Source of the DNA: a virus
Virus record (IMG/VR): IMGVR_UViG_3300020735_000007
Location: 36,877-100,876 of that record
Reading direction: 5' to 3' (one strand)
Length of the DNA stretch: 64,000 nt
Shown: positions 1 to 64,000 of the stretch, one piece after another
Layout of the letters: each line of letters opens with the position of its first letter
Position numbering within the stretch: position 1 is the first letter of the stretch
Position numbers and translations under genes: made by a program
Notes under the pieces: generated by a model
Told to the model about the DNA's origin: nothing
The model's input: the letters and a program-made list of their open reading frames with translations, nothing else
Databases searched by the model: none

Positions 1-187
1 CCCTTCCTTCATTCAAATAGTGTAAAAGAGGAGTGCTAGTTAAGAATTTAGATGCTTTTAATTCTTTTACATGATTACGAATTTTTTCAATTTGAATACA
101 TTCGCACTCTTCCATACTAAATTCTTTGTTGGTAATTTTTAACCCAGTTCCATTACAAATTGGGCAGACACCAAATTTTGTTTCCAT
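1..187 (-). CDS. Partial zinc-finger protein, possibly helicase-loader/DnaC-like N-terminus
   Basis: The start codon overlaps the stop of the upstream SNF2-type helicase (TAATG), so the two are translationally coupled. The reading frame runs off the left edge after about 62 residues. The visible part begins METKFGVCPICNGTG and then has a CEC pair near residue 35, giving a CxxCxGxG...CxC zinc-binding pattern followed by a basic helical stretch. This arrangement is typical of the N-terminal zinc finger in phage DnaC-like AAA+ helicase loaders, and also of DnaJ-type fingers. No ATPase domain is visible because the gene is truncated by the window, so the loader assignment is an inference. Confidence 0.6.
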   Translation of the reverse strand, partial: METKFGVCPICNGTGLKITNKEFSMEECECIQIEKIRNHVKELKASKFLTSTPLLHYLNEGR

Positions 188-2142
188 TAGAAGTTCCATT
201 TAGAGAAATCTAGCTCTTCCTTTATTATTACTGACTTCTTCTTACCCTTTTCAAAGGCCATTTTGTAACCTTCCTGATCTTGAGCTTCTTCTAACATAGA
301 GCCATTCAAGAAATCCCCCATTTTAGTTGTCTTAACATGAACCTTCAATAATTTTTTAAATTCTTCATCGTCATTCAATTTTTCCATTCCGGAGGCAAGA
401 TCAAGATCATTACCATCTTCTGATAATACTCCCGCCGAATAGGATTCCCCAAGGATAATTTCAAATAACTGACCCTTCCCTTTGAGAGCTTCAATGGCAT
501 ATTCGTCAATAGTACCTCTGGCCGGGATAATATGAAGGGAGCAAGCTGAGTGAGGACTAGCCATTCTCACCATACGGCCCACAGTTTGCAGCAATTGACC
601 CCAGGACCAGGGAGCGTCCAGCATGACCATATGAGCCGCCTGTTGGAGATTGACCCCCTCTGAGGCTGCGCTATTGATAAATAAAAGGGTATGGTTTGGA
701 TTTTCTTGGAATAGTTTCTTAACAACATCTCGTTCTTTTTCATTTTCAGCCCCGGTAATGCGAAGAAATTTTCTATCTCCAAATTCACCCATTTCAAAAA
801 GTTTTTCAAAACGGTCAATCCAGGATCTACTTTTGGTAAAGACAATGACCTTCTCTCCCTCAAGATCACCGTCCAGAAGGTCCAGAAGCATTTCTTCCTT
901 GGGAGATAACTTCTTTGTGTAAAATTCAGCTTTGTTACCTGGATCAAGGAGTGCAGGGTGATTAGCAACTAACTGATAAACAGAGAGTTGAGTCATCATA
1001 TTATTGGGGTCACGCTCTTTTTCGTAGAGTTCGCCCCCTTTTTTACGAATGGATGGAGGTAAAATAAAATTACCATTAGGGATGTCTTCAAGGAGCAATT
1101 TAGATTGCTTCTTATCCAAATCAACAGGGTGATAAATAGTAGTTAATTTCGGTAAAGGTTCTTTTACTTGTGCCTGTGAACGTCCATAATAAAATGGCCT
1201 CATCCCAATCTTAAATTCTTTTACATTTTTATAACCGACCAAAACATCCTTCATTACCCCTCTACCCACATGAACTTGCTTATATATACAGAAACGATCA
1301 CGAAATAGAGTCATGGCACCAAAGGGACGAATCCCTATGGCACAGGCGATTGAATACATTTCTTCAAGAGAATTTTGAATGATAGTAGCGGTCATGGCCC
1401 ATATCACGCCAATATGCGGCTGCAATTTAAGAATCATACGCCTAATTTGAGAAGTAGTGGATTTAAATTTTTGGGCCTCATCACACACTAAAATGACATT
1501 CTCACCATAACTTTTCATGAGATCAATGAGAGCTTGGACCTCTGGAGAAATCTCCTCTTTAGCACCTTTAGTAAGCGGATTGCCATCTTGATCAAACTCC
1601 CCTTCAATAGTGCGCCTTCGACCAACTAAGGAGGTGTATTTGCAAATCAAAATGTTCTGAGTTTTAGATTTTAGAAAATTTTCTATCTGAGCCAGTCGAG
1701 CTTCAGACCCCTTCATTTTGTTATAGGTATCCTGAAGAACTTCAACGTTTAAAGTGGTGAAATTTTCGTATTCTCCCTTCCACTGATAAGTGGTGGATTT
1801 GGTTCCCATAACTATAACTTTTAAATTAGGGTTTTTAGATATTTTGTAAGCTGATGCCACAATCGCCATAAGTGACTTCCCTAGCCCGACTCCGTGACCA
1901 TCAATATGTCGAGGCATTTTGATGAAATGAGCAATGGACTGAGTTTGATAGTTACGAATTTTGAGTTCTTTACCATTCTTCATAATGGTGCGAACAGTTG
2001 GAGGGTAAGTAATGGGGATAGGACCAGTTTCAGGATCATGGGTTCTGATACTATACAGAAGTTCTAATGTCTTATGGGGGACATTTAATTTTTCAGTATA
2101 GGGAGTAATCAGAGGGCATACCTCTTCTTCAAGCGGGTCCAT
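187..2142 (-). CDS. SNF2/superfamily 2 DNA helicase
   Basis: This 651-residue protein carries the superfamily 2 ATPase motifs in order: Walker A GVGLGKS (84-90), a motif Ia region at 108-121, Walker B DEAQ (221-224), motif III TAT (251-253), motif IV VIVFTKS (432-438), motif V GVNLQ (496-500) and the arginine finger motif QTVGRMVRM (519-527). GLGKS and a Q-x-x-GR-x-x-R motif fit the SNF2/UvsW-like translocases, which remodel or anneal DNA during replication, recombination and repair. The chosen start has the SD sequence AGAAGGAAG. It overlaps the next small zinc-finger gene by one base. T4 UvsW is the nearest functional analogue I can suggest, but no substrate can be read from sequence. Confidence 0.9.
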   Translation of the reverse strand: MDPLEEEVCPLITPYTEKLNVPHKTLELLYSIRTHDPETGPIPITYPPTVRTIMKNGKELKIRNYQTQSIAHFIKMPRHIDGHGVGLGKSLMAIVASAYKISKNPNLKVIVMGTKSTTYQWKGEYENFTTLNVEVLQDTYNKMKGSEARLAQIENFLKSKTQNILICKYTSLVGRRRTIEGEFDQDGNPLTKGAKEEISPEVQALIDLMKSYGENVILVCDEAQKFKSTTSQIRRMILKLQPHIGVIWAMTATIIQNSLEEMYSIACAIGIRPFGAMTLFRDRFCIYKQVHVGRGVMKDVLVGYKNVKEFKIGMRPFYYGRSQAQVKEPLPKLTTIYHPVDLDKKQSKLLLEDIPNGNFILPPSIRKKGGELYEKERDPNNMMTQLSVYQLVANHPALLDPGNKAEFYTKKLSPKEEMLLDLLDGDLEGEKVIVFTKSRSWIDRFEKLFEMGEFGDRKFLRITGAENEKERDVVKKLFQENPNHTLLFINSAASEGVNLQQAAHMVMLDAPWSWGQLLQTVGRMVRMASPHSACSLHIIPARGTIDEYAIEALKGKGQLFEIILGESYSAGVLSEDGNDLDLASGMEKLNDDEEFKKLLKVHVKTTKMGDFLNGSMLEEAQDQEGYKMAFEKGKKKSVIIKEELDFSKWNF

Positions 2143-2167
2143 AGACTTCCTTCTACCTAGTTAATAC

Positions 2168-2392
2168 TCAATTTTCGTTTCTTCCGGCTTCTTTTTCACC
2201 CTCTTTAGTAATGCTAAAAAGGGATTCTCCGGTATCAACGTTAGATCCAATAGCTTTTATAAACCCCTTACTGGTCAAACGAAACATAATTAAATCATCT
2301 TTATGGGGAAGAGCCGCCTCACGAATCAGACCATTTCCTCTTTGAATCATCCTTAGAATTTCGATAGTGCGTTTTTCATGTTGATGAATCAT
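2168..2392 (-). CDS. Small winged-helix-like hypothetical protein
   Basis: The product is 74 residues with a strong SD (AGAGAAGAGGAAA). Its layout, an N-terminal helix pair (EKRTIEILRMI), then LTSKGFIKAIG and FSITKEGEKEA, resembles the recognition helix and wing of small winged-helix DNA-binding proteins, in which 'LT.KG...' and 'IT..G..EA' are common. I do not recognise a specific family. A TATAAT box lies 18 nt upstream of the start, so this gene may begin a short transcription unit with the helicase downstream. Confidence 0.6.
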   Translation of the reverse strand: MIHQHEKRTIEILRMIQRGNGLIREAALPHKDDLIMFRLTSKGFIKAIGSNVDTGESLFSITKEGEKEAGRNEN

Positions 2393-2409
2393 ATAATTTC
2401 CTCTTCTCT

Positions 2410-2415
2410 ATTATA
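2410..2415 (-). promoter_or_regulatory. Possible -10 box upstream of the small winged-helix gene
   Basis: A perfect TATAAT on the minus strand lies 18 nt before the start codon. No good -35 is found at 17-19 bp, so this is weaker than the five matched promoters described elsewhere. Confidence 0.3.
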
Positions 2416-2451
2416 ATAAAAAACTAGTTTCAATCCATTTCTTATCGAAAA

Positions 2452-2850
2452 TTAATCCGTATGAAATTGTTTTATAAAAATAGGTTTCTTCAAACGTTCA
2501 GCCTCTCTAATACTATGGCGTGTCCCAGGAGAAGATCCATCCCAGAAGGCTATGATAGCATCGGCGTACGTGATCATCTTAGTATTTCGATCTTTTCCCG
2601 CTCTAACATTATATTTTTTACCCCATGCGTTAACTCTAATTATTGCACCTGGAACATCTAGATTATCCCAATCAGCAGGGAAAGAGACTACTGGGATTCC
2701 TTTTTCTTCAGCCCATACTCTACCCAAAGTATCTGCACCTGGAGCTTCGCCACAACATTCTTCAGTAATATTAAAACCTGATTCTTGAATAGCTTGTTCT
2801 AGTAGCATTTTATCAATGAAATTCCTTGAACCAATAATAGCTACTTTCAT
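2452..2850 (-). CDS. SLOG-family (DUF2493/YspA-like) nucleotide-binding protein
   Basis: This 132-residue protein matches the DUF2493/YspA pattern. It starts KVAIIGSRNF (2-11), has a GEAPGADTLGRVWA segment (about 34-47), a PADWD segment (about 58-62), GKDRNTKMI (about 85-93), then ADAIIAFWDGSSPGT and a final lysine-proline segment. It is a single-domain Rossmann-like protein of the SLOG superfamily, which binds nucleotides or nucleotide-derived ligands. SLOG proteins occur in phage and in signalling or defence systems; the ligand here is unknown. It ends a few bases from the next small gene, in a compact operon of accessory genes. Confidence 0.85.
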   Translation of the reverse strand: MKVAIIGSRNFIDKMLLEQAIQESGFNITEECCGEAPGADTLGRVWAEEKGIPVVSFPADWDNLDVPGAIIRVNAWGKKYNVRAGKDRNTKMITYADAIIAFWDGSSPGTRHSIREAERLKKPIFIKQFHTD

Positions 2851-2852
2851 AG

Positions 2853-3074
2853 TTACTCCTCTAGGTCTACTCCCATCATTGAGAGACTAATATTCTTGGG
2901 GCCGGAATCCGTACAGATCACATCACCTTCAGTAGTGTGGTAAGTAATCTCCCGACTTTCAATTAATTTGAAATTTCTAATTGGCTGACATTCAACTTTA
3001 GTGCCAAAACGTAATTCAAGTCTCCCTTCTTTAGTTTCCGAGTCTACTTGAATATAATAGTGTTCCATTGGCAT
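2853..3074 (-). CDS. Hypothetical protein
   Basis: The product is 73 residues, beta-rich in appearance, with no motif I recognise. The start has the SD AAGGAG. It stops two bases before the start of the SLOG-family gene, which suggests co-translation. The family is not recognised. Confidence 0.6.
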   Translation of the reverse strand: MPMEHYYIQVDSETKEGRLELRFGTKVECQPIRNFKLIESREITYHTTEGDVICTDSGPKNISLSMMGVDLEE

Positions 3075-3084
3075 AAAAACTCCT

Positions 3085-3357
3085 TTAAGTTTTCCTCACT
3101 CTTTTAGATATTACTCTTTTTGGTCTAATAGTTTTAGGCAAGGAAGACATAATTCCCTGTTCTTGAAAATCGGAGTACCAGCGGAGGGAAGCTAAAAGAA
3201 AATCTGCATCTTCCTGGGACCAACAGGAATAAACCGTTCTAAAAGAGCCATCCTCTAGAAGACCCACGTTAAAAGTGTCCCACTCCACAACCACAGATCC
3301 AGGGTCATCAGCCAAAATCTTCTGACAGACCCAAGTAAATTTAGTTTGATCGGTCAT
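3085..3357 (-). CDS. Hypothetical protein with a basic C-terminus
   Basis: The 90-residue product has an aromatic, mixed alpha/beta N-terminal part and a lysine/arginine-rich tail (last 15 residues), suggesting nucleic-acid contact. No family is recognised. Its ribosome binding site AGAGGTG lies inside a 7-bp hairpin (3362-3382), so translation may be structure-controlled. Confidence 0.6.
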   Translation of the reverse strand: MTDQTKFTWVCQKILADDPGSVVVEWDTFNVGLLEDGSFRTVYSCWSQEDADFLLASLRWYSDFQEQGIMSSLPKTIRPKRVISKRVRKT

Positions 3358-3361
3358 AGTT

Positions 3362-3382
3362 CACCTCTCTTATAAAGAGGTG
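3362..3382 (-). promoter_or_regulatory. Hairpin masking a ribosome binding site
   Basis: The seven bases 3362-3368 pair perfectly with 3376-3382 around a 7-nt loop. On the minus strand the 3' arm is AGAGGTG, the SD of the gene starting at 3357. Regulation is an inference from this overlap. Confidence 0.4.
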
Positions 3383-3386
3383 GAAA

Positions 3387-4811
3387 TTAAGTATTCCATA
3401 ATTTCATAACCGAATCATATACCATAGATACCGGAATTTCTTGCATACAAGTGATAGCACCGTTGGGGCACCAATTTCTAACAAGATCACCCATAGATAC
3501 CCCAGAATTGAGAGAAGCTTGAGCTTCATTGGACCATAAAAAATTTGTATCCTTCACTAATTTAGGGAAGCAGGGAGCATGAGGACAGGTAGAATTTAAT
3601 CCAATAGCGTTCCATCCTAATTCTCCATGACGGAAAGGTAGCCTCCATTGGGACGAGACAACTGAGTATAATCCTACAATACCGCAATCAGTAGCCCCGG
3701 CCAGTTGAATTGGACCTGAATCTCCCGAAACTAATACTTTACATTGTCGTAAAAAAGCTATAGCTTCAAAAGTAGAGAGATCAAAAACATTAGTGACTCC
3801 TTCAAATTGATGAGAATTATTAACTCCATACCAAGATGTCATCCCTAAAGAACATACTTCTATTCCTGAAGTTTGAAGTAAACGAACTAATTCTTTCCAA
3901 TATTCAATAGGCCACCTACGATTCTCTGTATTACAAGCAGGATTAATGGCTATTCTTTTATTTCCAGGAAATCTTGTTTGAATATTTTCAAGAACAGAAG
4001 GGGAAATATTTAAATCTAAAGATTTAAAATGGTTAGAAACATCAGTCACTCCGCAAGCTTTTAATAAAGTGTCTACCTGATGGGCAGCTTGAAGTTGGAA
4101 CCAAGCAGGGGAAAGATAAATATCCTTAGCAGTCTGTTTAGAACTAACGGAACTAACGTGTGGGCAAGCCTTGATAAGATCGTGCCATTTAGGTATCGTA
4201 ACAAAATGTATCTTGTAATTTTTATGAGCCAGAGCTTTAGCTACACACAAAGCCATGCAAATATCCCCTAGGCCCATACTCATTTCACAGATAGAAATTT
4301 CTTCTGGTAATTCCCTAAATGGCTTCTTAACTCTCAAAATCATTCTGCTTACTTGAAGAATCCCTCTGTCTGAATCAAAAAATTGTAAATGGTCTACTAC
4401 TTGAAGATCAACTTTCATAAACCTAGCTAAGGGGGTTCCAGGGCTATGATGAGCAATAAGCATATCAGCAAAATCTAAATCAAACAGACGAAGACTTTCA
4501 TAAGTCACTGGTCTACAATGAGTAGGATCACCTAAGTAATCGGGGTGCAAAGGATGAGGGACTTCAATAGTAACCCTAGCATCCGGGGCACAAACTCTAT
4601 AGATTTCTTTAATGATAGCCAAGTATTTATTTGTTTGCTGTCCAATATGCTCAAGAACATGAGTTAATTGAATTTCTTCTACAGAGCTATCCTCCCACGG
4701 CCAAGGGAGAGTTTCAAGATTCCAAATGAAATCAGCACCGGTTGAAGGGTGCTGATCTACATTGACAAATCCTTCTAAATGGTTAAATCCGCAACCCAAA
4801 TTCAGCTTCAT
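3387..4811 (-). CDS. Fused SAM methyltransferase and GT9-like (heptosyltransferase-type) glycosyltransferase
   Basis: This 474-residue protein looks like two enzymes in one chain. Residues 1-150 form a class I methyltransferase: LNLGCGF (3-9) is the SAM-binding loop, followed by a VDQHP acidic segment, LTHVLEHI and a YRVCAPDARVTIEVPHP segment typical of Methyltransf_11 proteins. From about residue 170 a second Rossmann domain begins with MGLGDICMAL. The C-terminal half has AINPACNTENRRWP and SGDSGPIQLAG, the nucleotide-sugar site pattern of glycosyltransferase family 9 (ADP-heptose:LPS heptosyltransferases). A role in modifying a glycan, DNA or protein is possible, but the substrate cannot be read. 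The start has SD GGGGAAG and lies just downstream of a tRNA. Confidence 0.8.
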   Translation of the reverse strand: MKLNLGCGFNHLEGFVNVDQHPSTGADFIWNLETLPWPWEDSSVEEIQLTHVLEHIGQQTNKYLAIIKEIYRVCAPDARVTIEVPHPLHPDYLGDPTHCRPVTYESLRLFDLDFADMLIAHHSPGTPLARFMKVDLQVVDHLQFFDSDRGILQVSRMILRVKKPFRELPEEISICEMSMGLGDICMALCVAKALAHKNYKIHFVTIPKWHDLIKACPHVSSVSSKQTAKDIYLSPAWFQLQAAHQVDTLLKACGVTDVSNHFKSLDLNISPSVLENIQTRFPGNKRIAINPACNTENRRWPIEYWKELVRLLQTSGIEVCSLGMTSWYGVNNSHQFEGVTNVFDLSTFEAIAFLRQCKVLVSGDSGPIQLAGATDCGIVGLYSVVSSQWRLPFRHGELGWNAIGLNSTCPHAPCFPKLVKDTNFLWSNEAQASLNSGVSMGDLVRNWCPNGAITCMQEIPVSMVYDSVMKLWNT

Positions 4812-4830
4812 GACTTCCCCATAAGAAAAA

Positions 4831-4908
4831 TGGTGATCCCAACAGGATTTGAACCTGTGACTTTCGCCTTAAAAGGGCGGTACTCTATCCGGCCTGAGTT
4901 ATGGGACC
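4831..4908 (-). tRNA. tRNA-Lys (anticodon TTT)
   Basis: The cloverleaf can be drawn by hand: acceptor GGTCCCA pairs with TGGGATC, discriminator A, encoded CCA at 4831-4833, D arm with GG, anticodon loop CTTTTAA giving TTT, and T arm ACAGG-TTCAAAT-CCTGT. The anticodon stem has one C-A mismatch at its outer pair. The gene is otherwise canonical. Confidence 0.92.
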
Positions 4909-4922
4909 ATAGTAGTCTTTTA

Positions 4923-5019
4923 CCTTGGAGCGGGTTTCGTTTACACCAGCGTTAGTCCGTAACCAGCACAAGGCTGGCCTTACTGTGCTTGAAGGCTGAT
5001 CTGTCCACGCCGCCCAAGG
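4923..5019 (-). ncRNA. Structured RNA candidate beside tRNA-Lys
   Basis: Between the HTH gene and tRNA-Lys, CCTTGG (4923-4928) can pair with CCAAGG (5014-5019), enclosing a nested hairpin AGCACA..AAGG..CCTT..TGCT. No ORF explains this stretch. It could be a leader or a degraded tRNA; I did not find a complete cloverleaf. Confidence 0.25.
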
Positions 5020-5027
5020 CAAAAAAT

Positions 5028-5240
5028 TTACTCATTAGAATTAAGGACAATATTTGCAAACTGACCGAAATTCAAATTACGAACAAAATGATACTTCAAG
5101 GAATGCATCTTACGCTTGATAGCGATGGGAGTGCGCTGAAGGCGGGTGGCGATCTCAGAGCGAGTGTAGCCAGCCGCAGCCATATCAACGAGTGTAGCAG
5201 TGCTGTAATTAGTCCAGCGGTTACCAGTATGTCTTGCCAT
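5028..5240 (-). CDS. Small HTH (Myb/GcrA-like) DNA-binding protein
   Basis: The 70-residue product begins with a basic and aromatic segment, then has LVDMAAAGYTRSEIATRL followed by TPIAIKRKMHSL. This is the helix-turn-helix pattern seen in GcrA-like and Myb/SANT-like small phage regulators ('L..m...G.s..eIA..L.R...ai..k...L'). SD AAAGGAG precedes the start. A GAGTATTAA element lies 42 nt upstream. It probably binds DNA as a regulator, but its target is unknown. Confidence 0.7.
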   Translation of the reverse strand: MARHTGNRWTNYSTATLVDMAAAGYTRSEIATRLQRTPIAIKRKMHSLKYHFVRNLNFGQFANIVLNSNE

Positions 5241-5329
5241 GTAATGCTCCTTTAAAATGGGGGGAACTCGTCCCTCTTGTGTTAATACTCAATTACCGAG
5301 AAGAAAAAACGATACGCAAATTTTAAGCC

Positions 5330-5722
5330 TTAATCTCCAGGTTCATTCGGTTTTCTTGAGTCAAAAGCTTTCTTTTCAATAACAGATCTCTGATCGGGGT
5401 GAAGGGTGAGAGTTATACAATCAGCTACAACGTTTGGGTTATATTGCTTAAATGAGCCACCGTGGCCGATTCGGAGGTGGCACTCTAATGTAGACATACA
5501 AAGAGTTATAAGATTATGAGGATCAAGTTCCAAAGCTGGATCAGAGTGGAAAGGCTGCTGATGATGAACTTGAAGTCGGTCCTTTCCCCCACACGCTGCA
5601 CAAAATGGTTGAGACTCAAGATGTTCTTTCTCGACTTTCGGCCATTCAGGACTTCTTGTTACCTTTTTTACTAATTTTTCCCTAAAAACACTATAAACTA
5701 CATTAATTATATGACTCAACAT
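5330..5722 (-). CDS. HNH endonuclease
   Basis: This protein of 130 residues has the HNH metal finger: a CAACGG CxxC pair, LQVHHQQPF (first His pair), DPHNLITLC (Asn) and CHLRIGH (final His). This is the classic ββα-metal nuclease fold found in homing endonucleases and in packaging-associated HNH proteins. I chose the ATG at 5722 because GGAGGG lies directly before it; an in-frame TTG four codons earlier has no SD. It sits among small accessory genes rather than beside terminase, so a free-standing homing role is more likely. Confidence 0.85.
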   Translation of the reverse strand: MLSHIINVVYSVFREKLVKKVTRSPEWPKVEKEHLESQPFCAACGGKDRLQVHHQQPFHSDPALELDPHNLITLCMSTLECHLRIGHGGSFKQYNPNVVADCITLTLHPDQRSVIEKKAFDSRKPNEPGD

Positions 5723-5758
5723 TTTTCCCTCCAATAAAAGGAGAGAAAAGTTGTATAC

Positions 5759-6124
5759 TTACTTCATTATCCAACTGACTAGAGGCATATGGATGAAATT
5801 CTTAAAAAAGTAGTTAAATATAAGGATAAGAGTGGTCATGTGAATGGCCTGATCCAAGCCTATAACTGTAAAAAACCAATGACGCTTTTCTTTTTTCCAA
5901 AGATAGGAAGTTACCCTAGAAGTTATCCAATCTGTTAAGAAGTGAGCAACTCCATTCAACAGGGCAAACTGCCAACCAAAAAGAAGAAGGACCGTTGTGT
6001 AAACCAGAACATGAAAACCGAGCCACAGATTGTTGGAACTCTTATTGATAGCCATCTTATCAGTCTGAAGCACAAAATCAGCAATGAAATGGAGCCAGAT
6101 TAAAGCTAAGATTGAACCTATCAC
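5759..6124 (-). CDS. DUF3307-type integral membrane protein
   Basis: The 121-residue product is strongly hydrophobic with about three to four membrane segments. It has an N-terminal LHFIADFVLQTDKMA motif followed by a conserved His, and a later HFLTDW, which match the DUF3307 family often found in phages and bacteria. Function is unknown. Its ATG overlaps the stop of the upstream gene by four bases (ATGA), so expression is probably coupled. Confidence 0.75.
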   Translation of the reverse strand: MIGSILALIWLHFIADFVLQTDKMAINKSSNNLWLGFHVLVYTTVLLLFGWQFALLNGVAHFLTDWITSRVTSYLWKKEKRHWFFTVIGLDQAIHMTTLILIFNYFFKNFIHMPLVSWIMK

Positions 6125-6402
6125 GATTTCTCCTTAGTTGGGTCTGCCCCATCCATTTTGTCTAGCATCTCTCTCATTCTAGGAATATCTTCGTAACGCA
6201 TGATCCAGTAATCCCAATGACCATACTGGCACTTATAGCCAAAAATATATTTAATGGCGATCCAAACACGCTTCCAAATAGATTGGTAATCATTAAGGAA
6301 TACAGAAGTGTATAGTCTTTTATCTTCTTTATCAATAATGAAACGGAGAGTGTGTTCATCACCCCCGCAAGCACATTCAAAGTATTCAGTTCCATCTAAC
6401 AT
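6121..6402 (-). CDS. Conserved phage hypothetical protein
   Basis: The 93-residue product starts with YFECACGGDEHTLRF, a Cys pair followed by a His, then an aromatic-rich IWKRVWIAIKYIFGYKCQYG region. I recall similar short proteins in many phages, without known function. It overlaps its neighbours on both sides (TAATG upstream, ATGA downstream), placing it in a tightly coupled mini-operon with the DUF3307 protein. Confidence 0.65.
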   Translation of the reverse strand: MLDGTEYFECACGGDEHTLRFIIDKEDKRLYTSVFLNDYQSIWKRVWIAIKYIFGYKCQYGHWDYWIMRYEDIPRMREMLDKMDGADPTKEKS

Positions 6403-6632
6403 TAATGTCTTCCCCCTATGATTCTAACAGAACCAGCTATCTCACCATCTAGCTTCCTGGCTAGCTTGTAAGCCCCGGTAAGACTATCGTGAATACCTTG
6501 AAGCTCTATGTTGATTTCACCTACCAGAGCGGCAGCAAGGGCCTTTATTTGCTCAGAATGAACTCCTTTTACCCCAGTGACCTTTTCATACTCAATTTCG
6601 GTTCGTTTCATGACTGATTCAAGACTTAACAT
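6402..6632 (-). CDS. Hypothetical helical protein
   Basis: The 76-residue product is mainly alpha-helical, with a QIKALAAALVGEINIELQGI helix. There is no recognisable domain. A strong SD AAAGGAGAG precedes the start, and its stop overlaps the next start codon by one base. Confidence 0.6.
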   Translation of the reverse strand: MLSLESVMKRTEIEYEKVTGVKGVHSEQIKALAAALVGEINIELQGIHDSLTGAYKLARKLDGEIAGSVRIIGGRH

Positions 6633-6642
6633 TTTCTCTCCT

Positions 6643-6825
6643 TTAAAGGCTTACGTAAATATTGTTGTGGCAGAGGGGGCAGCAGACAGAGACAGAGTTA
6701 CCATCTCTTTGGTCATATACCACATGACCCTCAGAACGTTTGAAGCGAACTATGGTGCCGCAGTAGTGGCATTCACCCTTATAGGCGATGTCATCTGGCA
6801 ATTTTCCTTTTTTAATAATCTCCAT
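6643..6825 (-). CDS. Small zinc-ribbon protein
   Basis: The 60-residue product has CHYC near residue 19 and CCPLC near residue 48, forming a four-cysteine zinc ribbon. I chose the ATG at 6825 because it follows GGAGGAG; longer in-frame starts would run back through a terminator hairpin. Zinc ribbons of this size act in nucleic-acid binding or as adaptors. Nothing points to a precise role. Confidence 0.65.
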   Translation of the reverse strand: MEIIKKGKLPDDIAYKGECHYCGTIVRFKRSEGHVVYDQRDGNSVSVCCPLCHNNIYVSL

Positions 6826-6860
6826 ACTCTCCTCCATATTAGCCTCTATGCTTAATACTA

Positions 6861-6888
6861 CAAAAAGACCCCAGTTTCCTGGGGTCTT
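6861..6888 (-). terminator. Rho-independent terminator
   Basis: A 10-bp perfect stem (6865-6874 with 6879-6888), a 4-nt loop and a TTTTTG tail on the minus strand follow the HTH gene that ends at 6983. Confidence 0.85.
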
Positions 6889-6982
6889 GAAGTTCAGTTG
6901 ACGGATTTGCACTTGCCGTTCCAGAAGGACGCAGCCAAGCGCTACTCTTGCGTCCCTCTTGCCCCTAGCACTGAAGTTCTAC

Positions 6983-7363
6983 TTACAGACCGACCTCAGA
7001 GGCCAGCTTGCCAGCATCTTCCCAGCGGCCAAGAGTGCGGCGACTGACACCCAGATAATCAGCCATCTCGGTCTTGTTCATACCTTCGGCCTTGCGATAC
7101 TCGCGCACGGTCTTGCTAGACTTGCTACGAGCCGGGGCCTCCTGTTCACACGCGCAACCCTCACACTCATCCTGGGCCTCTTCCTTGTCCCCAAGAGGCT
7201 GGATGTTGAGATTGCTGGGGTTGAGGAAATCATTGATGTTGATCTTCCCACTCAGCACCTTGAGAATAGTGCCAGGGAGATCCACCGGGACCGCACACCA
7301 CTTCCCACTGCCAAGATCTTCAGCCAGGACTTCCACACCGTTGATAAGAAAACGCTTCGCCAT
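6983..7363 (-). CDS. HTH (XRE/Cro-like) DNA-binding protein
   Basis: This 126-residue protein has an acidic, cysteine-containing middle (ECEGCACE) and a C-terminal helix-turn-helix at about 88-118: VREYRKAEGMNKTEMADYLG then VSRRTLGRWE. The pattern is that of XRE-type regulators. It has its own promoter (7410-7440), an SD AAAGGAG and a terminator after it, so it is a one-gene transcription unit. Its third positions look richer in G+C than those of its neighbours, which hints at a different origin. It is probably a transcription regulator; the target is unknown. Confidence 0.75.
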   Translation of the reverse strand: MAKRFLINGVEVLAEDLGSGKWCAVPVDLPGTILKVLSGKININDFLNPSNLNIQPLGDKEEAQDECEGCACEQEAPARSKSSKTVREYRKAEGMNKTEMADYLGVSRRTLGRWEDAGKLASEVGL

Positions 7364-7409
7364 TGTTGGCTCCTTTAAGTTAGAGGCATCGGCCTCGTTG
7401 TCATACTTT

Positions 7410-7440
7410 ATTATACCGTGTTCTAAGAGTTTTGTGGCAA
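7410..7440 (-). promoter_or_regulatory. Promoter, TTGCCA-19-TATAAT type
   Basis: Minus-strand TTGCCA (7435-7440) is separated by exactly 19 bp from TATAAT (7410-7415), with G just before the -10. It lies 47 nt upstream of the HTH gene. Four other sites share this architecture. Confidence 0.7.
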
Positions 7441-7458
7441 CTTATTTTCAGAAATTTT

Positions 7459-7974
7459 TCAGTCCCACAGTCCTGAAAATTCTTCTTTGAAGATCTTCAT
7501 CCCAACTTCCCAACGAGTCTCTTTGTCAGCTATCCATACTTTGTATTCAGGAGTGTTGTAGTCAGGCATCCCTTCTTCTGAAAGCATCTCATACATGGCT
7601 TCAAAACCACTAACCATAACAATCAGTTGCTCCTGGTATTCTTCAGAAGTAGTTCCGAAAGGACAACCGTGATGGGTTTCCGTAAAATCAGCAGCCATCT
7701 CATGAAGAAGATAGGCCAATGTGTCGTTCATGTTCCAGAGATCCACATCGGCGTAGCCTCTGGTCATTCTCTGCCATTTGATAGAGAAGAACTGTGTATA
7801 ATTATGAAGAGTGAACCAATGTAACCACCAGCGAGAGCAAAACAAACGCCAGCTAGATGGGAAAATTGGGTACCAGAATCTGTAACTGTATGGTTTCTCC
7901 AATTTTTTACGAGAGAAAGATTGTCTCTTAGCATATTCAGTATTCACTGCTTGAATGAAATCCTTGGTTGGCAT
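7459..7974 (-). CDS. Conserved phage hypothetical protein
   Basis: The product is 171 residues from the ATG at 7974, which follows AGGAGAAGGA. A longer in-frame extension lacks an SD and would cross the structured region upstream. The centre has RMTRGYADVDLWNMNDTLAYLLHEMAADF, a pattern ('RG..D.D.W..d.yLa...') that I associate with an uncharacterised protein common in phages. It is rich in Trp and aromatic residues. No enzymatic motif is visible. Confidence 0.65.
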   Translation of the reverse strand: MPTKDFIQAVNTEYAKRQSFSRKKLEKPYSYRFWYPIFPSSWRLFCSRWWLHWFTLHNYTQFFSIKWQRMTRGYADVDLWNMNDTLAYLLHEMAADFTETHHGCPFGTTSEEYQEQLIVMVSGFEAMYEMLSEEGMPDYNTPEYKVWIADKETRWEVGMKIFKEEFSGLWD

Positions 7975-8005
7975 TCCTTCTCCTATAAGCGTTAATACTG
8001 AAAAG

Positions 8006-8123
8006 TTTGCGGGTTTAGATAAGCTAGCTAGACTTTCTAATTTTGCCGGGATGGAGAGGGTGCTTCCCTCTTGGCCCACACGTTACGACTGTCTCTGTTC
8101 ATTTCTGAGTTAAGACCCGCAAA
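8006..8123 (-). ncRNA. Structured leader or RNA element
   Basis: TTTGCGGGT (8006-8014) pairs perfectly with ACCCGCAAA (8115-8123), enclosing a GAGGG/CCCTC hairpin. No ORF covers the stretch. It lies directly upstream of the gene starting at 7974, so it may be a 5' leader or a separate small RNA. Confidence 0.3.
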
Positions 8124-8128
8124 TTTGT

Positions 8129-8323
8129 TTATTTTTTACTAAAAATATACAAGAATAAAAGAAGAATGCTGCAAAGAGAACCTATCGTAGTTAAGATTCC
8201 CCATAATTTCATAGCTCTACGCACACGAATAGCTTCTTTAGCAGCAAACGTGATTCTTTTTTCAAACTCTAAGTGAGCTTTTGCTATCATTTTTTCTTCG
8301 ACTGACCTTCTTATCTGAGTCAT
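8129..8323 (-). CDS. Small single-pass membrane protein
   Basis: The 64-residue product has a charged N-terminal helix (residues 1-38) and one C-terminal membrane segment LWGILTTIGSLCSILLLFLY (about 40-59), followed by a short SKK tail. The layout fits a tail-anchored inner-membrane protein; an accessory lysis role is only one possibility. An SD-like AGAGGT lies nine bases before the start. Confidence 0.55.
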   Translation of the reverse strand: MTQIRRSVEEKMIAKAHLEFEKRITFAAKEAIRVRRAMKLWGILTTIGSLCSILLLFLYIFSKK

Positions 8324-8371
8324 TTTAAAGTGACCTCTACTAGTAGATCAGAAGTCGAAAATATCAAAAAT

Positions 8372-8456
8372 TGGTGGATGAGGGTGGACTTGAACCACCG
8401 ACCTTCTAAGATGAACTCAATCACCACTAGATGCTCTTTCTCTGAGCTACTCACCC
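8372..8456 (-). tRNA. tRNA with a 17-nt anticodon loop (identity unclear)
   Basis: The geometry is canonical except for the anticodon loop: acceptor GGGTGAG/CTCATCC, D stem GCTC/GAGC, anticodon stem TCTAG/TTAGA, 5-nt variable loop, T arm GGTGG-TTCAAGT-CCACC, discriminator A and encoded CCA. The anticodon loop (8410-8426) is 17 nt instead of 7, and the D loop lacks the usual GG. An amino acid cannot be assigned. It may carry a short intervening sequence or be decaying. Confidence 0.6.
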
Positions 8457-8463
8457 TTGAAAT

Positions 8464-8581
8464 TGGTGCCCGAAGCGGGAGTCGAACCCGCAAACCATGG
8501 ATTTTGGGTGTGACTACCTCCATCCACCTACATTAGAGGAGTCGATAAGTCCATTGCATATGCCAATTCTGCTATTCGGGC
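8464..8581 (-). tRNA. tRNA with a 48-nt anticodon loop (intervening sequence?)
   Basis: The acceptor GCCCGAA pairs perfectly with TTCGGGC, followed by A and CCA. The D arm is GCA...TGC with GG, the anticodon stem ATGGA/TCCAT is perfect, the variable loop is 5 nt and the T arm is GCGGG-TTCGACT-CCCGC. The anticodon loop is 48 nt, about 41 nt too long, and contains its own stem GACT(A)CCTC-like pairing. The insert is far too short for a group I intron. Removing it could leave more than one anticodon, so identity is left open. Confidence 0.6.
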
Positions 8582-8633
8582 GTTGTAAAAGAAAAGGTAA
8601 ACAAACTTTCCAATGTAATATGGAGGGTTTACC

Positions 8634-9329
8634 ATGAAAATAAGAAGCTATACAGAAGAACAATTTAAAGAAGTTGTAGCAAACTCATTAAGTATCCGTC
8701 AAGTGCTGCTAACTTTAAATTTAGCAGGAAGCGGGGGAGCTTACTTAGGATTCAAAAGAGCCGTGGAAGAGTGGAATGTGGATACCTCTCATTTCACTGG
8801 TCAACTTTGGAGCAAGGGAAGAAAATTTGAACCAAAAAGAGATATTCAAGACTATTTATCTAATAAATTCACCATTCAATCGTTTAAACTAAAAAATAGA
8901 TTGTTCCAGGAAGGTATATTTAGAAGAGAGTGTTCTGTTTGTAACCTTACAGAATGGAACGGAGAAGAGGCCCCCCTTGAATTAGATCATATAGATGGCA
9001 ACCCTCAGAATAATCTTATTTCTAATCTCAGAATTATTTGCCCTAACTGTCATGCTCAAACTGTGAATCATGCTGGAAGAAATAAACGTAAGACACCAAA
9101 AATGATAAAAATGACAAAAGAGCAAAAGGTGCATAAAGTGTGTGTCTGTGGAAAAATTATTAGCCCAAGAGCTAATAATTGCGTTTTGTGTTCAAGAGCA
9201 ACTTCCCCAAAAATTCAATGGCCCTCAAAAGAAGAGATATTGAATAAACTAAAAATTTCTAACTTCACAGCATTAGCCAAAGAGCTTGGGGTGTCTGATA
9301 ATGCTATCAGAAAATACTTGAAAAGATGA
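8634..9329 (+). CDS. HNH homing endonuclease (free-standing)
   Basis: This 231-residue protein is on the strand opposite to its neighbours and has SD GGAGGG. The HNH core lies at about 100-150: CSVCNLTEWNG, then LELDHIDGN, NLRIICPNCHAQT, giving the His-Asn-His metal site plus two CxxC zinc pairs. A second Cys-rich knuckle (CVCGK...CVLC) and a C-terminal HTH (ALAKELGVSDNAIRKYLK) follow. That domain mix is typical of phage homing endonucleases, which cut and spread to intronless or empty alleles. It sits between an intervening-sequence tRNA and tRNA-Leu, as expected of a mobile gene that has invaded a tRNA cluster. Confidence 0.9.
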   Translation: MKIRSYTEEQFKEVVANSLSIRQVLLTLNLAGSGGAYLGFKRAVEEWNVDTSHFTGQLWSKGRKFEPKRDIQDYLSNKFTIQSFKLKNRLFQEGIFRRECSVCNLTEWNGEEAPLELDHIDGNPQNNLISNLRIICPNCHAQTVNHAGRNKRKTPKMIKMTKEQKVHKVCVCGKIISPRANNCVLCSRATSPKIQWPSKEEILNKLKISNFTALAKELGVSDNAIRKYLKR

Positions 9330-9333
9330 TTGT

Positions 9334-9424
9334 TGGTAGCCCCACCCGGAATCGAACCGGGACGCTACTGTTATTTCGCATTGGAATTTGAAGCCAACGT
9401 GTCTACCAATTTCACCATGGGGCC
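9334..9424 (-). tRNA. tRNA-Leu (anticodon CAA)
   Basis: This is a class II tRNA with acceptor GGCCCCA/TGGGGCT, the D arm typical of tRNA-Leu (GTGAAATTGGTAGACAC), anticodon loop TTCAAAT giving CAA, a long variable arm and T arm CCCGG-TTCGATT-CCGGG, with encoded CCA. Confidence 0.93.
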
Positions 9425-9429
9425 ATAAG

Positions 9430-9655
9430 CCAGCTTTTTAGCAGGAAGCTGGAAACTGTTCACCATTAACGTGTTCCAACCCCTTCATTATAACAGTCTA
9501 GTAAGACTTGGGGTGGTATCTTGGTAGAAATGGAGCTGCTGAGAATCGGATATACCGATTGGGAGAATGCACAATGCCTTTTATCATGTTTTCACAGCAT
9601 TCATCCCACTGAGGCGATGCAGATACAAATCCTTCAGGATTCAACAACTCAGCGA
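9430..9655. other. Hairpin-rich intergenic stretch between two tRNAs
   Basis: This 226-bp gap has no ORF but several perfect short stems: CCAGCTT (9430-9436) with AAGCTGG (9446-9452), AGTCT/AGACT (9495-9508), AATCGG/CCGATT (9544-9560) and AATCC/GGATT (9628-9641). It may be processed tRNA spacer or a further structured RNA. No cloverleaf was found. Confidence 0.3.
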
Positions 9656-9661
9656 CATTGA

Positions 9662-9735
9662 TGGTTAGGGCGACAGGACTTGAACCTGTAAGGGAACCTT
9701 CAAAGGGTTCTGGTTTACCATTAGCCTACACCCCA
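9662..9735 (-). tRNA. tRNA-Gln (anticodon TTG)
   Basis: Acceptor TGGGGTG pairs with CGCCCTA (the T1-A72 pair is characteristic of tRNA-Gln), the anticodon arm GAACC-CTTTGAA-GGTTC is perfect and gives TTG, and T arm ACAGG-TTCAAGT-CCTGT and CCA are present. Confidence 0.93.
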
Positions 9736-9741
9736 CTTGTG

Positions 9742-9879
9742 TTACTTCCTGCTAGCCCCCCTTCTCTGCAACTCAAAACGAGCCGCAGCGTGAAGAAGAG
9801 AGCCACTACTGATGACCGACTGCAACTGCTCATCGGACATCTTTTGCACAGACTTGCTGTGCTTTGCTGATTGGGCCAT
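9742..9879 (-). CDS. Small hypothetical protein, 45 aa, structure-controlled
   Basis: The product begins MAQSAKHSKSVQKMSDEQLQ and ends in a basic helix (LQRRGASRK). The middle, MSDEQL...SGSLLHAAARFEL, looks like one or two amphipathic helices. The SD GGAGGT is ideal but is buried in the 3' arm of a near-perfect hairpin (9885-9910). A five-codon leader ORF ends just before that hairpin. It lies between tRNA-Gln and the large RNA candidate. The family is not recognised. Confidence 0.65.
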   Translation of the reverse strand: MAQSAKHSKSVQKMSDEQLQSVISSGSLLHAAARFELQRRGASRK

Positions 9880-9884
9880 AAGGC

Positions 9885-9910
9885 ACCTCCAAACGTTAAG
9901 CGTTGGAGGT
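9885..9910 (-). promoter_or_regulatory. SD-sequestering hairpin
   Basis: The segment 9901-9910 pairs with 9885-9895 (ten pairs with one bulged base) around a 5-nt loop. The 3' arm on the minus strand contains the GGAGGT SD for the 45-aa gene starting at 9879. Confidence 0.5.
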
Positions 9911-9913
9911 TAT

Positions 9914-9931
9914 TCAGGTGAAACGACTCAT
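9914..9931 (-). other. Possible leader peptide ORF (MSRFT)
   Basis: ATG at 9931 follows ATAGGAGCAATAC, and the ORF ends with TGA at 9914-9916, four bases before the hairpin that hides the next SD. Ribosomes finishing here could affect folding of the hairpin. That this is a real leader peptide is an inference. Confidence 0.35.
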
Positions 9932-9984
9932 GTATTGCTCCTATGTGTGTTAATACCCAATTTTTAGAAAAATAAACGTAGCGG

Positions 9985-10570
9985 AAAGATTTGTCTTGGG
10001 TTTCTCTGTTATGGGCTTCATGTAATCACGGTCCCCCATTTTCTCCGTCCCAAGTATCCGTTACGATTACCCATTCAACTTCTTTGCATCAATCAGCTTG
10101 GTTCTGGATTGTTAGTTCCCTATCGTTTCAGGAACAAGTAGCCGTTTTCTCCAGCTTACCGTGAATGGGACCAGTAAGAAACGTGTTAGTCGGATGGTGA
10201 GTTCTCGTTTGAGTCTTGTTGACCTCTCCCCCACTGTCATTTTGCTCATTTCAGCCTCTCAACTGAAACATCCGACCTTAGATTTTTTTGGGTGGTTGCC
10301 GATCTATCAACTTCCTTTCTCATCGCCAGCCCTTACGAGTTATGGCACCCTGATTTACATCCCTGGTCTTCATGCCTGTCCAGGGTGAGTCTTGGATTTT
10401 GCAGCGTAGTTCCTGTGACCGGGAGCTTACAACGTGCCTCCCTCAGTGTAGCACCAAGATACTTTTTGGAGTTTTACGAGTTGCTCCAGGTGGCTTTGCG
10501 AAGGCTCCTGACTAGCTAGCGGCTAGGTCGCAAACCTGCTCATTTGCTATCGCGCTAGTTCTCGTCCAGT
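9985..10570 (-). ncRNA. Large structured non-coding RNA candidate (GOLLD/ROOL-like context)
   Basis: No convincing ORF covers this stretch on either strand. Many complementary segments are visible: GTAATC/GATTAC (10022-10027 with 10065-10070), GTTCC/GGAAC (10115-10119 with 10131-10135), an 8-bp stem 10189-10196 with 10269-10276 enclosing TTTCAG/CTGAAA, CACCCTG/CAGGGTG (10346-10352 with 10381-10387), GGGAG/CTCCC (10421-10442) and TTTGCGA/TCGCAAA (10495-10501 with 10528-10534). Size, location between tRNAs, and phage setting resemble the large ornate RNAs GOLLD and ROOL. I could not match a consensus by eye. Strand is inferred from flanking tRNAs. Confidence 0.5.
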
Positions 10571-10643
10571 TTCACAAAAGCAAGCCATTGACCTTTACAA
10601 CATGGCGTTATTCCCGACAAAAGGGAGGTCTGTTGTTTCTCCT

Positions 10644-11216
10644 TCACTTTTTGCTTTTGTGCTGCTGTGTACTGGAAAATGCTGCTGGGTCACTATCTCT
10701 AGCAACGATCTCTTCAAGAACTTTCTGAACTCTAATCATTTTAAGATTCTTTTGTTTATTATTTTCATGCCTACCTCTCCAAGTTGGAGTTTGACTATGG
10801 CAGTTTGGGCACAGACCCTCAAGATTTTCTCTTGAATCATCATTGTTGTTCCCATTTTTATGATCTACTTCTAGAGTAATTGGAAGGCCAAACCAAGAAT
10901 CAATCTTACATCTATTACATTTCAACTCTTGTTCAACAATAACTCTGGCTCTTTTAGAATCCCAAGCCAAGTCTTCAAACTTTTTGGAAAACAGGTAATC
11001 AAATCTGGTGGTTCTCTTTTCTCTCATTTTATCTAGTTTATCTTTTAGTCTTACAAGTTCCTCTTCAGTTAAAGAAGCATGAAACTCTTTATTTTTTAAT
11101 GATTTGAGTTTTTTACTCTCTTCACTAAAATTTTGAGAATTTCTACATTTTAAGCTACAGAAGCTCTTTAGCCCTTTTCCTGGAGTGAACTCTGCCCCAC
11201 ATTTTTTACATTGCAT
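10644..11216 (-). CDS. HNH homing endonuclease
   Basis: The 190-residue protein opens with a zinc finger CKKCGAEF...FCSLKC (3-24), then a charged helical linker, and ends with the HNH core at about 105-150: CNRCKIDSWFG, LEVDHKNGNN, NLEGLCPNCHSQT. The His-Asn-His residues and the CxxC pairs are intact, so it is probably active. SD GAGGT precedes the start. It lies between a tRNA-like gene and the large RNA candidate, which suggests invasion of the RNA island. Confidence 0.9.
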   Translation of the reverse strand: MQCKKCGAEFTPGKGLKSFCSLKCRNSQNFSEESKKLKSLKNKEFHASLTEEELVRLKDKLDKMREKRTTRFDYLFSKKFEDLAWDSKRARVIVEQELKCNRCKIDSWFGLPITLEVDHKNGNNNDDSRENLEGLCPNCHSQTPTWRGRHENNKQKNLKMIRVQKVLEEIVARDSDPAAFSSTQQHKSKK

Positions 11217-11268
11217 ACGAACCTCATTAATTATGAATCAGAAAGTCTAGAAGTTCGATTCCTTATTT

Positions 11269-11371
11269 TGGTACGCCCACCTGGATTTGAACCAAGACAC
11301 TCCGCACATCTAGCGGCTACCTTTCGGTGGTTGGGTATAGGCCAACTGTTCTACCATTAAACTATAGGCGC
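11269..11371 (-). tRNA. tRNA-Ile-like (anticodon TAT) with a 33-nt variable region
   Basis: Acceptor GCGCCTA/TGGGCGT, D stem GTTT/GAAC with GG in the loop, anticodon arm GTTGG-CCTATAC-CCAAC, T arm CTTGG-TTCAAAT-CCAGG, discriminator A and CCA are all present. The anticodon would be TAT, but position 33 is C instead of U. The variable region is 33 nt with ACC-GAAA-GGT and CCGC/GCGG hairpins, unlike tRNA-Ile. It is either an unusual tRNA or a degraded one. Confidence 0.6.
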
Positions 11372-11377
11372 ATTGAA

Positions 11378-11467
11378 TGGTCCTCCCCACGGGAGTTGAA
11401 CCCGCTATTCCTTACGGAAGGTGACTTAAAAGGCCACTGCCATCACCGTGTGGCAAAGGGAGGGAGG
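11378..11467 (-). tRNA. tRNA-like gene, class II shape with TTT anticodon
   Basis: Acceptor CCTCCCT pairs with GGGGAGG (one wobble), anticodon arm GTGGC-CTTTTAA-GTCAC gives TTT (Lys), a 15-nt variable arm folds as TTCC-GTAA-GGAA, and T arm GCGGG-TTCAACT-CCCGT and CCA are present. The acceptor-to-D linker is about five nt instead of two. A long variable arm is not expected in tRNA-Lys, so identity is uncertain. Confidence 0.55.
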
Positions 11468-11559
11468 AATCTTACTGGACAGGCCCTATGTCTGCATAAC
11501 TTTTGGCATCCGGTCTACCGAATGAACCATACCCTGTTGCTTACAGGAATCAGTAAGAG

Positions 11560-11745
11560 TTAAAAATTCACCGTCATGTGCTGATATCCACTAGCTCCAC
11601 TTATGCACCTACTTCAACCGGGAAGGTCGAGCAGTCTGGAGTTACGGTTGGGTGGACTAATTAGTGAATGCTAGAGAACGCGACTCTCTTTAGCTAGACG
11701 CAAAACATCAGCGATTTAGGTGCGAATTAGCGCACCAAGCAAAAT
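11560..11745 (-). ncRNA. Structured RNA candidate with a possible pseudoknot
   Basis: TCCAC (11587-11591) pairs with GTGGA (11652-11656), CTCCA (11595-11599) with TGGAG (11637-11641), and CAACC (11615-11619) with GGTTG (11646-11650), the last two crossing as a pseudoknot. GGTGCG/CGCACC (11719-11736) forms a separate 6-bp hairpin. No ORF is present, and two promoters lie just upstream. Confidence 0.35.
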
Positions 11746-11774
11746 TTATTACACTTATCATATAATGTTGTCAA
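11746..11774 (-). promoter_or_regulatory. Possible promoter for the RNA island
   Basis: A perfect minus-strand TTGACA (11769-11774) is followed after 17 bp by TAATAA (11746-11751). The -10 is a weak match. Confidence 0.35.
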
Positions 11775-11812
11775 GGAATGAGTGCTGCACCCTGATGCTG
11801 CCCTCTGTATGT

Positions 11813-11843
11813 ATTATACTCAAAGTCTGAAAATTTGTGGCAG
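11813..11843 (-). promoter_or_regulatory. Promoter, TTGCCA-19-TATAAT type, driving the RNA island
   Basis: CTGCCA (11838-11843), 19 bp, TATAAT (11813-11818) with G before the -10. It begins right after the stop of the small membrane protein gene and points at a stretch without protein genes, so its product is probably the structured RNA and tRNA transcript. Confidence 0.65.
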
Positions 11844-11844
11844 T

Positions 11845-12018
11845 TTATTTTTGATTTTCTTCTATCAGGAGTTGGTCCGAACGATGCTGATGGGTCAAAC
11901 TCTCAATAAACAGAAGCCTTTTTTGAAGAAAATGAACATTGACAAGAAGAATAATGATAGAAGCAATCTCAATCGTCTGCCAAGGGTTCTCTAACATCTT
12001 CTGATAAAAAGAAATCAT
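11845..12018 (-). CDS. Small membrane protein coupled to the lysin, holin candidate
   Basis: The 57-residue product begins MISFYQKMLENPWQTIE, has one hydrophobic segment IASIIILLVNVHF (about 18-30) and a charged C-terminal half (LQKRLLF...LLIEENQK). Its ATG overlaps the stop codon of the GH46-like lysin gene (ATGA), so the two are translationally coupled. A short, single-membrane-span protein next to a lysin fits a holin or lysis accessory protein, but size and context are the only evidence. The five-promoter motif starts two bases after its stop. Confidence 0.6.
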   Translation of the reverse strand: MISFYQKMLENPWQTIEIASIIILLVNVHFLQKRLLFIESLTHQHRSDQLLIEENQK

Positions 12019-12689
12019 AAAACGTCCTGTTCAGTAATTATATATCTCTGAGAGAAAACATTCAAGGGTAAACCCAATTTCCAGTTGTTCGCGTCAATGA
12101 AACTTTGAATGACATTCATTCTATATACTGTTCCAACCGTAGTAGTCCTGGAAGAAAGCCAAATCTTACGAGCCGCTACATATTGACGGACCCATTCCCA
12201 CTGATTAAGATCTTGGGCCTTCATAAACGAAATCACCGAATGCAATCCACCTTGAACCGTTGAGTCTAAGATTGTGAGAACTCCTAGAGGTTCTGTAATA
12301 CCCATCTGAGCGGCTCTTCCTTTGGCTGTATCAAGAAATTGAGAAGCGAAAAAATTTTTCTGGGTAGTCATCATAATAGGATCAGCGGCGGCTTCCTTGA
12401 ATTGATTTCGGAATGTCACCACATCAATTTTGGTCGGATCAGGTATTTTTGAAGTAGCTGAATCGATAAAAGGGGAATCAATATGAGAACCTCCTGCAAG
12501 CTGATAAGCGGTCAATAACTTACCCATAGTCCCAGAAAGAAAGGAGGCCATGAGTAATCCCCCAGAAAGTTCATGAGTATTTGGATTAAAGTAAGTCTGA
12601 CCAAAGAGATTGGGTCTACCATTCTCAAATGTTTCAACTACCGCAAGCATAGTTAAATCAGTTATTGTTAGATTCGCTATCGTGGTCAT
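12015..12689 (-). CDS. GH46/chitosanase-like glycoside hydrolase, probable endolysin
   Basis: From the ATG at 12689, which has AGAAAGG eight bases upstream, the product is 224 residues. A longer start at 12716 is possible. The N-terminal part reads LTITDLTMLAVVETFENGRP and then ELSGGLLMASFLSG, the pattern of proteins annotated as glycoside hydrolase family 46 chitosanases ('A...tFE.G.p...y........L..G......SG'). The Glu residues 19 and 22 are candidates for the catalytic acid. Proteins of this kind are used by some phages to hydrolyse the cell wall. It overlaps the preceding gene by about 30 bases and is coupled to a small membrane protein, consistent with a lysis cassette. No signal peptide is visible. 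Confidence 0.65.
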   Translation of the reverse strand: MTTIANLTITDLTMLAVVETFENGRPNLFGQTYFNPNTHELSGGLLMASFLSGTMGKLLTAYQLAGGSHIDSPFIDSATSKIPDPTKIDVVTFRNQFKEAAADPIMMTTQKNFFASQFLDTAKGRAAQMGITEPLGVLTILDSTVQGGLHSVISFMKAQDLNQWEWVRQYVAARKIWLSSRTTTVGTVYRMNVIQSFIDANNWKLGLPLNVFSQRYIITEQDVL

Positions 12690-13035
12690 ATTTGGGGCCT
12701 TTCTTAAAGCAGTCATCGCAAAGAGTCGAGAGCCAACCCCTTCGATTTCTCAGAGAACCCGCTGCGCCACAAGTTTCACAAATGATAAAGGATTTATCTT
12801 CTGCGGCAGAAATGAGTTTGTAGGCTTTTTCGGAGGTCTTCTGACTCTTAGCGTCTACATAGAAACGCAAACCACCAAATTTTTCTTTTACTTGCACAAC
12901 TTTGATATTTAATTTACTAAGATCAAAGCATAATTGTTCTATAAGATCTCGCCAACCATCTCCAACACCAAAGTTGTAAGGATAAATGTCTTTAAACATA
13001 GGATATTTAATTTTTAGATCTGAAATCCAAGTCAT
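12658..13035 (-). CDS. Conserved phage zinc-ribbon hypothetical protein
   Basis: I chose the ATG at 13035 (125 residues) because it follows AAGGG and removes a long overlap with the hemerythrin gene. The protein has a GDGWRDLIEQL segment, VVQVKEKFGGLRFYVDA at about residue 52-67, and a C-terminal CETCG...GWLSTLCDDC four-Cys site. The 'KEKFGgLRFY...CE.CG...GW..TlC..C' pattern is common in phage and bacterial proteins of unknown function. Confidence 0.75.
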   Translation of the reverse strand: MTWISDLKIKYPMFKDIYPYNFGVGDGWRDLIEQLCFDLSKLNIKVVQVKEKFGGLRFYVDAKSQKTSEKAYKLISAAEDKSFIICETCGAAGSLRNRRGWLSTLCDDCFKKGPKYDHDSESNNN

Positions 13036-13045
13036 TGGTAAACCC

Positions 13046-13441
13046 TTATAAATAAATGTCATGTTCCTTACAAAAAGTGGCAAAAGACGAGTCACATCTG
13101 GTAATATGATCGTAAATAATTTCTCTGCATTTTTGAACGTTTTCTTTCCTGGTAATCTTTCTCTCCATTGTAGCACGGAGACAATCTTTTATAGCAAAGA
13201 TCATCTCCGTGTGTTTATCATGGTGAAAAGATATTCCTGGATAGTTAATCTTGTGCATAGTAGACTCTTCTTCTCTGCAATGTCGAGAGCAATAGTCCAA
13301 AATGTGAAGCAGGATGTCAGTATATTCTGTTTCATTCAAATTAAATGCACCATCAAGGTGGTTATTCAACTCATCCAACATATTAATGATGGCAGAGTGA
13401 TCCATGTCAATATGTCTAACCCCTGTCAGTGGAATGTTCAT
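13046..13441 (-). CDS. Bacteriohemerythrin-like di-iron protein
   Basis: The 131-residue product carries the hemerythrin ligand set with correct order and spacing: H15 in IDMDH, H54 and E58 in HCREEE, H73 and H77 in HHDKH, and H112 with D117 in DHITRCD. These seven residues bind the two irons that reversibly bind O2 in hemerythrins. The protein is a four-helix bundle of normal single-domain length and has no signal or membrane segment, so it acts in the cytoplasm. In the host it could sense or buffer oxygen or NO during infection; that role is inference. It is flanked by hypothetical genes and the lysis cassette. Confidence 0.85.
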   Translation of the reverse strand: MNIPLTGVRHIDMDHSAIINMLDELNNHLDGAFNLNETEYTDILLHILDYCSRHCREEESTMHKINYPGISFHHDKHTEMIFAIKDCLRATMERKITRKENVQKCREIIYDHITRCDSSFATFCKEHDIYL

Positions 13442-13473
13442 AACGTGCCTTAATGAATATTCCTATAGTTTGT

Positions 13474-13782
13474 TTATTTAACGTTTGTGTCCTCGGCCAG
13501 CTTGAAATATCCGACCACGCGATTTAAGAACTTAATATAATCGTTCTTAATACTAGGGGGAATCTTGTCAAGCGGGGTAAAATTGCGCTTATAAGCTCGT
13601 CCATAGGCAATCTGATGGGAGAGGACATCATCCCACTTCTTGTCAGCCTTGGCTCTCTTGGAATAGCCACAACGAACTTGACCCTGTTCATCAGCGAAGG
13701 CCACGAATAGGGCTGTTCGTTCTCCGTTCTTTCCGTGAAGATACTGCTTGATTTCGTGCTTAAGAGGGACACCGTGATCCAT
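13474..13782 (-). CDS. Hypothetical protein
   Basis: The 102-residue product is basic in its middle (YSKRAKADKKWDD) and has no recognised domain. Its SD, AAAGGAG, is preceded by a small ATGGTA/TACCAT hairpin (about 13801-13816). I do not recognise the family. Confidence 0.6.
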   Translation of the reverse strand: MDHGVPLKHEIKQYLHGKNGERTALFVAFADEQGQVRCGYSKRAKADKKWDDVLSHQIAYGRAYKRNFTPLDKIPPSIKNDYIKFLNRVVGYFKLAEDTNVK

Positions 13783-13882
13783 TTATTTCTCCTTTAAAAT
13801 GGTATTTTACCATCTGATAATGATTCTTTACTAAGTTCTTTGCTATTTTAACCCGTATATAAAATTTATATCTGAATTACTC

Positions 13883-14611
13883 TCAGTATCTGTCCAGGTA
13901 ATTTTCCATAAGGATGGGATCCTGATACCAAGAATACTTATCGGTTTTTCCATTGGCGTCTTGACCATCTTCATCTGTCCTCCTATTTTGATTATTACTC
14001 AATTCAGAGTGGGAGTAGTAGCCGGTGGTACCATCTTTCTGTAAGACCGGGTACAGATCCTCATAAACATCTTCATAGAGAGATCTAGAGGAAGGAGTAG
14101 TTTTATACTTGCTCTCCCAAGTTGCTAGTGGATAAGTATTTTTGGTCCAAGTTGGAGTATACCAAGAAGTAGCAGCCCACAAAGCATCCAATTTCTTCTG
14201 TTTTTTAATAACAGGATTTTCTGCTACTGTATGATATAGGCCGACATAATGCTTAATTGTCTCCTTTACGGATTCAGGACTGGCATCACAGAAGAAATAA
14301 GTTGATGTGTTAAGCATTGACTGGAACATCTTAATGATATATTCCTCGTCATCCGTCCCTTCAATTACTTGAGCGGCGGCGGCTTCGCATTCCTGGTGCA
14401 TTCTAAACTCTTTATCAACAAGATAACGAGAGAGCCATTTCTTAAGTCCCATGGCGGTCTGTTGGCGAACATGAACTTCTTCATGAGCAATAATGTCCGG
14501 ATACAACTCAGGTTTAGTAATATAAGTTGGATAGTATATATGTGGGGCAAGTGTAACCCATGTGCCAGATGGGGTTACCCTTTGCAGCCACTTTGGTTTT
14601 GGCTTCAGCAT
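13883..14611 (-). CDS. HExxH zinc-metallopeptidase-like protein
   Basis: This 242-residue protein has IIAHEEVHVRQQ at about residues 40-51: HEEVH is an HExxH zinc-binding and catalytic motif, and a later CEAAAAQ segment may supply the third ligand (Glu). It matches small phage proteins with an HExxH core and a preceding 'iyyP' segment. The C-terminal half is rich in Trp, Tyr and polar residues and has no recognised domain. Whether it is a virion protease or a host-directed peptidase is unknown. It has its own promoter of the 19-bp-spacer type and an SD AAGGAGG. Confidence 0.7.
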   Translation of the reverse strand: MLKPKPKWLQRVTPSGTWVTLAPHIYYPTYITKPELYPDIIAHEEVHVRQQTAMGLKKWLSRYLVDKEFRMHQECEAAAAQVIEGTDDEEYIIKMFQSMLNTSTYFFCDASPESVKETIKHYVGLYHTVAENPVIKKQKKLDALWAATSWYTPTWTKNTYPLATWESKYKTTPSSRSLYEDVYEDLYPVLQKDGTTGYYSHSELSNNQNRRTDEDGQDANGKTDKYSWYQDPILMENYLDRY

Positions 14612-14631
14612 AAGGAAACCTCCTTACACTT

Positions 14632-14662
14632 ATTATACTAGGATTTTGAAATTTTGTAGCGG
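14632..14662 (-). promoter_or_regulatory. Promoter, TTGCCA-19-TATAAT type (divergent -35)
   Basis: CCGCTA (14657-14662), 19 bp, TATAAT (14632-14637), with G before the -10 and the CAAA stretch after the -35 shared with the other sites. It lies 21 nt before the HExxH protein start. Confidence 0.55.
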
Positions 14663-14713
14663 TTAGTATAAGAAATTCTTATGGTTCCAAAGTAAGTAAA
14701 CCAATTTCAATAC

Positions 14714-15868
14714 TTAAAAATTATCTACAATAAAATCTTCAAGGGATTTTGGAAGAGAGGTGTAACCCGCAGCAGCCAGGGAAATGATATAGCTATTCAG
14801 AGTTTCAGTGTTAAACTTATCATACACATCTTTTAGCTCTTGGCGAAGATCAATGGAGACTGCCATAATGGTCTGAACTCTCCCTTTATCATTACTGCTA
14901 TTCCTATTCCAATCTTCAACTAATTTTTCTTGGGGAGTGACACGGACCAACGCCTTTAGCTGATCCTTATCAAAAGGAGGAGGAATCGGGACCATCTCAG
15001 CCAAATGGGGATCGACTGTCTCAGCTTGGGTTAAGAGGGGAACTAGTTCAGCAGGAATTGAGCTAATTGTGGAAAAATCAAAATCTACACCTCTTTCAAC
15101 AGATACAGCTTCAAGATTGGTAAATCTTCCTGCGGCTTGTTCATCTCCAGTTGTCCAGACTACCACATTCTCAGGAGGAATAATATCAATTTGATTTGGA
15201 CCTTTCTGATGGGCTAAAGCATAGCGAGTCCTTCCTCCTTTAAGAGCTACATAAAAGGGTCCGTTATTAATATAGGTGGTCGCTGGTCCTCTATCTTCAC
15301 CAGTACACCATGTAACTCCTGTCTTGCTATTATTACAAAGTCTTCCCATAGCTTTAATGGCGGCGGCGCCTTTTGTTTGCTCATCACATTTATAAAGTTC
15401 CCAATCACCCACATGAGCGATGACTGTAGCACCAGCATTAACTATTGCCATGTCTTCTGGAGTAAATCCAGGTCTTTCAACTTCGGCCTCTTCATCAATC
15501 TCACTCTTTAACTCAGCGATAGTTTTTCTAAACTGACCGCAATCAGAATCAGGACCAGTAGGAAATTTTTCACGGTGTTTTGCAAGAAGTTCCTGAATAC
15601 CGTCTTCATCTTGACCATTTTCTGAAATTTGAAATTCTGGTTGAGCTTGAAACAGCTTTTTACAAAGGTAAATTAAGTAAGGCTTAACCTTAGTTCCTAG
15701 ACCAGCAGGAAGCCAACTCTCTAGAGTGGTCATAACAGAGTCTAGTTTAGCTTCGTCCTCAGGAAAATTGGGATAAGCTGGTTTATCTTGATAAAGACGT
15801 TGAATTTCAGTCTTTATAGCTTTGGACCAAGCTTTTTTGATAAGATAATCAGCAGTAAATTTAAACAT
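14714..15868 (-). CDS. Virion-associated protein with a WCT domain
   Basis: I start at the ATG at 15868, which follows GGAGCC, giving 384 residues. The first 150 residues are helical. From about 170 to 240 there is a domain with GDWELYKC, TWCTGED and YINNGPFYVALKGG. The same 'WCT....Y...GP.YV' pattern recurs in the 1078-residue protein two genes upstream, so the two probably share a domain. The rest is acidic and helical. I do not know the function. Position after the structural genes suggests a virion or assembly role. Confidence 0.6.
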   Translation of the reverse strand: MFKFTADYLIKKAWSKAIKTEIQRLYQDKPAYPNFPEDEAKLDSVMTTLESWLPAGLGTKVKPYLIYLCKKLFQAQPEFQISENGQDEDGIQELLAKHREKFPTGPDSDCGQFRKTIAELKSEIDEEAEVERPGFTPEDMAIVNAGATVIAHVGDWELYKCDEQTKGAAAIKAMGRLCNNSKTGVTWCTGEDRGPATTYINNGPFYVALKGGRTRYALAHQKGPNQIDIIPPENVVVWTTGDEQAAGRFTNLEAVSVERGVDFDFSTISSIPAELVPLLTQAETVDPHLAEMVPIPPPFDKDQLKALVRVTPQEKLVEDWNRNSSNDKGRVQTIMAVSIDLRQELKDVYDKFNTETLNSYIISLAAAGYTSLPKSLEDFIVDNF

Positions 15869-15879
15869 ATAAGGCTCCG

Positions 15880-16464
15880 TTAGAAGGCTAATTGCCAAGA
15901 AATTGTGAAACTAACCCCATCAGGAAGAACCAGAGATTGAAATCTTTTGGAATTAATTAAGACTACAGAAGCTGGAGAAGGGCTGGCTGGATTAAAAAAC
16001 GGTGCAGAGGAAAAATCCCCCGAAGTTGGGGCAACCCCACCAATCAAACCTAATTCACGAATGGCGGTTCCTTGAAGGGCTGGGAAAATAGTCGTAGATA
16101 CATTAGTTTGAAAATCAATAGTAGTGGACCAAGCGGTTGCTACTCCGTTAGCATCTATAAAATTTTTAGCGGAGAAGGCAATTCTTCCTGGACCGGGGAC
16201 AGGAAATTGGGCTAAAAGGGAGTAATCAGTGGCAATAGGGAGAACTAGACCACTTTCATCCCAATTAGGATCCCCAGCACCCATGGCTAGACCCCATACA
16301 GAATTGGTGACAGAGCTTGCATTCATCATAAGTTGAGAGAATAGCCAAGATGTTCCGTTTAGAATAAGATTTTTTTCATCTAAAAGAATATTGGAAGGAT
16401 TTTCTTCCTCGAAAATTCTAATTCGACCAGTCAAGCCTTGGGTATAGTAATCTTTACAATTCAT
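15880..16464 (-). CDS. Virion structural protein, decoration or fibre-like
   Basis: The 194-residue product is beta-rich with Ser/Thr/Gly-rich loops. Its layout, WGLAMGAGDPNWD in the N-terminal third, IRELGLIGG, then LINSKRFQSLVLPDGVSFTISWQLAF at the C-terminus, is a pattern I associate with phage virion proteins of the tail-fibre or decoration type. It starts 11 bases inside the end of the 1078-residue gene, so translation is coupled. Confidence 0.65.
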   Translation of the reverse strand: MNCKDYYTQGLTGRIRIFEEENPSNILLDEKNLILNGTSWLFSQLMMNASSVTNSVWGLAMGAGDPNWDESGLVLPIATDYSLLAQFPVPGPGRIAFSAKNFIDANGVATAWSTTIDFQTNVSTTIFPALQGTAIRELGLIGGVAPTSGDFSSAPFFNPASPSPASVVLINSKRFQSLVLPDGVSFTISWQLAF

Positions 16465-19400
16465 GCGATTTCTCCAGTTCTCTTAATAATACTGAAATTA
16501 TATTTCTCTTACCGGCTTCTTTTTTCTCATTAAATTTATCTAGAAGTTCTGAAATCTTGTCGGCTGGAATAAGCTTACGAAGATATTCAATAGCGAAATC
16601 AGCGTTTCCACAAAGGATTTTTTCCACATCCTTATCGGCCAAGCGACCAGTAGCTCCAATATATCTGAAGATGGGGTCTTTCCAGTAATTTCCAAAATAA
16701 TGACTTGTGAAAATGCTGGTCCAATTAGGGCCGGTGATAAGGGTTTTAAGTTTATCATCCAAAGGTTGCCAGTGCCCTTTTTTCATTTCAATGCTATAAT
16801 TAACCATCTTCTCCAAATTGCCACCATCATTACGGTTGGCGAGAGAGAGGGCTAGCACGCTGGCCTCGTATTCAGGCCAAACGGTGTCTTTATAGATGAA
16901 TTTTCTATAAGCCTCTAATGTAGTGTTTCCTATACCACTGATAAATATAAGTTTTTCTCCCAATTGAGGCCAAGTCTTTGCCTTATTTTTCAAATAAACA
17001 AAAGCGGCTGAAGGATTTCTGTCAATAATCCAGGCTTGATATGCGGGAGAAACTTCATCAATAAATTCATAATATTCTGATACTTCGCTCTGTTCGATAG
17101 AGGGTGAAGTCATAATAAAAGCTTCAGTCTTCTCACTAACTTTTGGTTTGGGAGGAAGTGGGGCTGGACCAGTAGTGCCATCTGGATTAAGCTGTTGAGG
17201 TTGTTGACGTTTAGTTTGTTCCCAAGCACGGACTTCCTGTCCCCACTTTTCAAATTCAGCCTTAGGAGCGAAACGAGTTCTGGTTGCAGCACCTCCGGGT
17301 CTATCTACTTGTCTAGCGGCCCTTCCTTCTCTAATCTCTGTCATTCTCTCTTCGGCTAAAGCGTTTATCCAACCAACTTCTTCCATATCCCAAGCTTCAA
17401 TTTGGTCTTTAACATGTTTCAATTTAGTAAGAGAAGCAAGATGTTCCTTAATTGGTTCTTCGGCAAGACGTTTAAATTCTGTTCTGGCCGTTTCTTGAAC
17501 TCTGCCATTGGTGCTTATTTGAATAAGCTTATATTGAGCATTGATAAGCAGGGCTAGATAATCTGTGTTACTTAGAGTTTCTTGTTGTTCTTGAATCATA
17601 TTAAATTCTCTTGTAATTTGAGGAATTACAAAAGAATTGATAAATTCTGAGTGGGCATTTATCCCCTTAACCCCCAACACAGTAGCTTCATCTTGAATTT
17701 GAGTGCCCTGAGAAAGAAGTTGCTCAGTTGATAAACCCTTTGTGCCTAAATCGATATATCTTTTTTGGATTATTGGTTCTGCTTCCTTAGCGAAAGCAGT
17801 AGTGACAGCATTAGTGGTATAATTTCCTCTAATATAGGGATCTTCAGGAGTACGAAAGGATGTTTTAAGAGCCATTAGCTCAGATGTGAGCTTGGCAGGA
17901 TCATCCACGTTTTCTGAGACTAATTTATCAATAGCTTGCTTAAGTTTTGGGCCAAGAATCTGATTACAACCTGTTTCAACTGTTTCTTGGGCCAAATCTC
18001 CTGCTAGATTTATGGCAACAACTTCCATTTCTTTCATCTTTTTCATTAAATCAGAAATAATCAGATCCGAAGGGATCTCGGCATAGAAATTTGCCATGAC
18101 CTTTTTCTTAATTTCTGTTTCTTTTTCTCTAATGATGATATTAACGTTTTCGTCAGAAGGAAAGGCATGTTGAATACTTCCCTTGATATCGTTAAGTTTC
18201 TCTCTGAGAGTCATATAATTGGTGGGGGTGTAAGTAGATAGTTCCGTTTCTAAATTAGTGTAGATGCCTTTGATGATGGGACGAACCACTGATTTGATAA
18301 TGTCAATAAAACGTCCCGCTGCTTTATCTGCCCCAGCATAATTAAGACCTTTACCAGAAGCGTCTGATCTCCAACTTTGCCCATAAAAAGAATCTCGGAT
18401 ACCCCCCACTAAAGTTCTGGCGATCTCTAAGGCTTTGGGATCTTTAGCAGCAGCCAGGGACTTCATTTCAGCAAACGTAGCATCAAAGTTTGTCTCTTTA
18501 CGGTATAAAGCAAAAATTTTATCAAATAAAGGAGGGAGATTAACCATCATGGCCCTTTGATCATCATCAAATACACCCCTTCCAGTAACTCCGACTATAT
18601 TGGTAGCCCCCTTATCAAAAAAATCTTTTTTGAAATCGGCCATGGTCGGGTAGGTGGACAATTTTTCATTAAGCTTCTTTACATGTGGGTTCTCATCGGC
18701 AAAATCTTTGATCAACTCTCCGGTTCTTGGGTATTTTAGGATAAGGGCAGTGAGTTCATCAGGGTCGGCATGAATATATTTACTCTTAACGAATAATAGT
18801 TCTTTTTCTCTAAATTCCGGACTACGTTTCCAGTAATCTTTGTCAAGAGAAAGAACCTCACTCAAATATTTTAAAGTTTCAGCTCCATCCATATTAGGGG
18901 GACTGAATTGCTCAGTAACTTTAACTAAATCAGGCTCACTAGGTACCGCCTTAAGAATATCATAAGCTCTTTGGTCAATCATAGTGGTTTTCATGAAGGC
19001 AGTATTAAAGCGATCCATGAATTGAGGGTTTTCATGACCACCGTTAGCGGTTCTTCCTCCAGGCATATATTGAAAATAAGGCTTCCCATCTACGAAACAA
19101 ACATAAATTGGACCGGTAGTGATATAATGCTTTGCAAAACTAGGATCACCAGGACGAGCCGTACACCAACTAGCTTTTCCTGCCTTGCCTAATTCCCACA
19201 AGCTCTGCCAATCATCTTTTGGCACTTTCCAGAGGATTGCTCCCTGACCTTCGTAAATGATAGGAGCGGAAACTTCCGGAATAGAGACTTCATTGGGATC
19301 TTTAAAGGCCAAAACTGAAGAAAGAAGGGTCTGGTAGGAATATTCTTGAATGTTATTGGAAAGTCCAGTAGGAAAATCAGGTGTCACCAACCCTCTCCAG

Positions 19401-19690
19401 GCTGCTTTGTTCCTATCTCTATTAAATTTGCTAAGAGCCGCCTTCAAACCATTGGGGCCTAAGGCATCTTCAGGTAGATGGAATTGCGCATCCCTAAGCC
19501 ATCTCTGAACAATCCATTCGGCATAGGCACCATTGGGAGTAGGATCAGCGGCATCAACTTCAGCAAGCTGTTCTTCAGTGGCATGGTATCTCCCCATTAA
19601 AAATTCTTTTTTCTGAGGGGTCATGGCAGCTAGAAGCATGAATTTTTGCTTCTGCATGGCATCAAATATAGTGAGCGCACTTAATTTCAT
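16454..19690 (-). CDS. Large virion-associated protein with a WCT domain
   Basis: This 1078-residue protein has a WCT domain near residues 155-205 (GAILWKVP, SWCTARPGD, YITTGPIYVCFVDGKPYF), similar to that in the 384-residue protein downstream. The remainder is long, helical and charged, with possible coiled coils between about 450 and 850 and a Pro/Gln linker near 830-855. The C-terminal third has WP and YW motifs. No enzymatic motif is recognised. The ATG overlaps the upstream gene by four bases (ATGA). Size and position fit a virion or ejected protein, but this is inference. Confidence 0.6.
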   Translation of the reverse strand: MKLSALTIFDAMQKQKFMLLAAMTPQKKEFLMGRYHATEEQLAEVDAADPTPNGAYAEWIVQRWLRDAQFHLPEDALGPNGLKAALSKFNRDRNKAAWRGLVTPDFPTGLSNNIQEYSYQTLLSSVLAFKDPNEVSIPEVSAPIIYEGQGAILWKVPKDDWQSLWELGKAGKASWCTARPGDPSFAKHYITTGPIYVCFVDGKPYFQYMPGGRTANGGHENPQFMDRFNTAFMKTTMIDQRAYDILKAVPSEPDLVKVTEQFSPPNMDGAETLKYLSEVLSLDKDYWKRSPEFREKELLFVKSKYIHADPDELTALILKYPRTGELIKDFADENPHVKKLNEKLSTYPTMADFKKDFFDKGATNIVGVTGRGVFDDDQRAMMVNLPPLFDKIFALYRKETNFDATFAEMKSLAAAKDPKALEIARTLVGGIRDSFYGQSWRSDASGKGLNYAGADKAAGRFIDIIKSVVRPIIKGIYTNLETELSTYTPTNYMTLREKLNDIKGSIQHAFPSDENVNIIIREKETEIKKKVMANFYAEIPSDLIISDLMKKMKEMEVVAINLAGDLAQETVETGCNQILGPKLKQAIDKLVSENVDDPAKLTSELMALKTSFRTPEDPYIRGNYTTNAVTTAFAKEAEPIIQKRYIDLGTKGLSTEQLLSQGTQIQDEATVLGVKGINAHSEFINSFVIPQITREFNMIQEQQETLSNTDYLALLINAQYKLIQISTNGRVQETARTEFKRLAEEPIKEHLASLTKLKHVKDQIEAWDMEEVGWINALAEERMTEIREGRAARQVDRPGGAATRTRFAPKAEFEKWGQEVRAWEQTKRQQPQQLNPDGTTGPAPLPPKPKVSEKTEAFIMTSPSIEQSEVSEYYEFIDEVSPAYQAWIIDRNPSAAFVYLKNKAKTWPQLGEKLIFISGIGNTTLEAYRKFIYKDTVWPEYEASVLALSLANRNDGGNLEKMVNYSIEMKKGHWQPLDDKLKTLITGPNWTSIFTSHYFGNYWKDPIFRYIGATGRLADKDVEKILCGNADFAIEYLRKLIPADKISELLDKFNEKKEAGKRNIISVLLRELEKSHEL

Positions 19691-21132
19691 AGCTGATCCT
19701 TTATAAAAGAAGGGGAAAGTAGGGATTGTTTTACATTTAATAGTTTAGACCACTTTCGAGGGGGAGGTTGAGGCACAAATTTTTTCATGATATCAGCTAA
19801 AACCTCCTGATATTTTAAATTTGCTTCTGCTTTTAAGCTTCCCATACGATTTTTATCATTTTTAGCTTTAGCATCATAGATTAATTCATCATATTCTTGA
19901 TCAATAATATTTTTTAGTTCAAAAGCAAAATTTTGAGCAGTTTTTAGTGGTGTTTCTTTAAACTTGGCAGAAGGTTTAAATGGTGGATACCCTCTATTTA
20001 ATTCCTCTCCTTCAAATTCTACCCATACTTCACCTTCTAAACCCCCATCTGGAACCGGATTAACATATATCTTGAAATTAGGGCCTAACTTTCCTTTAAT
20101 ATTGAAAGAAATATCACGTTTTGTCCCAGGACCAGTATCTATGTCATATTCTACAGCGGCCTTGATTTTCGTCTTTGGAGATTCAAGAAAAGGAATATTA
20201 TCGTCATCTTCGGGGAATAAACTAGGGTTGCTACTTGGGATTTTTCCGGTATTGGTTTTGTAATCATTAGAGAAATTAAAAGTATCGTGATTAAAAAGGG
20301 AATTCTTAAAAATATGCATTTCTTGTAAATGTTTTTTAGCTTCAGCTTGACTCTTATGACTACTCAAAATCTTACCAGTTTCATGAGATTTAATTACCCA
20401 AGGAGCGGCTTCACCTTTAGAGTTTTTATGCCCAGGCATATGTACAACATAGGATATTTTCTTCATAGCAGATTTCTTTTCATCGGCCCATTTGGTTACT
20501 CCTTGATTAGTCACTCTAGCAACCCCAGAAGGTTTCCCAAAACGATCATAAAGAGTGACATAGAGGGGACCTGGGACGGTTTTTTTGATAGTTCCCTTGT
20601 AACGATTGATAATTTCCGCTGCATCTTCTTTAGCTCTTTGATTTTGATCTCTTTCTTTAAGCCTTTTCTCAAATTCAACAGCGCGATTAATATACTCGGA
20701 AGCCGTTTTATTACTAATAATATGGTCTTGAACCTGTTTCGTAAAAGAGGACGCCAAGGGGAAATAAATTTCATGAAATTGAACTTGGCCCCCTTCATCT
20801 ATATCCGAAGCTCTTTCTGCTACAGCTTTCTCAGAACCCTCTTCTTCTCTATATTCATCCATAGATCCTATAATGGTGCTTATTATTGCAGTAATATCAT
20901 CTTCTGGAAAACCTCTATCATTCAAAAATAAATGAATTTGTTCTAGGAGAATTCCAATACCCTGATTGAATATAATATCTGAATTGTGAATTTCATCTTC
21001 TGGAAAAGGCAGATTTATCGCAAAAACTGGCGTAAAACCCATATCGATAGAAATTTGCATAGAAGGTCGATTATCACGAATAATGGATAATGTAACTATA
21101 CCAAATTTTTCACTAACATAAGCTTGCTTCAT
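19687..21132 (-). CDS. Hypothetical structural protein
   Basis: The ATG at 21132 follows AAGG and lies nine bases after the upstream stop, giving 481 residues. The protein is charged and helical in its centre, with a GPLYVTLYDRFGKP segment near 220 and a beta-rich region around 330-410 containing GPGTKRDISFNIKGKLG. The C-terminus is helical and basic. No family is recognised. It couples to the 1078-residue gene by ATGA. Confidence 0.6.
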   Translation of the reverse strand: MKQAYVSEKFGIVTLSIIRDNRPSMQISIDMGFTPVFAINLPFPEDEIHNSDIIFNQGIGILLEQIHLFLNDRGFPEDDITAIISTIIGSMDEYREEEGSEKAVAERASDIDEGGQVQFHEIYFPLASSFTKQVQDHIISNKTASEYINRAVEFEKRLKERDQNQRAKEDAAEIINRYKGTIKKTVPGPLYVTLYDRFGKPSGVARVTNQGVTKWADEKKSAMKKISYVVHMPGHKNSKGEAAPWVIKSHETGKILSSHKSQAEAKKHLQEMHIFKNSLFNHDTFNFSNDYKTNTGKIPSSNPSLFPEDDDNIPFLESPKTKIKAAVEYDIDTGPGTKRDISFNIKGKLGPNFKIYVNPVPDGGLEGEVWVEFEGEELNRGYPPFKPSAKFKETPLKTAQNFAFELKNIIDQEYDELIYDAKAKNDKNRMGSLKAEANLKYQEVLADIMKKFVPQPPPRKWSKLLNVKQSLLSPSFIKDQL

Positions 21133-21140
21133 AATATACC

Positions 21141-22415
21141 TTAAGACTGGATGTTTCCAAACGTAATAGTGCGGCCTTTTGGAACAATAGGATTCTCCCA
21201 AACTTTAGTAGGATCAGCGAGAGGATTAGTAACCGGCTCTTCATGAGGATTCGCCGGTTCAAAACGAGGATCATAAAGCACAGGGGGAAACTGAGGAGTA
21301 TTTTGACTTAATGGAATTCTATAGCGAGTATCTTTTCTCTGTAGTAATTCTGAATCAAAATCTTGCTGAAGTAAAACACCTCTGGGACTTTTGTAAACAA
21401 CATTATGAATGACCATCCGATCACCGTTCCTTCTCACAATTAAATCTCCAGAGGAAATTATTGGATTTCTTCCCAAATATGATCTAGCAGAACGTTCCAC
21501 TTTTGCGCCACCCTCATCTAAAGTTCTAACGGCAGCGGTATCTGGATCAATAAATAACAAATCAAAAGGTCCATAATAGCCTCCGATAATACCAGTTTCG
21601 TAACAAGCATTACAGCCGGTTCTAGGTTCTCCGTTAGCTACTGTGCAAGCGCAAGGGATACCTTTAGTTTTCCTAATCATAAGCAATGCAGGTTCCCCTA
21701 CTTGCTCAAATATCCAAGCATTACGTCTAACCATTTCAGCGTACATAAAATCCAGGGAATCAACTTCTTGAGAATTTGATAGTGATTCTGGGATACCAGG
21801 ATTATGTGCTATTTTTCCACCTTCAAAAACTGGAACAACACTGTAATAAGTTCTAATTCCAGTAATAGAAATATCAACATAGTTTGTCAATCTTTTATAA
21901 ATGACTACTGCTTCAATACCAAGTTCTGACAAAGGTACATTAGGACTATTAACAAAAGGATTTGAAGGTTCAGTCCAAGTTTTAGCATCGGTGTATAAAG
22001 TATTAAAATTTGTTAGGGTTACTAAGCCATCTTGACCATCAACTTTTCCAACCCTTAAATACTCCCCGTTTATAGTCAGAGTTATATCATCTGGATGATT
22101 AGAAACTATACTTCTACCCTTTAAAATGGAGGACCAAATGGGCGCTTCTGGGAGTTTGAAAATCCATTGTCCATTAGATCCAAGGCTAATCCAATCTTTA
22201 TCCTGAAGCGTGTATTTCATAGGGGTTAAAGTTGTTTCATCTCTATAGAAATGACCCGGAGTAGGAAAAGACGGATTCAAAAGTTTCCAATTTACAGGAG
22301 CATCAAAAGCACGATAGACATTGTATCCAATGACTTTAGGGTCAGGATCATCATTCCAAGTCAAATCTCGGCTATTATTTAGGCTGCTGTCTAAAACCAT
22401 TAGATTGGAAATCAT
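21141..22415 (-). CDS. Virion protein with FN3-like start and a Cys cluster
   Basis: The 424-residue product opens with LTWNDDPDPKVIGYNVYRA, the strand pattern of a fibronectin type III domain. A later segment has CACTVANG...CNACYETGIIGGYYGP (about 255-290), four cysteines in a zinc-finger-like arrangement followed by a GG-Y-GP motif. A NGEYLRV...GLVTLT segment recalls the beta repeats of the tail sheath. It starts by TAATG coupling to the SWIM protein. A neck, tail or baseplate role is likely but not proven. Confidence 0.65.
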   Translation of the reverse strand: MISNLMVLDSSLNNSRDLTWNDDPDPKVIGYNVYRAFDAPVNWKLLNPSFPTPGHFYRDETTLTPMKYTLQDKDWISLGSNGQWIFKLPEAPIWSSILKGRSIVSNHPDDITLTINGEYLRVGKVDGQDGLVTLTNFNTLYTDAKTWTEPSNPFVNSPNVPLSELGIEAVVIYKRLTNYVDISITGIRTYYSVVPVFEGGKIAHNPGIPESLSNSQEVDSLDFMYAEMVRRNAWIFEQVGEPALLMIRKTKGIPCACTVANGEPRTGCNACYETGIIGGYYGPFDLLFIDPDTAAVRTLDEGGAKVERSARSYLGRNPIISSGDLIVRRNGDRMVIHNVVYKSPRGVLLQQDFDSELLQRKDTRYRIPLSQNTPQFPPVLYDPRFEPANPHEEPVTNPLADPTKVWENPIVPKGRTITFGNIQS

Positions 22416-23101
22416 TATTTCAGCACTCCTGGACGAGAGCGACTAGGGGCATTAGACATACCCAAATCCTTATGCTCAACGGAAGGTTTCTTTTTAAGTT
22501 CGGGTTTGGCTGGAGCAATCGTTTTCTCCACTTTCTTAACTTCCTGCATTTTTCTCTCAGCTTCATCTTTTTGGTCTTGATGAATCTTTTCAAGAATAAG
22601 TTTTTCTTTCATTCTGTTTAGAATATTCATCACAGAAGGGGCTATACGCTTCGCTACGACATGAATATGTTTGCAGACCATATACCCATTGCGTTTGTCT
22701 AATTGCTCTGTAGGGGCTTGTAAGAGAGGTCTTGGGGGGCCTTCTAATGCATCAACCTGATGGCTATTCCATTGTGCCCCCCAATAGAGATAAGCAGGGC
22801 AGGAACAGGAACATCTGACATCTAAATTGTTCAAATTGGATGTAGTAGTCACTTTTGATAAATCAAATTGAATACGAACTTCATGCCCTTGGGGATCAGA
22901 ATCAGCTTTGGAGCATACGACTTTGTACTGCATGAACAATTTTTTAGGGTTTGATTTAATAAGAGAAGGGACGCAACCTCCCACGTATTTTTTGCTAAAT
23001 TCATTGCTCTGACTAACCAGATCCTTAATAGAAATGGCAATCTTATAATGCAATTTTGATAATTTTGATAGTGGAATTGATACCCAAATACGATCAGCCA
23101 T
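22415..23101 (-). CDS. SWIM-type zinc-finger protein
   Basis: This 228-residue protein has VRCSCSCPAYLYWGAQ at about 95-110 and VCKHIHVVAKRI at about 142-153, fitting the CxC...CxH zinc-binding pattern of SWIM domains, which bind nucleic acid or protein. A lysine/glutamate-rich helix and a Pro/Lys-rich tail follow. Its position in the structural block suggests a virion or assembly function. Whether it contacts DNA is unknown. Confidence 0.7.
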   Translation of the reverse strand: MADRIWVSIPLSKLSKLHYKIAISIKDLVSQSNEFSKKYVGGCVPSLIKSNPKKLFMQYKVVCSKADSDPQGHEVRIQFDLSKVTTTSNLNNLDVRCSCSCPAYLYWGAQWNSHQVDALEGPPRPLLQAPTEQLDKRNGYMVCKHIHVVAKRIAPSVMNILNRMKEKLILEKIHQDQKDEAERKMQEVKKVEKTIAPAKPELKKKPSVEHKDLGMSNAPSRSRPGVLK

Positions 23102-23130
23102 GAACTTCGCCTCATTAATGTAAGGAAAAG

Positions 23131-23595
23131 TTACTTTTTACGTTTCTTCTTAACGATAGTGACAGTTCCGGCTTCATCTGTGGATTCTTCGTCCACTTCT
23201 TCTTCAAGCTGTTCATCAAGAAGGGGAGTGTCATTGGTGATGCTAACTATTTCGTCTTTAATAGGGGGAATTGAATCATTAATAACAATAACTTCCTCTT
23301 TTTCCGCCTCTTCTTCAATAACAACAATGTGGGGGCCTGACTCTGGTTCAGTTAATTTAGGAAGATCTGAGACAGAGATGGATTTAATCTCAGTAAAAAA
23401 TTTTGTCTCTGGAGTCATCATATTTCTCAAAGCCATAGTAGATATTCTCAATTTAGCTAATAAAGCTCCATTACGAAAAATAATGAAATCTCCTGTATCT
23501 TCAAGATGGCGACACAAATCCCCTGGTTTCACAAAAAAGCGAAAATCGGAAAAATTTACAGAAGTATTAGCTACATACTCTCTTTGTTGATGCAT
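23131..23595 (-). CDS. Hypothetical protein with an acidic tail
   Basis: I chose the ATG at 23595 (154 residues), which follows GGGGG; an in-frame TTG nine codons earlier has no SD. The N-terminal half (FRFFVKPGDLCRHLEDTGDF) looks like a compact beta fold. The C-terminal half is dominated by Glu, Ile and Val and ends in KKKRKK. It is the first gene after the terminator that follows the capsid gene. The family is not recognised. Confidence 0.6.
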   Translation of the reverse strand: MHQQREYVANTSVNFSDFRFFVKPGDLCRHLEDTGDFIIFRNGALLAKLRISTMALRNMMTPETKFFTEIKSISVSDLPKLTEPESGPHIVVIEEEAEKEEVIVINDSIPPIKDEIVSITNDTPLLDEQLEEEVDEESTDEAGTVTIVKKKRKK

Positions 23596-23652
23596 AGAAC
23601 CCCCATACAGTATATTACTCAAAGTCAGGAAAGAAAACTAGTTATCTAAAAT

Positions 23653-23687
23653 AAAAAATTGGCCCCATTTTAAGGGGCCAATTTTTT
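23653..23687 (-). terminator. Strong terminator after the major capsid gene
   Basis: A 14-bp perfect stem (23653-23666 with 23674-23687) with A and T runs on both sides, so it can act on either strand. It lies just after the capsid gene stop at 23711. Confidence 0.9.
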
Positions 23688-23710
23688 ATTCAGTTATGAT
23701 AAGTTGGTAG

Positions 23711-24622
23711 TTAGGCAACGGAGGGGTTGAAGACCTGAACACCAGAGGGGTTGAAGACCAAGAATCCGGCGATTTCAAAGATTGAGAATCCAATCTGGCG
23801 AAGGTCGGGGCGGTCAGCAGAGAGAACGGTAAGAGGCACACGTTCAGGAATAACACCAAGGAACTCGGCGTCAGCTAGAATGTAGACATTTCCGTAAGTA
23901 ACCTTTCTGGATTGGAGAATGGTGGCTCCCCAAAGGTAACCCATGATACCAGTCTTGAGTAAGTGGCGCTGAGTTTCACGATCAACGGTAGTATCAGTCC
24001 ACTTAAGGATATCTGTATAGTTACGAGGATTCATGAAAAGGTAGGCAACACTTAGATCGTGACGCTGAACCTGACCGAAACAATCAGCTAGATCGTTAAC
24101 ATCAACACCAGCACCAGAGGCTCCAGCGAGAGTAACGTTATAGACAGGATCATCGGGGGATTTACCAGTGGCAGCGGTGGCAATATTGTCAAAGAGGGAG
24201 AAGATGTAAGCATCTTCAGTGGCTCCAATTTCAGCCTTGGCTAGATTGAGGGCGCGAGAAACGATATCGAATCTGCGTTCCTTGATCTGAGTGATAGGAA
24301 TCATTGGGTTAGCGGTGATTTCAAAGGTAGGAACGGTAACACGAAGAGGATTAACCAACTTCACGATATCGCCGCCCTGTTCACCAACTACGAAGGCTTC
24401 CACGAAGGAGCGTCCGGTTTCGTCAAATTCCTTGTCGTAGATGGGTAGAGCGCCATCGGGAAGGGTTTCGACCATGAGTGCTTTACGAGCGATACTCATG
24501 TAATCGCGTCTACGGCGAAGGCTGGGGCCTAGAGCAGTAGCTAGTTTCTGGCGACCAGCAGCGGTCTTAAGGATCTGACCTAACTGAGCGGTCTGAGCTT
24601 GGGTGCGGGATAGATTAGCCAT
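23711..24622 (-). CDS. Major capsid protein (HK97 fold)
   Basis: The 303-residue protein has the layout of an HK97-fold coat protein: a charged N-terminal helix (RRRRDYMSIARKAL), a beta-rich centre (LRVTVPTFEITANP), a long spine helix region (RALNLAKAEIGATEDAYIF), and a C-terminal P and A domain (MGYLWGATILQSRKVTYGNVYILADAEFLGVIPERVPL). It follows the decoration-like gene, has SD AGAGGAGATA and is followed by a strong terminator, as expected of the most abundant virion protein. The order protease, scaffold, decoration, capsid supports this call. Confidence 0.85.
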   Translation of the reverse strand: MANLSRTQAQTAQLGQILKTAAGRQKLATALGPSLRRRRDYMSIARKALMVETLPDGALPIYDKEFDETGRSFVEAFVVGEQGGDIVKLVNPLRVTVPTFEITANPMIPITQIKERRFDIVSRALNLAKAEIGATEDAYIFSLFDNIATAATGKSPDDPVYNVTLAGASGAGVDVNDLADCFGQVQRHDLSVAYLFMNPRNYTDILKWTDTTVDRETQRHLLKTGIMGYLWGATILQSRKVTYGNVYILADAEFLGVIPERVPLTVLSADRPDLRQIGFSIFEIAGFLVFNPSGVQVFNPSVA

Positions 24623-24640
24623 GTGTTTATCTCCTCTATC

Positions 24641-25192
24641 TTATAACAACGAAGCAACGCCAACCCAAGGCTCATTGGCCTGGGTAGGAACGTGAGTGCA
24701 AATACCAACGGGGATGGCACCAGCGGTTGCAGCGGTACCAGGAGTAATGGTATACTGACCAGCGTTAGCACCACCAGCGCAGTAAAGATACTGACCAACT
24801 ACGAAAGTATCAGTAGCAACGAAGGCACCGGAAGGGACGTTGAACTTGGCGAAAGCACGGACCACAGGGGTTCTGCCGGAACCGGAGGGAGTAATGGAGC
24901 TTGAGAACTGACCAGCACCTAGAAGCAGAGTGCCATAAGGAACGGCAGCAGTAGGAGCTAGGTGGGAGCTAGGCACAGAGGCTGAGTGAAGGGGTAGTGA
25001 CCCGTCACAAGGGACAACAACGAGTCCCGTAGCAGCAGTAGCTGTGGAGAAGTTAGAGACTGACATGATGCGACCAGAAAGATAACCAGCGGAAGTTAAA
25101 GCCGCATTATCTACACCGGGGTCACCAGTCATAGTGATGGCAGGGACGGTAGTTCCGTCATTCTGTCCGTAATATTGTAATTCTAGGAACAA
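24641..25192 (-). CDS. Head decoration-like protein (TTG start)
   Basis: Rich in Gly, Ala, Ser and Thr, this 183-residue protein resembles small head-stabilising or decoration proteins and lies directly before the capsid gene. No ATG is available near the start. TTG at 25192 sits eight bases after GGAGG (AAGGAGGAATATAAA), so TTG initiation is the best reading. An earlier TTG at 25231 has no SD. A VRAFAKFNVPSGAFVATDTFVVGQ segment is typical of a beta-sandwich. Its function is inferred from position. Confidence 0.6.
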   Translation of the reverse strand: MFLELQYYGQNDGTTVPAITMTGDPGVDNAALTSAGYLSGRIMSVSNFSTATAATGLVVVPCDGSLPLHSASVPSSHLAPTAAVPYGTLLLGAGQFSSSITPSGSGRTPVVRAFAKFNVPSGAFVATDTFVVGQYLYCAGGANAGQYTITPGTAATAGAIPVGICTHVPTQANEPWVGVASLL

Positions 25193-25317
25193 TTTATATT
25201 CCTCCTTACATTTAGTTTTTTGGTAGCTCAACTCACGGATCAGTCACGTTGACGAGATCACAGAAGTATGAGTGAATTACCTCTTCTATAGTAAGGAGTG
25301 TAAAGTTGAAAAAATGA

Positions 25318-25459
25318 TTACTTATATTTTTTATTTTTTGGTCTACCTAGTTTAAGCTCACCAGATGCCAATCTAACGTCATCTTTATTTACAAAAAAGG
25401 CCGTAAATACCCGCTCTGCTGTCAAATTCAAATGGAAATTCACCTAAAGGTCTAGCCAT
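25318..25459 (-). CDS. Small protein split between two reading frames
   Basis: ATG at 25459, after AGAGGTG, opens a frame that ends after only 24 residues (MARPLGEFPFEF...). The next frame continues without stop to 25318 and encodes LTAERVFTAFFVNKDDVRLA plus a basic tail. Joining the two with a single +1 shift in the segment encoding PFEF gives a coherent 46-residue product, and total length is 3n+1. Alternatives are a TTG start in the second frame, a mutated gene, or a sequencing error. Its promoter is of the 19-bp-spacer type. Confidence 0.45.
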
Positions 25460-25476
25460 TTAACACCTCTTATATT

Positions 25477-25507
25477 ATTATACTTGATTTTTAAAGATTT
25501 ATGGTAG
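25477..25507 (-). promoter_or_regulatory. Promoter, TTGCCA-19-TATAAT type
   Basis: CTACCA (25502-25507), 19 bp, TATAAT (25477-25482) with G before the -10. It sits right after the terminator at 25517-25550 and 18 nt before the small split ORF, and could also drive the decoration and capsid genes. Confidence 0.6.
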
Positions 25508-25516
25508 TATATTGTA

Positions 25517-25550
25517 AATCAAAAGCCCCAGGATTTTATTCCTGGGGCTT
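25517..25550 (-). terminator. Terminator after the scaffold-like gene
   Basis: A 10-bp perfect stem (25523-25532 with 25541-25550), an 8-nt loop and a TTTTGATT tail on the minus strand. Confidence 0.85.
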
Positions 25551-25588
25551 AGTTCTAACGCCATTTCTTACTGTTTAAATATCAACTA

Positions 25589-26824
25589 TTAAAAACCTTC
25601 GTCATCAGGGAAAACTAAGGAAGCCAACATGGACTGTTCCTTGCTTCTCTCAGCAGATGAGGTCTTTACATTACCAAGTGAGCGAATGGGGCGCTTCTTA
25701 CTCTCAGGAGCAGGAGTTCTACCAGCCTGAGAAGCAGCCTTGGCGGTCTTCTTAGGCTCTTCAAATTTAGGCTCTGAATCGCGCTTGTAACCACCTTCAT
25801 TGAAAGGAAGAATCTTGAGTCCCTTAAGAGTGTCATAAAGAATATCATCAGCATGATCTTCTTCAGCATCAGCTACATCTCCACCCATTAGAGTGTCAGA
25901 AATATCGCCCTGGTCATAGACTTTATCCTTTGCGGCGGTTCTAGTATCATCAAAAAGAGCATCCATGGAGGCAGTTGCGGCACCGTGGGAGAAATAGGAG
26001 GAATCAGTCACTTCAGGAGTTCCGTCCATACCAGCTTCCATCCCTTGAGCATCCGATGGGGAGAAATAGTCATCTTCCTCTCCTTCTTCGCCTTCTTCAT
26101 TCTCATCTTCATTAGCTAAATTATCAACCTTATCGTCCATATTGCTTTCGTTGAAAACTTCGGAGAAATCTAGCTCTTCACCTTCCAAGATTTCAGCTTC
26201 AAGAGCATCCACATCGTCTTTAACGGCTTGAATCTGCTCTTGAATAACCTCTTTCTTTTCATCAGCAGGAGATCCGGCAGCTTCTCCCATGTCATCTCCC
26301 ATACCAAGGTCGTCACCTTCAGGAGCGACTTCTTCTTCCCCTTCAGGAGCTAAATTCTCTTCTTCCTCTGGAGCTTTGTTCATTTCTTCGTTATCTTCTA
26401 CTGGAGCAAGGGCTTCCTCGTTACCTTCACCGGCATTCTTACGCTTGGCATTCTTAGGTTCACCCTTTAATTCTTTCTCGACTTCCCCCTTCATCTTTTC
26501 TAAGAAAGAGGGATCTTCGATGAATTCATTAAGTTCAACTTTGTGCATCTGCTCAAATTTCTCAGCTAGCTTAGTATAATGAGCATTAACAGCGGTCTGA
26601 CGTAGCATAGCTGTTAGAGCTTGAGTGGTATTCCCAAGGAGGGAGGAAGCCAGTTTAAACTGAACATCATTAGGAGCAGTCGGGAGAAGAGTCTTGGCAA
26701 TAGTCCAAGAAGCGGCAACGCGAGTTTTAGCTTCTTGAGTAGAGCGAGAAGAAGTCTTCTTTGACTTTTCTGCCTTTAGAGCGGCGATACGTTCTCTGAG
26801 AGATGGTTTACTGTTATTGTTCAT
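25589..26824 (-). CDS. Scaffold or prohead-core-like protein
   Basis: The 411-residue product has a basic N-terminal helix (RERIAALKAEKSKK), a helical segment from about 35 to 105 (ASWTIAKTLLP, LASSLLGNTTQALTAMLRQT) and then a long Glu/Asp-rich region (about 125-260) with low-complexity acidic repeats, ending in a basic C-terminal tail. A highly acidic helical protein between protease and capsid genes fits a prohead scaffold such as T4 gp22, which the protease degrades. No sequence match is claimed. An attenuated terminator follows. Confidence 0.65.
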   Translation of the reverse strand: MNNNSKPSLRERIAALKAEKSKKTSSRSTQEAKTRVAASWTIAKTLLPTAPNDVQFKLASSLLGNTTQALTAMLRQTAVNAHYTKLAEKFEQMHKVELNEFIEDPSFLEKMKGEVEKELKGEPKNAKRKNAGEGNEEALAPVEDNEEMNKAPEEEENLAPEGEEEVAPEGDDLGMGDDMGEAAGSPADEKKEVIQEQIQAVKDDVDALEAEILEGEELDFSEVFNESNMDDKVDNLANEDENEEGEEGEEDDYFSPSDAQGMEAGMDGTPEVTDSSYFSHGAATASMDALFDDTRTAAKDKVYDQGDISDTLMGGDVADAEEDHADDILYDTLKGLKILPFNEGGYKRDSEPKFEEPKKTAKAASQAGRTPAPESKKRPIRSLGNVKTSSAERSKEQSMLASLVFPDDEGF

Positions 26825-26905
26825 GTTAAGTAGCTCCTAGTTTTGGGAAATGGCTGAACTTCCTTTAAGATATAGAAAGTCAGAATTTTTGTAGTTTTAC
26901 TGTTT

Positions 26906-27775
26906 TTACCATTTAAGTTTATTATTAATTTCTGCCATTAAAGCAGATGGTCCAGGTAAAATGAGTGTTGATGCGGCTTTAGCTAATTTTAAATCACTTG
27001 CATCTTTGGTGAATTTAGTTTTTGGCCCTTCCCAATCATTTGAAATAATCTCTCTCAAAGATGCACCGGGAAATGCAGGGATTTCAACCCATGAAGCTTC
27101 AACGAACTTAACGCCACCGTTAGGAAGCTCTTTGCTACCGCATAATTCAGAGACAATACGAGCTACACCGTCATCATCGGGTAAAAATTGACCCTTACTA
27201 TATTTTAGATGACTACAATATTGACCATCTTCTCTTACTTTTTGCCCACAATAAGAGCAGATGACCAAATCAGTCACACAACCCATGGACATATATTTAA
27301 TTTCACCACTGCGAATCTTTTTGACTAAATCTTTATGAGCTAAATCAGTGGCGACTAAAATATCAACAAAATAGACCCAAACATCGGCGGTAAGATGAAC
27401 TTTTCTAAGAACTGCATCAATAATGTGTCCCTTAGCTTGCTTAGTATTCTGATTATGTTCTAAAAAGTTAAAAGCACCAACAAAAGATCGATATGAGTCT
27501 TTTAAAATGGAATTTTCCCAAGCATCGTGATTTTGGTTACAAAATTGGCTACATTCTGGCTTAATTAACCAGTCTTGGGATCCTTCTTCAGTCATCACAG
27601 AGGCCATAATAGTGCAATGGGAGAGCATAAAACGAGAAGTATCCCCAGCGATCTTACTAAAAGAAGCGGTTTTGTGTCCAAAAGAAGATGGATGAAGCTT
27701 TTCCCATTGAGATAATGAGATGAGTGGTTCTTGAAGGGTAGCAGTAGCAGATTTATGAAATGGCATTAGGGTCAC
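26906..27775 (-). CDS. Prohead protease (gp21-like)
   Basis: This 289-residue protein has KGHIIDAV with H117 and YMSMGC with S163, the spacing of the catalytic His and Ser in T4 gp21-type prohead proteases. Between them is VYFVDILVATDLAHKDLVKKI. After the Ser, CSYCGQK...CSH forms a likely zinc site. FVEASWVEIPAFPGA follows, typical of this family. Either GTG at 27775, overlapping the upstream stop as GTGA, or ATG at 27766 may be the start. It would cleave the scaffold and capsid precursors. Its position next to the scaffold supports the call. Confidence 0.75.
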   Translation of the reverse strand: MTLMPFHKSATATLQEPLISLSQWEKLHPSSFGHKTASFSKIAGDTSRFMLSHCTIMASVMTEEGSQDWLIKPECSQFCNQNHDAWENSILKDSYRSFVGAFNFLEHNQNTKQAKGHIIDAVLRKVHLTADVWVYFVDILVATDLAHKDLVKKIRSGEIKYMSMGCVTDLVICSYCGQKVREDGQYCSHLKYSKGQFLPDDDGVARIVSELCGSKELPNGGVKFVEASWVEIPAFPGASLREIISNDWEGPKTKFTKDASDLKLAKAASTLILPGPSALMAEINNKLKW

Positions 27776-28407
27776 ACAAGTAAAAATTCAAGAGAAACAC
27801 CTTCAAACGCTGGAGTAACAGTGATGTGAGAGTATTTTGCCCTTACATTTAATGCTTTTGAAATTTGGTTTTCCATTTGGTTAATTTTTTGAGGGGTTAA
27901 ATCTAATCGTTTTGCTACTTTTGGAATATTAACTATCATATGCTGATCAAATATATCAAAAGTAGAATTAAAAGGTATGGCTGTTTTAATAGCCGCCATT
28001 CTGGTTTTAGTGGTCTTACTTAATCTCTCTTGAGGAGTTAAATCAGACAAACTTTCATCATCCGGTTTCTCATCTGTTTTTAATTTCTTATCTCTGGGTG
28101 GTTTACACTCAGGTTCGGTCATAGTGGCATGTAATTCTGAGGATTTTAATAAGGAAGATGCGATACCAACACCCATTTCTCCCATCCATTTTTGGTCTTT
28201 CTTAGAGAGCGGTTCTTTTTTAGGATGTGGTTTAACCGGATCAGGAGCTTGGTGAATTTGATCTTCTTGATTTCTTTTATTGGTGAGAGGATTAGTATAG
28301 TTGTAGCGAGTTCTATCCTCTCTCTCGCTAGACATATCTCTATCTTCAATTTGATGATTGAGAGTGTCAGCTTGCTTTAATAAATTAGTTTGGACTTTTA
28401 TCTTCAT
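27772..28407 (-). CDS. Hypothetical protein in the head gene block
   Basis: The 211-residue product is polar, with a Lys/Pro/Asp-rich centre (about 40-115) that looks disordered, then a compact C-terminal region (ITVTPAFEGVSLEFLLV). The function is unknown. Its start lies immediately after a terminator-like hairpin, so expression may be reduced relative to the tube gene upstream. It is coupled to the protease gene. Confidence 0.6.
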   Translation of the reverse strand: MKIKVQTNLLKQADTLNHQIEDRDMSSEREDRTRYNYTNPLTNKRNQEDQIHQAPDPVKPHPKKEPLSKKDQKWMGEMGVGIASSLLKSSELHATMTEPECKPPRDKKLKTDEKPDDESLSDLTPQERLSKTTKTRMAAIKTAIPFNSTFDIFDQHMIVNIPKVAKRLDLTPQKINQMENQISKALNVRAKYSHITVTPAFEGVSLEFLLV

Positions 28408-28410
28408 AAA

Positions 28411-28438
28411 ACTTAGGCCCCTCTAATAAGGGGCCTAA
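28411..28438 (-). terminator. Terminator-like hairpin after the tube gene
   Basis: A 10-bp stem (28413-28422 with 28429-28438), a 6-nt loop and a short GTTTT tail on the minus strand. The tail merges with the next gene start, so it may be partial. Confidence 0.7.
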
Positions 28439-28458
28439 AAGTCGAAGATTTATTTATA

Positions 28459-29151
28459 TTAGAATGCTGGGTTACTAGAGAATCTGAGAGATCTACCAGT
28501 AGCATCAGACTTATTGTTACCGGAGTCAATAAAGTCACCGTAGACTGAGCCAGAAGCATCATAAATATCAGAAACAGTGATAGAACAATCTTCAGTCACA
28601 GCAGCTTGTTCAACTTGGAAGGCTGAACTGTAACTATTCATCCAGCAGCCTTCATAAACAGTGATGACAGCATAAATTCCAGGATTACCATAGTTATTAA
28701 GGCCACCTTCATTGGGAACGTCAGCTTTCATGGCTCCAGCAGGGTTACCATCGGCTACATTGGGGTCTTCGGAGGCGACTTCGGAGAATACAATCTCGGT
28801 TTTAATATCAAAGGGCCACTTGTGATGCTTGAGAGAACGGACCAGACCGGCAACACCAGCCTTATAACCAAACATCTGCATAATATTAGCAAGATAGAGA
28901 GCGTGGCGAGTCACAGCCAAGGTCATCGGCTGGGTCACGCCGGGGACTAGTTCGGCAATCTGGTCGCCATACCCAAGTCCACGCACGGCATCCACATTTC
29001 TAGTTTCATTAATACTGAAATTAGAGGTGACACCCATTTTAACAAACTTCCCCACCTGGACGATAGGGGTGAAAATCTTGAACCTAGAGCTAATAACTGT
29101 CTTAGTTTGAGCCGAAGTCCCTTGACGGTAAAGGTAATCTGTGGTAGCCAT
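28459..29151 (-). CDS. Probable tail tube protein
   Basis: The 230-residue product is beta-rich. Its pattern includes VGKFVKMGVTSNFSINETR, VRGLGYGDQIAELVPGVTQPM, a helix RHALYLANIMQMF, then VRSLKHHKWPFDIKTEIV and late VYEGCWMNSYSSAF with a closing VSDIYDASG. This layout is common in myovirus tail tube proteins. Position after the tail sheath and before the head genes agrees with the T4 order 18-19. SD AGAGGAG is strong. Confidence 0.7.
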   Translation of the reverse strand: MATTDYLYRQGTSAQTKTVISSRFKIFTPIVQVGKFVKMGVTSNFSINETRNVDAVRGLGYGDQIAELVPGVTQPMTLAVTRHALYLANIMQMFGYKAGVAGLVRSLKHHKWPFDIKTEIVFSEVASEDPNVADGNPAGAMKADVPNEGGLNNYGNPGIYAVITVYEGCWMNSYSSAFQVEQAAVTEDCSITVSDIYDASGSVYGDFIDSGNNKSDATGRSLRFSSNPAF

Positions 29152-29202
29152 ATTTAAAAACTCCTCTGTCTTATAATTACAAATACTATTTCTAGATTTT
29201 AC

Positions 29203-31416
29203 TTATTCTATTCCGACTAAACTTAACCCCATGAAAAGAGAAGATGTTTTCTCTTTTTTAGAATCACAATTTTTGCATTCACCTACAATTTTAATGGGTT
29301 CACCGCAAGCCTTACAAGATAAACCCGACTTTTTTTCTTCTTTTTTAGGTTCTTCTTTTTTGTCTTTAGCTTCTTCCTGCTTCTCTTTAATAAAATCTGG
29401 GAGTTCCTTTTTAGCAGAAGTCTTCTTTTTATCGTCAATAGCTTCTTCCGCAGTTTCTAGAACTGTAAATTGTTTGTCAAGAACCTTTTCAATTTCGGAA
29501 AGTTTACTCTTTAGACGAACCATGTCCTCTCCACCCGACTTAACTAGAGCAGAATTGTTAGCAGTTTCTACGGTTTTCTTATATTCAAAGAAAATATCGG
29601 CAACTCTATCTTGAAGACCTTCAACAAATTTAAGAGCCTTTTTGGTTTCAGTGGAAGTTACTTCAATAGCTGCTTCTTTACGGTTACTCATTTTTTCATT
29701 ATTACGAGTTTGAAGTTCTGGAATAGGCTTCTCTTCAGTTTCAGGCTCAGAAGGAGCAATATTCAAATCGCTCATACCTGGAACATCACTACCACCACCC
29801 GCAGCATCTACACCTTCATCTACATTCTTGATATAATATTCACCCTCAACAAGTTTGCCTTGAATAGATTCAATAGCTTTAATTACTGAATCATTAAGGG
29901 CTAAAACAGCACGTTCAATCTCCTTAGGCCATGTTCCAGGATTAACGGGTTCGCCAAGATTTGTCCATTCGGTTTTACAGGATTCAAGGAGAGAGACAAC
30001 TGAAGAATTTAGAGTGGATTCTTCCTCTTCTGGCTCCTCTTCCTCTTCTTCATTAGCACCACCAGCAGCGGCAAATTTCAAAGAAGCTTGCTTAGGGTCC
30101 TCTTTATCTCTTGTGGCAAGGTAGTCTTCTATCTGCTTTTTAGTTTCAGCAGCTATCTCGGCGCGAGTTTTTCCAGTTTCTTTTTCTTCTTGAGAAAAAT
30201 ATTCTTTCAAACGTTTATCAAATTCCTTTCCTCCATCAGTAAATTGAAGGGCTGTTTTAATTTCAGCCTTGGCTAGATTGAGGGCTGAAACCTTATCAGA
30301 TACATTGTTCGTATCAATATCACCTAAACGCATTAATTCCTCCGTAACTAAATCTTTCTGTTCATTGCAAGTAGACAGCAACGCACTATTAAGTGCATAT
30401 CCGAAATAATCTTTATTACCATTAACAGGGGCAGATTTAAGCGTATTAATTCGTTCGTTAATACGAGATAGTTCCTTATTTAGTGCTTGTTTGGCTTTTT
30501 CTACTCCTTCTGGAGTACGCTCAACATGACTAAGGTAACTTTTTATTTGAGAATTTCTTTCTTCTGCTTTAGTTTTAGCTGCTTCTTCAATTTGAGATGC
30601 GTATGCTTTTTGTTGGTGAGCATCCATAGTGGCTAAACCACCAAGGCCACTAAGAAGGGAGGCTCCGATACCCATACTGACCAAAACATTTTTGAGAATA
30701 CCAGCTTCTTTTTCAAATTCTGCTAATTTCATAGCATTTAGATCTGAAGCCTTGACATTTTTCATTCTGGGGGCCACTTTTCCACCACCAATCTCATCGG
30801 GACCTTTATAATTACATTCTAAGCAGGAAACAAATCCGGGTTTAGTTGAAGTCGCTTCTTCCCCACAGTTAGGACAATAAATTTCTGGTTTCATACTCGC
30901 TTGTTTCCTTTCTAAAACTGGCTCTATTTCTTGTAAAAATTGACTATCATTGAATGGGGTGGGAGCTTTATGGTGATGGGCGGTAGCTTCGGACTGAATT
31001 AAGTATTTAACAATGATACCAGCAAGTGTAGAAGTGTTAATTTGAGCAGCACCAGGAACAGTTTCTTTCAAATCCGTAGTGATTTTACCAAGCAAAGCAT
31101 TTTCACCACGCACAGCCAATAATTGTTGCAATTGAATTTTCTTATTTTTGACATATTGAAGAATCTTAGCACCGGGAGTTTCACCGGCTGCTTGTAAATC
31201 AAATCCCATGGTATCAACTTGTAAATCAGTATCTTTACCCTTAAAAGGAGCGGATTCTCCATCATTAGGATTAGCCAATTTAGCGGGTGATCCTTTTGTC
31301 GATATATCCAAGTTTTCAATATGAGGATTATGCAATTCACAAATCTTACCTGGAGTGTTGCAATCCTTACACTCACTCATCTGCATTGCTCGTCTGTTGA
31401 ATGCCTTAGATCTCAT
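29203..31416 (-). CDS. Large zinc-ribbon structural or assembly protein
   Basis: The 737-residue product has three cysteine sites: CKDCNTPGKIC near residue 16, CPNCGEE...CLECNY near 181-202 and CKACGEP...CKNC near the C-terminus (about 705-720). Between them are Lys/Glu-rich helices with coiled-coil character, a short hydrophobic helix (VLVSMGIGASLLSGLGGLA, about 245-263) and a Glu-rich stretch. It shares an identical 27-nt segment with the major capsid gene. It lies between sheath and tube genes. I do not recognise it. The hydrophobic helix could anchor it in a membrane or the virion. Confidence 0.55.
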   Translation of the reverse strand: MRSKAFNRRAMQMSECKDCNTPGKICELHNPHIENLDISTKGSPAKLANPNDGESAPFKGKDTDLQVDTMGFDLQAAGETPGAKILQYVKNKKIQLQQLLAVRGENALLGKITTDLKETVPGAAQINTSTLAGIIVKYLIQSEATAHHHKAPTPFNDSQFLQEIEPVLERKQASMKPEIYCPNCGEEATSTKPGFVSCLECNYKGPDEIGGGKVAPRMKNVKASDLNAMKLAEFEKEAGILKNVLVSMGIGASLLSGLGGLATMDAHQQKAYASQIEEAAKTKAEERNSQIKSYLSHVERTPEGVEKAKQALNKELSRINERINTLKSAPVNGNKDYFGYALNSALLSTCNEQKDLVTEELMRLGDIDTNNVSDKVSALNLAKAEIKTALQFTDGGKEFDKRLKEYFSQEEKETGKTRAEIAAETKKQIEDYLATRDKEDPKQASLKFAAAGGANEEEEEEPEEEESTLNSSVVSLLESCKTEWTNLGEPVNPGTWPKEIERAVLALNDSVIKAIESIQGKLVEGEYYIKNVDEGVDAAGGGSDVPGMSDLNIAPSEPETEEKPIPELQTRNNEKMSNRKEAAIEVTSTETKKALKFVEGLQDRVADIFFEYKKTVETANNSALVKSGGEDMVRLKSKLSEIEKVLDKQFTVLETAEEAIDDKKKTSAKKELPDFIKEKQEEAKDKKEEPKKEEKKSGLSCKACGEPIKIVGECKNCDSKKEKTSSLFMGLSLVGIE

Positions 31417-31428
31417 TATTGGAGCCTT

Positions 31429-31866
31429 TTAAACATGGCTATCAGGTAGCGTAGAAAGCTGAGGAGGAATTACTGCTCTAAGTGCAGCCATAGTAGTTCC
31501 ACAGTCAGCCTGAACCGCAGCAGCCCATACTGTAGCGGCATGGACGGGATCAGAAGTGATGCAATCTAGAGGTCCCTGCTTAGGTATTGGTTGACCATGT
31601 TGAGGGGATGGGAGTTGGGTCATGAATCTAGCGGTGCATAAACCCATTTCAGAAGTAATACCCTTCCAATATTCACTAGCCATCATATTAAAAGTAAAAG
31701 ATGTTAACGCCGGATCAACATAATTACCACCAAGATTAACTTTTGGATCTCCATAAGCTGCTATGCGTTGTTTATCAGTGGCATCAGTGGAATCTCCTGT
31801 GTAAGAAGCTTGCATAGTGACACTAACGATTGAATTTAGTTGTTGAACTAAGGGGTGAATCAGCAT
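31429..31866 (-). CDS. Hypothetical structural protein
   Basis: The 145-residue product has an N-terminal mixed alpha/beta part with Gly-Asn-Tyr (LGGNYVDPALTSFTFNMMA) and a CTARFMTQLPSP segment. It sits between sheath and tube genes with an SD TTGAGGTAAAA. The family is not recognised. Position suggests a tail assembly role. Confidence 0.55.
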   Translation of the reverse strand: MLIHPLVQQLNSIVSVTMQASYTGDSTDATDKQRIAAYGDPKVNLGGNYVDPALTSFTFNMMASEYWKGITSEMGLCTARFMTQLPSPQHGQPIPKQGPLDCITSDPVHAATVWAAAVQADCGTTMAALRAVIPPQLSTLPDSHV

Positions 31867-31879
31867 ATTTTACCTCAAG

Positions 31880-31911
31880 TAAAGGCGGGGAGTTATTTTG
31901 TAACTCCCCGC
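31880..31911 (-). terminator. Terminator-like hairpin after the sheath gene
   Basis: An 11-bp perfect stem (31885-31895 with 31901-31911) and 5-nt loop. The minus-strand tail is only weakly T-rich (CTTTACTT), so it may act as an attenuator. Confidence 0.6.
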
Positions 31912-31925
31912 TCTAGTCTTATTCC

Positions 31926-34900
31926 TTATAATTGAGTCGTAACCGTGATCTCAACATCAATATATAGAATTGAGAATATTGGCTGAATTGAGAAAGCAAC
32001 ATGAAGCAATGTAGGATCGCTTGCATCTGGAGTTACAGATAATCCAGCAAAGGCGTTAAGAATCTGGTTCTCAACTAAACTATTCAGAGTAGCGGTCACT
32101 ACGATAGTCACAGCGTTTAGAGCAGATTGAACAAGTTTGCGACCAATGAATTGTTGAAGCTGGGCACGAACTAATTGTCTAGTCTCATCCACGATCAAAC
32201 GAGAAGTAGGTTCACGCTTGAGAACTGAAGTATTATCGGTAGTAACCCAGTGGCGAACTACGAGGGCACCGCTGGTTTCGTAAAGGCAGGTTAGACCAGC
32301 AGCAGCCATCAAATCTTGAGTAGGATCTGGGTAGCGAGTAATGAGGCTATTAAAACCAATCATAGATTGTTTAGTTAGAGTAGTAGCAACATCAATAGCA
32401 GGGTTAAGCATCATTCCAGCCATTGCAGCGGCAAGGAATGAACCGTCAACAGCGTATTGAACCGCAGCACCATTTGTAGTAACAGTCAAAATAGCACCTG
32501 GAACTGCAATACCAATCATTCTGTCAGAAACAAGGCTGGTAGCCAAGGATCTCATGGTATCCGGGGTATCGTTGAAACCGTAACCGTAAACCGAAACAGC
32601 TTCTCCACTATTACGGGGGGCTGCTTGAGTAATTAAGAAACGATTAAGATACTGAATAACTGTTGGATTAGTGGTTAAAACTTGAATCATATCAGCTTTC
32701 TTATTAGTTCCTGGGATTGGGGAAGCTAATGAAGCGATAGCTGAAATGTAAGTATTAGACGAGGCAAAATTGGAGCCAGCTAATTTAGGAACTTGGATAC
32801 ATCCGAAGACCTGACCTCCATTTTGAGTAAATAAACTTGCAGCTAAGGAAAGTCTATTTAAAGGAGTAGGATCGCCATAAGCGGTGTAAGCGTCTTGAGG
32901 ATTAGTAAATAGTTGAAGGGCCATATCCGCAGCGGTTTTCTGAGTAGTGTAAGAGACATAGTAGTAGTCTCCAACATTAGGCTCTGTTCCTGCTCTATTA
33001 TGGGTGCTGATGGTAGCTGTATCACCAGGATTCATACCATAAGTGGTTGTAACGGTTGTCCAAAGACCAAGAATAGCAATTTGAGGTTCAGCAGAGGTAG
33101 TGAAACTTGAGGCTGAAATAATGAAACCAATCTGGTCATTAACGGCATAGTAGTAAACAGGAGTAGGAGCGTCCACGAAGCCCATGGTGATTGCATCAGC
33201 GGGATTAATGAGAGTAAAAGTTAATCCGAAAGCAGGGGAAGAGAAAGTCTGATTCAAATAACCAGTCCCAAGATATTGGGGGGGAGCTAATGGAGAAGAT
33301 AGATAATTTACTGTGTATGTTTGAGAAACAGGGATAGTTACTCCAGTGCTGCCCCCGGCAAAATTGACCGCTGGAGCAGGAGTAGCGACAGTAGAATCGG
33401 AGGTAGAAGAACAAGTAATGGACGTAGTATAGGGTCCAATGGTCACGCTAATCCCAGAAGTGAAAAGACCTGAGATACCTGTTTTAGTTCTAGTTGAAGA
33501 AGGTCCGGAAATGTTTACCGTGATAGCACTTCCATTAACAGTAACGGCATCAGCGTCAATAACATCAACCCCAGCAACAAAACTAATGGTGATGTTGTTA
33601 GCGACATTACTAGGTGTAGTAGCTGTGAAGACTAATCCTTCAACTGTAGCAGTTGCGGGTGCGCCAGAAGACACAACATGGGCAGGGGTTAGATCTGCAA
33701 TAAAGTTAATTAAGAGTTCTCCAGGGGCTGTTACACCGGGAACACCCTTCATATCAGAATATTCCCCACCATCATTAGACTGATAGGGCCAAATAATACC
33801 AGAAACATAGAAATTTCCGTCTGAAACTTGTGTTCCAGAGACATTTAAGACCGCAGCAGAGTCATCAAAGGCAAATGTAGGAAGCTCATTGTTATACTGG
33901 TCAGTAATACTATAAGTTCCAACACCAGTGATACCTGGAGTGTCAACAGTTAAAGTATAAGTGGCTTCCTGAATAGTGTTGCGAGTATAAGTAGCAAATA
34001 CCATTTGTCCAGCAGTAGGTGGAATGAGAAGTTTGAAGGTCTGGGTAGCTCCGGATAGTTGAATCACAGTCACAGGGCCACTTGCTAGGGCGCTAGCTAG
34101 AGCCGATTCTTCATCATTAGGAACAGAAGGAGTTCCTACATAAACCTGAATTAGAGAAGGATCGTCAGTGGCGGGTCCTAAACCTTTATTTTGGCCGGAT
34201 CCATCAGTAGGCATATCAGGAAGAACGAAAGTGGTGTTTAGCCCAGGAGGTAAAGGAGCAGGAGTAGGTGCGCTGCACACCTGAAGGAACATCTGTTCGT
34301 CAACTAAGGTAGTAGCGATAACAGTTGCGTTAAATGGGACATAACCAGGAGTAGAGGTAGCGACTGTAGTAGAGGCTGAATTTCCCCACTGGATTTGCTG
34401 TTGGACAATATTGCCGTTCCCATCCAAAACATTTTCAAGAACATAGTCCACACCATTGATGAAATCAGCGCGGTTTGGTCCCAATCCAACTTGGTTTATT
34501 GCAACAACATTTGTAGATGGGAGAAGGTCATATGTATCTTGGTAGGTATTAGTGAAATAAGAAATAGACAAAGTATTTCCGGATGGCACTGGATTAGTCA
34601 AAGTAACCAATCCCTGTAAACCATTTACAGCCGAAATAGACACTTTCACATTGTTTACGTAAGCAGTAACATGAGTAGGGCTATTTGTTACTACGCCACC
34701 GTTAGTCCCATCAACAATAGGAATATGATTAACCTTAAAAACGGTATTTGAGGCAGGACCGGCACCACCAGTCATAAGGGTGGCTGTAACGAAATAGGCA
34801 GGGGTATTTGAATAGGCAGCGGTTAGAGATTTAACAGTTACATTCCCAGCATTCAAAGTGGGGATATTCCCCAAGTTGGAAATTAAGGCTGCGATTGCTG

Positions 34901-35594
34901 CCCAAGAACGAATGGAGTTATCAGCAGAATTTCTAGCCTCAATGGAAATCGCGTCTGTTCCACTTCCAGTGATGGCAGCATAATCAGTAACTCCAGAGCC
35001 ACTTGTAGCAACAGTAACAGCGATAGACACCTGATTTCCTAAATATCCAGGTTGATCAAGAGTTAATGTCAAGGGAGAAGCTGTTCCAGTAGTTAAGCTA
35101 TTGGCAGGAATGGCGAGAGAAGCATAGGAAGGAACTTGATCTGAAAGAACGTCAGTAAATAGAGTGTCAGATCTCTTAAAATAGTAAGTAGCTGAAAGTT
35201 GATCTCCAGCAGCAGGGGCAATTAGAAGGGTCACAACACCAGTGGCACCATTAAGAGAGGACACTACAACAGGAACTCCATTATCAGTAACGGTAACATA
35301 CTGAACATTATTAGTGATGGTTCCAGTGTTATTGCCAGTGACAACGGGCCAGTAACCCAGTTGGAAGACAGCGGTGGAACCGGTAACCTGGGCTGAGAGG
35401 TCTTCGCTAACTACCGCATCATCTGAGGAAGCACTAGACCCTCTATGGAGTTCTGAGTTTTGAATAAGGAATGTCTCAGAACCTTCTCCAATGAAGATTG
35501 GAATATTAAGACCACTTTGGAGTGTGGTGCCAGGATTAGCAACTATCTCTGTGGTGTAAACTCCTGGTGCGGTGTACTGGTCAAAAAGTGCCAT
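31926..35594 (-). CDS. Tail sheath protein, enlarged
   Basis: The 1222-residue protein begins MALFDQYTAPGVYTTEI, the hallmark N-terminus of contractile tail sheaths ('..PGVY..E'). The C-terminal third has the sheath features: KKADMIQVLTTNPTVIQYLNRF, YPDPTQDLMAAAGLTCLYETSGALVVRHWVT and VDETRQLVRAQLQQFIGRKL. T4 gp18 has about 660 residues, so this protein is nearly twice that. The extra middle (about 80-800) contains at least three beta repeats, each with a V..V....G..G.V.L...P..G..L...Y pattern, which probably form exposed domains on the sheath surface. It proves that the phage is a myovirus. Confidence 0.9.
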   Translation of the reverse strand: MALFDQYTAPGVYTTEIVANPGTTLQSGLNIPIFIGEGSETFLIQNSELHRGSSASSDDAVVSEDLSAQVTGSTAVFQLGYWPVVTGNNTGTITNNVQYVTVTDNGVPVVVSSLNGATGVVTLLIAPAAGDQLSATYYFKRSDTLFTDVLSDQVPSYASLAIPANSLTTGTASPLTLTLDQPGYLGNQVSIAVTVATSGSGVTDYAAITGSGTDAISIEARNSADNSIRSWAAIAALISNLGNIPTLNAGNVTVKSLTAAYSNTPAYFVTATLMTGGAGPASNTVFKVNHIPIVDGTNGGVVTNSPTHVTAYVNNVKVSISAVNGLQGLVTLTNPVPSGNTLSISYFTNTYQDTYDLLPSTNVVAINQVGLGPNRADFINGVDYVLENVLDGNGNIVQQQIQWGNSASTTVATSTPGYVPFNATVIATTLVDEQMFLQVCSAPTPAPLPPGLNTTFVLPDMPTDGSGQNKGLGPATDDPSLIQVYVGTPSVPNDEESALASALASGPVTVIQLSGATQTFKLLIPPTAGQMVFATYTRNTIQEATYTLTVDTPGITGVGTYSITDQYNNELPTFAFDDSAAVLNVSGTQVSDGNFYVSGIIWPYQSNDGGEYSDMKGVPGVTAPGELLINFIADLTPAHVVSSGAPATATVEGLVFTATTPSNVANNITISFVAGVDVIDADAVTVNGSAITVNISGPSSTRTKTGISGLFTSGISVTIGPYTTSITCSSTSDSTVATPAPAVNFAGGSTGVTIPVSQTYTVNYLSSPLAPPQYLGTGYLNQTFSSPAFGLTFTLINPADAITMGFVDAPTPVYYYAVNDQIGFIISASSFTTSAEPQIAILGLWTTVTTTYGMNPGDTATISTHNRAGTEPNVGDYYYVSYTTQKTAADMALQLFTNPQDAYTAYGDPTPLNRLSLAASLFTQNGGQVFGCIQVPKLAGSNFASSNTYISAIASLASPIPGTNKKADMIQVLTTNPTVIQYLNRFLITQAAPRNSGEAVSVYGYGFNDTPDTMRSLATSLVSDRMIGIAVPGAILTVTTNGAAVQYAVDGSFLAAAMAGMMLNPAIDVATTLTKQSMIGFNSLITRYPDPTQDLMAAAGLTCLYETSGALVVRHWVTTDNTSVLKREPTSRLIVDETRQLVRAQLQQFIGRKLVQSALNAVTIVVTATLNSLVENQILNAFAGLSVTPDASDPTLLHVAFSIQPIFSILYIDVEITVTTQL

Positions 35595-35687
35595 GTTAGA
35601 TCTCCCCTTGGATGTCGGTTAAAAGTGTTTCAATAGCCCTGATAATAAAATTCTCTCAAAAGTAGGATTGAAAATCCGGTTTTTATT

Positions 35688-36110
35688 TCACTTATGATTG
35701 ATAAGCTTTGCATCATCAGAGGAATCAAAAGTTTGTTTATGCCCTGAAATGGGTAAAATTTCATTCAACTCTGATCTTCGTTCTTTGTCTTCGATAGTTA
35801 GAGGAGCAAACTGATCCCTACCAACCATAGAAATTCCTACTGATCCGCTTTCTTTTCTTACCTTATCTCGGATTTCTTGTCTTCGATGAATATTTTCCCA
35901 TCGTCTTTCTGAATCTTTTCCAATGATATTATCAAGAGGAGCCTGGGAAAATGAAGAAACTCCTAAGGAAATACTAGTTGGAATTTCAAGGTAAGAGGCG
36001 TTTCCTTTACATTTAGGACAAGAAATACTCTCTTTTATTTCTTGAGAGGCGTTAATAATTTTTTCAGTGATCAAGTTACAATCTTGGCACTTATACTCTC
36101 TAATAGCCAT
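35688..36110 (-). CDS. FmdB-like zinc-ribbon protein
   Basis: This 140-residue protein has YKCQDCN at residues 6-12 and CPKCKG at about 36-41, the four-Cys ribbon of FmdB-family small proteins, which occur widely in phages. The C-terminal half is charged and helical with no known domain. SD TTAAAGGAG. Its position before the sheath gene suggests an assembly accessory role, which is inference. Confidence 0.7.
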   Translation of the reverse strand: MAIREYKCQDCNLITEKIINASQEIKESISCPKCKGNASYLEIPTSISLGVSSFSQAPLDNIIGKDSERRWENIHRRQEIRDKVRKESGSVGISMVGRDQFAPLTIEDKERRSELNEILPISGHKQTFDSSDDAKLINHK

Positions 36111-36120
36111 AAAATCTCCT

Positions 36121-37680
36121 TTAAGAATAGTTGGGTAGAAATTGAGTAGCCCCTAAAGTTTTGAATCTGGGGGTGGTTGTGATTTTTCCTAAAAAGTCAC
36201 TCTGAGTAGTTTCGGTTACATCCACTTCAAATTGAGAAATACGAGTCACAAGTGGGATGTAAAGTTCCCAATCAGCGGCAGCGGAGACAGACATAGTGTA
36301 AGTAGTTGACGGGGCAGTACCTGAGTCATCTCTCGAATCATAATTAGCTTCTCTAGAAATTTCAAAAACAGTCAGGCCATTTGCTTCCATAATAGCTCTA
36401 TCACGAATTAAAAATGCTCCTTTTATCATTTCTGACACTTCGGAAGCAGTCATTCTATCATTAGCTTTGACCTCTATAGTAAAAGTCAAATTATCTTTAG
36501 AGCCGTAAACCTCATAAACTTCTGATTGGTAAGGAGAAACGAGAATAGCACATTGATCTCCTACAAAAACTTGATCCCCAATAGCGATGGATAATCCTGG
36601 AATTAAATTTAGATTAGACTCCATTTTTCTTGCTCTATGTTGCGTTTGACCAAGATCTACACGGGATTCCCAATAGAAACGCTCTCCAGTGACTAATAAT
36701 GTTGATAACCATGTTTCCCCATTTGGTAAAACAATGAAATCAGAAGCAGCAGATCTATTAAGAAGGGAGGAGTAAACAATGGTTTGAGTTGGAGTCTCAT
36801 CTGGAGGTAGATTTGGTGCAATTAAATTTTCTGGGTTAACCGCTAAATTAGTAGTTGGACTAACTGGGGCAACAAAAGAACAAGTTAGAGTTGTACCGGA
36901 TGGAGTCCATTGGCTAGTTTGAATACTACTTCCGAAAATAATATAGTCTATATTCTCTCTCAAAACATAACCATCTTGGTCTGAAATAGACATAGAAACC
37001 CAATTTGATATTGGAAGGGCAATAATCTGCTCTCCTCCTAAAGTTGATTGACAGATTATATCTGAATTTTGTCTTAGATACCAGAAATCTGTCATTGGGA
37101 TTAAAGGGGTTGAAATTCCACTAGAATTGGTGGCCTGAAGTTCTAAAAAATTAGGATAGAAATTGGTTAGAACGAGATTATTACCTTGGTATACATATTG
37201 AACTGTGGAATCTATCGGTGTTACAGTTGAAACATCAATATTAGAATTAAAGTATACGAGTGAACCTGAAGCCAGTTCGGGAGTTTGTCTTATCCATTGA
37301 TAATTTTGAATAGTTAACAAAATGTCTCTGGTGCCTTCGTTAACTGCATCTATATTAAAGTAATAAACACCGGACGCAGGGAGGGTGGAGCCATTATCTC
37401 GGATTTCTTGCACCCATTCGATAAATAATCCGTCATAATTTTCTAACTTAGCTAATAAAGCTCGACCATATTGATTACAAATGAAATAGTCAGGACTTAA
37501 TCTATTACCTGAAGAATTGATTCGGCTAATAGTAATACGCAGATCACCCCAGGCCACCATATTATTAGTGGACACCGTAACATCTCCACCTAATCTTCTA
37601 AAGCGTGGATTTCTATTGACGATATCTTTTATTTCTCGTAAAAGATATGTCGAGAGGTTCTCACCTGTAAGCTCTATCAT
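36121..37680 (-). CDS. Neck or tail-completion structural protein
   Basis: I chose the ATG at 37680 (519 residues), following AAAGAGG; a longer frame lacks an SD. The protein starts with a helical region (MIELTGENLSTYLLREIKDI), then is beta-rich with Asn/Gln/Ser loops and repeated WVSMSISDQDGYVLRENIDY and SFVAPVSPTT segments. The C-terminus reads ISQFEVDVTETTQ. No family is recognised. It lies between TerL-adjacent genes and the sheath, in the region where neck and sheath-terminator genes lie in T4. Confidence 0.6.
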   Translation of the reverse strand: MIELTGENLSTYLLREIKDIVNRNPRFRRLGGDVTVSTNNMVAWGDLRITISRINSSGNRLSPDYFICNQYGRALLAKLENYDGLFIEWVQEIRDNGSTLPASGVYYFNIDAVNEGTRDILLTIQNYQWIRQTPELASGSLVYFNSNIDVSTVTPIDSTVQYVYQGNNLVLTNFYPNFLELQATNSSGISTPLIPMTDFWYLRQNSDIICQSTLGGEQIIALPISNWVSMSISDQDGYVLRENIDYIIFGSSIQTSQWTPSGTTLTCSFVAPVSPTTNLAVNPENLIAPNLPPDETPTQTIVYSSLLNRSAASDFIVLPNGETWLSTLLVTGERFYWESRVDLGQTQHRARKMESNLNLIPGLSIAIGDQVFVGDQCAILVSPYQSEVYEVYGSKDNLTFTIEVKANDRMTASEVSEMIKGAFLIRDRAIMEANGLTVFEISREANYDSRDDSGTAPSTTYTMSVSAAADWELYIPLVTRISQFEVDVTETTQSDFLGKITTTPRFKTLGATQFLPNYS

Positions 37681-37690
37681 GAATACCTCT

Positions 37691-38077
37691 TTATTGGTAT
37701 TCCACAGCAGAAACTGGGGGAGGAACACGGACATTAACTGGTTCTATCCACATAGCGATAGAGCGGCGAATATCAGCTTGGCCTACATTAGCAATCTGAC
37801 GAGGATACCAGCGATTTTCAATCTCCACTCTACTATCCCAATCATAAGCTGTAATAAGCCATTGAGAGCCATCGTGGGCCTCAAACACGGCTCCAGGCAT
37901 CAAATAGGTGAAGAACGCCTCATCACCCATAATGGGGCTGAGGGGATTAGGCATAGTATTGTCTACAGCGGGAGCTTTTTGAGCAAAAGATTGAGTGGCT
38001 TCTGCGCGAGGACCAGTGGAGCAAATTCCAGCAATGTCACAAACAGATTCGGCAAGTTTAGTTGGGTTAAATGGCAT
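37691..38077 (-). CDS. Head-tail connector-like protein
   Basis: The 128-residue product is compact and beta-rich with FFTYLMPGAVFEAHDGSQWLI and SRVEIENRWYPRQIANVG, a layout seen in small head-completion and connector proteins. The family is not identified from sequence alone. Eleven bases separate it from the next gene. Confidence 0.5.
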   Translation of the reverse strand: MPFNPTKLAESVCDIAGICSTGPRAEATQSFAQKAPAVDNTMPNPLSPIMGDEAFFTYLMPGAVFEAHDGSQWLITAYDWDSRVEIENRWYPRQIANVGQADIRRSIAMWIEPVNVRVPPPVSAVEYQ

Positions 38078-38114
38078 AGTTTAATACCTCATTCACAAAG
38101 GAGTTGGAAAGTTA

Positions 38115-38666
38115 TTATTTACGAGTTTCATTTTTTTGAAGTTTATGGTCCAGAAGATCAGTAATTTTTTGTTCTCTTTTAGCTAATCTTTCTTCCATTT
38201 GTTGAAGTATCTCTATCTCGGCCTTGGATTGTTCCAGTCTAGTTGCTTTTTGACCTTCTGTATAAAAATAGAAAAAAGAAGAAATAGCTCCTATAATGAT
38301 AAAATTCCAAAAAGCGCGGAGAAAAAAATTAGTCCAACGTTCAAAGCGTAAAACTCCTTCGGGAACTTTGTCCCCTTTCTCATTGTAACCGTTTGATAAA
38401 TAAATGATTTTAGCCATTTTTTCCAAATGTAATCTAGCTAGATCTAAGACTTCGGTGGCGGCGTCAGATCGTGTACTTAAATGCTCTAGTGTTTGAAGCT
38501 CGCTCAAAATCATAAGCTGAGTGTCGTTAACACCTCTGAGAGTTTCAATAATTTCCTCTGTCTGACTAGCATTTCGGGCATAAAGTTGTTGTAAATCATC
38601 TTTTATGGGAGATTGACTAGGTAAAAATCCAGAATCCATTGTTCTTCTATTGTAATCTCCTGACAT
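38115..38666 (-). CDS. Membrane-anchored coiled-coil protein
   Basis: The 183-residue product has an N-terminal coiled coil (about 20-75, ending in LEHLSTRS), one membrane helix FWNFIIIGAISSFFYFYT (about 115-133), and a C-terminal coiled coil (ATRLEQSKAEIEILQQMEER). This topology suggests an inner membrane-associated helper. No function is known. SD AAGGGG. Confidence 0.55.
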   Translation of the reverse strand: MSGDYNRRTMDSGFLPSQSPIKDDLQQLYARNASQTEEIIETLRGVNDTQLMILSELQTLEHLSTRSDAATEVLDLARLHLEKMAKIIYLSNGYNEKGDKVPEGVLRFERWTNFFLRAFWNFIIIGAISSFFYFYTEGQKATRLEQSKAEIEILQQMEERLAKREQKITDLLDHKLQKNETRK

Positions 38667-38677
38667 AGCTACGCCCC

Positions 38678-38857
38678 TTACCCTATTCTATCTCTTAATT
38701 TTGAGACAGCTTCGTCCAAACTAGCTAAAGCGTAACTAATATCTGTTAGGACATTGAGGCTATCATCATCCCCTTTTCTGATAAGTTTTTCAATACTATC
38801 AAATTTTTCCGCGATCTCCCTCCTTAAATCGTTTAGTCTGCTTAGATCTTCACTCAT
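38678..38857 (-). CDS. Small helical protein, 59 aa
   Basis: The product begins MSEDLSRLNDLRREIAEKFD and is predicted helical with heptad-like leucines, ending VSKLRDRIG. SD AGAGGAAC precedes the start and the next gene follows within twelve bases, so it belongs to the TerL downstream operon. The family is not recognised. Confidence 0.6.
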   Translation of the reverse strand: MSEDLSRLNDLRREIAEKFDSIEKLIRKGDDDSLNVLTDISYALASLDEAVSKLRDRIG

Positions 38858-38904
38858 CAGATGTTCCTCTAAAGAGGAATCAAAAAATGATTTTTATACA
38901 CTTA

Positions 38905-41900
38905 TCATCTTCTTCTAAAAGGATTAACAACGGAATTGAGATTTGATCTCTGTAATATACCAAGCTGTCTTTCATGTGATTTTAGTTCCGCCATAGAACT
39001 AATATTAGGATCAAACCCCAAAGACATAAGACCATGATTTCGGGCCAGTCTAGCAGGGTCTATGCCACTTAAGATATCTGCAAATTCTCTAGCCCCTTCG
39101 TTCATAGCCCATTGTTGAGCAACCCAGGAAGCAAGAGCCACAGCATCGGCCTGATCATCATGAGCATCTTTTTCTGCTGGGGCCTGAACTTTTATTTGAT
39201 ATTTTCCAACATAATGAGCTTCTACCAATTTCATTTCATCAATAAACTTCTTCTCTGCTGGAAATGATGCTTTTTTCTGTTCCATCAATCCTTTAAGGGT
39301 TAAATACATCTGAGAATTTATACCGGAAGTTAAATGAACTAATTCTAACCCATTGATTCCATATTTCTCCAATAATTGAACGAGCATAGAACCACCATGT
39401 TGATCAGTTGCCCCTTTAAAACAAGGTAGGAGTCCGTTCATGCGTTTTAACCATAGTAAGATATCGTCCAATGGTAATTGTTTAACATTTGAATACTCTT
39501 CTTCTCCTACTATTTTTCTATCTATAAAATCATATACTAAAGTAGCTCCAGGAATCAAATCGAAAGTAGGTTGCCAATGACAAACAGCTAAAGCAGTTCC
39601 GTCATATTGCATACCTAAATCCAACCCCCAAAAATATTTTACTCCTATAGTTTCCGGAGTAAACTGACAGAAATTTTTTCTTTCTTGATCAATACAGGAT
39701 TCAAACACAGATAGTTTGACATAAGATTCCGCCGCTTCTAGGAATTCTCCACCATATTCAGCCTTGAACACATCGGGATTCTCTCTATGTTCTTTTTTTA
39801 AGAAATCTACATCAGAACGAGGATTCATCTCTGCCGTAGAGCATCGAAAAGCTAGAATGTCAGAATCATTCCCCATTTTCATAGCGGAACTGTAAAGTTC
39901 ATAGTACTTACCTATCTTACCGTTAGGAGAAGTAATAATGAGAATCATGGATTCTCGTTTCCCCCCTCTAGTCCCTCCAGCCTTAAACTGCATGGTGGCG
40001 GGGGCAGCGGCTTTATAAATGGCTTCAGAGTTAACTCCAATTTGATTTCTATAGAAAGCGAACTCGTCTAATGCCAATAAGAATGAACTAGGGCCACGAA
40101 CTTTGTTAGTGGTGCAATTGTGAACCACTGCAAATTTAGTTAAGAAAGAATGGGTATCCTCTACTTCAATATCAACAACAGGATGTTTATTTTCAATAGG
40201 AGTGATAGCCGTTATCTTTGACCAATAGTAGTTTACTCCCTTAACTTTTTGAAAAAATCTACAATGGTTATCTTGTTTACAAATTTCTACATACCAGGAA
40301 TCCTTATGAATTACTTCTTTTTGTTTATATTTAGTTATATAGCCTGGGCGAAACAGAATTGACGGTCGTTGTCCAGTCTGAATTAATAAATTGAAGAGAG
40401 AATAAGCTAGTTTTTTTGATACTGTTGGAGCAATTCTCCTATTATCACACCCATCTCCTTCATAATACCCTTGGATCAACGCTTTTTGTAATTCGATGGG
40501 CCAATAGAGAGCTTCATTGGGAACAACTTTATTTTCGCATCCTTCTCCAAACCAGAAGGCCAGCCCTCTTGCTAATTCTGATGAGGAGCAGAATACATCA
40601 CATCTATTACACTCAGGAGTTAAGATTAACGTGCTGTTCAGTCCAAATTCCGTTTGAAGAGTTTGTTGAATAAACGCAGCATAAGTGGTTTGCTCATTTA
40701 TATGGAAGGTCCACTTAACTGAATTTTTAAATTTTCCTACTTTCCCCATAGTTGAGCCTTCAGCTATGTATAACCCATATAATCGGCATGAATCAACTGT
40801 CACAGGTAGTTCAACAGAGCTACATCTAACTGAAGTATGTTCACAAAGCTTCCCTCCTAAATGTTTTTGAAAATAGGCTGGTGACTTTGCTTGAGTATTG
40901 TCAAGTGAAGAGGCCACTCTTTGATTCAAAGAAATTTGGGGATATAGAAAATAGTCCCCCTCAGCTAATTTGCTGGCATAATCCTCTGTTAGTGTGATAT
41001 CTATACCCTTAGTATCATCTCGTTTGCTATTATTCAAGCAATCTTTAAGCCCTTTTCCAGCGAGATTCCATTTGTATAAATATGGAAGTTTTTCAAAAGC
41101 CTCTTTGTTAGATACTGAAATACAAGTGTGTTGAGGGGTTAAAAGAAGGGGGTCACCCTTAAAATTACGAGTAGAAACTGCCAATAGGCTTTCTTCATTG
41201 TAAGTTTTGTTCAAAACTTTTTTCAAATTTCCATTCATGTCCCACACTAAATCCCCTATTTGTGTGTCCTTAATTGGGGTTAGTCCTTTAGAAGTCCATA
41301 TTAATTCATTCTCTTCTAAACAAGGCAAGCTGGCAACGGTAATTGAAGGAGTGATATCTCTTTTATATCGGTCAGCATCAGAAACGAAAGTCATTTCCTC
41401 TGTGGTCATATTTTTTAAATAGGGAGCAAAGAAAGGGGCACGGTTAACGTCTTCCTTCATTTTATCAAATAAACGAGAGGAGCCTTCTGTGTCCTGGGCC
41501 ATAAAAGTAAAATCTATGGGAGATCCAGGAATCAAACCATAATGGTCCTGAGGGGAACGAATATTCAAAAGACGATAAAGCTTATAGGATGCAATTGCCG
41601 AAACTAGGGCGCTATTATGTGTTACATTGAAATTATCTCCGAATAGAAACAAGCCATCTGGGCTATCAACGGTTATACATCGAACTTCTTGCTCTTTTTC
41701 TGGCTCTACAGATACGATGAACCTTCTGTTTTGACAAGGTTTTGAAGTAGTCTGAAGTTCAGCCAATTTTCTTGTTAATCTAAATACCGGCTTAGTAGAA
41801 GTCCAGGTAACTCTGTAACATGTTCCACAATCTTTTCCGTAATAAGTTGCTCTTTTTTCATTCCAATAAGGCTTAAGACCAAGAGAGGCGGCTAAATAGA

Positions 41901-43095
41901 AAACGCCCCTTGCTATATTTTCATTAGTATTATTAAACTCACATCGACTTCTATGGCACCCCCCATCTGTGTCCATCAATCCTTGGAGTAAGGCTAATCG
42001 CTGATCAATGGAGGATATCAAGTAAATTTCTGGAATGTGTTTATTCTTTAAGATTCCCATTTCTCTGAATTTAGACAGAAGGATATTTCTATCAGGGCTG
42101 TTTCCCCATTCTCCTTTTTTAGAGCCGTGCTGTTTAGAAGTTAAAGAGTATTCAGAGGCTTTAGAACCATTAGAGTTAATTGTAACCTCTAATCCATATG
42201 ATTCAGCTATTTTATAAATGTAGTTCTTAATCTCTTCATCCATAGTAGTTATGGATACATTGGCACTATGTCCATCCCCAAGCCAAAGTCCCAAAAAATA
42301 AGGATCTAATGGGAGTAGCTGGGAGTTGAACTCAACTGGGTTAGAAAGTGCTATAGAGTGATTTGTTTCTTGTTTTCCATCAGACCTTGAATAAAATAAA
42401 GAGTCTTTTATCTCTAAAGTAGTTTTAACGGATCCTATAGAGTCCTCTTTGCACATAGAGGGCCTTGGACCATTTTTGGGCCATCTTCTAGCGTTATTCT
42501 TTCTTTCAGTACGAGTCATAGTATGCCATAAGTGGCCCCCATGGCATACTACGGAAGTTTTATCATCAAAAGTTACTCGGTAAGTTTTATCCACAAAAGG
42601 TTGATGTGCTTGTATCACCTTTATAGCTTTACCACTTGGACTGAAAACAGAATCTCCTTCTTTCAAATCTTCAATATTTTTAAATCCATGAGGCGTAGGA
42701 ATAGGTGTCCTGAAGGCGAGAGCTTTTCCCCCTCTTCTCCCAACAATAGCAACAGTTTCATTATAACCGTCAGGGGAGGCATCTTGCCAAGAGGTTAAAT
42801 TTATACGTCCTTGATCATGGACATATTTAATATATTCTGTTTCTTTCAAATTATATAGTAGTTCATCACAAAAAATGTCATATACTGGAACAAGCTTCTC
42901 GTCTTTATCCATAGGAATGCCAAATATCAGTTTTATAAGCACTCTTTGTACTGGATATAATTGAATACCAAGCCCCTGTGGAGATTCAATAAACTCCAAG
43001 GCGTCCATTATATTAGTAGAGTCTGTAATGTGGTCCTGAATTAAACCACTAAATAAAGACTCCCTAGCGTCTTTACTAAACTTCTTTTTTGGCAT
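38905..43095 (-). CDS. Terminase large subunit (TerL) with two inteins
   Basis: This 1396-residue precursor packages DNA into proheads. Extein parts are residues 1-124, 495-591 and 994-1396. Walker A is split: GRRGGK (119-124) joins to SALVS after the first intein. Walker B LLALDEFAF lies about 15 residues after the second intein, and the C-terminal nuclease has GLDLG, ATDQHGG and HDDQADAVALA. The mature protein would be about 624 residues, normal for TerL. Its start overlaps the portal stop as TAATG with SD GGGAAGGG. ATPase and nuclease residues appear intact after splicing. Confidence 0.92.
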   Translation of the reverse strand: MPKKKFSKDARESLFSGLIQDHITDSTNIMDALEFIESPQGLGIQLYPVQRVLIKLIFGIPMDKDEKLVPVYDIFCDELLYNLKETEYIKYVHDQGRINLTSWQDASPDGYNETVAIVGRRGGKALAFRTPIPTPHGFKNIEDLKEGDSVFSPSGKAIKVIQAHQPFVDKTYRVTFDDKTSVVCHGGHLWHTMTRTERKNNARRWPKNGPRPSMCKEDSIGSVKTTLEIKDSLFYSRSDGKQETNHSIALSNPVEFNSQLLPLDPYFLGLWLGDGHSANVSITTMDEEIKNYIYKIAESYGLEVTINSNGSKASEYSLTSKQHGSKKGEWGNSPDRNILLSKFREMGILKNKHIPEIYLISSIDQRLALLQGLMDTDGGCHRSRCEFNNTNENIARGVFYLAASLGLKPYWNEKRATYYGKDCGTCYRVTWTSTKPVFRLTRKLAELQTTSKPCQNRRFIVSVEPEKEQEVRCITVDSPDGLFLFGDNFNVTHNSALVSAIASYKLYRLLNIRSPQDHYGLIPGSPIDFTFMAQDTEGSSRLFDKMKEDVNRAPFFAPYLKNMTTEEMTFVSDADRYKRDITPSITVASLPCLEENELIWTSKGLTPIKDTQIGDLVWDMNGNLKKVLNKTYNEESLLAVSTRNFKGDPLLLTPQHTCISVSNKEAFEKLPYLYKWNLAGKGLKDCLNNSKRDDTKGIDITLTEDYASKLAEGDYFLYPQISLNQRVASSLDNTQAKSPAYFQKHLGGKLCEHTSVRCSSVELPVTVDSCRLYGLYIAEGSTMGKVGKFKNSVKWTFHINEQTTYAAFIQQTLQTEFGLNSTLILTPECNRCDVFCSSSELARGLAFWFGEGCENKVVPNEALYWPIELQKALIQGYYEGDGCDNRRIAPTVSKKLAYSLFNLLIQTGQRPSILFRPGYITKYKQKEVIHKDSWYVEICKQDNHCRFFQKVKGVNYYWSKITAITPIENKHPVVDIEVEDTHSFLTKFAVVHNCTTNKVRGPSSFLLALDEFAFYRNQIGVNSEAIYKAAAPATMQFKAGGTRGGKRESMILIITSPNGKIGKYYELYSSAMKMGNDSDILAFRCSTAEMNPRSDVDFLKKEHRENPDVFKAEYGGEFLEAAESYVKLSVFESCIDQERKNFCQFTPETIGVKYFWGLDLGMQYDGTALAVCHWQPTFDLIPGATLVYDFIDRKIVGEEEYSNVKQLPLDDILLWLKRMNGLLPCFKGATDQHGGSMLVQLLEKYGINGLELVHLTSGINSQMYLTLKGLMEQKKASFPAEKKFIDEMKLVEAHYVGKYQIKVQAPAEKDAHDDQADAVALASWVAQQWAMNEGAREFADILSGIDPARLARNHGLMSLGFDPNISSMAELKSHERQLGILQRSNLNSVVNPFRRR
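40117..41322 (-). other. TerL intein 2 (402 aa, with LAGLIDADG endonuclease)
   Basis: Residues 592-993 begin CLEENELIWTSKGL and end FAVVHN before a Cys+1 (CTTNKVRG). Block B is LLTPQHTCIS. Two dodecapeptide motifs, LYGLYIAEG and LIQGYYEGDG, mark a LAGLIDADG endonuclease. Insertion is immediately upstream of the Walker B strand, between ASLP and CTT. Confidence 0.9.
41614..42723 (-). other. TerL intein 1 (370 aa, Ala1 type, with LAGLIDADG endonuclease)
   Basis: Residues 125-494 begin ALAFRTPIPTPHGFKNIEDL and end FNVTHN before Ser+1. Starting with Ala means the N-terminal nucleophile is missing and splicing uses a direct attack by the +1 residue (Ala1 class). Endonuclease motifs are YFLGLWLGDG and LLQGLMDTDG. 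Insertion splits the Walker A motif between GGK and S. Confidence 0.9.
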
Positions 43096-45347
43096 TACAT
43101 CCCTTCCCCAGAACCTTCAATCTCGCTATCCTCTACCTCTTTTTCCTTCAGGCCAAGAGTTTTACGAATTCTATCCAAAAGATTAGTTTCGGTCTTCAAT
43201 TTCTCGTCTGCTCCAAGGGAAGAGTAAAGAGATTCAAGGAAAGTATTGAATTTTGAGTCATTAACTGAGAACAGATCATTCTCCAAAAGCTTTTTACAAG
43301 ATTCAGGATCAACATCAAGAAGCTCCAGAATAACAGAGACAGGAATTGAGCCTTTAGAATACATATCAAATAACATCTGGTAAGTATCTCCCGAATTACG
43401 AAGGGCCATACGTCCGAAAGTCACAGATGGGTAAATCCAACGAGGGCGACCATATTTATCTAATTCATAAAACCCTTTTTTCATTGCGATAGGCTTAAAA
43501 ATTAGTTCCTGTACAATATAAGAAACAAGATCTCGGTATTGAACGTAAGTAGTGCTTAAAATTTCCAGTTGAATTTTAGTGCCAGAGTATAATCCCTCTC
43601 CATTTAAAATGTCAGGAGAAAATCCAAGTCCAATAGCAAGATCATTAGCTGTGTGTACCCATTCGGTATCAAGAGCTAGTAGTCTACCCTCTGACCCAAT
43701 TTCGTCCCAACGAGCTTCATAGTTGACAACAATAGTATAATCAGGATCCGACTTAGCTTCATCAGCATGAGAACGAAGAACCATAACCTCATTAGAACTA
43801 ATTCCTGGGGCTACAATAAAAGTTTTAGGAGTCATATTACGGCTAGCCAAAGTGGTCTGGACCTGACGAAGCTTTTCACGATAAATAATGGTTCTCATGC
43901 AACGTTGGAGAATGGAGCGACCGTGATCTTCAAACGGAGCCTTTTTACGAGCAAAATGAATGCAATATGACCCCTTAAATGGATCATTATTTAATGGAAT
44001 TAGACCTTCTGATTGTAGGGCCTCTCTAACTTCTTCGGGAGTATCGGGATCTTGAATATATGCTGCTTTTTGATCCTCAGGAGGACGATAGAAGACTGTG
44101 GAGTCCTCTCCGAATACTTGAGACTTCTTTATTTCTACATTTTCTGGTGGGAGAAGTTGCACTCTATCAAATCCAGTGTATTCCTTATTGACAAGATGCT
44201 TAAAAAGTTCAATATCGTTAGCTCTAGCTTCACGAACTGCTTTTAATTCCTCTAGAAGATCCTTTTTTTTCTTCAGAAGTTCTAAATAATGCTTTAAATC
44301 TCTAGTTTCTTTATCTTCTGGAGCTTGGTCAACCCCCATACCTGAAGATTCATCCATGGGGAGAGGAGGTGGAAGGATGCCGCCGCCGCCAGTACCTCCA
44401 CTGAAATCACCACCAGAAGACATATCAGATGTATCTGTGCCTTCGGCGTCTGGACCACCTTCATCTGCAATAGCAGGATCTGCGCCACCACCAGGGTTGT
44501 CTCCTGCATCAGCAGGATCCCCCTCATCTGCTAATTTTCTGGTTACAACCTTTGCAATTTTAGCAATTTCATGATTTAAAGAAGGCAGATCTTCAAATTT
44601 ATTCTTTGAAAATCCAGCTATGAGAGAAGATAATTTGGTAATTTCTATAAGAGAGGAACGTTTGGGATCCAGCATTTTCATAATTCCCAAATCACTGGTT
44701 CCCCATGAAGGATTATTGGACTCTTGAAGGGCTGTACTCCCTCCAGCATTACGTTCATCGTCCTTGTTATTACCATTAACAAATTTAGCAGCCATAGGAG
44801 AAGGGTCAATATCTGGATCATCCTCTACGTAAAGAAAAGCCTCTCCAATTGTCCAATATTCTCTAGAAGCATGAAGAAGGGTTTCAAATAAACGAGAATT
44901 TGTAACAAGAGATTGGTAAAAATCAAAAATATAATCAGCAAAAGCTTCGGAGGAGCATTTAGGGCGTTCCAAAGTAATTTTAGACATGGGGATTTCAGTA
45001 TGTAGATCAATACCTCGACCTACAATGGGATCACGATCATAAGCTAAACGATAATAACGAAGCTCCTGCGCCCTGGATTGGGGGAGTTCCAAGGAGTCCA
45101 CTGGGAACTCAAAGCTGTAATATCCAATATTATTACTATCAGAGATATTAGCACCAGCGTTAGTGGGGCCAGCAAAATAGTCAGCAGTTTTCTGCATTTT
45201 TCCAGCCATTCTCGCTAATCTTATTTTTTCTTTAACTTCTGGCGATTCACTATCTTCATTAGAGGAAGAGGTGTATCTCCCCGCAGAAAAAGCGGCAAAG
45301 GGGGGAGTTGGGGGTGATTGAGCAGGTTTATTACGTCTATTAGCCAT
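43095..45347 (-). CDS. Portal protein
   Basis: The 750-residue protein forms the DNA entry ring in the head. It has ELRYYRLAYDRDPIVGRGIDLHTEIPMSKI near residue 100-125 and a ASREYWTIGEAFLYVEDD segment, both typical of phage portals, and a long helical region in the second half (ILQRCMRTIIYREKLRQVQ, then YVQYRDLVSYIVQELIFKP). An insert of about 100 residues, rich in Gly, Asp and Ser (about 265-345), looks disordered. It directly precedes TerL and overlaps its start, as expected of packaging genes. Confidence 0.85.
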   Translation of the reverse strand: MANRRNKPAQSPPTPPFAAFSAGRYTSSSNEDSESPEVKEKIRLARMAGKMQKTADYFAGPTNAGANISDSNNIGYYSFEFPVDSLELPQSRAQELRYYRLAYDRDPIVGRGIDLHTEIPMSKITLERPKCSSEAFADYIFDFYQSLVTNSRLFETLLHASREYWTIGEAFLYVEDDPDIDPSPMAAKFVNGNNKDDERNAGGSTALQESNNPSWGTSDLGIMKMLDPKRSSLIEITKLSSLIAGFSKNKFEDLPSLNHEIAKIAKVVTRKLADEGDPADAGDNPGGGADPAIADEGGPDAEGTDTSDMSSGGDFSGGTGGGGILPPPLPMDESSGMGVDQAPEDKETRDLKHYLELLKKKKDLLEELKAVREARANDIELFKHLVNKEYTGFDRVQLLPPENVEIKKSQVFGEDSTVFYRPPEDQKAAYIQDPDTPEEVREALQSEGLIPLNNDPFKGSYCIHFARKKAPFEDHGRSILQRCMRTIIYREKLRQVQTTLASRNMTPKTFIVAPGISSNEVMVLRSHADEAKSDPDYTIVVNYEARWDEIGSEGRLLALDTEWVHTANDLAIGLGFSPDILNGEGLYSGTKIQLEILSTTYVQYRDLVSYIVQELIFKPIAMKKGFYELDKYGRPRWIYPSVTFGRMALRNSGDTYQMLFDMYSKGSIPVSVILELLDVDPESCKKLLENDLFSVNDSKFNTFLESLYSSLGADEKLKTETNLLDRIRKTLGLKEKEVEDSEIEGSGEGM

Positions 45348-45370
45348 GGGTATCCATCTTCACAAAAGAA

Positions 45371-45784
45371 CTAGGAAGTCAATTTTTCTTTTTCAGCTTG
45401 AGAGAGAACGTTATTCCTTTTTTCATTTTCCATTTTCTTTATAAGTTTTTGATAATTCTTCTCAGCTTTTATAAGTTCTTTATCCTGTTCATTGAGATCC
45501 GAAATAGATTCACGTAATTGGGAAGAAGTTACTTGTTGAACCATAGCCGAGGCCATAGATAATTTCTGAAGGGTGAGTTTATCTTTTGCTATCTTTTCTA
45601 AAATTTCATTAGAGAAATCCATTTCGAGACAATCTGTATAGTGAGCATCAAGAAGAGAAAGTTTATGAAGAAATGCGGTAAGAATTCTTTGAGACTCCCC
45701 TAATAATTGAATTTTTTTAGTAGTGGCAGCTAATATTCTGCCTAAATGAACATGGTTCTTATCCCTAGAAATAATAACTGTCAT
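45371..45784 (-). CDS. Coiled-coil hypothetical protein
   Basis: The 137-residue product is almost entirely helical, with Leu heptads and a charged C-terminus (KKMENEKRNNVLSQAEKEKL). It lies between polymerase and portal and overlaps the polymerase stop by four bases (ATGA). The family is not recognised. A small terminase-like or assembly role is possible only by position. Confidence 0.55.
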   Translation of the reverse strand: MTVIISRDKNHVHLGRILAATTKKIQLLGESQRILTAFLHKLSLLDAHYTDCLEMDFSNEILEKIAKDKLTLQKLSMASAMVQQVTSSQLRESISDLNEQDKELIKAEKNYQKLIKKMENEKRNNVLSQAEKEKLTS

Positions 45785-48700
45785 TGAATATACTCCGGGG
45801 GAATTTTACTCACATTAGCAAGCTTCATGATAGTTCCTTGATAGTCAAAAACCACTGTAGCGGAGCCAATCCCTAGCTTCTCAATAAAAACAGAAAGTTC
45901 TCTTTCAGTAAGTGATTTAATTTTTGGAATTATGGCTGGAATCGGAGCTAAAATAGCTTTCTTGGGGGATTCATAAAATAAATCGTCCTCCCCTAAAGAC
46001 TCTTCTTCAGCTTTTTTTACCTCAACTTCAATTTTTACCTCTTTTTCTCTAAATTTCTCTTCAATTTTATTATCAATTTGATCATAGGTAGCCACGATTG
46101 ACCACTCAGGATTAGATGAAGGAGGTTCCACTTCTACATGGTCAGGATTTTCCATTGTAGGCTTGGGTTTAATAGCGATTTCCTTATGTTCAGGAAGTTC
46201 AAATCTGTTCCTGTCAGCATATTCCTTAACAGACTCTTCTAATGCTCCTGCTTCATCCTCATCGATCCTCCAGAATTCATCAAGCTGGAACATCGTAACA
46301 ATATGTCGCCTCATAAGCTCTTCGGTTTTAGCTTTCTCAATAGATGAGAGGATACTATGTGTCCTAGAGTGAGTGTTTACCTTCAACCAACCCGTAACTT
46401 TCTCAATTTTTTCGGCCAAAAGTGAAGAAACTAGCTTATTAACTAAATTCTCGTCAAAATCTTGAGGAATATAAGTTTGCATACCTGGTACATCGTACCA
46501 TCCAGAGGCTTCGTGGTCTTTATCACCAGTCAAATGGTAGTCAATATCCCAAGTTTGACCATACTCGCAATCAGTTTCAAGAGGAACTTTCCATTCTTTA
46601 GCTGTGTGTAACTGACGTAATTTCATAAAACGGTTCAAACGAGGAACGATGTAAGGAGCAAACTCATTCTTGACAGAGAAGTCAATTTCGTCATGCACTG
46701 TGCAATGAAGTTTAAAAACATCCTCTACACCTGGGGTATTTGTGGCCCAAATACGAATTTTATTCAAAGCAGAGCGCATTAAATCACCAGCGGTTCCTTG
46801 AAGTGGAATATTAATGGAGACACGCTCTGCCTTACCCAAGAAACGAGTATACTCTCCATAATTTTTAACGCCGGATTCAGGATTACTGTATAAAGCATTA
46901 GCGGCTCTTTCAGCGGCCAAAGCCTCATCTTTCATATCTTGTTTTTTGTAAACTTCCACAGAACGCTTCAATTCTCTATATTTATAATAGTACTCTTTGT
47001 GTTCCGGCTTAGGTATGGAAATTTTATAGTGCTTCATGGCCGAATGAAAACCAATAATTCGGCCTGTGGGAGTCTTACACATCAATTTAGTTCTAGCAGT
47101 ATTACGTTTACCTTCGCACCATGCGGCAAAGACCGGAACAGACTCCCAATATTTGTTGACTAGAGTTTGTGCCTCTTCAAAAGTGATTTCATGACCATCT
47201 TTTACCATATTTTCAAAGATAGTGTATGCGGTTCCACCATAAAGGAGGGCAAAGTTAATAATTTTAGATAACGATCTAAGTTGTTTTTTCCTACCTTTGC
47301 TTGTGTTAGGATCAGAAAATTCAGGAAACAAAGCTCTAGCAGTAAGAGAGTGGAAATCCCCTTCCCCGTTTAAAAATTCATCCAAAAATAGTGGTTCTCC
47401 TGAAACATTAGCTGCCACGCGCATTTCAACGTTGCAGTTGTGACTGAGCATTCCCTCAGCGATAAAAGTATGAGTTGAAGTCTGAAGTGCTATTACTTCT
47501 TGTTTTCCAACTGGGGTAATAGATAAAATAGTAGCGGCTACCCCGGTTTTACTTTGATATGTTTGTCCTTCCCAAATCTTTTTTGCATTTTTAATAATTC
47601 TTTCAGGACGAATTTTCCCTAAAAACTTAAAGGTTTCAATCCTTCCACCATTAAATCTTAAAGTATCTACTTTACAACTTTTTGGTCTGTCCCTTACAAC
47701 ATTATACCCCTTAGATAGAAGTAATGATTCTACTTTATCTAAGACCAAACCTGGATTTTGACCAAATCCCACTGTCTGACCACTAACCCAGCCTTCACCA
47801 TCAAATACACCACTAAGATAACCTGCCTCCCAAGACTTATCTTCTTCCCAGACATCACAAAAATAGGCTATCTTCATTCCACTTTTCAATTGATCCGCTT
47901 GTCTCCAATCATAAAGTCCGCGAAGTCTGTTTGATCTGGGGCCACCACCTCTCACTTTAGCTAACCAACTATGATCAATGGAGCATATCACAGTCCCTTT
48001 ATCTGTTTTTATCTCTAAACAATCTTTTACTACAATCTTTTTTTTCTCAATAACAGTAGTTCTAAGCCTTCTTCTCCCTTTTTTATTAAGTTCTTTTGGA
48101 GGAAGATATTCATCAAAACCAACTAGTTCATCACCTTCTTGCAAGTCTCTAATCGTAACCCATCGTAAATCAGGAGTTAAAAGACGAGTAGAGGGAGCTA
48201 AACAATAATCCGTTGTAAAATAAGTCCATCCTGGTTCAGCAATAAAAAGACCACGAAGATTGATAACTTCATTTACATCCACCTTTGTCTTATTACCCTG
48301 ACAAACATTACAGGAAGGAACTAGGCAATAACGCTTACCAAAGTAAGTTCCAAAGTGATTTCCTTCAATATTTGGAGCTTTATTACCATCTTTAAAGCAA
48401 GAAGGGTCTAAATCAATCTCATTAAACTGAGGTTCATCTCCGGTTACCTCTTGACTAGTCAAAAGTTTCCCTTTAACCCACCAATTCCCACCAACCTTCT
48501 TAATAGCCTGAGGATTAAGACCACAGCCACCGTCTTTTTCAAATTCACCACCAGCAGCGGCTAAACGACCACCAGCAACTACGTTTTGTTTAAAATAAAT
48601 ACGAGCGGTGTGGTCCCTTGGTTCATATTTCAAATTTTCAGGATGAAGGGCTGCATATTCTCTGAAAGCAAGCAACTTATCAAGGAATTCGTCTTCTGGA

Positions 48701-49866
48701 TACTGTTTTTTAAGCTCCGTAAGTACCCCGATGGCCGTAGAAGCCTCTTGAGTTTTCTCTGAAAATTCTACTGGGGTCATTCCTCTCTTATTAAAAAGAA
48801 CTTCACGAAGCTGGGGAGTAGACCCTGGATTAAAATTCTCAATTCCTGATAAAGCCGCTAATTCCTCAGTCAACTTATTCAGTTTACTCTTATGGAATGA
48901 GATGGTATCGTTAAGCCTCTCTACATCCACTGTGACACGCTGACGCTCAATCCAGGTCAAGGTATCCACTAACAAATGGTCAAGCCTGTGAACAGCCTTC
49001 ATAGCTCTGGCCTTGTCCTTTATGAGATACCACAAGAGCCAAGTGGTAATAGCATCACCAGCAGCATACCAAAGAGCAATATAGGTAGGAACCCAAGTAA
49101 AGGGGGCCAAAACGGTCTTTTGTGTGTTTTTTTGAAGCTCCTCATTCCAAACGGAAGCCTTCACTTTAGCAATTTGACTCAATTCAATCTGTTCAAAACC
49201 CAATCTAGCCTTAGTTAAAGCCTTCAAACCACCAATTTGAAGGCCACCAGACCCACTGGTATCAACCGAAGCCTTGGGGTCTTCAAGATAGTTCAAAATT
49301 TGAACATCTTCAAAGTAGGGAAAGTCCCTGAAAACAATGCCGAGAGTAATTCTTAAAACTTCTCTATCATATTTGGCGTTAAAAAAGATTAAATGGCTTT
49401 GATCAAACAGATTTTGAAGAATACGCCTCAAATCTTCTGCCGGAATATTATTTCCATCCTCATGATTGACCGAAATGTATAATCCTTCAATACCATCAGC
49501 CGATAGGCAAATACCAGCCAATTTAATATTAGCTTCATTATTAACAACTCTAGTATCTAGGCCATCAGTCTCAGTATCTACAGCTATTACAGGACAAGTA
49601 TGGTCTTCAAAAGAATGATGCCTAGAAGTATCTTCAAGAACCGCAATAGCCCAGGCTTCTAGTTCAGATGCTGTAGTAATTAGTCTAAAACTCTTCTGAG
49701 CCATCCATGGTTGCTTGATAGATTCCAAATCTAACACAGCAATATGTTCATTAAAGATAGTCCTCAGGTCCTTTTTAACCTTTGGAGTCTTTGTAACTTT
49801 TGGCTTTTTGGCTTTTTTGACTACTATTGACAAATTTTCTGAAACTACTTCTTCATCTTCTGACAC
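45781..49866 (-). CDS. DNA polymerase, family A, with an intein
   Basis: The 1361-residue precursor has a 3'-5' exonuclease (VIAVDTETDG at 93-102, FFNAKYDREV near 161-170, YAAGDAITTW near 267-276) and a polymerase domain. Motif A is split: TTDY (551-554) joins to CNVEMRVAA after the intein, so the catalytic Asp is present. Motif B RSLSKIINFALLYGG and motif C HCTVHDEIDF are intact. The intein is residues 555-810. The chain continues about 250 residues past YGQTWD, where family A polymerases normally end, adding an acidic, KIE-rich linker and a small C-terminal domain. It is the phage replicase. Confidence 0.92.
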   Translation of the reverse strand: MSEDEEVVSENLSIVVKKAKKPKVTKTPKVKKDLRTIFNEHIAVLDLESIKQPWMAQKSFRLITTASELEAWAIAVLEDTSRHHSFEDHTCPVIAVDTETDGLDTRVVNNEANIKLAGICLSADGIEGLYISVNHEDGNNIPAEDLRRILQNLFDQSHLIFFNAKYDREVLRITLGIVFRDFPYFEDVQILNYLEDPKASVDTSGSGGLQIGGLKALTKARLGFEQIELSQIAKVKASVWNEELQKNTQKTVLAPFTWVPTYIALWYAAGDAITTWLLWYLIKDKARAMKAVHRLDHLLVDTLTWIERQRVTVDVERLNDTISFHKSKLNKLTEELAALSGIENFNPGSTPQLREVLFNKRGMTPVEFSEKTQEASTAIGVLTELKKQYPEDEFLDKLLAFREYAALHPENLKYEPRDHTARIYFKQNVVAGGRLAAAGGEFEKDGGCGLNPQAIKKVGGNWWVKGKLLTSQEVTGDEPQFNEIDLDPSCFKDGNKAPNIEGNHFGTYFGKRYCLVPSCNVCQGNKTKVDVNEVINLRGLFIAEPGWTYFTTDYCLAPSTRLLTPDLRWVTIRDLQEGDELVGFDEYLPPKELNKKGRRRLRTTVIEKKKIVVKDCLEIKTDKGTVICSIDHSWLAKVRGGGPRSNRLRGLYDWRQADQLKSGMKIAYFCDVWEEDKSWEAGYLSGVFDGEGWVSGQTVGFGQNPGLVLDKVESLLLSKGYNVVRDRPKSCKVDTLRFNGGRIETFKFLGKIRPERIIKNAKKIWEGQTYQSKTGVAATILSITPVGKQEVIALQTSTHTFIAEGMLSHNCNVEMRVAANVSGEPLFLDEFLNGEGDFHSLTARALFPEFSDPNTSKGRKKQLRSLSKIINFALLYGGTAYTIFENMVKDGHEITFEEAQTLVNKYWESVPVFAAWCEGKRNTARTKLMCKTPTGRIIGFHSAMKHYKISIPKPEHKEYYYKYRELKRSVEVYKKQDMKDEALAAERAANALYSNPESGVKNYGEYTRFLGKAERVSINIPLQGTAGDLMRSALNKIRIWATNTPGVEDVFKLHCTVHDEIDFSVKNEFAPYIVPRLNRFMKLRQLHTAKEWKVPLETDCEYGQTWDIDYHLTGDKDHEASGWYDVPGMQTYIPQDFDENLVNKLVSSLLAEKIEKVTGWLKVNTHSRTHSILSSIEKAKTEELMRRHIVTMFQLDEFWRIDEDEAGALEESVKEYADRNRFELPEHKEIAIKPKPTMENPDHVEVEPPSSNPEWSIVATYDQIDNKIEEKFREKEVKIEVEVKKAEEESLGEDDLFYESPKKAILAPIPAIIPKIKSLTERELSVFIEKLGIGSATVVFDYQGTIMKLANVSKIPPEYIQ
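47437..48204 (-). other. DNA polymerase intein (256 aa)
   Basis: Residues 555-810 begin CLAPSTRLLTPDLRW and end EGMLSHN before Cys+1. Block B is VICSIDHSWLAK. A dodecapeptide, GYLSGVFDGEG, indicates a LAGLIDADG endonuclease remnant; I see only one such motif. The insertion sits in motif A, between the catalytic DY pair and the following Cys. Confidence 0.9.
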
Positions 49867-50527
49867 TTTCCACCTTTTTATTTAAAATTTTGACAATTCT
49901 GTTCTTACCAAGCACTTTTGCTAAAGGAAGGGGGTCTTTTTCGTGTTCTGCCTTAAAATAAATCCGAAGAAGCTCTTTAACTCTATCGGTGTTACTATCT
50001 AATACTGAGGATAGAGATAGAAATGGCTCCCTAAGATCATCGAAGTCCAAAGACACACGCTCTTCGTCTTCCTCTTCCCCTTCTTCATCTATCTGACTAA
50101 AAATTCTTGGGGTTTCAAGTGGAGGGAGTTTATATTTTTTCTCCAACCAAATAAGGGCCTCTCGTTTAGAAATATTAAAAATCAAAGACACCAATTTCAC
50201 GTTATCATAGCATTGATTGGAGGTTGGAGCCTCACAGCCGAAGCAGTAAGCTGAGTTGGAGGCTGGATAAAAAGTAAAACTAGGGCCTGAGTCCCCATCC
50301 ACCCCTCCATGAATCGGGCATGAAATTTTATTACCTTTATGGTTTCTTAAAAGTTTGTGATCTTCTAACAGGGCTAAAGTCATATCCCAAAAATCGATAC
50401 TCCACCGAACACGTTCCCAGCGTTCAGTGGAGATATCTGATTTATCGTATTGTCTCAGGCGTTCAGCCTCTTCGACTGACCAATCTAGGTCATCCTCCGT
50501 CCCCGGCTTTCGCTTTATCTCGCTCAT
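49853..50527 (-). CDS. CHC2-type zinc-finger protein, primase zinc domain
   Basis: This 224-residue protein has ISCPIHGGVDGDSGPSFTFY followed by AYCFGCEAPT, the CxxH...CxxC zinc ribbon of DnaG-type primases (about 68-100). Just after it, VKLVSLIFNISKREALIWLEKKY fits the next helix of that domain. No TOPRIM catalytic domain follows in this chain. It is therefore either a stand-alone DNA-recognition subunit of a split primase or a primase-derived regulator. It overlaps the polymerase start by 14 bases and the preceding gene by 38, which suggests a replication operon. Confidence 0.75.
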   Translation of the reverse strand: MSEIKRKPGTEDDLDWSVEEAERLRQYDKSDISTERWERVRWSIDFWDMTLALLEDHKLLRNHKGNKISCPIHGGVDGDSGPSFTFYPASNSAYCFGCEAPTSNQCYDNVKLVSLIFNISKREALIWLEKKYKLPPLETPRIFSQIDEEGEEEDEERVSLDFDDLREPFLSLSSVLDSNTDRVKELLRIYFKAEHEKDPLPLAKVLGKNRIVKILNKKVESVRR

Positions 50528-50840
50528 CCAGAAATTCCTTTATTTTTAGGGCCAAGTCGGGGTAAAGACTCTTATCCCCTGTCTCCTCTCCTTTTAAATA
50601 CTTCATCATTACTGCCCTATCCCGAAACTGCATAATTAGTTTGGTATTAGGCTGAAAAGGATTAGCCCCTTGGATGTTAATACTCGCAATCCCGCAATAA
50701 CTGAGTAGACTTTGACTGATTTTAGCTGGGCCATGCTGAATGACAGTAATGAAATCAACAACATCAGCAGTTCCACCCATATCCCATGGAGTCATTTCAA
50801 ATATGGCTACGGGATTGTTAGGGTCAATCTGTATTCGCAT
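50490..50840 (-). CDS. Hypothetical protein
   Basis: The 116-residue product has a beta-rich first half (IQIDPNNPVAIFEMTPWDMG), a helix and a charged C-terminus. It overlaps both neighbours, so it is translationally coupled to the primase zinc protein. No family is recognised. Confidence 0.55.
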   Translation of the reverse strand: MRIQIDPNNPVAIFEMTPWDMGGTADVVDFITVIQHGPAKISQSLLSYCGIASINIQGANPFQPNTKLIMQFRDRAVMMKYLKGEETGDKSLYPDLALKIKEFLDERDKAKAGDGG

Positions 50841-51624
50841 ATGAACCCTTGAGGTAGTTCTTGCCTAGAGAAATAAGCGCACGGCGATCTCTTTGGAACT
50901 GAGCGGGGTCTTCCACCTTACCCTCGTTCATGATAACGTTAATGGTAGGGAGAAGGTCGGGACGTTCCTGCTCCACCATATCCAAGAAGCGTTCCACGAA
51001 AAGCACTTTGTAAATGCTGGACTGCTCTTCTTTCATCATTTCCTGCACAACCGAAGACTGATCAACAATGAAACCTTCATAAGTTGAGCCTTCCTTATTC
51101 TCTTCTACCTGAAAATCGTCATTTCGATTGTTAGAATGAGTGGTAGCATTAAACGGAATGACGGAAAACCCATTTAGGGCATCCTTCTTCTGCTTCACGC
51201 TAATAGTGAAGTGTTTGTTAGCAAGACAACGATTGATGTAACCGAAGAAACGCCTTGCAGAAGCACCAAAACTACTCCAAGGATTATAGACATCAACAAC
51301 ATCCTTGAACCCCCTGGCCTTCATCTTGGAAGTTGGGGGAAGAGTGCGGAGAAAAAGACTGAGTTCAGATGTCCAATCTTCAACCATGGGGTCAAAGGGC
51401 ATCTTCTGAAGGCGGCGACATACCCAATTACGAACATAATTAGGGTAACGTTGCTCCATTTCTTCAAAAGGATTAGGAACAATGAACGAATCTCCCCCAA
51501 CAAAGTGATCCCCGTTGCTGGTAAACACATCACCTTCGTAAGAAGGTATATCCCAACTATTCATGGACTTCATACTAGGGTAGTAGCTATCGTTCACTGA
51601 GAATTTCTCTTTCGCTTCTCGCAT
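50824..51624 (-). CDS. Hypothetical protein, weak sigma-factor-like features
   Basis: The 266-residue product is mostly helical with an aromatic region YNPWSSFGASARRFFGYINRC near 115-133, where Tyr, Phe and Arg positions recall region 2 of sigma factors. The N-terminal half has YPNYVRNWVCRRL. The similarity is weak, so I keep the call as hypothetical. It is the first gene after a 19-bp-spacer promoter and a hairpin, and its downstream operon encodes primase zinc and polymerase. Confidence 0.55.
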   Translation of the reverse strand: MREAKEKFSVNDSYYPSMKSMNSWDIPSYEGDVFTSNGDHFVGGDSFIVPNPFEEMEQRYPNYVRNWVCRRLQKMPFDPMVEDWTSELSLFLRTLPPTSKMKARGFKDVVDVYNPWSSFGASARRFFGYINRCLANKHFTISVKQKKDALNGFSVIPFNATTHSNNRNDDFQVEENKEGSTYEGFIVDQSSVVQEMMKEEQSSIYKVLFVERFLDMVEQERPDLLPTINVIMNEGKVEDPAQFQRDRRALISLGKNYLKGSYANTD

Positions 51625-51652
51625 GGCTTCCTTTCAGAAAAGACCTCACCTG

Positions 51653-51683
51653 ATTATACCTGGAAATTGAGAAAATGTGGCAA
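51653..51683 (-). promoter_or_regulatory. Promoter, TTGCCA-19-TATAAT type, for the replication operon
   Basis: TTGCCA (51678-51683), exactly 19 bp, TATAAT (51653-51658) with G before the -10. It lies 29 nt upstream of the gene starting at 51624 and follows a hairpin. Confidence 0.75.
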
Positions 51684-51690
51684 GAAATTT

Positions 51691-51721
51691 TAAGCGGGTC
51701 AGCCTTAACTGAACCCGCTTA
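51691..51721 (-). terminator. Terminator-like hairpin
   Basis: A 9-bp stem (51691-51699 with 51713-51721), extended by CAG/CTG with one bulge. The minus-strand tail is AAATTT, so T-richness is weak. It precedes the replication promoter. Confidence 0.55.
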
Positions 51722-51768
51722 TAACTAATACTCAGTATTTTTTAAAAAATTATAGTATAAAATTTTTA

Positions 51769-52179
51769 TTAATAGACTTTTTCCTCTTCTTCACCTTCAG
51801 GAGTCTCTGAAAACTTACCTGGATTTTCTATATCATCATAGGGGTTTTCTTGGTAGAAGTCATCTGGGGCATACTCCCCTTCTTTTTCCATTCCTTCATT
51901 AGAGGCGTCATCTTGAATATCTTCCCATAAATCTTCTGCTTCTTCCACTGAATCAAAAAGAGCAGCCTCAACTTGTCCATCAGCTTCATAAAGGATAACT
52001 GCTTCATTAGAGGTTAATTGTTCTTGATCTATGGGAGATAAATTAGAAAATTCTGGATCTTCTACTCCTAAATCACCTAGGTATAGGCCATGCCATCCTA
52101 TTCCATCTATAGTTCCACATTCTTCGTCCGGTTCTAATTTATAAAGAAATTCTGCAACAGGGGTTTTAAAATTTGGCAT
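51769..52179 (-). CDS. Acidic hypothetical protein
   Basis: The 136-residue product has a compact first half with ECGTIDGIGWHGLYLGDL and a strongly acidic second half (EDPEFSNL, EEAEDLWEDIQDD, EETPEGEEEE type). It starts as TAATG at the stop of the 1133-residue gene, so the two are co-translated. No family is recognised. The acidity could mimic DNA. Confidence 0.55.
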   Translation of the reverse strand: MPNFKTPVAEFLYKLEPDEECGTIDGIGWHGLYLGDLGVEDPEFSNLSPIDQEQLTSNEAVILYEADGQVEAALFDSVEEAEDLWEDIQDDASNEGMEKEGEYAPDDFYQENPYDDIENPGKFSETPEGEEEEKVY

Positions 52180-55100
52180 TATTTCTCCTTTTTCTTCGCA
52201 ACAAATTTATAAGATATTGTCATGTTATCAATATCAACTGATTCTATTCTCACGAAAACTTCGTATAAAAAGCCGTTAGCGTTATCTTCTTTCCATACCG
52301 CACTTTGCGCCCACGCAGCGTTAATAGCATCAGTAAGCTCATTATCGTTTAGTCCATTAAAGAACATCTCTAACTGAGAAACAATAGGATCTTGAACATC
52401 GCGGGATAACATTGGATTTAAAAATACAGACGGAGAGGATTTTAAATCAATTTTTCCTTCTGTGGGAATGTCAATAAAATTGAGTTTTGGCTCTACCACA
52501 AATGCTGCGAGTAAAGAAGAAGCAATCTCAGCAGCCAAACTTGAGAGATAAGTTTCAACAAGTGCCACTTTATCTGTTTCTGCTGCTAATTTATTCAAAG
52601 AAGACTTAATAACTAAAGAAGAAGCAGGAATATCAGCATGGATTTTGTAAAATTGATCGGTAAAAAAGGGACCACGGATATTTCTTTCCCCAGAGCGAAG
52701 TGGTGCGCCTGATGCTCCACCCTCTTCAGTTGATATCAAACCTGGAGAAGTCAAGGTGTGTTTTTCTTTTGATTCGTGGTCATTTAGTGTAATGTCATCA
52801 TTAGCACTTCCTTCTCGTTCTTGTTCATCAGGTTTTACTGGGTGATAGTCATCTTTATCATGCATATTAGTTTGAAGTTGATTTCTCATTTCAGGATAGA
52901 AATCTCTTAAAACCTGATCAGGAGCCATCCAATCAAAAGCTAATTTTCTATAATGACTTTTTTTAGGATTAATTTTTAAATCTGGAGCTTTAATTTTAGA
53001 AGATTCATTAAGAAGCATATCATCAGTTGAATCATTGGAGGGATCAATTTTATTCATTCCATCTCCAAAAGCTTGTTCTACATAGGAAAAACCAGCGGCG
53101 GTCTTCTTACCTTGAATGCCAATTCCTCTAAGAAAACCCTTATCCATTTCTTGTTCCTCTGAATTTTGTTCAAAAGAAGGGTCTGGAATGGCCTCACCGC
53201 CATACTCCATCGCAGCATCTTCTGCTTCATAAGAGCTATTAAAGCGAGTAGCATCTGCTAAATCCCAAGCCCATTCCCCTCCTTCATCCGTGAGTGCCAA
53301 ATACTCATTCCTAAAGGATTTTACAATAAAGACCCCATCACGATCCATTACTTTAAGTCTACGACCTGAATTTTTTACTTGCCCTGGTCGAAGTAACCTC
53401 CGAAAATTTTTCAAACCACCAGTCCTTTGAGTAGGGAGCTTAGTGGAATGGTCAGGCTCAGAACTATCTAATTTTTTAGATGGAAGTTCCGTCTTTCGGT
53501 CAGGTTCGTTATATTTTGTTTCTTTAATTTTTTCTGATTCTCTTTTAGACTGAGGTTCAACTTTTCGCTTAGGCTCGACATAATCCCTATCAATATGAGA
53601 GATAGTCCCGTCTGCTTGTTTTAGCCCACCCATTCTTGTTGCCTTTGGTAATTTATTTAAACGATACTCTTCTGCCTCAGCAGCTTCTTTAGTGTCAAAT
53701 TCTGCAATAGTTCCATTGTGAATATGTACAACAAAGAATTTTCCATTTTCGGGATGAACGTAATATTCCTGAAAAGCAGTTTTACGGTTACTTGTTTTTT
53801 CATGATCGGGCCAAGGCCAGTTATTACCATTATAAGTATTTTTAGGAGTGCCTTTTTCTGCGTCAAAGGTCAGCCATGTATTAACTTTACCTAATTTACC
53901 TTCTTTATCCATATCTGGTAAAATAAATCCAAATCTCCAAAGATGAAACATGGCTTTTTTAAATTCTGAATAGCCTAGTTCTTCTCCCATAATTTTTTGA
54001 ATTTGCTCATTGGTAGCAGATTTCTTACCTTTGAAACACTTATCATAAATTTTTCTAGCAAGATGATTATCGTCCTTATCCACAGTCTTTCCGCCAAGTT
54101 TTCCATCGACAAAAGCTTCTGTCGTTTCACAGCCTGGGCAGGTTTCTAATATTCCTGCCTCTTCTTCAAATGGATGTTCGTCTAAATCTTTGCTAACTCC
54201 ATCACATTGGGGACAAAAAACTAAGTCTTCATCAATGGTGCCAGGAGGAACACTTGTTAAAGCCCCACAACCTTTACATTTTGTAAAGAAATCAATAAAG
54301 GAATGTTTACTTTTACTACTGATTACTGGTTTTTCCCAACCACTCTGTTTATCCAACTCGTCTAATTCAGCTTGAAGATCAGGGGGGAGAGAATCATCGG
54401 CCATAGTTCCGATATCAATATCCTCTCCACTTTCATCATGTAATCCTGTCCCTATCCCACCTTGAATAAGTTCTTTGACTCTTTCAGCCACAGCCTCTGC
54501 AATATCATAAGGAACTGATTTAAGGGCCATAATTTCATAAATAGCCTCATCAGTAGACTCTCCATAAATATCAGCATCAACATCTTCTATCAAACTCATG
54601 GTATCATCAGAGGAAGATAGGTAATTATCATTAATTTTTTCTTTTGCTTCATCAGCTACGGATTGAGCCAAGGCTTCAATCGAAGTATCTTCGGTATCTT
54701 CTAGTGATAGTTTCTCTTTAGATTGACAATCTTCACAAAGAAGATTTCCATCAACAGTAGGGGCAGCGCAGGACTCGCACACTCCCATTCCTGCTTTCTT
54801 AGCAACATGAACTTTTTTCTCTACCACATCTTCAAGTTCATCAATTACTGCTTGCTCTTCTGGAGAAAGAAGTTCATTTTTGATAGCGTCAAGTTCTGAG
54901 GCGGTAAAACGAAGGTAGGCTTTCTTAGTTGAAGCCTTCTTCTCCACTCTGCCAAGAATGGGGTAAGTATTAGAGGCGCTCATTAAATCAAAGACTGGAC
55001 CAAAATGATCGTGTTGTAAATTTTTAACATCTAATTTTGAATCACTTTCTTCCAAAGTTTCAAACAAAGCGGATAGCGAAGGATTAAAATAAGCACTAAA

Positions 55101-55580
55101 AACAAGATGTCGAATAAGTTGTTCTAATTTACTGATTTCTTTTTCAAATTTAAAACCAATAAAATCGCGGGGATTTGCCCAAGCTGGAAGGAACATAACA
55201 ATACAAGTGTATTTTCCATCTTCGTCTTTGAAAACTTTATCCTTGAACTCAACAAAATCTTTATTGGTAAGTTGATCAAATTCTGATTCAGCAAGACGGT
55301 GAGAGTCATAAGCAGAAGCAGCTTCAGCGTCAAATAAATTCAGAATGGCCCCCTTGAATAAAGGAAGGGGAACTTTCTCTTGATTATCCATAACAGCAGG
55401 AGGAACGACTAAGACTTTACCGATGTAAATGTCTTGACGAAGACCTGGACGAAGAATATCTAGAGTTTGAATTTCTTTAGAGCTTTTAGCTAATTTTTCC
55501 GCTTCAATAACCGCAGCGGTGACATTAGAGAGGATTACTCCCAAGCCCTTAGTAGTGAATGATTTCTGAACGTTACCCAT
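52179..55580 (-). CDS. Very large zinc-ribbon protein
   Basis: The 1133-residue product has three cysteine sites: CESCAAP...CEDC (about 270-285), CKGCGAL...CPQC (about 435-465) and CPGCETTEAF (about 477). After these comes a helical domain FKKAMFHLWRFGFILPDMDKEG with winged-helix character, and a repeat-like HPENGKFFVVHIHNGTIAEFDTKEAA motif that recurs in weaker form. A charged central linker (about 640-740) and a C-terminal SLNKLAAETDKVALVETYLSSLAAEIASS region follow. Zinc sites suggest nucleic-acid or protein binding. I do not recognise it. It is coupled to an acidic gene. Confidence 0.55.
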   Translation of the reverse strand: MGNVQKSFTTKGLGVILSNVTAAVIEAEKLAKSSKEIQTLDILRPGLRQDIYIGKVLVVPPAVMDNQEKVPLPLFKGAILNLFDAEAASAYDSHRLAESEFDQLTNKDFVEFKDKVFKDEDGKYTCIVMFLPAWANPRDFIGFKFEKEISKLEQLIRHLVFSAYFNPSLSALFETLEESDSKLDVKNLQHDHFGPVFDLMSASNTYPILGRVEKKASTKKAYLRFTASELDAIKNELLSPEEQAVIDELEDVVEKKVHVAKKAGMGVCESCAAPTVDGNLLCEDCQSKEKLSLEDTEDTSIEALAQSVADEAKEKINDNYLSSSDDTMSLIEDVDADIYGESTDEAIYEIMALKSVPYDIAEAVAERVKELIQGGIGTGLHDESGEDIDIGTMADDSLPPDLQAELDELDKQSGWEKPVISSKSKHSFIDFFTKCKGCGALTSVPPGTIDEDLVFCPQCDGVSKDLDEHPFEEEAGILETCPGCETTEAFVDGKLGGKTVDKDDNHLARKIYDKCFKGKKSATNEQIQKIMGEELGYSEFKKAMFHLWRFGFILPDMDKEGKLGKVNTWLTFDAEKGTPKNTYNGNNWPWPDHEKTSNRKTAFQEYYVHPENGKFFVVHIHNGTIAEFDTKEAAEAEEYRLNKLPKATRMGGLKQADGTISHIDRDYVEPKRKVEPQSKRESEKIKETKYNEPDRKTELPSKKLDSSEPDHSTKLPTQRTGGLKNFRRLLRPGQVKNSGRRLKVMDRDGVFIVKSFRNEYLALTDEGGEWAWDLADATRFNSSYEAEDAAMEYGGEAIPDPSFEQNSEEQEMDKGFLRGIGIQGKKTAAGFSYVEQAFGDGMNKIDPSNDSTDDMLLNESSKIKAPDLKINPKKSHYRKLAFDWMAPDQVLRDFYPEMRNQLQTNMHDKDDYHPVKPDEQEREGSANDDITLNDHESKEKHTLTSPGLISTEEGGASGAPLRSGERNIRGPFFTDQFYKIHADIPASSLVIKSSLNKLAAETDKVALVETYLSSLAAEIASSLLAAFVVEPKLNFIDIPTEGKIDLKSSPSVFLNPMLSRDVQDPIVSQLEMFFNGLNDNELTDAINAAWAQSAVWKEDNANGFLYEVFVRIESVDIDNMTISYKFVAKKKEK

Positions 55581-55590
55581 ATTACTCCCC

Positions 55591-56094
55591 TTACTTCTTT
55601 ACAAAAGTAGATTCAACTTTGTCAGTTTGCCTTCGTAGATCTATTTCTTTCATTGCCATTACATCACGGAAATTTCTGAGAACTTCATTTGCAGATGTCT
55701 CTGGAAGTCCGGTTTCCTTCATTGCTTTCTTAAAACATGCAATAATTTCTTGAAAAACGTATTGGAATTTTGGTCCATCAAAATTTAAGATGTCTTTTTT
55801 GGAGAGAGTTTCGCTATCGGCTAAAGTTTTTGACAATTCTCTTAAAGCTTTGATACGCTCTGACAAAAATTTAATTTTATATCCATCTGTTTGGTTCAAT
55901 TCAGCCATTTGAGTAGTGACCGAAGCAAGTTCCCCGGCAATCATTCTGCTAATGTCAGAAACAGGTTTCTGAGGATCATTAATGAAATCCAGAATATCTG
56001 TCATTCTTTTTATAGATAGACTAGCGAGAGTTGAGGCTTCTTCAGGGAGAGGCTTCTCGCTACTATCAACAAAAGTGATTACAGTTTCTTTCAT
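55591..56094 (-). CDS. Helical hypothetical protein
   Basis: The 167-residue product is almost fully alpha-helical with coiled-coil stretches (MAELNQTDGYKIKFLSERIKALRELSKTL). It overlaps the upstream gene by four bases (ATGA). No family is recognised. It may be a structural or assembly factor in the same operon as the large zinc-ribbon protein. Confidence 0.55.
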   Translation of the reverse strand: MKETVITFVDSSEKPLPEEASTLASLSIKRMTDILDFINDPQKPVSDISRMIAGELASVTTQMAELNQTDGYKIKFLSERIKALRELSKTLADSETLSKKDILNFDGPKFQYVFQEIIACFKKAMKETGLPETSANEVLRNFRDVMAMKEIDLRRQTDKVESTFVKK

Positions 56095-57419
56095 TCTACG
56101 TCAATCCTTGAAGAAGAGCTAAGTTCCACATCTGTAGGGGCTTGTTCTGGCTCTCTAATATCTAAAGGAGTGTCATCTTTAACATCCAATTCCCACTCTT
56201 TTAACATCTGCTGACCATCAACAGCTTCTCCTTCATTTCCTATTTTCTTAGTTGCTACACGGTTCATACCTGGAAAAGAAATAAGAGTTCCACCGGTTAA
56301 GCCACAATGCATACAATCACGATAAGTACAGGAACCACATTTGCTGGCCCCAATAATAGGGTTACTGGCGGCTAATTTTCCTTTTAAATAAGAACAATCT
56401 AAAGAAGAGATGATAACCTTGGCCTTACTTTGTTTAAGAGAAGCAATATAGCGTTTCACGGCATTAACCACTTGGCCTTTTCCATAAACAGCGGCGGCGG
56501 ATTTAAAAACTTTACTAAGAGGGATACCAGCTTGAAGAGAAACTCCAATTTCTTCGGCTGTGGCTTCTTTTTTAATAATTTTATTCTTATCTCCAGCAGT
56601 TCGGATTTCACCAGTATTAGGGGAAGCTGTGATAGATGGAGTGTGTATTTTTTCTCCCCCACTAGCTAGTTTTGTCAGCCCTTCTTTAAGGGAGGCGCAT
56701 TTAATATTTTTTCTTGTTAGTTCGGCTTTTATAACTTGCTCTAGTTCTTTGGAGGAAGCTACGATAGGTCTACTATACAGAGAGCAACTACCGCAATTAT
56801 TATACTTGCAACCATTACATGCAGCAACTTTTTTAACCGATAAAGCCCTCAAGTTTCCTTCTTTCTTCACTTTTTCAAAGGATTGATCACAGGACTTCAT
56901 ATAGAAATTTGGTTCCATATAAGCCATTCCAAGACCAGAGGAATAAGTTTTGGCAAAATCTGCACCCATTGAGGTATGGGAGTTGTCCATTATGTTTAAA
57001 TCAGCTAGTTTTTTCATATAACCAGCAATTTTTTCAGGAGTATAGCCGAGATTTAGTAATAAACGAAGACGAGTTTCAATTTCTTTGTCTGATAAACTCT
57101 TTTTTTGATAATCAGTCTTCTCAGCTTTAGTGATAGTTTGAAAAGCTTCACCGAGAGCATTATCATTCGTATCTTCGATCTTATTGTTTAACTGACGAGG
57201 TGTGTAACCTGCTGTTACTTGTCCAAGGGCTGTCTGATGCTTTGAATGACCCGCAATGCCATCCAGGAAGGACATATCTGCCTCGTCCCTAGAGAGAGAT
57301 TTAAATGCTTCTCCGCTATCCATAGGCCCCTTTAATCCTATATCCCCAAAATCGGGTTCAACATCATCAAGAAATTGGTCTAGTAAGGAGGAGTACTGAG
57401 GTTTAGGTTGATCTGCCAT
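56091..57419 (-). CDS. Cys-cluster protein with two CxxCx4CxxC motifs
   Basis: The 442-residue product has two nearly identical cysteine clusters: CNGCKYNNCGSC at about 205-216 and CGSCTYRDCMHC near 360-371, each CxxCx4CxxC. The N-terminal third is acidic and helical with an LDQFLDDVEPDFGD start, and Lys-rich helices separate the clusters. Such doublets bind zinc or an iron-sulphur cluster. I recognise no family. The duplication implies two similar metal domains. It lies just downstream of a small hypothetical gene and is coupled to a helical protein. Confidence 0.6.
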   Translation of the reverse strand: MADQPKPQYSSLLDQFLDDVEPDFGDIGLKGPMDSGEAFKSLSRDEADMSFLDGIAGHSKHQTALGQVTAGYTPRQLNNKIEDTNDNALGEAFQTITKAEKTDYQKKSLSDKEIETRLRLLLNLGYTPEKIAGYMKKLADLNIMDNSHTSMGADFAKTYSSGLGMAYMEPNFYMKSCDQSFEKVKKEGNLRALSVKKVAACNGCKYNNCGSCSLYSRPIVASSKELEQVIKAELTRKNIKCASLKEGLTKLASGGEKIHTPSITASPNTGEIRTAGDKNKIIKKEATAEEIGVSLQAGIPLSKVFKSAAAVYGKGQVVNAVKRYIASLKQSKAKVIISSLDCSYLKGKLAASNPIIGASKCGSCTYRDCMHCGLTGGTLISFPGMNRVATKKIGNEGEAVDGQQMLKEWELDVKDDTPLDIREPEQAPTDVELSSSSRIDVE

Positions 57420-57431
57420 GATTATCTCTCT

Positions 57432-57725
57432 TTAAAATTCTAATTCGGATAAGATGTCCCTTAAAAATTTAGAGGGATTCTTAAAATCAGCGGGTTTTAC
57501 TGTTTCCTTATTATCTACTTCTTTGCCAGTCAGGCGCAGGATCTTCCCCCCCTTGACTTTCCATAAGTCTTTGCTACTTTGACATTCAAAAAGGTTTCCA
57601 GCTACATGAGTAAACCCCATAGACGCCGCTTTTTTAATAAAATAGGGGGATGGGGTTGGTTCATCACTGGCTTGTCTAATTTTACCTACATAATAAGCGA
57701 ATGGACCGGAGTTATAAGACTGCAT
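57432..57725 (-). CDS. Hypothetical protein
   Basis: The 97-residue product has a SNSG/YYVG N-terminus, a basic GGKILRLTGKEV segment and an acidic C-terminus (SKFLRDILSELEF). No domain is recognised. It is the first gene of the small operon that includes the Cys-cluster protein. Confidence 0.55.
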   Translation of the reverse strand: MQSYNSGPFAYYVGKIRQASDEPTPSPYFIKKAASMGFTHVAGNLFECQSSKDLWKVKGGKILRLTGKEVDNKETVKPADFKNPSKFLRDILSELEF

Positions 57726-57786
57726 GGATAGGACTTCCCTTCAACATAGAAATCGAAAGTTGCAAAAGAGGGTTTTTACGTATTTT

Positions 57787-58524
57787 TTAATAATTTGCCT
57801 TGGTAACTAACAAATGCTCGAAATTTTTATCGGTCACATCAACTCTAAAAGACCCCAAAATAGGCGGATCGCGGCGATAAATTGTACAAATTTTGGCTTT
57901 CTCCCTAGAAGACAGCCCTTTTCCTTGAGCAGACGCTTTATCTATAAGTCCAAATACAAAAGCGCCGAGAGCCAACATAGGTATATCTTTTTGTTCAAGT
58001 AACTCTTTAGCTAGGCCGGATAAAGCTCTTCGGACATCTGGGCGTTTAATTTTAAAGTGAGCAGCGACCAACTTAAAGCTACGAGTTTTTGAGTACATGT
58101 CAATTAAATCAGCTAATTTCACATTCTCATTATAATTTGTGTGCCCTAATCGATCTAAAATAGAATTTATTTTTTCAATCGTAGGAACCCCAAGCAACAT
58201 GTAAGTTCCAACTTTTTTGATTGCTAGACGTAATTTAAAGCTGCAAAGTGTTTGAGTAGAATTGTGGACTCTAGCTAATGACCATTGAGTTTTGGACAAA
58301 AGGTAATAGCCGAGTAGAAGTTCTTGATCTTCAGGAGCTAAAAATTTCAATATACGTAAAAAATCTCTAAAATTGTCAAAAATATAAGATGATATATCCT
58401 GGGCGATTATATCAGATTGAGTTTCAAGAGATACTGTATGATCCCCTTGATAATCGTCTGGGTCTAGAAGCATGGATCTATCGGCAATTATACTATCAAA
58501 ATATGCAGAGTTTTCAGGACTCAT
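57787..58524 (-). CDS. HTH protein, possible transcription regulator or sigma-like factor
   Basis: The 245-residue product has two helix-turn-helix candidates. The first, LAPEDQELLLGYYLLSKTQWSLAR followed by STQTLCSFKLRLAIKKVG (about 63-105), recalls region 4 of sigma-70 or a TrpR-like HTH. The second, SRSFKLVAAHFKIKRPDVRRALSGL (about 145-175), has a classic HTH layout. A short hydrophobic helix (about 182-192) follows. It follows the terminator after the 765-residue gene. A role in phage transcription is inferred. Confidence 0.55.
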   Translation of the reverse strand: MSPENSAYFDSIIADRSMLLDPDDYQGDHTVSLETQSDIIAQDISSYIFDNFRDFLRILKFLAPEDQELLLGYYLLSKTQWSLARVHNSTQTLCSFKLRLAIKKVGTYMLLGVPTIEKINSILDRLGHTNYNENVKLADLIDMYSKTRSFKLVAAHFKIKRPDVRRALSGLAKELLEQKDIPMLALGAFVFGLIDKASAQGKGLSSREKAKICTIYRRDPPILGSFRVDVTDKNFEHLLVTKANY

Positions 58525-58577
58525 TTTATACCCCTAAAAGTAAATATTATCTTATTCTTTAATATAATACTGTAGGA

Positions 58578-58616
58578 AAATAAAAAAGGTGAAAACTTTT
58601 AAAAGTTTTCACCTTT
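58578..58616 (-). terminator. Terminator with a 16-bp perfect palindrome
   Basis: 58585-58600 pairs perfectly with 58601-58616, a full inverted repeat with a small effective loop. The minus-strand tail CCTTTTTTATTTT is strongly T-rich. It follows the 765-residue gene. Confidence 0.9.
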
Positions 58617-58635
58617 AATACTACATTTTTAATGG

Positions 58636-60933
58636 TTATTCACCAAGACAGCCCTTAAGCTCTTCAAGTTCTTCACCAAAAGATTGTGAAGCATCCATAT
58701 TATCTGTATCCATATAGATTTCTTCACCAGCTACCTTGCTATAAGCGGCTACAGGCTCTCCACTCTCAGTTAAAACAAATACAGGAGCATACATCTTTCC
58801 ATATTTAGGGTCTTTCAAATCCCAAGCACAATCTCTGTGCTGTCTGCAAAACTTAGCAAGTTCATCAGCATCAGCAGCCTCGTATTTAGTCCATTGTCCA
58901 CCAGATTGAGTGGAACAAACAACAGCGGAAGCTCTCTTACGTTTACGGGAAGAGGTTTTTTCTTCTTCATACTCATCTAGAATATCAGAAGCATTCGCAC
59001 CGATTTCTTCATCAAATTCATCAAGACCCTCTTCGCTACTTTCACCTTCTGAGGTTTCGGCTCCCGCATCAAACATAGTTTCGGCAGTGTCGGTGACATC
59101 GCCGCCTTCAAAATCAACCAAATCATCTTCGCCTTCGTCACTCTCTACTCCGAGATCAATATCAAGATTAGAGGCAAGGTTCTCAACAGCTTCTGCAATT
59201 TCATCAAGACTGTGGTATAGCTCTTGCACGGCTTCTTCAACAGCTTCTGGATTTTCACCAGCAATACGGCGAAGGGCAGCAGCATACTTCTTACGAGAGG
59301 CGACTTTTTCTGATAAAGAAGCATCATCTGAAGAAGCGGTTAGATTCAGATTTTCAGTGAGAGCTTCAGATGCTTCTTTCAATGAAGCAAAAGCAGCGGT
59401 GATTTCATTAAGAGCATGGCCGAGTTCCTGAGGTTCTTCGTTAGCAATACGCTGGAGGGTAGCATATTTATTAGCAGTGACTTTAATCTTAGAACCTTCA
59501 GGTTCTCCAGGCATAGAAACCATCTTGCGTTCATTATCAACAGTAAGAGTAGTGTGTTCAACATCTTTAGCAGATGGAGTCTTCTTAAAAGAAGGATTAA
59601 CTTTTTCTGGCATGGAGGAAACAGGATCTTTACTTGAAGGATTATCACTTAATTTTTCAGGCATATCGGTAATTTCATCAGCTTTCTTTCTCTTCATAGC
59701 CGATACTTTCTTATTATTATCAACACAAGTTGGGCAAGGCTGTCCAGGGGCTGTTGCTGTTCCACAATTAGGGCAGTTAGACTGTCCAGGAGGGGCAGGG
59801 GTGGGAGCCTTAGCACCGGGGGCAGGGGGCGTGTTTGGGGTTGGCCTTCCAGTTGAAGTAACGGGAGGCTTGGGAGATGAAAGCCCAGTTTGAGTGTAAG
59901 GGGTAGTATCGGCTCGTCTTGAACGCATAGGTTCCTCCATGTTAGACTGTTTTAAAAGACCGGATTCTTCGGTTGTATTCAGCATTTTTCCTTCTGGTGT
60001 TTGAAGAAATTTCTGGACAAATCCAGGAAATGCTTTGTGGAAAATTCTTTGAGCGGCATATTCTGAGATATCCAAATTAGTAGCCAGTTCTGTAATAAGT
60101 TGAGAAGACTTCATGGCTGGGGAATCCAAAATAATATTCATGCAAGCAAGAACCCTGTCTCTTGAAGTATCCCTCATTGATAATTTAGTTATCCATTTAG
60201 TGAAGAGTGTGCGAAATTTTTCTAAATCGGCTCGTTTTATCACACTCTGTTGATCTTCATCCATTTCTCCATGTTCTAAAATAGGAGCGGCTTCTCCAGG
60301 TTCGGTCGGAGTTCCACCATCCATAATTAAAAGTTCATCACTTGTTCCATAAGTGCTATCAATCCAAGCAACGATTTTAGATTTTTGGTAAGAAAAATAA
60401 TTTTTAAGATAAGAAGAAATTTGTTGAGCAAGTGGGAGGGCTTGATTTGTTTCAGATAATCTAGAAGGATCAAAATTTTTTAAAATATCAATTTCAAAAA
60501 GAGTATGAATAAGCATATTATGAATAGCTTCATCCCTTCTCTCCTCCTGTGAAACGGTTGATTTGAAAACAGATTCAAGCCACTTGCTCCAATGCATTTT
60601 TTCATCTACTGGCATCCCATGTTCTTTAATAGCTGAGACTACATATAGATCAAAATCTTGATTATAAGAAAAAAACTTAAATAAGTTAGCTAATCTTATC
60701 TCTCCAGCAGTCTTCTTAGCAAGGTTGGTTAAACTGTCGCCTTTAATAGTCTTGACATCCCCATTTTTGTAAGCGATTTTGTATAATCGACCTTCTTTTC
60801 TATTAGTTGATGAAACAATTTGAAAAGGTTCTCCTACTCTTGGAATAATAAAAGCTCCAGGAGTAAATGTGGCTACTTTGTTCCTATTTTTTGATGGGAG
60901 TGAAGTATTAACATTTGAGGAAGGAAAAGACAT
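58636..60933 (-). CDS. Large virion-like protein with tandem helical repeat
   Basis: The 765-residue product has a helical N-terminal domain (about 60-330) ending near KAFPGFVQKFLQTPEGKML, a Pro-rich linker with a zinc knuckle CPNCGTATAPGQPCPTC (about 390-408), and two tandem helical repeats near 490-625: KYATLQRIANEEPQELGHAL and KYAAALRRIAGENPEAVEEA. These are followed by acidic stretches and a C-terminal domain with CRQHRDCAWDLKDP. No enzyme is recognised. A tail or head accessory role is suggested by position. A terminator follows. Confidence 0.6.
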   Translation of the reverse strand: MSFPSSNVNTSLPSKNRNKVATFTPGAFIIPRVGEPFQIVSSTNRKEGRLYKIAYKNGDVKTIKGDSLTNLAKKTAGEIRLANLFKFFSYNQDFDLYVVSAIKEHGMPVDEKMHWSKWLESVFKSTVSQEERRDEAIHNMLIHTLFEIDILKNFDPSRLSETNQALPLAQQISSYLKNYFSYQKSKIVAWIDSTYGTSDELLIMDGGTPTEPGEAAPILEHGEMDEDQQSVIKRADLEKFRTLFTKWITKLSMRDTSRDRVLACMNIILDSPAMKSSQLITELATNLDISEYAAQRIFHKAFPGFVQKFLQTPEGKMLNTTEESGLLKQSNMEEPMRSRRADTTPYTQTGLSSPKPPVTSTGRPTPNTPPAPGAKAPTPAPPGQSNCPNCGTATAPGQPCPTCVDNNKKVSAMKRKKADEITDMPEKLSDNPSSKDPVSSMPEKVNPSFKKTPSAKDVEHTTLTVDNERKMVSMPGEPEGSKIKVTANKYATLQRIANEEPQELGHALNEITAAFASLKEASEALTENLNLTASSDDASLSEKVASRKKYAAALRRIAGENPEAVEEAVQELYHSLDEIAEAVENLASNLDIDLGVESDEGEDDLVDFEGGDVTDTAETMFDAGAETSEGESSEEGLDEFDEEIGANASDILDEYEEEKTSSRKRKRASAVVCSTQSGGQWTKYEAADADELAKFCRQHRDCAWDLKDPKYGKMYAPVFVLTESGEPVAAYSKVAGEEIYMDTDNMDASQSFGEELEELKGCLGE

Positions 60934-60944
60934 TAGGTTTTTCC

Positions 60945-61160
60945 TTAGTCAAGAGTAATATCGCGCTCTTCCTGAGAGAAAGAATCTTTCTTGTCACTCT
61001 TTAGAATAGCTTCAAGAGTATCTAAATACTTCTTGTGGTCGGCAAATGCAACTGGATCAGCATTATCTTCTTCATTAGCGGTCTTGATACCAGCTTGCTT
61101 TAGTTCTTGAGCGTATAATCTGTTCATTGCAGAATTGTCGGCGGCAGCAATTTTAGCCAT
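60945..61160 (-). CDS. Small hypothetical protein
   Basis: The 71-residue product is helical, with an AKIAAADNSAMNRLYAQELKQ start and an acidic C-terminus. SD CTAAAGGAG precedes the start. It runs into the 765-residue gene with 11 bases between. No family recognised. Confidence 0.55.
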   Translation of the reverse strand: MAKIAAADNSAMNRLYAQELKQAGIKTANEEDNADPVAFADHKKYLDTLEAILKSDKKDSFSQEERDITLD

Positions 61161-61227
61161 ATGGACTCCTTTAGAGAAAAACTCTACAGATAAGAATCCA
61201 AAAGTCAGCTTTTTGCGATACTTCTAT

Positions 61228-61665
61228 CTAACGATGCCTTCTTGCAGCACGAATTAATTTCGATTTTGCCTGTTTTGAAGCCGGGGCGTCTACACTAGTA
61301 ATAGCTTGAAACAAATTTTTGTTAGTGGCCCTTTGAAACTCATTTAATTGTTCTTCATCAAGTCCTTTTGTTTTAATGAGGTATTGGTGAACCATTCTAG
61401 CCAAATAAGTTAGTGCAGCTTTTTCTTTAGGATCTTCCGCAGATAATTGGGTAATATCACATTTAGCCAGAGGCAAACCCGGCTTAATCATAAAATTCTG
61501 AGAACCCTTTACCCTTGCGATACCTTCACGAATTTTCATCCAAATTGACTGGACATCCACAGCAGAGGAGGGATCTGGAACTTGAGATTGTTGTGGAACT
61601 TGATGTCTTTTATAGTCAGCAGTTGGAAATCTTTTAGCTCTTTTGTTCATTAAATTGGATTTCAT
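61228..61665 (-). CDS. Basic hypothetical protein
   Basis: The 145-residue product is basic at both ends (MKSNLMNKRAKRFPTADYKR and KSKLIRAARRHR). The centre is helical, with SIWMKIREGIARVKG. The basic ends suggest nucleic-acid or capsid contact. It follows the virion-like protein upstream with 16 bases between them. Confidence 0.55.
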   Translation of the reverse strand: MKSNLMNKRAKRFPTADYKRHQVPQQSQVPDPSSAVDVQSIWMKIREGIARVKGSQNFMIKPGLPLAKCDITQLSAEDPKEKAALTYLARMVHQYLIKTKGLDEEQLNEFQRATNKNLFQAITSVDAPASKQAKSKLIRAARRHR

Positions 61666-61681
61666 ATTTCCTCCATCAAAG

Positions 61682-62533
61682 TTAAATTAACCAACGTTGC
61701 TGTCTCAATCCAGCCGAATACGGTCTATTAGCTGCGGCAAGGGCGGCGATTTCATTAAATTCAGACTTGTATGCTTCTGCTAAAGCCATATAAGTTGAAG
61801 CCTTATTAATATCCAAAGAAACCCCATTCAACGAATAACTAAATTCCTCAGCACCCCAACGGCAACCTTCAGCGGAAAGACATTTAGCGGCGGCACCGAG
61901 ACAAGCAATTTTCCCCCAGGAGTCGGGAGCGGAATCAATAGTATAGAAGTATTCGTTTAATGGATTTATCATGTTCATTTGAGCCAAGGCTAATTGAAGC
62001 ATACGATTAATAGTGGCATCTGTCCAAATAAACCCTGCCCTTGAAGTAAACCCGGCAACTACTTTTCCTGATGTGGGAGGTCTAAAATGATAATTTCTAT
62101 CCGGATCGGTATCTGACAATAATTCTCTTGTCATTTGAATTAAAACAGTGGATCTAGCAGATGTGGTTGGCTTTTGAGAGAGAAAAACTGATGGGGCTTC
62201 AATGGAAGAAGTAGCCGGGGTAAAATTAACCACCTGAAATTCTTCATAAATAGTATCAAATGGAGAATCAAAGTAACGGCCAATCTTCCAAACTAAATTG
62301 TATCTCCCCTCCCATATTGAAGGAATGGACATATGTACATGATAGACCCCAACTGAATCTCTATGAGGTTGAGAGTCGGGGAGAGTGACAAGAGTTTGAA
62401 CGTTAGTTTCAACATCTACAGAATAAATGGAATAACATATAGTGTGCGGATCAAACAGGGAGCCATCTTCGTTCCTGATAAGAATATTTAAGTCACCTGG
62501 GCCAAGAATTTTGCCTGAAGCTAATGAAATCAT
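61682..62533 (-). CDS. Virion structural protein (neck or adaptor-like)
   Basis: The 283-residue product has an N-terminal beta-sandwich-like region with DGSLFDPHTICYSIYSVDVETN and YHVHMSIPSIWEGRYNLVWKIG, then a helical second half with DATINRMLQLALAQMNMINP and INKASTYMALAEAYKSEFNEIAALA. The beta-then-alpha layout is one I associate with phage adaptor or neck proteins, but the family is not identified. It starts a minus-strand unit divergent to the UvrD-type helicase 68 bp away. Confidence 0.6.
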   Translation of the reverse strand: MISLASGKILGPGDLNILIRNEDGSLFDPHTICYSIYSVDVETNVQTLVTLPDSQPHRDSVGVYHVHMSIPSIWEGRYNLVWKIGRYFDSPFDTIYEEFQVVNFTPATSSIEAPSVFLSQKPTTSARSTVLIQMTRELLSDTDPDRNYHFRPPTSGKVVAGFTSRAGFIWTDATINRMLQLALAQMNMINPLNEYFYTIDSAPDSWGKIACLGAAAKCLSAEGCRWGAEEFSYSLNGVSLDINKASTYMALAEAYKSEFNEIAALAAANRPYSAGLRQQRWLI

Positions 62534-62601
62534 AAGATAGCCCTTTCACAAAGGAATTGAAAATTCAGATTTTTTAGGAGTATCAACAAATAGGGGGAAG
62601 T

Positions 62602-64000
62602 GTGAACCTGAATGAAGAGCAAAAATTGGCAGTTGAACATCCTTTAGACCATCCTGCGGTAGTCATGGCTGGGGCAGGAAGTGGCAAAACAACCGTATTA
62701 ACTCAACGATTGGCTTGGCTTATGGATGTTAAGGAGCAGAATCCTAAGAAACTTCTGGCCTTAACCTTTACAAATAAGGCGGCAAGAGAGCTAGTAGACC
62801 GTTTAAGTCTACGAGAGGAGCATGAAAGACCAAGAGTAACAACTATTCATAGTCTTGCTCTCTCTGCTATTCGTAGAAATCCTGTGGGGTTTGGGCTTAG
62901 TGAAAAAATTACTCCAATTGATGATTATAATCAGAAGCAAATCATAAAAAAGGTCATTGAGGAACAAAATTTAGTTGAAGAAGTCAAGGAATGGGATCTA
63001 TTAGAGAAGATAGGATACCACAGGGCGCGAGGCATTGGTTTCAAGGTGGACTACACCAAAGAAGTCCATGAGAAGGCTCTGGTGGCCTATGGGGGGCAAA
63101 GAGCGATATCCTCAGATGAACTCTCCGTGTGGGCAGGTTATGAGAAGTACAAACAGAAAATAAGCGTGGTTGATTTTGATGATATGCTTCATCTTGTCAC
63201 CAGAAGAGGGAGAGAAGATGAAAAATGGCGTAATAATCTTCAAAAAATGTTCCATCATGTGCTTATGGATGAGAGTCAGGACACATCTGTAGTCCAGTGG
63301 GAGCTAATTAATCTATTGATTGGACCTACAAATAAGAATCTTTATTGCGTAGGAGATTTGAGTCAATGTCAACCCCCAGGAACAAAGATAAAAGTAGTCA
63401 CTAATCCAACTTTCAATGGACATAGGGGGGGGAATGGAAAAGCAAGAGCAATAGTAGTTAAAAAAAATATAGAAGATTTAACTAACCAGGATAAGGTTAT
63501 CAGTTGGAATAAACATGATCAGATATCTTATAGTGCAGGAAAGAGCATAGAAGTTGGTAAACGATACTACTCTGGCCCATTATATTCTATTTGTACAGAT
63601 GAAGGGGTAACTAAATGCACCCCTAATCATTGGAATTGGGTTCGCTTTAATAAAAATTCTCATGGAAAATACGCCGTTTATCTAATGTGGCGACCAGATA
63701 TGGGATTCAGAATCGGATTAACAGTGTTTAAAAGAAGCACAGGAGTAAGTGGTAGAGGTTCTTATGGATTAACCTCAAGAATGGTTCAAGAAAAGGCTGA
63801 AAGAGGTTGGATTCTTCGTATTTGTGAAACTAGACAAGAAGCAGAAGCGTGGGAAGAAGCATATTCCGTTAAATTCGGTATCCCAGAATCTGTTTTTGAA
63901 TGTGGGCCTTGCAGAAACAAAACACAAGAACAGATAAGATTAATATTTTCTCATGCGAACCCCTGTGGAGGTTTAAAATGTCTTGAGGAGCATGGTCTAC
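62602..64000 (+). CDS. UvrD/Rep-type helicase with an intein (partial)
   Basis: The GTG start at 62602 follows AGGGGGAAG; no better ATG is in frame. Visible motifs are Walker A AGAGSGKTT (about 24-32), LTFTNKAARE (motif Ia), VDFDDMLHL (about 189-197), the Walker B variant LMDESQDTS (about 220-228) and LYCVGDLSQ (motif III), after which an intein begins at residue 256. The chain runs off the right edge with the intein unfinished. It is the only large gene on this strand except the HNH gene. UvrD-type helicases unwind DNA in repair and replication. Confidence 0.9.
   Translation, partial: MNLNEEQKLAVEHPLDHPAVVMAGAGSGKTTVLTQRLAWLMDVKEQNPKKLLALTFTNKAARELVDRLSLREEHERPRVTTIHSLALSAIRRNPVGFGLSEKITPIDDYNQKQIIKKVIEEQNLVEEVKEWDLLEKIGYHRARGIGFKVDYTKEVHEKALVAYGGQRAISSDELSVWAGYEKYKQKISVVDFDDMLHLVTRRGREDEKWRNNLQKMFHHVLMDESQDTSVVQWELINLLIGPTNKNLYCVGDLSQCQPPGTKIKVVTNPTFNGHRGGNGKARAIVVKKNIEDLTNQDKVISWNKHDQISYSAGKSIEVGKRYYSGPLYSICTDEGVTKCTPNHWNWVRFNKNSHGKYAVYLMWRPDMGFRIGLTVFKRSTGVSGRGSYGLTSRMVQEKAERGWILRICETRQEAEAWEEAYSVKFGIPESVFECGPCRNKTQEQIRLIFSHANPCGGLKCLEEHGL
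63367..64000 (+). other. UvrD helicase intein (partial)
   Basis: The intein starts C256 (CQPPGTKIKVV) immediately after GDLSQ. A block-B-like segment YSICTDEGVTKCTPNHWNWV follows. The next part has a WILRICETRQEAEAWEEAYS segment and YSVKFGIPESVFEC, which may belong to an associated endonuclease. C-terminal splice residues lie outside the window. Confidence 0.85.

Follow-up and report, generated by a model that had tools for sequence, protein, structure and literature searches.

The locus and its source phage

The stretch analyzed here, which we call the window, is 64,000 nucleotides long and comprises positions 36,877-100,876 of a 100,876-bp IMG/VR virus record. Another record, IMGVR_UViG_3300000553_000005 (139,816 bp), overlaps the same contig and is identical to it across the 20 kb compared. 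The major capsid protein (23711-24622, minus strand) recurs in many contigs, the largest of which has 463 kb. Its nearest cultured relative, at 70% identity, is in Tunturiibacter phage Tunturi_5 (308,711 bp), which has an acidobacterium as its host and carries 43 tRNA genes (PMC11924767), and the next, leaving aside one uncultured record, is in Bacillus phage G. Based on these capsid relatives, the window is part of a huge-phage genome, and the hosts may be Acidobacteriota. From the translations, two intein-like insertions are apparent in the terminase large subunit and one in the DNA polymerase (window 38905-43095 and 45781-49866, both minus strand).

The region of interest was initially annotated as about 590 nt without a protein gene (9985-10570), lying between tRNA genes and an HNH gene. 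We find no credible gene there, the longest ORFs being 75 aa, and the setting is as described, with all of its parts on the minus strand: tRNA genes at 9662-9735 and 11272-11463, and an HNH endonuclease gene (10644-11216; phrog_10822, E 1.4e-22) immediately upstream of the RNA described below. The downstream neighbor is a small ORF of 45 aa (9742-9879, minus strand) that is conserved in two related phage contigs, G013 and G051. Upstream of this ORF, within 9742-9940 (minus strand), are a very short leader ORF (MSRFT*) and a hairpin, CCTCC/GGAGG. The hairpin would mask its ribosome-binding site, an arrangement that looks like translational attenuation; in G013 the leader is different and the arrangement is alike.

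Stems in the window sequence

The initial annotation also listed perfect stems as signs of a large structured RNA. They are present, including an 8-bp stem (10189-10196/10269-10276) that encloses a 6-bp hairpin (10249-10254/10263-10268), but they are not beyond chance. Compared with dinucleotide shuffles (n=40), the region has 13 perfect stems of at least 6 bp within 120 nt versus 8.4 +/- 3.1, with 4 of the 40 shuffles reaching 13, and two 8-bp stems within 200 nt versus 0.85, a count reached by 11 of 40. The minimum free energy z-score is -0.40 on the plus strand and 0.04 on the minus strand. As all of these values are within the range of the shuffles, we discarded both the folding energy and these stems as support, and without homologues the window sequence would not have supported the finding. 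The structure that homologues do support consists of other, minus-strand stems of this region, at 10361-10459 and probably also at 10104-10154. A large structured RNA with the size and setting of GOLLD and ROOL thus stands on homologues and covariation and not on the stems first listed.

Homologues in the tRNA arrays of huge phages

Neither phages nor plasmids yielded a useful relative of the region by BLAST, and BLAST of the homologous RNAs against phages was equally unproductive. Because the capsid neighborhoods of the relatives contained no tRNAs, we located their arrays with a tRNA search, which placed the arrays of large capsid relatives elsewhere in the genome. Comparing these arrays, we found that G013 (313,597 bp) has several non-coding stretches in common with the window, from which we picked by eye the shared strings GCTACAC and CGCTGCAAA. 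In 2.3 Mb of partly redundant sequence, these two strings occur within 120 nt of each other at three distinct places, all of them tRNA arrays. Scanning 2.9 million viral contigs with gapped patterns yielded further tRNA-array contigs and three matches (L193, L198, L202) that we treated as chance, as these contigs have no tRNA genes and the matches lie in apparent coding sequence. The strict patterns are absent from GTDB, where our scans covered 84,980 species of bacteria and archaea, each represented by a single genome.

A CM search of 45 phage records gave nine clear matches (E<=2e-8), all of them seed copies or near-identical relatives; the G056 copy scored E 4e-4, and the remaining matches were at noise level. 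Most capsid relatives therefore lack the conserved core, which was also not found in Tunturi_5, the nearest cultured phage. All accepted copies are located in tRNA arrays of huge-phage contigs.

Domain I

The conserved core, domain I, occupies 99 nt of the window (10361-10459, minus strand; CM R1 70.2 bits, E 1.2e-16, the window being part of the seed). From 5' to 3' it consists of P1 (5-6 bp), GCUACA, P2, GAACUWCGCUGCAAARU, the returning arm of P1, a short linker, and P3. In the window, the 5' arm of P1, UCUUGG (10454-10459), pairs with CCAAGA (10390-10395). The two sides of the asymmetric internal loop are GCUACA (10447-10452), identical in all six copies, and the nearly invariant GAACUACGCUGCAAAAU (10396-10412). 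Between them stands the P2 hairpin (10413-10446), with a CUG/CAG base followed by GGGAG/CUCCC, whose length varies widely between copies. P3 (10361-10385) is CCCUGG/CCAGGG with the loop ACAGGCAUGAAGA in the window; among copies it has 6-9 bp and a loop of 10-13 nt in which AGGCAU is constant.

We count six sequence-distinct copies, the window and five others: G013A (L167 10363-10279, minus), G053A (L197 2930-3008, plus), G051/G052 (L194 8056-7946, minus), G013B (L167 4078-3938, minus), and G056 (L204 986-840, minus). G013B lies directly 5' of tmRNA and has close copies in G053, G054, and G055; G013 and G053 hold two divergent copies each. In one copy, P3 lies about 10 nt from a tmRNA.

Covariation of the stems

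Since unpaired letters led us to the copies, the stems provide an independent test. P1 occurs as UCUUGG/CCAAGA, GUCAGG/CCUGAC, UCUGGU/ACCAGA, GACUGA/UCAGUC, and GUCGG/CCGAC, with five of its six pairs changing on both sides. All seven aligned pairs of P3 change on both sides, its versions being CCCUGG/CCAGGG, GAACCAU/AUGGUUC, AGUCGU/AUGACU, CCUCCCGAU/AUUGGGAGG, GCUUGAC/GUCAAGC, and GCAAGGGAC/GUUCCUUGC, and the base pairs of P2 covary as well.

In the model seed (A4), 95.8% of cells pair versus 59.1% in shuffles, and 14 of 16 pairs show changes on both sides. This seed had been trimmed by hand in P2 and the linkers, so we repeated the counts on untrimmed genomic matches (A8), where 97.2% of cells are in standard pairs versus 61.4 +/- 3.7% in shuffles and 20-46% in slid controls, and where 14 of 16 pairs again change on both sides; the A8 alignment was fitted to the model, which somewhat favors it, and its G056 row is misplaced at P1. 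Across these six independent copies, 0 of 500 shuffles reach the observed value in any of five measures. Domain I is preserved across the copies by compensatory changes. We discarded a protein-coding explanation, because no single reading frame crosses the core uninterrupted in every copy. When the window sequence is folded without constraints, neither P1 nor P2 forms, and the stability does not exceed that of shuffles.

Domain II and the probable extent of the RNA

Downstream of domain I in the window is a 51-nt element, domain II (10104-10154, minus strand), in which an outer stem CUGGA/UCCAG and an inner stem GUUCC/GGAAC enclose a loop with the decamer UGAAACGAUA. Four of the six RNAs contain this decamer, at a distance of 100-370 nt from domain I; it has only two other occurrences in the collected sequence. 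Each copy forms a hairpin within an outer stem, and in three elements the length is exactly 51 nt. In the window and in G056, domain II follows domain I on its 3' side; in G051 and G013B it lies on the 5' side. This variable order suggests a core with movable ends.

The window RNA probably runs on the minus strand from 10643, next to the stop codon of the HNH gene, to about 9960, next to a promoter-like motif, and this extent is ORF-free. About 150 of its approximately 680 nt are backed by homologues, and about 530 nt have no detected homologue. G013A and G053A share both ends and align over about 660 nt, if one leaves out a block of about 256 nt that G053A lacks. The consensus fold of the two shows compensatory changes at five pairs in total, located in P2, in P3, and in a few further stems. 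The ORF-free stretches around domain I in relatives are 0.67-1.05 kb, including about 740 nt in G013B, from tRNA-Gln to tmRNA, and about 1,050 nt in G051, from tRNA-Lys to tRNA-Arg. Judging from the related copies, the complete RNA would be about 0.67-1.05 kb long and contain modular insertions.

The motif just 3' of the RNA, GGGTATTAAC (9949-9958, minus strand), is promoter-like by consensus match only and stands ahead of the small ORF and tRNA-Gln. Exact matches to GNGTATTAAC occur at window positions 2160, 5281, 9949, and 50676, all four on the minus strand, always on the coding strand, and mostly just upstream of start codons, making it a candidate phage promoter. We found no terminator or strong promoter framing the RNA.

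Comparison with known RNA families

The GOLLD model covers the conserved 3' region of that RNA. We scanned the window against all 4227 Rfam families, once with the gathering cutoff and once with E<=10, and found no credible match apart from tRNAs; two homologues scanned at E<=10, GOLLD and ROOL included, likewise gave none. The ROOL model had no match at E<=10 in 19 related phage records, a search run without a positive control. The model scans rule out membership in GOLLD or ROOL, which the initial annotation had raised, and its other proposal, that this could be a new class, is the one that survives both the scans and the covariation. Group I intron, group II intron, and known ribozyme models also had no match in the window or the two homologues.

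Both ROOL (RF03087; 574-position model) and GOLLD are set in phage tRNA islands (PMC12286853). The new RNA is like ROOL in size, phage origin, tRNA-island setting, and many stems (PMC12286853), and, taking its inferred size, it agrees with the description of ROOL as an RNA of about 0.6 kb in phages or prophages that is often near tRNA islands. It differs in having other conserved strings and no match to the ROOL model. Like GOLLD, it is large and modular, sits in phage tRNA arrays, and has a conserved domain with a variable part (PMC12286853). GOLLD is often >800 nt; the inferred lengths of the new RNA, 0.67-1.05 kb and often about 0.7 kb, fall on both sides of this value. Unlike GOLLD, the new RNA has two conserved domains in either order. 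OLE RNA is also a large ornate RNA, but it is not an RNA of phage tRNA arrays and its model had no match. tmRNA (RF00023) is found in these arrays too, in one case with its gene right after a copy of the new RNA, but it is a separate element, with no tmRNA model match over domain I. We found no description of the RNA in a search of open-access journal literature. On these comparisons, the RNA seems to represent a new and rare family among the large structured RNAs of phage tRNA islands and to belong to no known family.

Possible function

GOLLD and ROOL are suspected to serve as scaffolds, and ROOL forms an RNA-only nanocage. We think it reasonably likely that the new RNA is a structured RNA of about 0.7 kb, cut from tRNA-array transcripts, that works in trans while the phage infects its host and, by analogy with GOLLD and ROOL, serves as a scaffold. 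The minus strand at about 9960-10643 would be transcribed together with the phage tRNA array, tRNA-processing nucleases would cut the RNA out of the array transcripts, and the released RNA would act in trans as a stable fold, alone or with protein. We favor a trans-acting RNA because of the setting next to tmRNA and tRNAs, the size, the modularity, and the invariant asymmetric internal loop, and a scaffold-like RNA cut from array transcripts is to us the likeliest mode of action.

The main rival is that domain I is a short cis-acting element of about 80-150 nt within the precursors of tRNA arrays that guides processing or stability of adjacent tRNAs or tmRNA, with the rest an unconstrained spacer. 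We regard this as a less probable but serious alternative. It would account for the fact that between distant copies only domains I and II are detectably conserved, for the free length of P2, and for the copy directly 5' of tmRNA, but not for the roughly 660 nt with many predicted stems that G013A and G053A conserve; also, the position relative to tRNAs varies, and domain I of the window is several hundred nt from the next tRNA. It is improbable, in our view, that the RNA is an intron, a ribozyme, or another selfish element or remnant tied to homing endonucleases. The HNH gene abutting the RNA in the window, the two divergent copies in each of G013 and G053, and the other interrupted tRNA genes in the arrays of this phage group would fit such an origin; we consider it less likely because the models of group I introns, group II introns, and ribozymes all lack a match and the HNH adjacency is not conserved among copies, and the window copy has no flanking tRNA halves. 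Finally, an ordinary spacer or degenerating sequence with stems by chance would agree with the near-zero energy z-scores and unexceptional stem counts, but it is very improbable given the covariation over independent copies, which no shuffle reproduces, and given that a scan of millions of viral contigs matched almost only tRNA-array copies; it is contradicted for domain I and could still apply to the unconserved remainder of the window copy.

A bolder and rather doubtful possibility is that the RNA represents a further giant phage RNA class beside GOLLD and ROOL, of about 0.7-1 kb, modular, with two domains in either order around an invariant internal-loop core, which would be released from the array during huge-phage infection and assemble into an RNA-based particle or ribosome-associated scaffold. 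To our knowledge, GOLLD and ROOL have determined structures and no known function, and the large RNAs that phages encode near tRNA genes have been puzzling for a long time. An unrelated RNA with a strongly covarying core in their niche suggests that excision from tRNA-array transcripts may itself favor such RNAs. The core of 80-150 nt is a small, testable unit, and the either-order domains offer a natural comparison for asking what large phage RNAs do.

Other unusual elements in the arrays

The arrays also contain odd tRNA genes. One at 8467-8581 (minus strand), missed by ARAGORN and Rfam, carries an insert of about 41 nt in its anticodon loop, directly following the anticodon UAU. Similar inserts of 38-41 nt occur in G013 (L168:11451+, GUA) and G051 (L194:6156-, CAU), and those of the window and G013 have GGTGGAT and a stem in common; they could be a small class of tRNA intron. 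In the huge-phage contigs G056, G012, and G013 there are apparently permuted tRNA genes, with the 3' half before the 5' half: the T arm and acceptor strand come first, followed by a 5-9-nt linker and then the acceptor strand and D arm (L204 4523(-), 2408(-), and ~540(-); L164 6917(-); L169 4145(+)). The P2 loop of the G056 copy (L204 914-979, minus) holds a sequence like a tRNA 3' half, AGGGGTTCAACTCCCTTGGGCTAGCCA, with no convincing 5' half nearby.

Tunturi_5 encodes an RtcB RNA ligase (PP885688.1 243837-244904), which fits the interrupted tRNAs of this phage group. We looked for RtcB in 15 IMG/VR relatives and in Bacillus phage G and found it in none of them. We set aside a link to tRNA splicing, as the records that carry the RNA, mostly fragments, are without RtcB and odd tRNAs also occur in an RtcB-less phage.

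Two more non-coding elements are conserved between the window and G013. One (11668-11750, minus; L167 7672-7592, minus) contains a pair of hairpins whose changes match, located around TAAATCGCTGA and GTCGCG. The other (9540-9620, minus; L167 7465-7355, minus) has the stems GAATGC/GCATTC versus GCTTGC/GCAAGC and a GGCATT loop.
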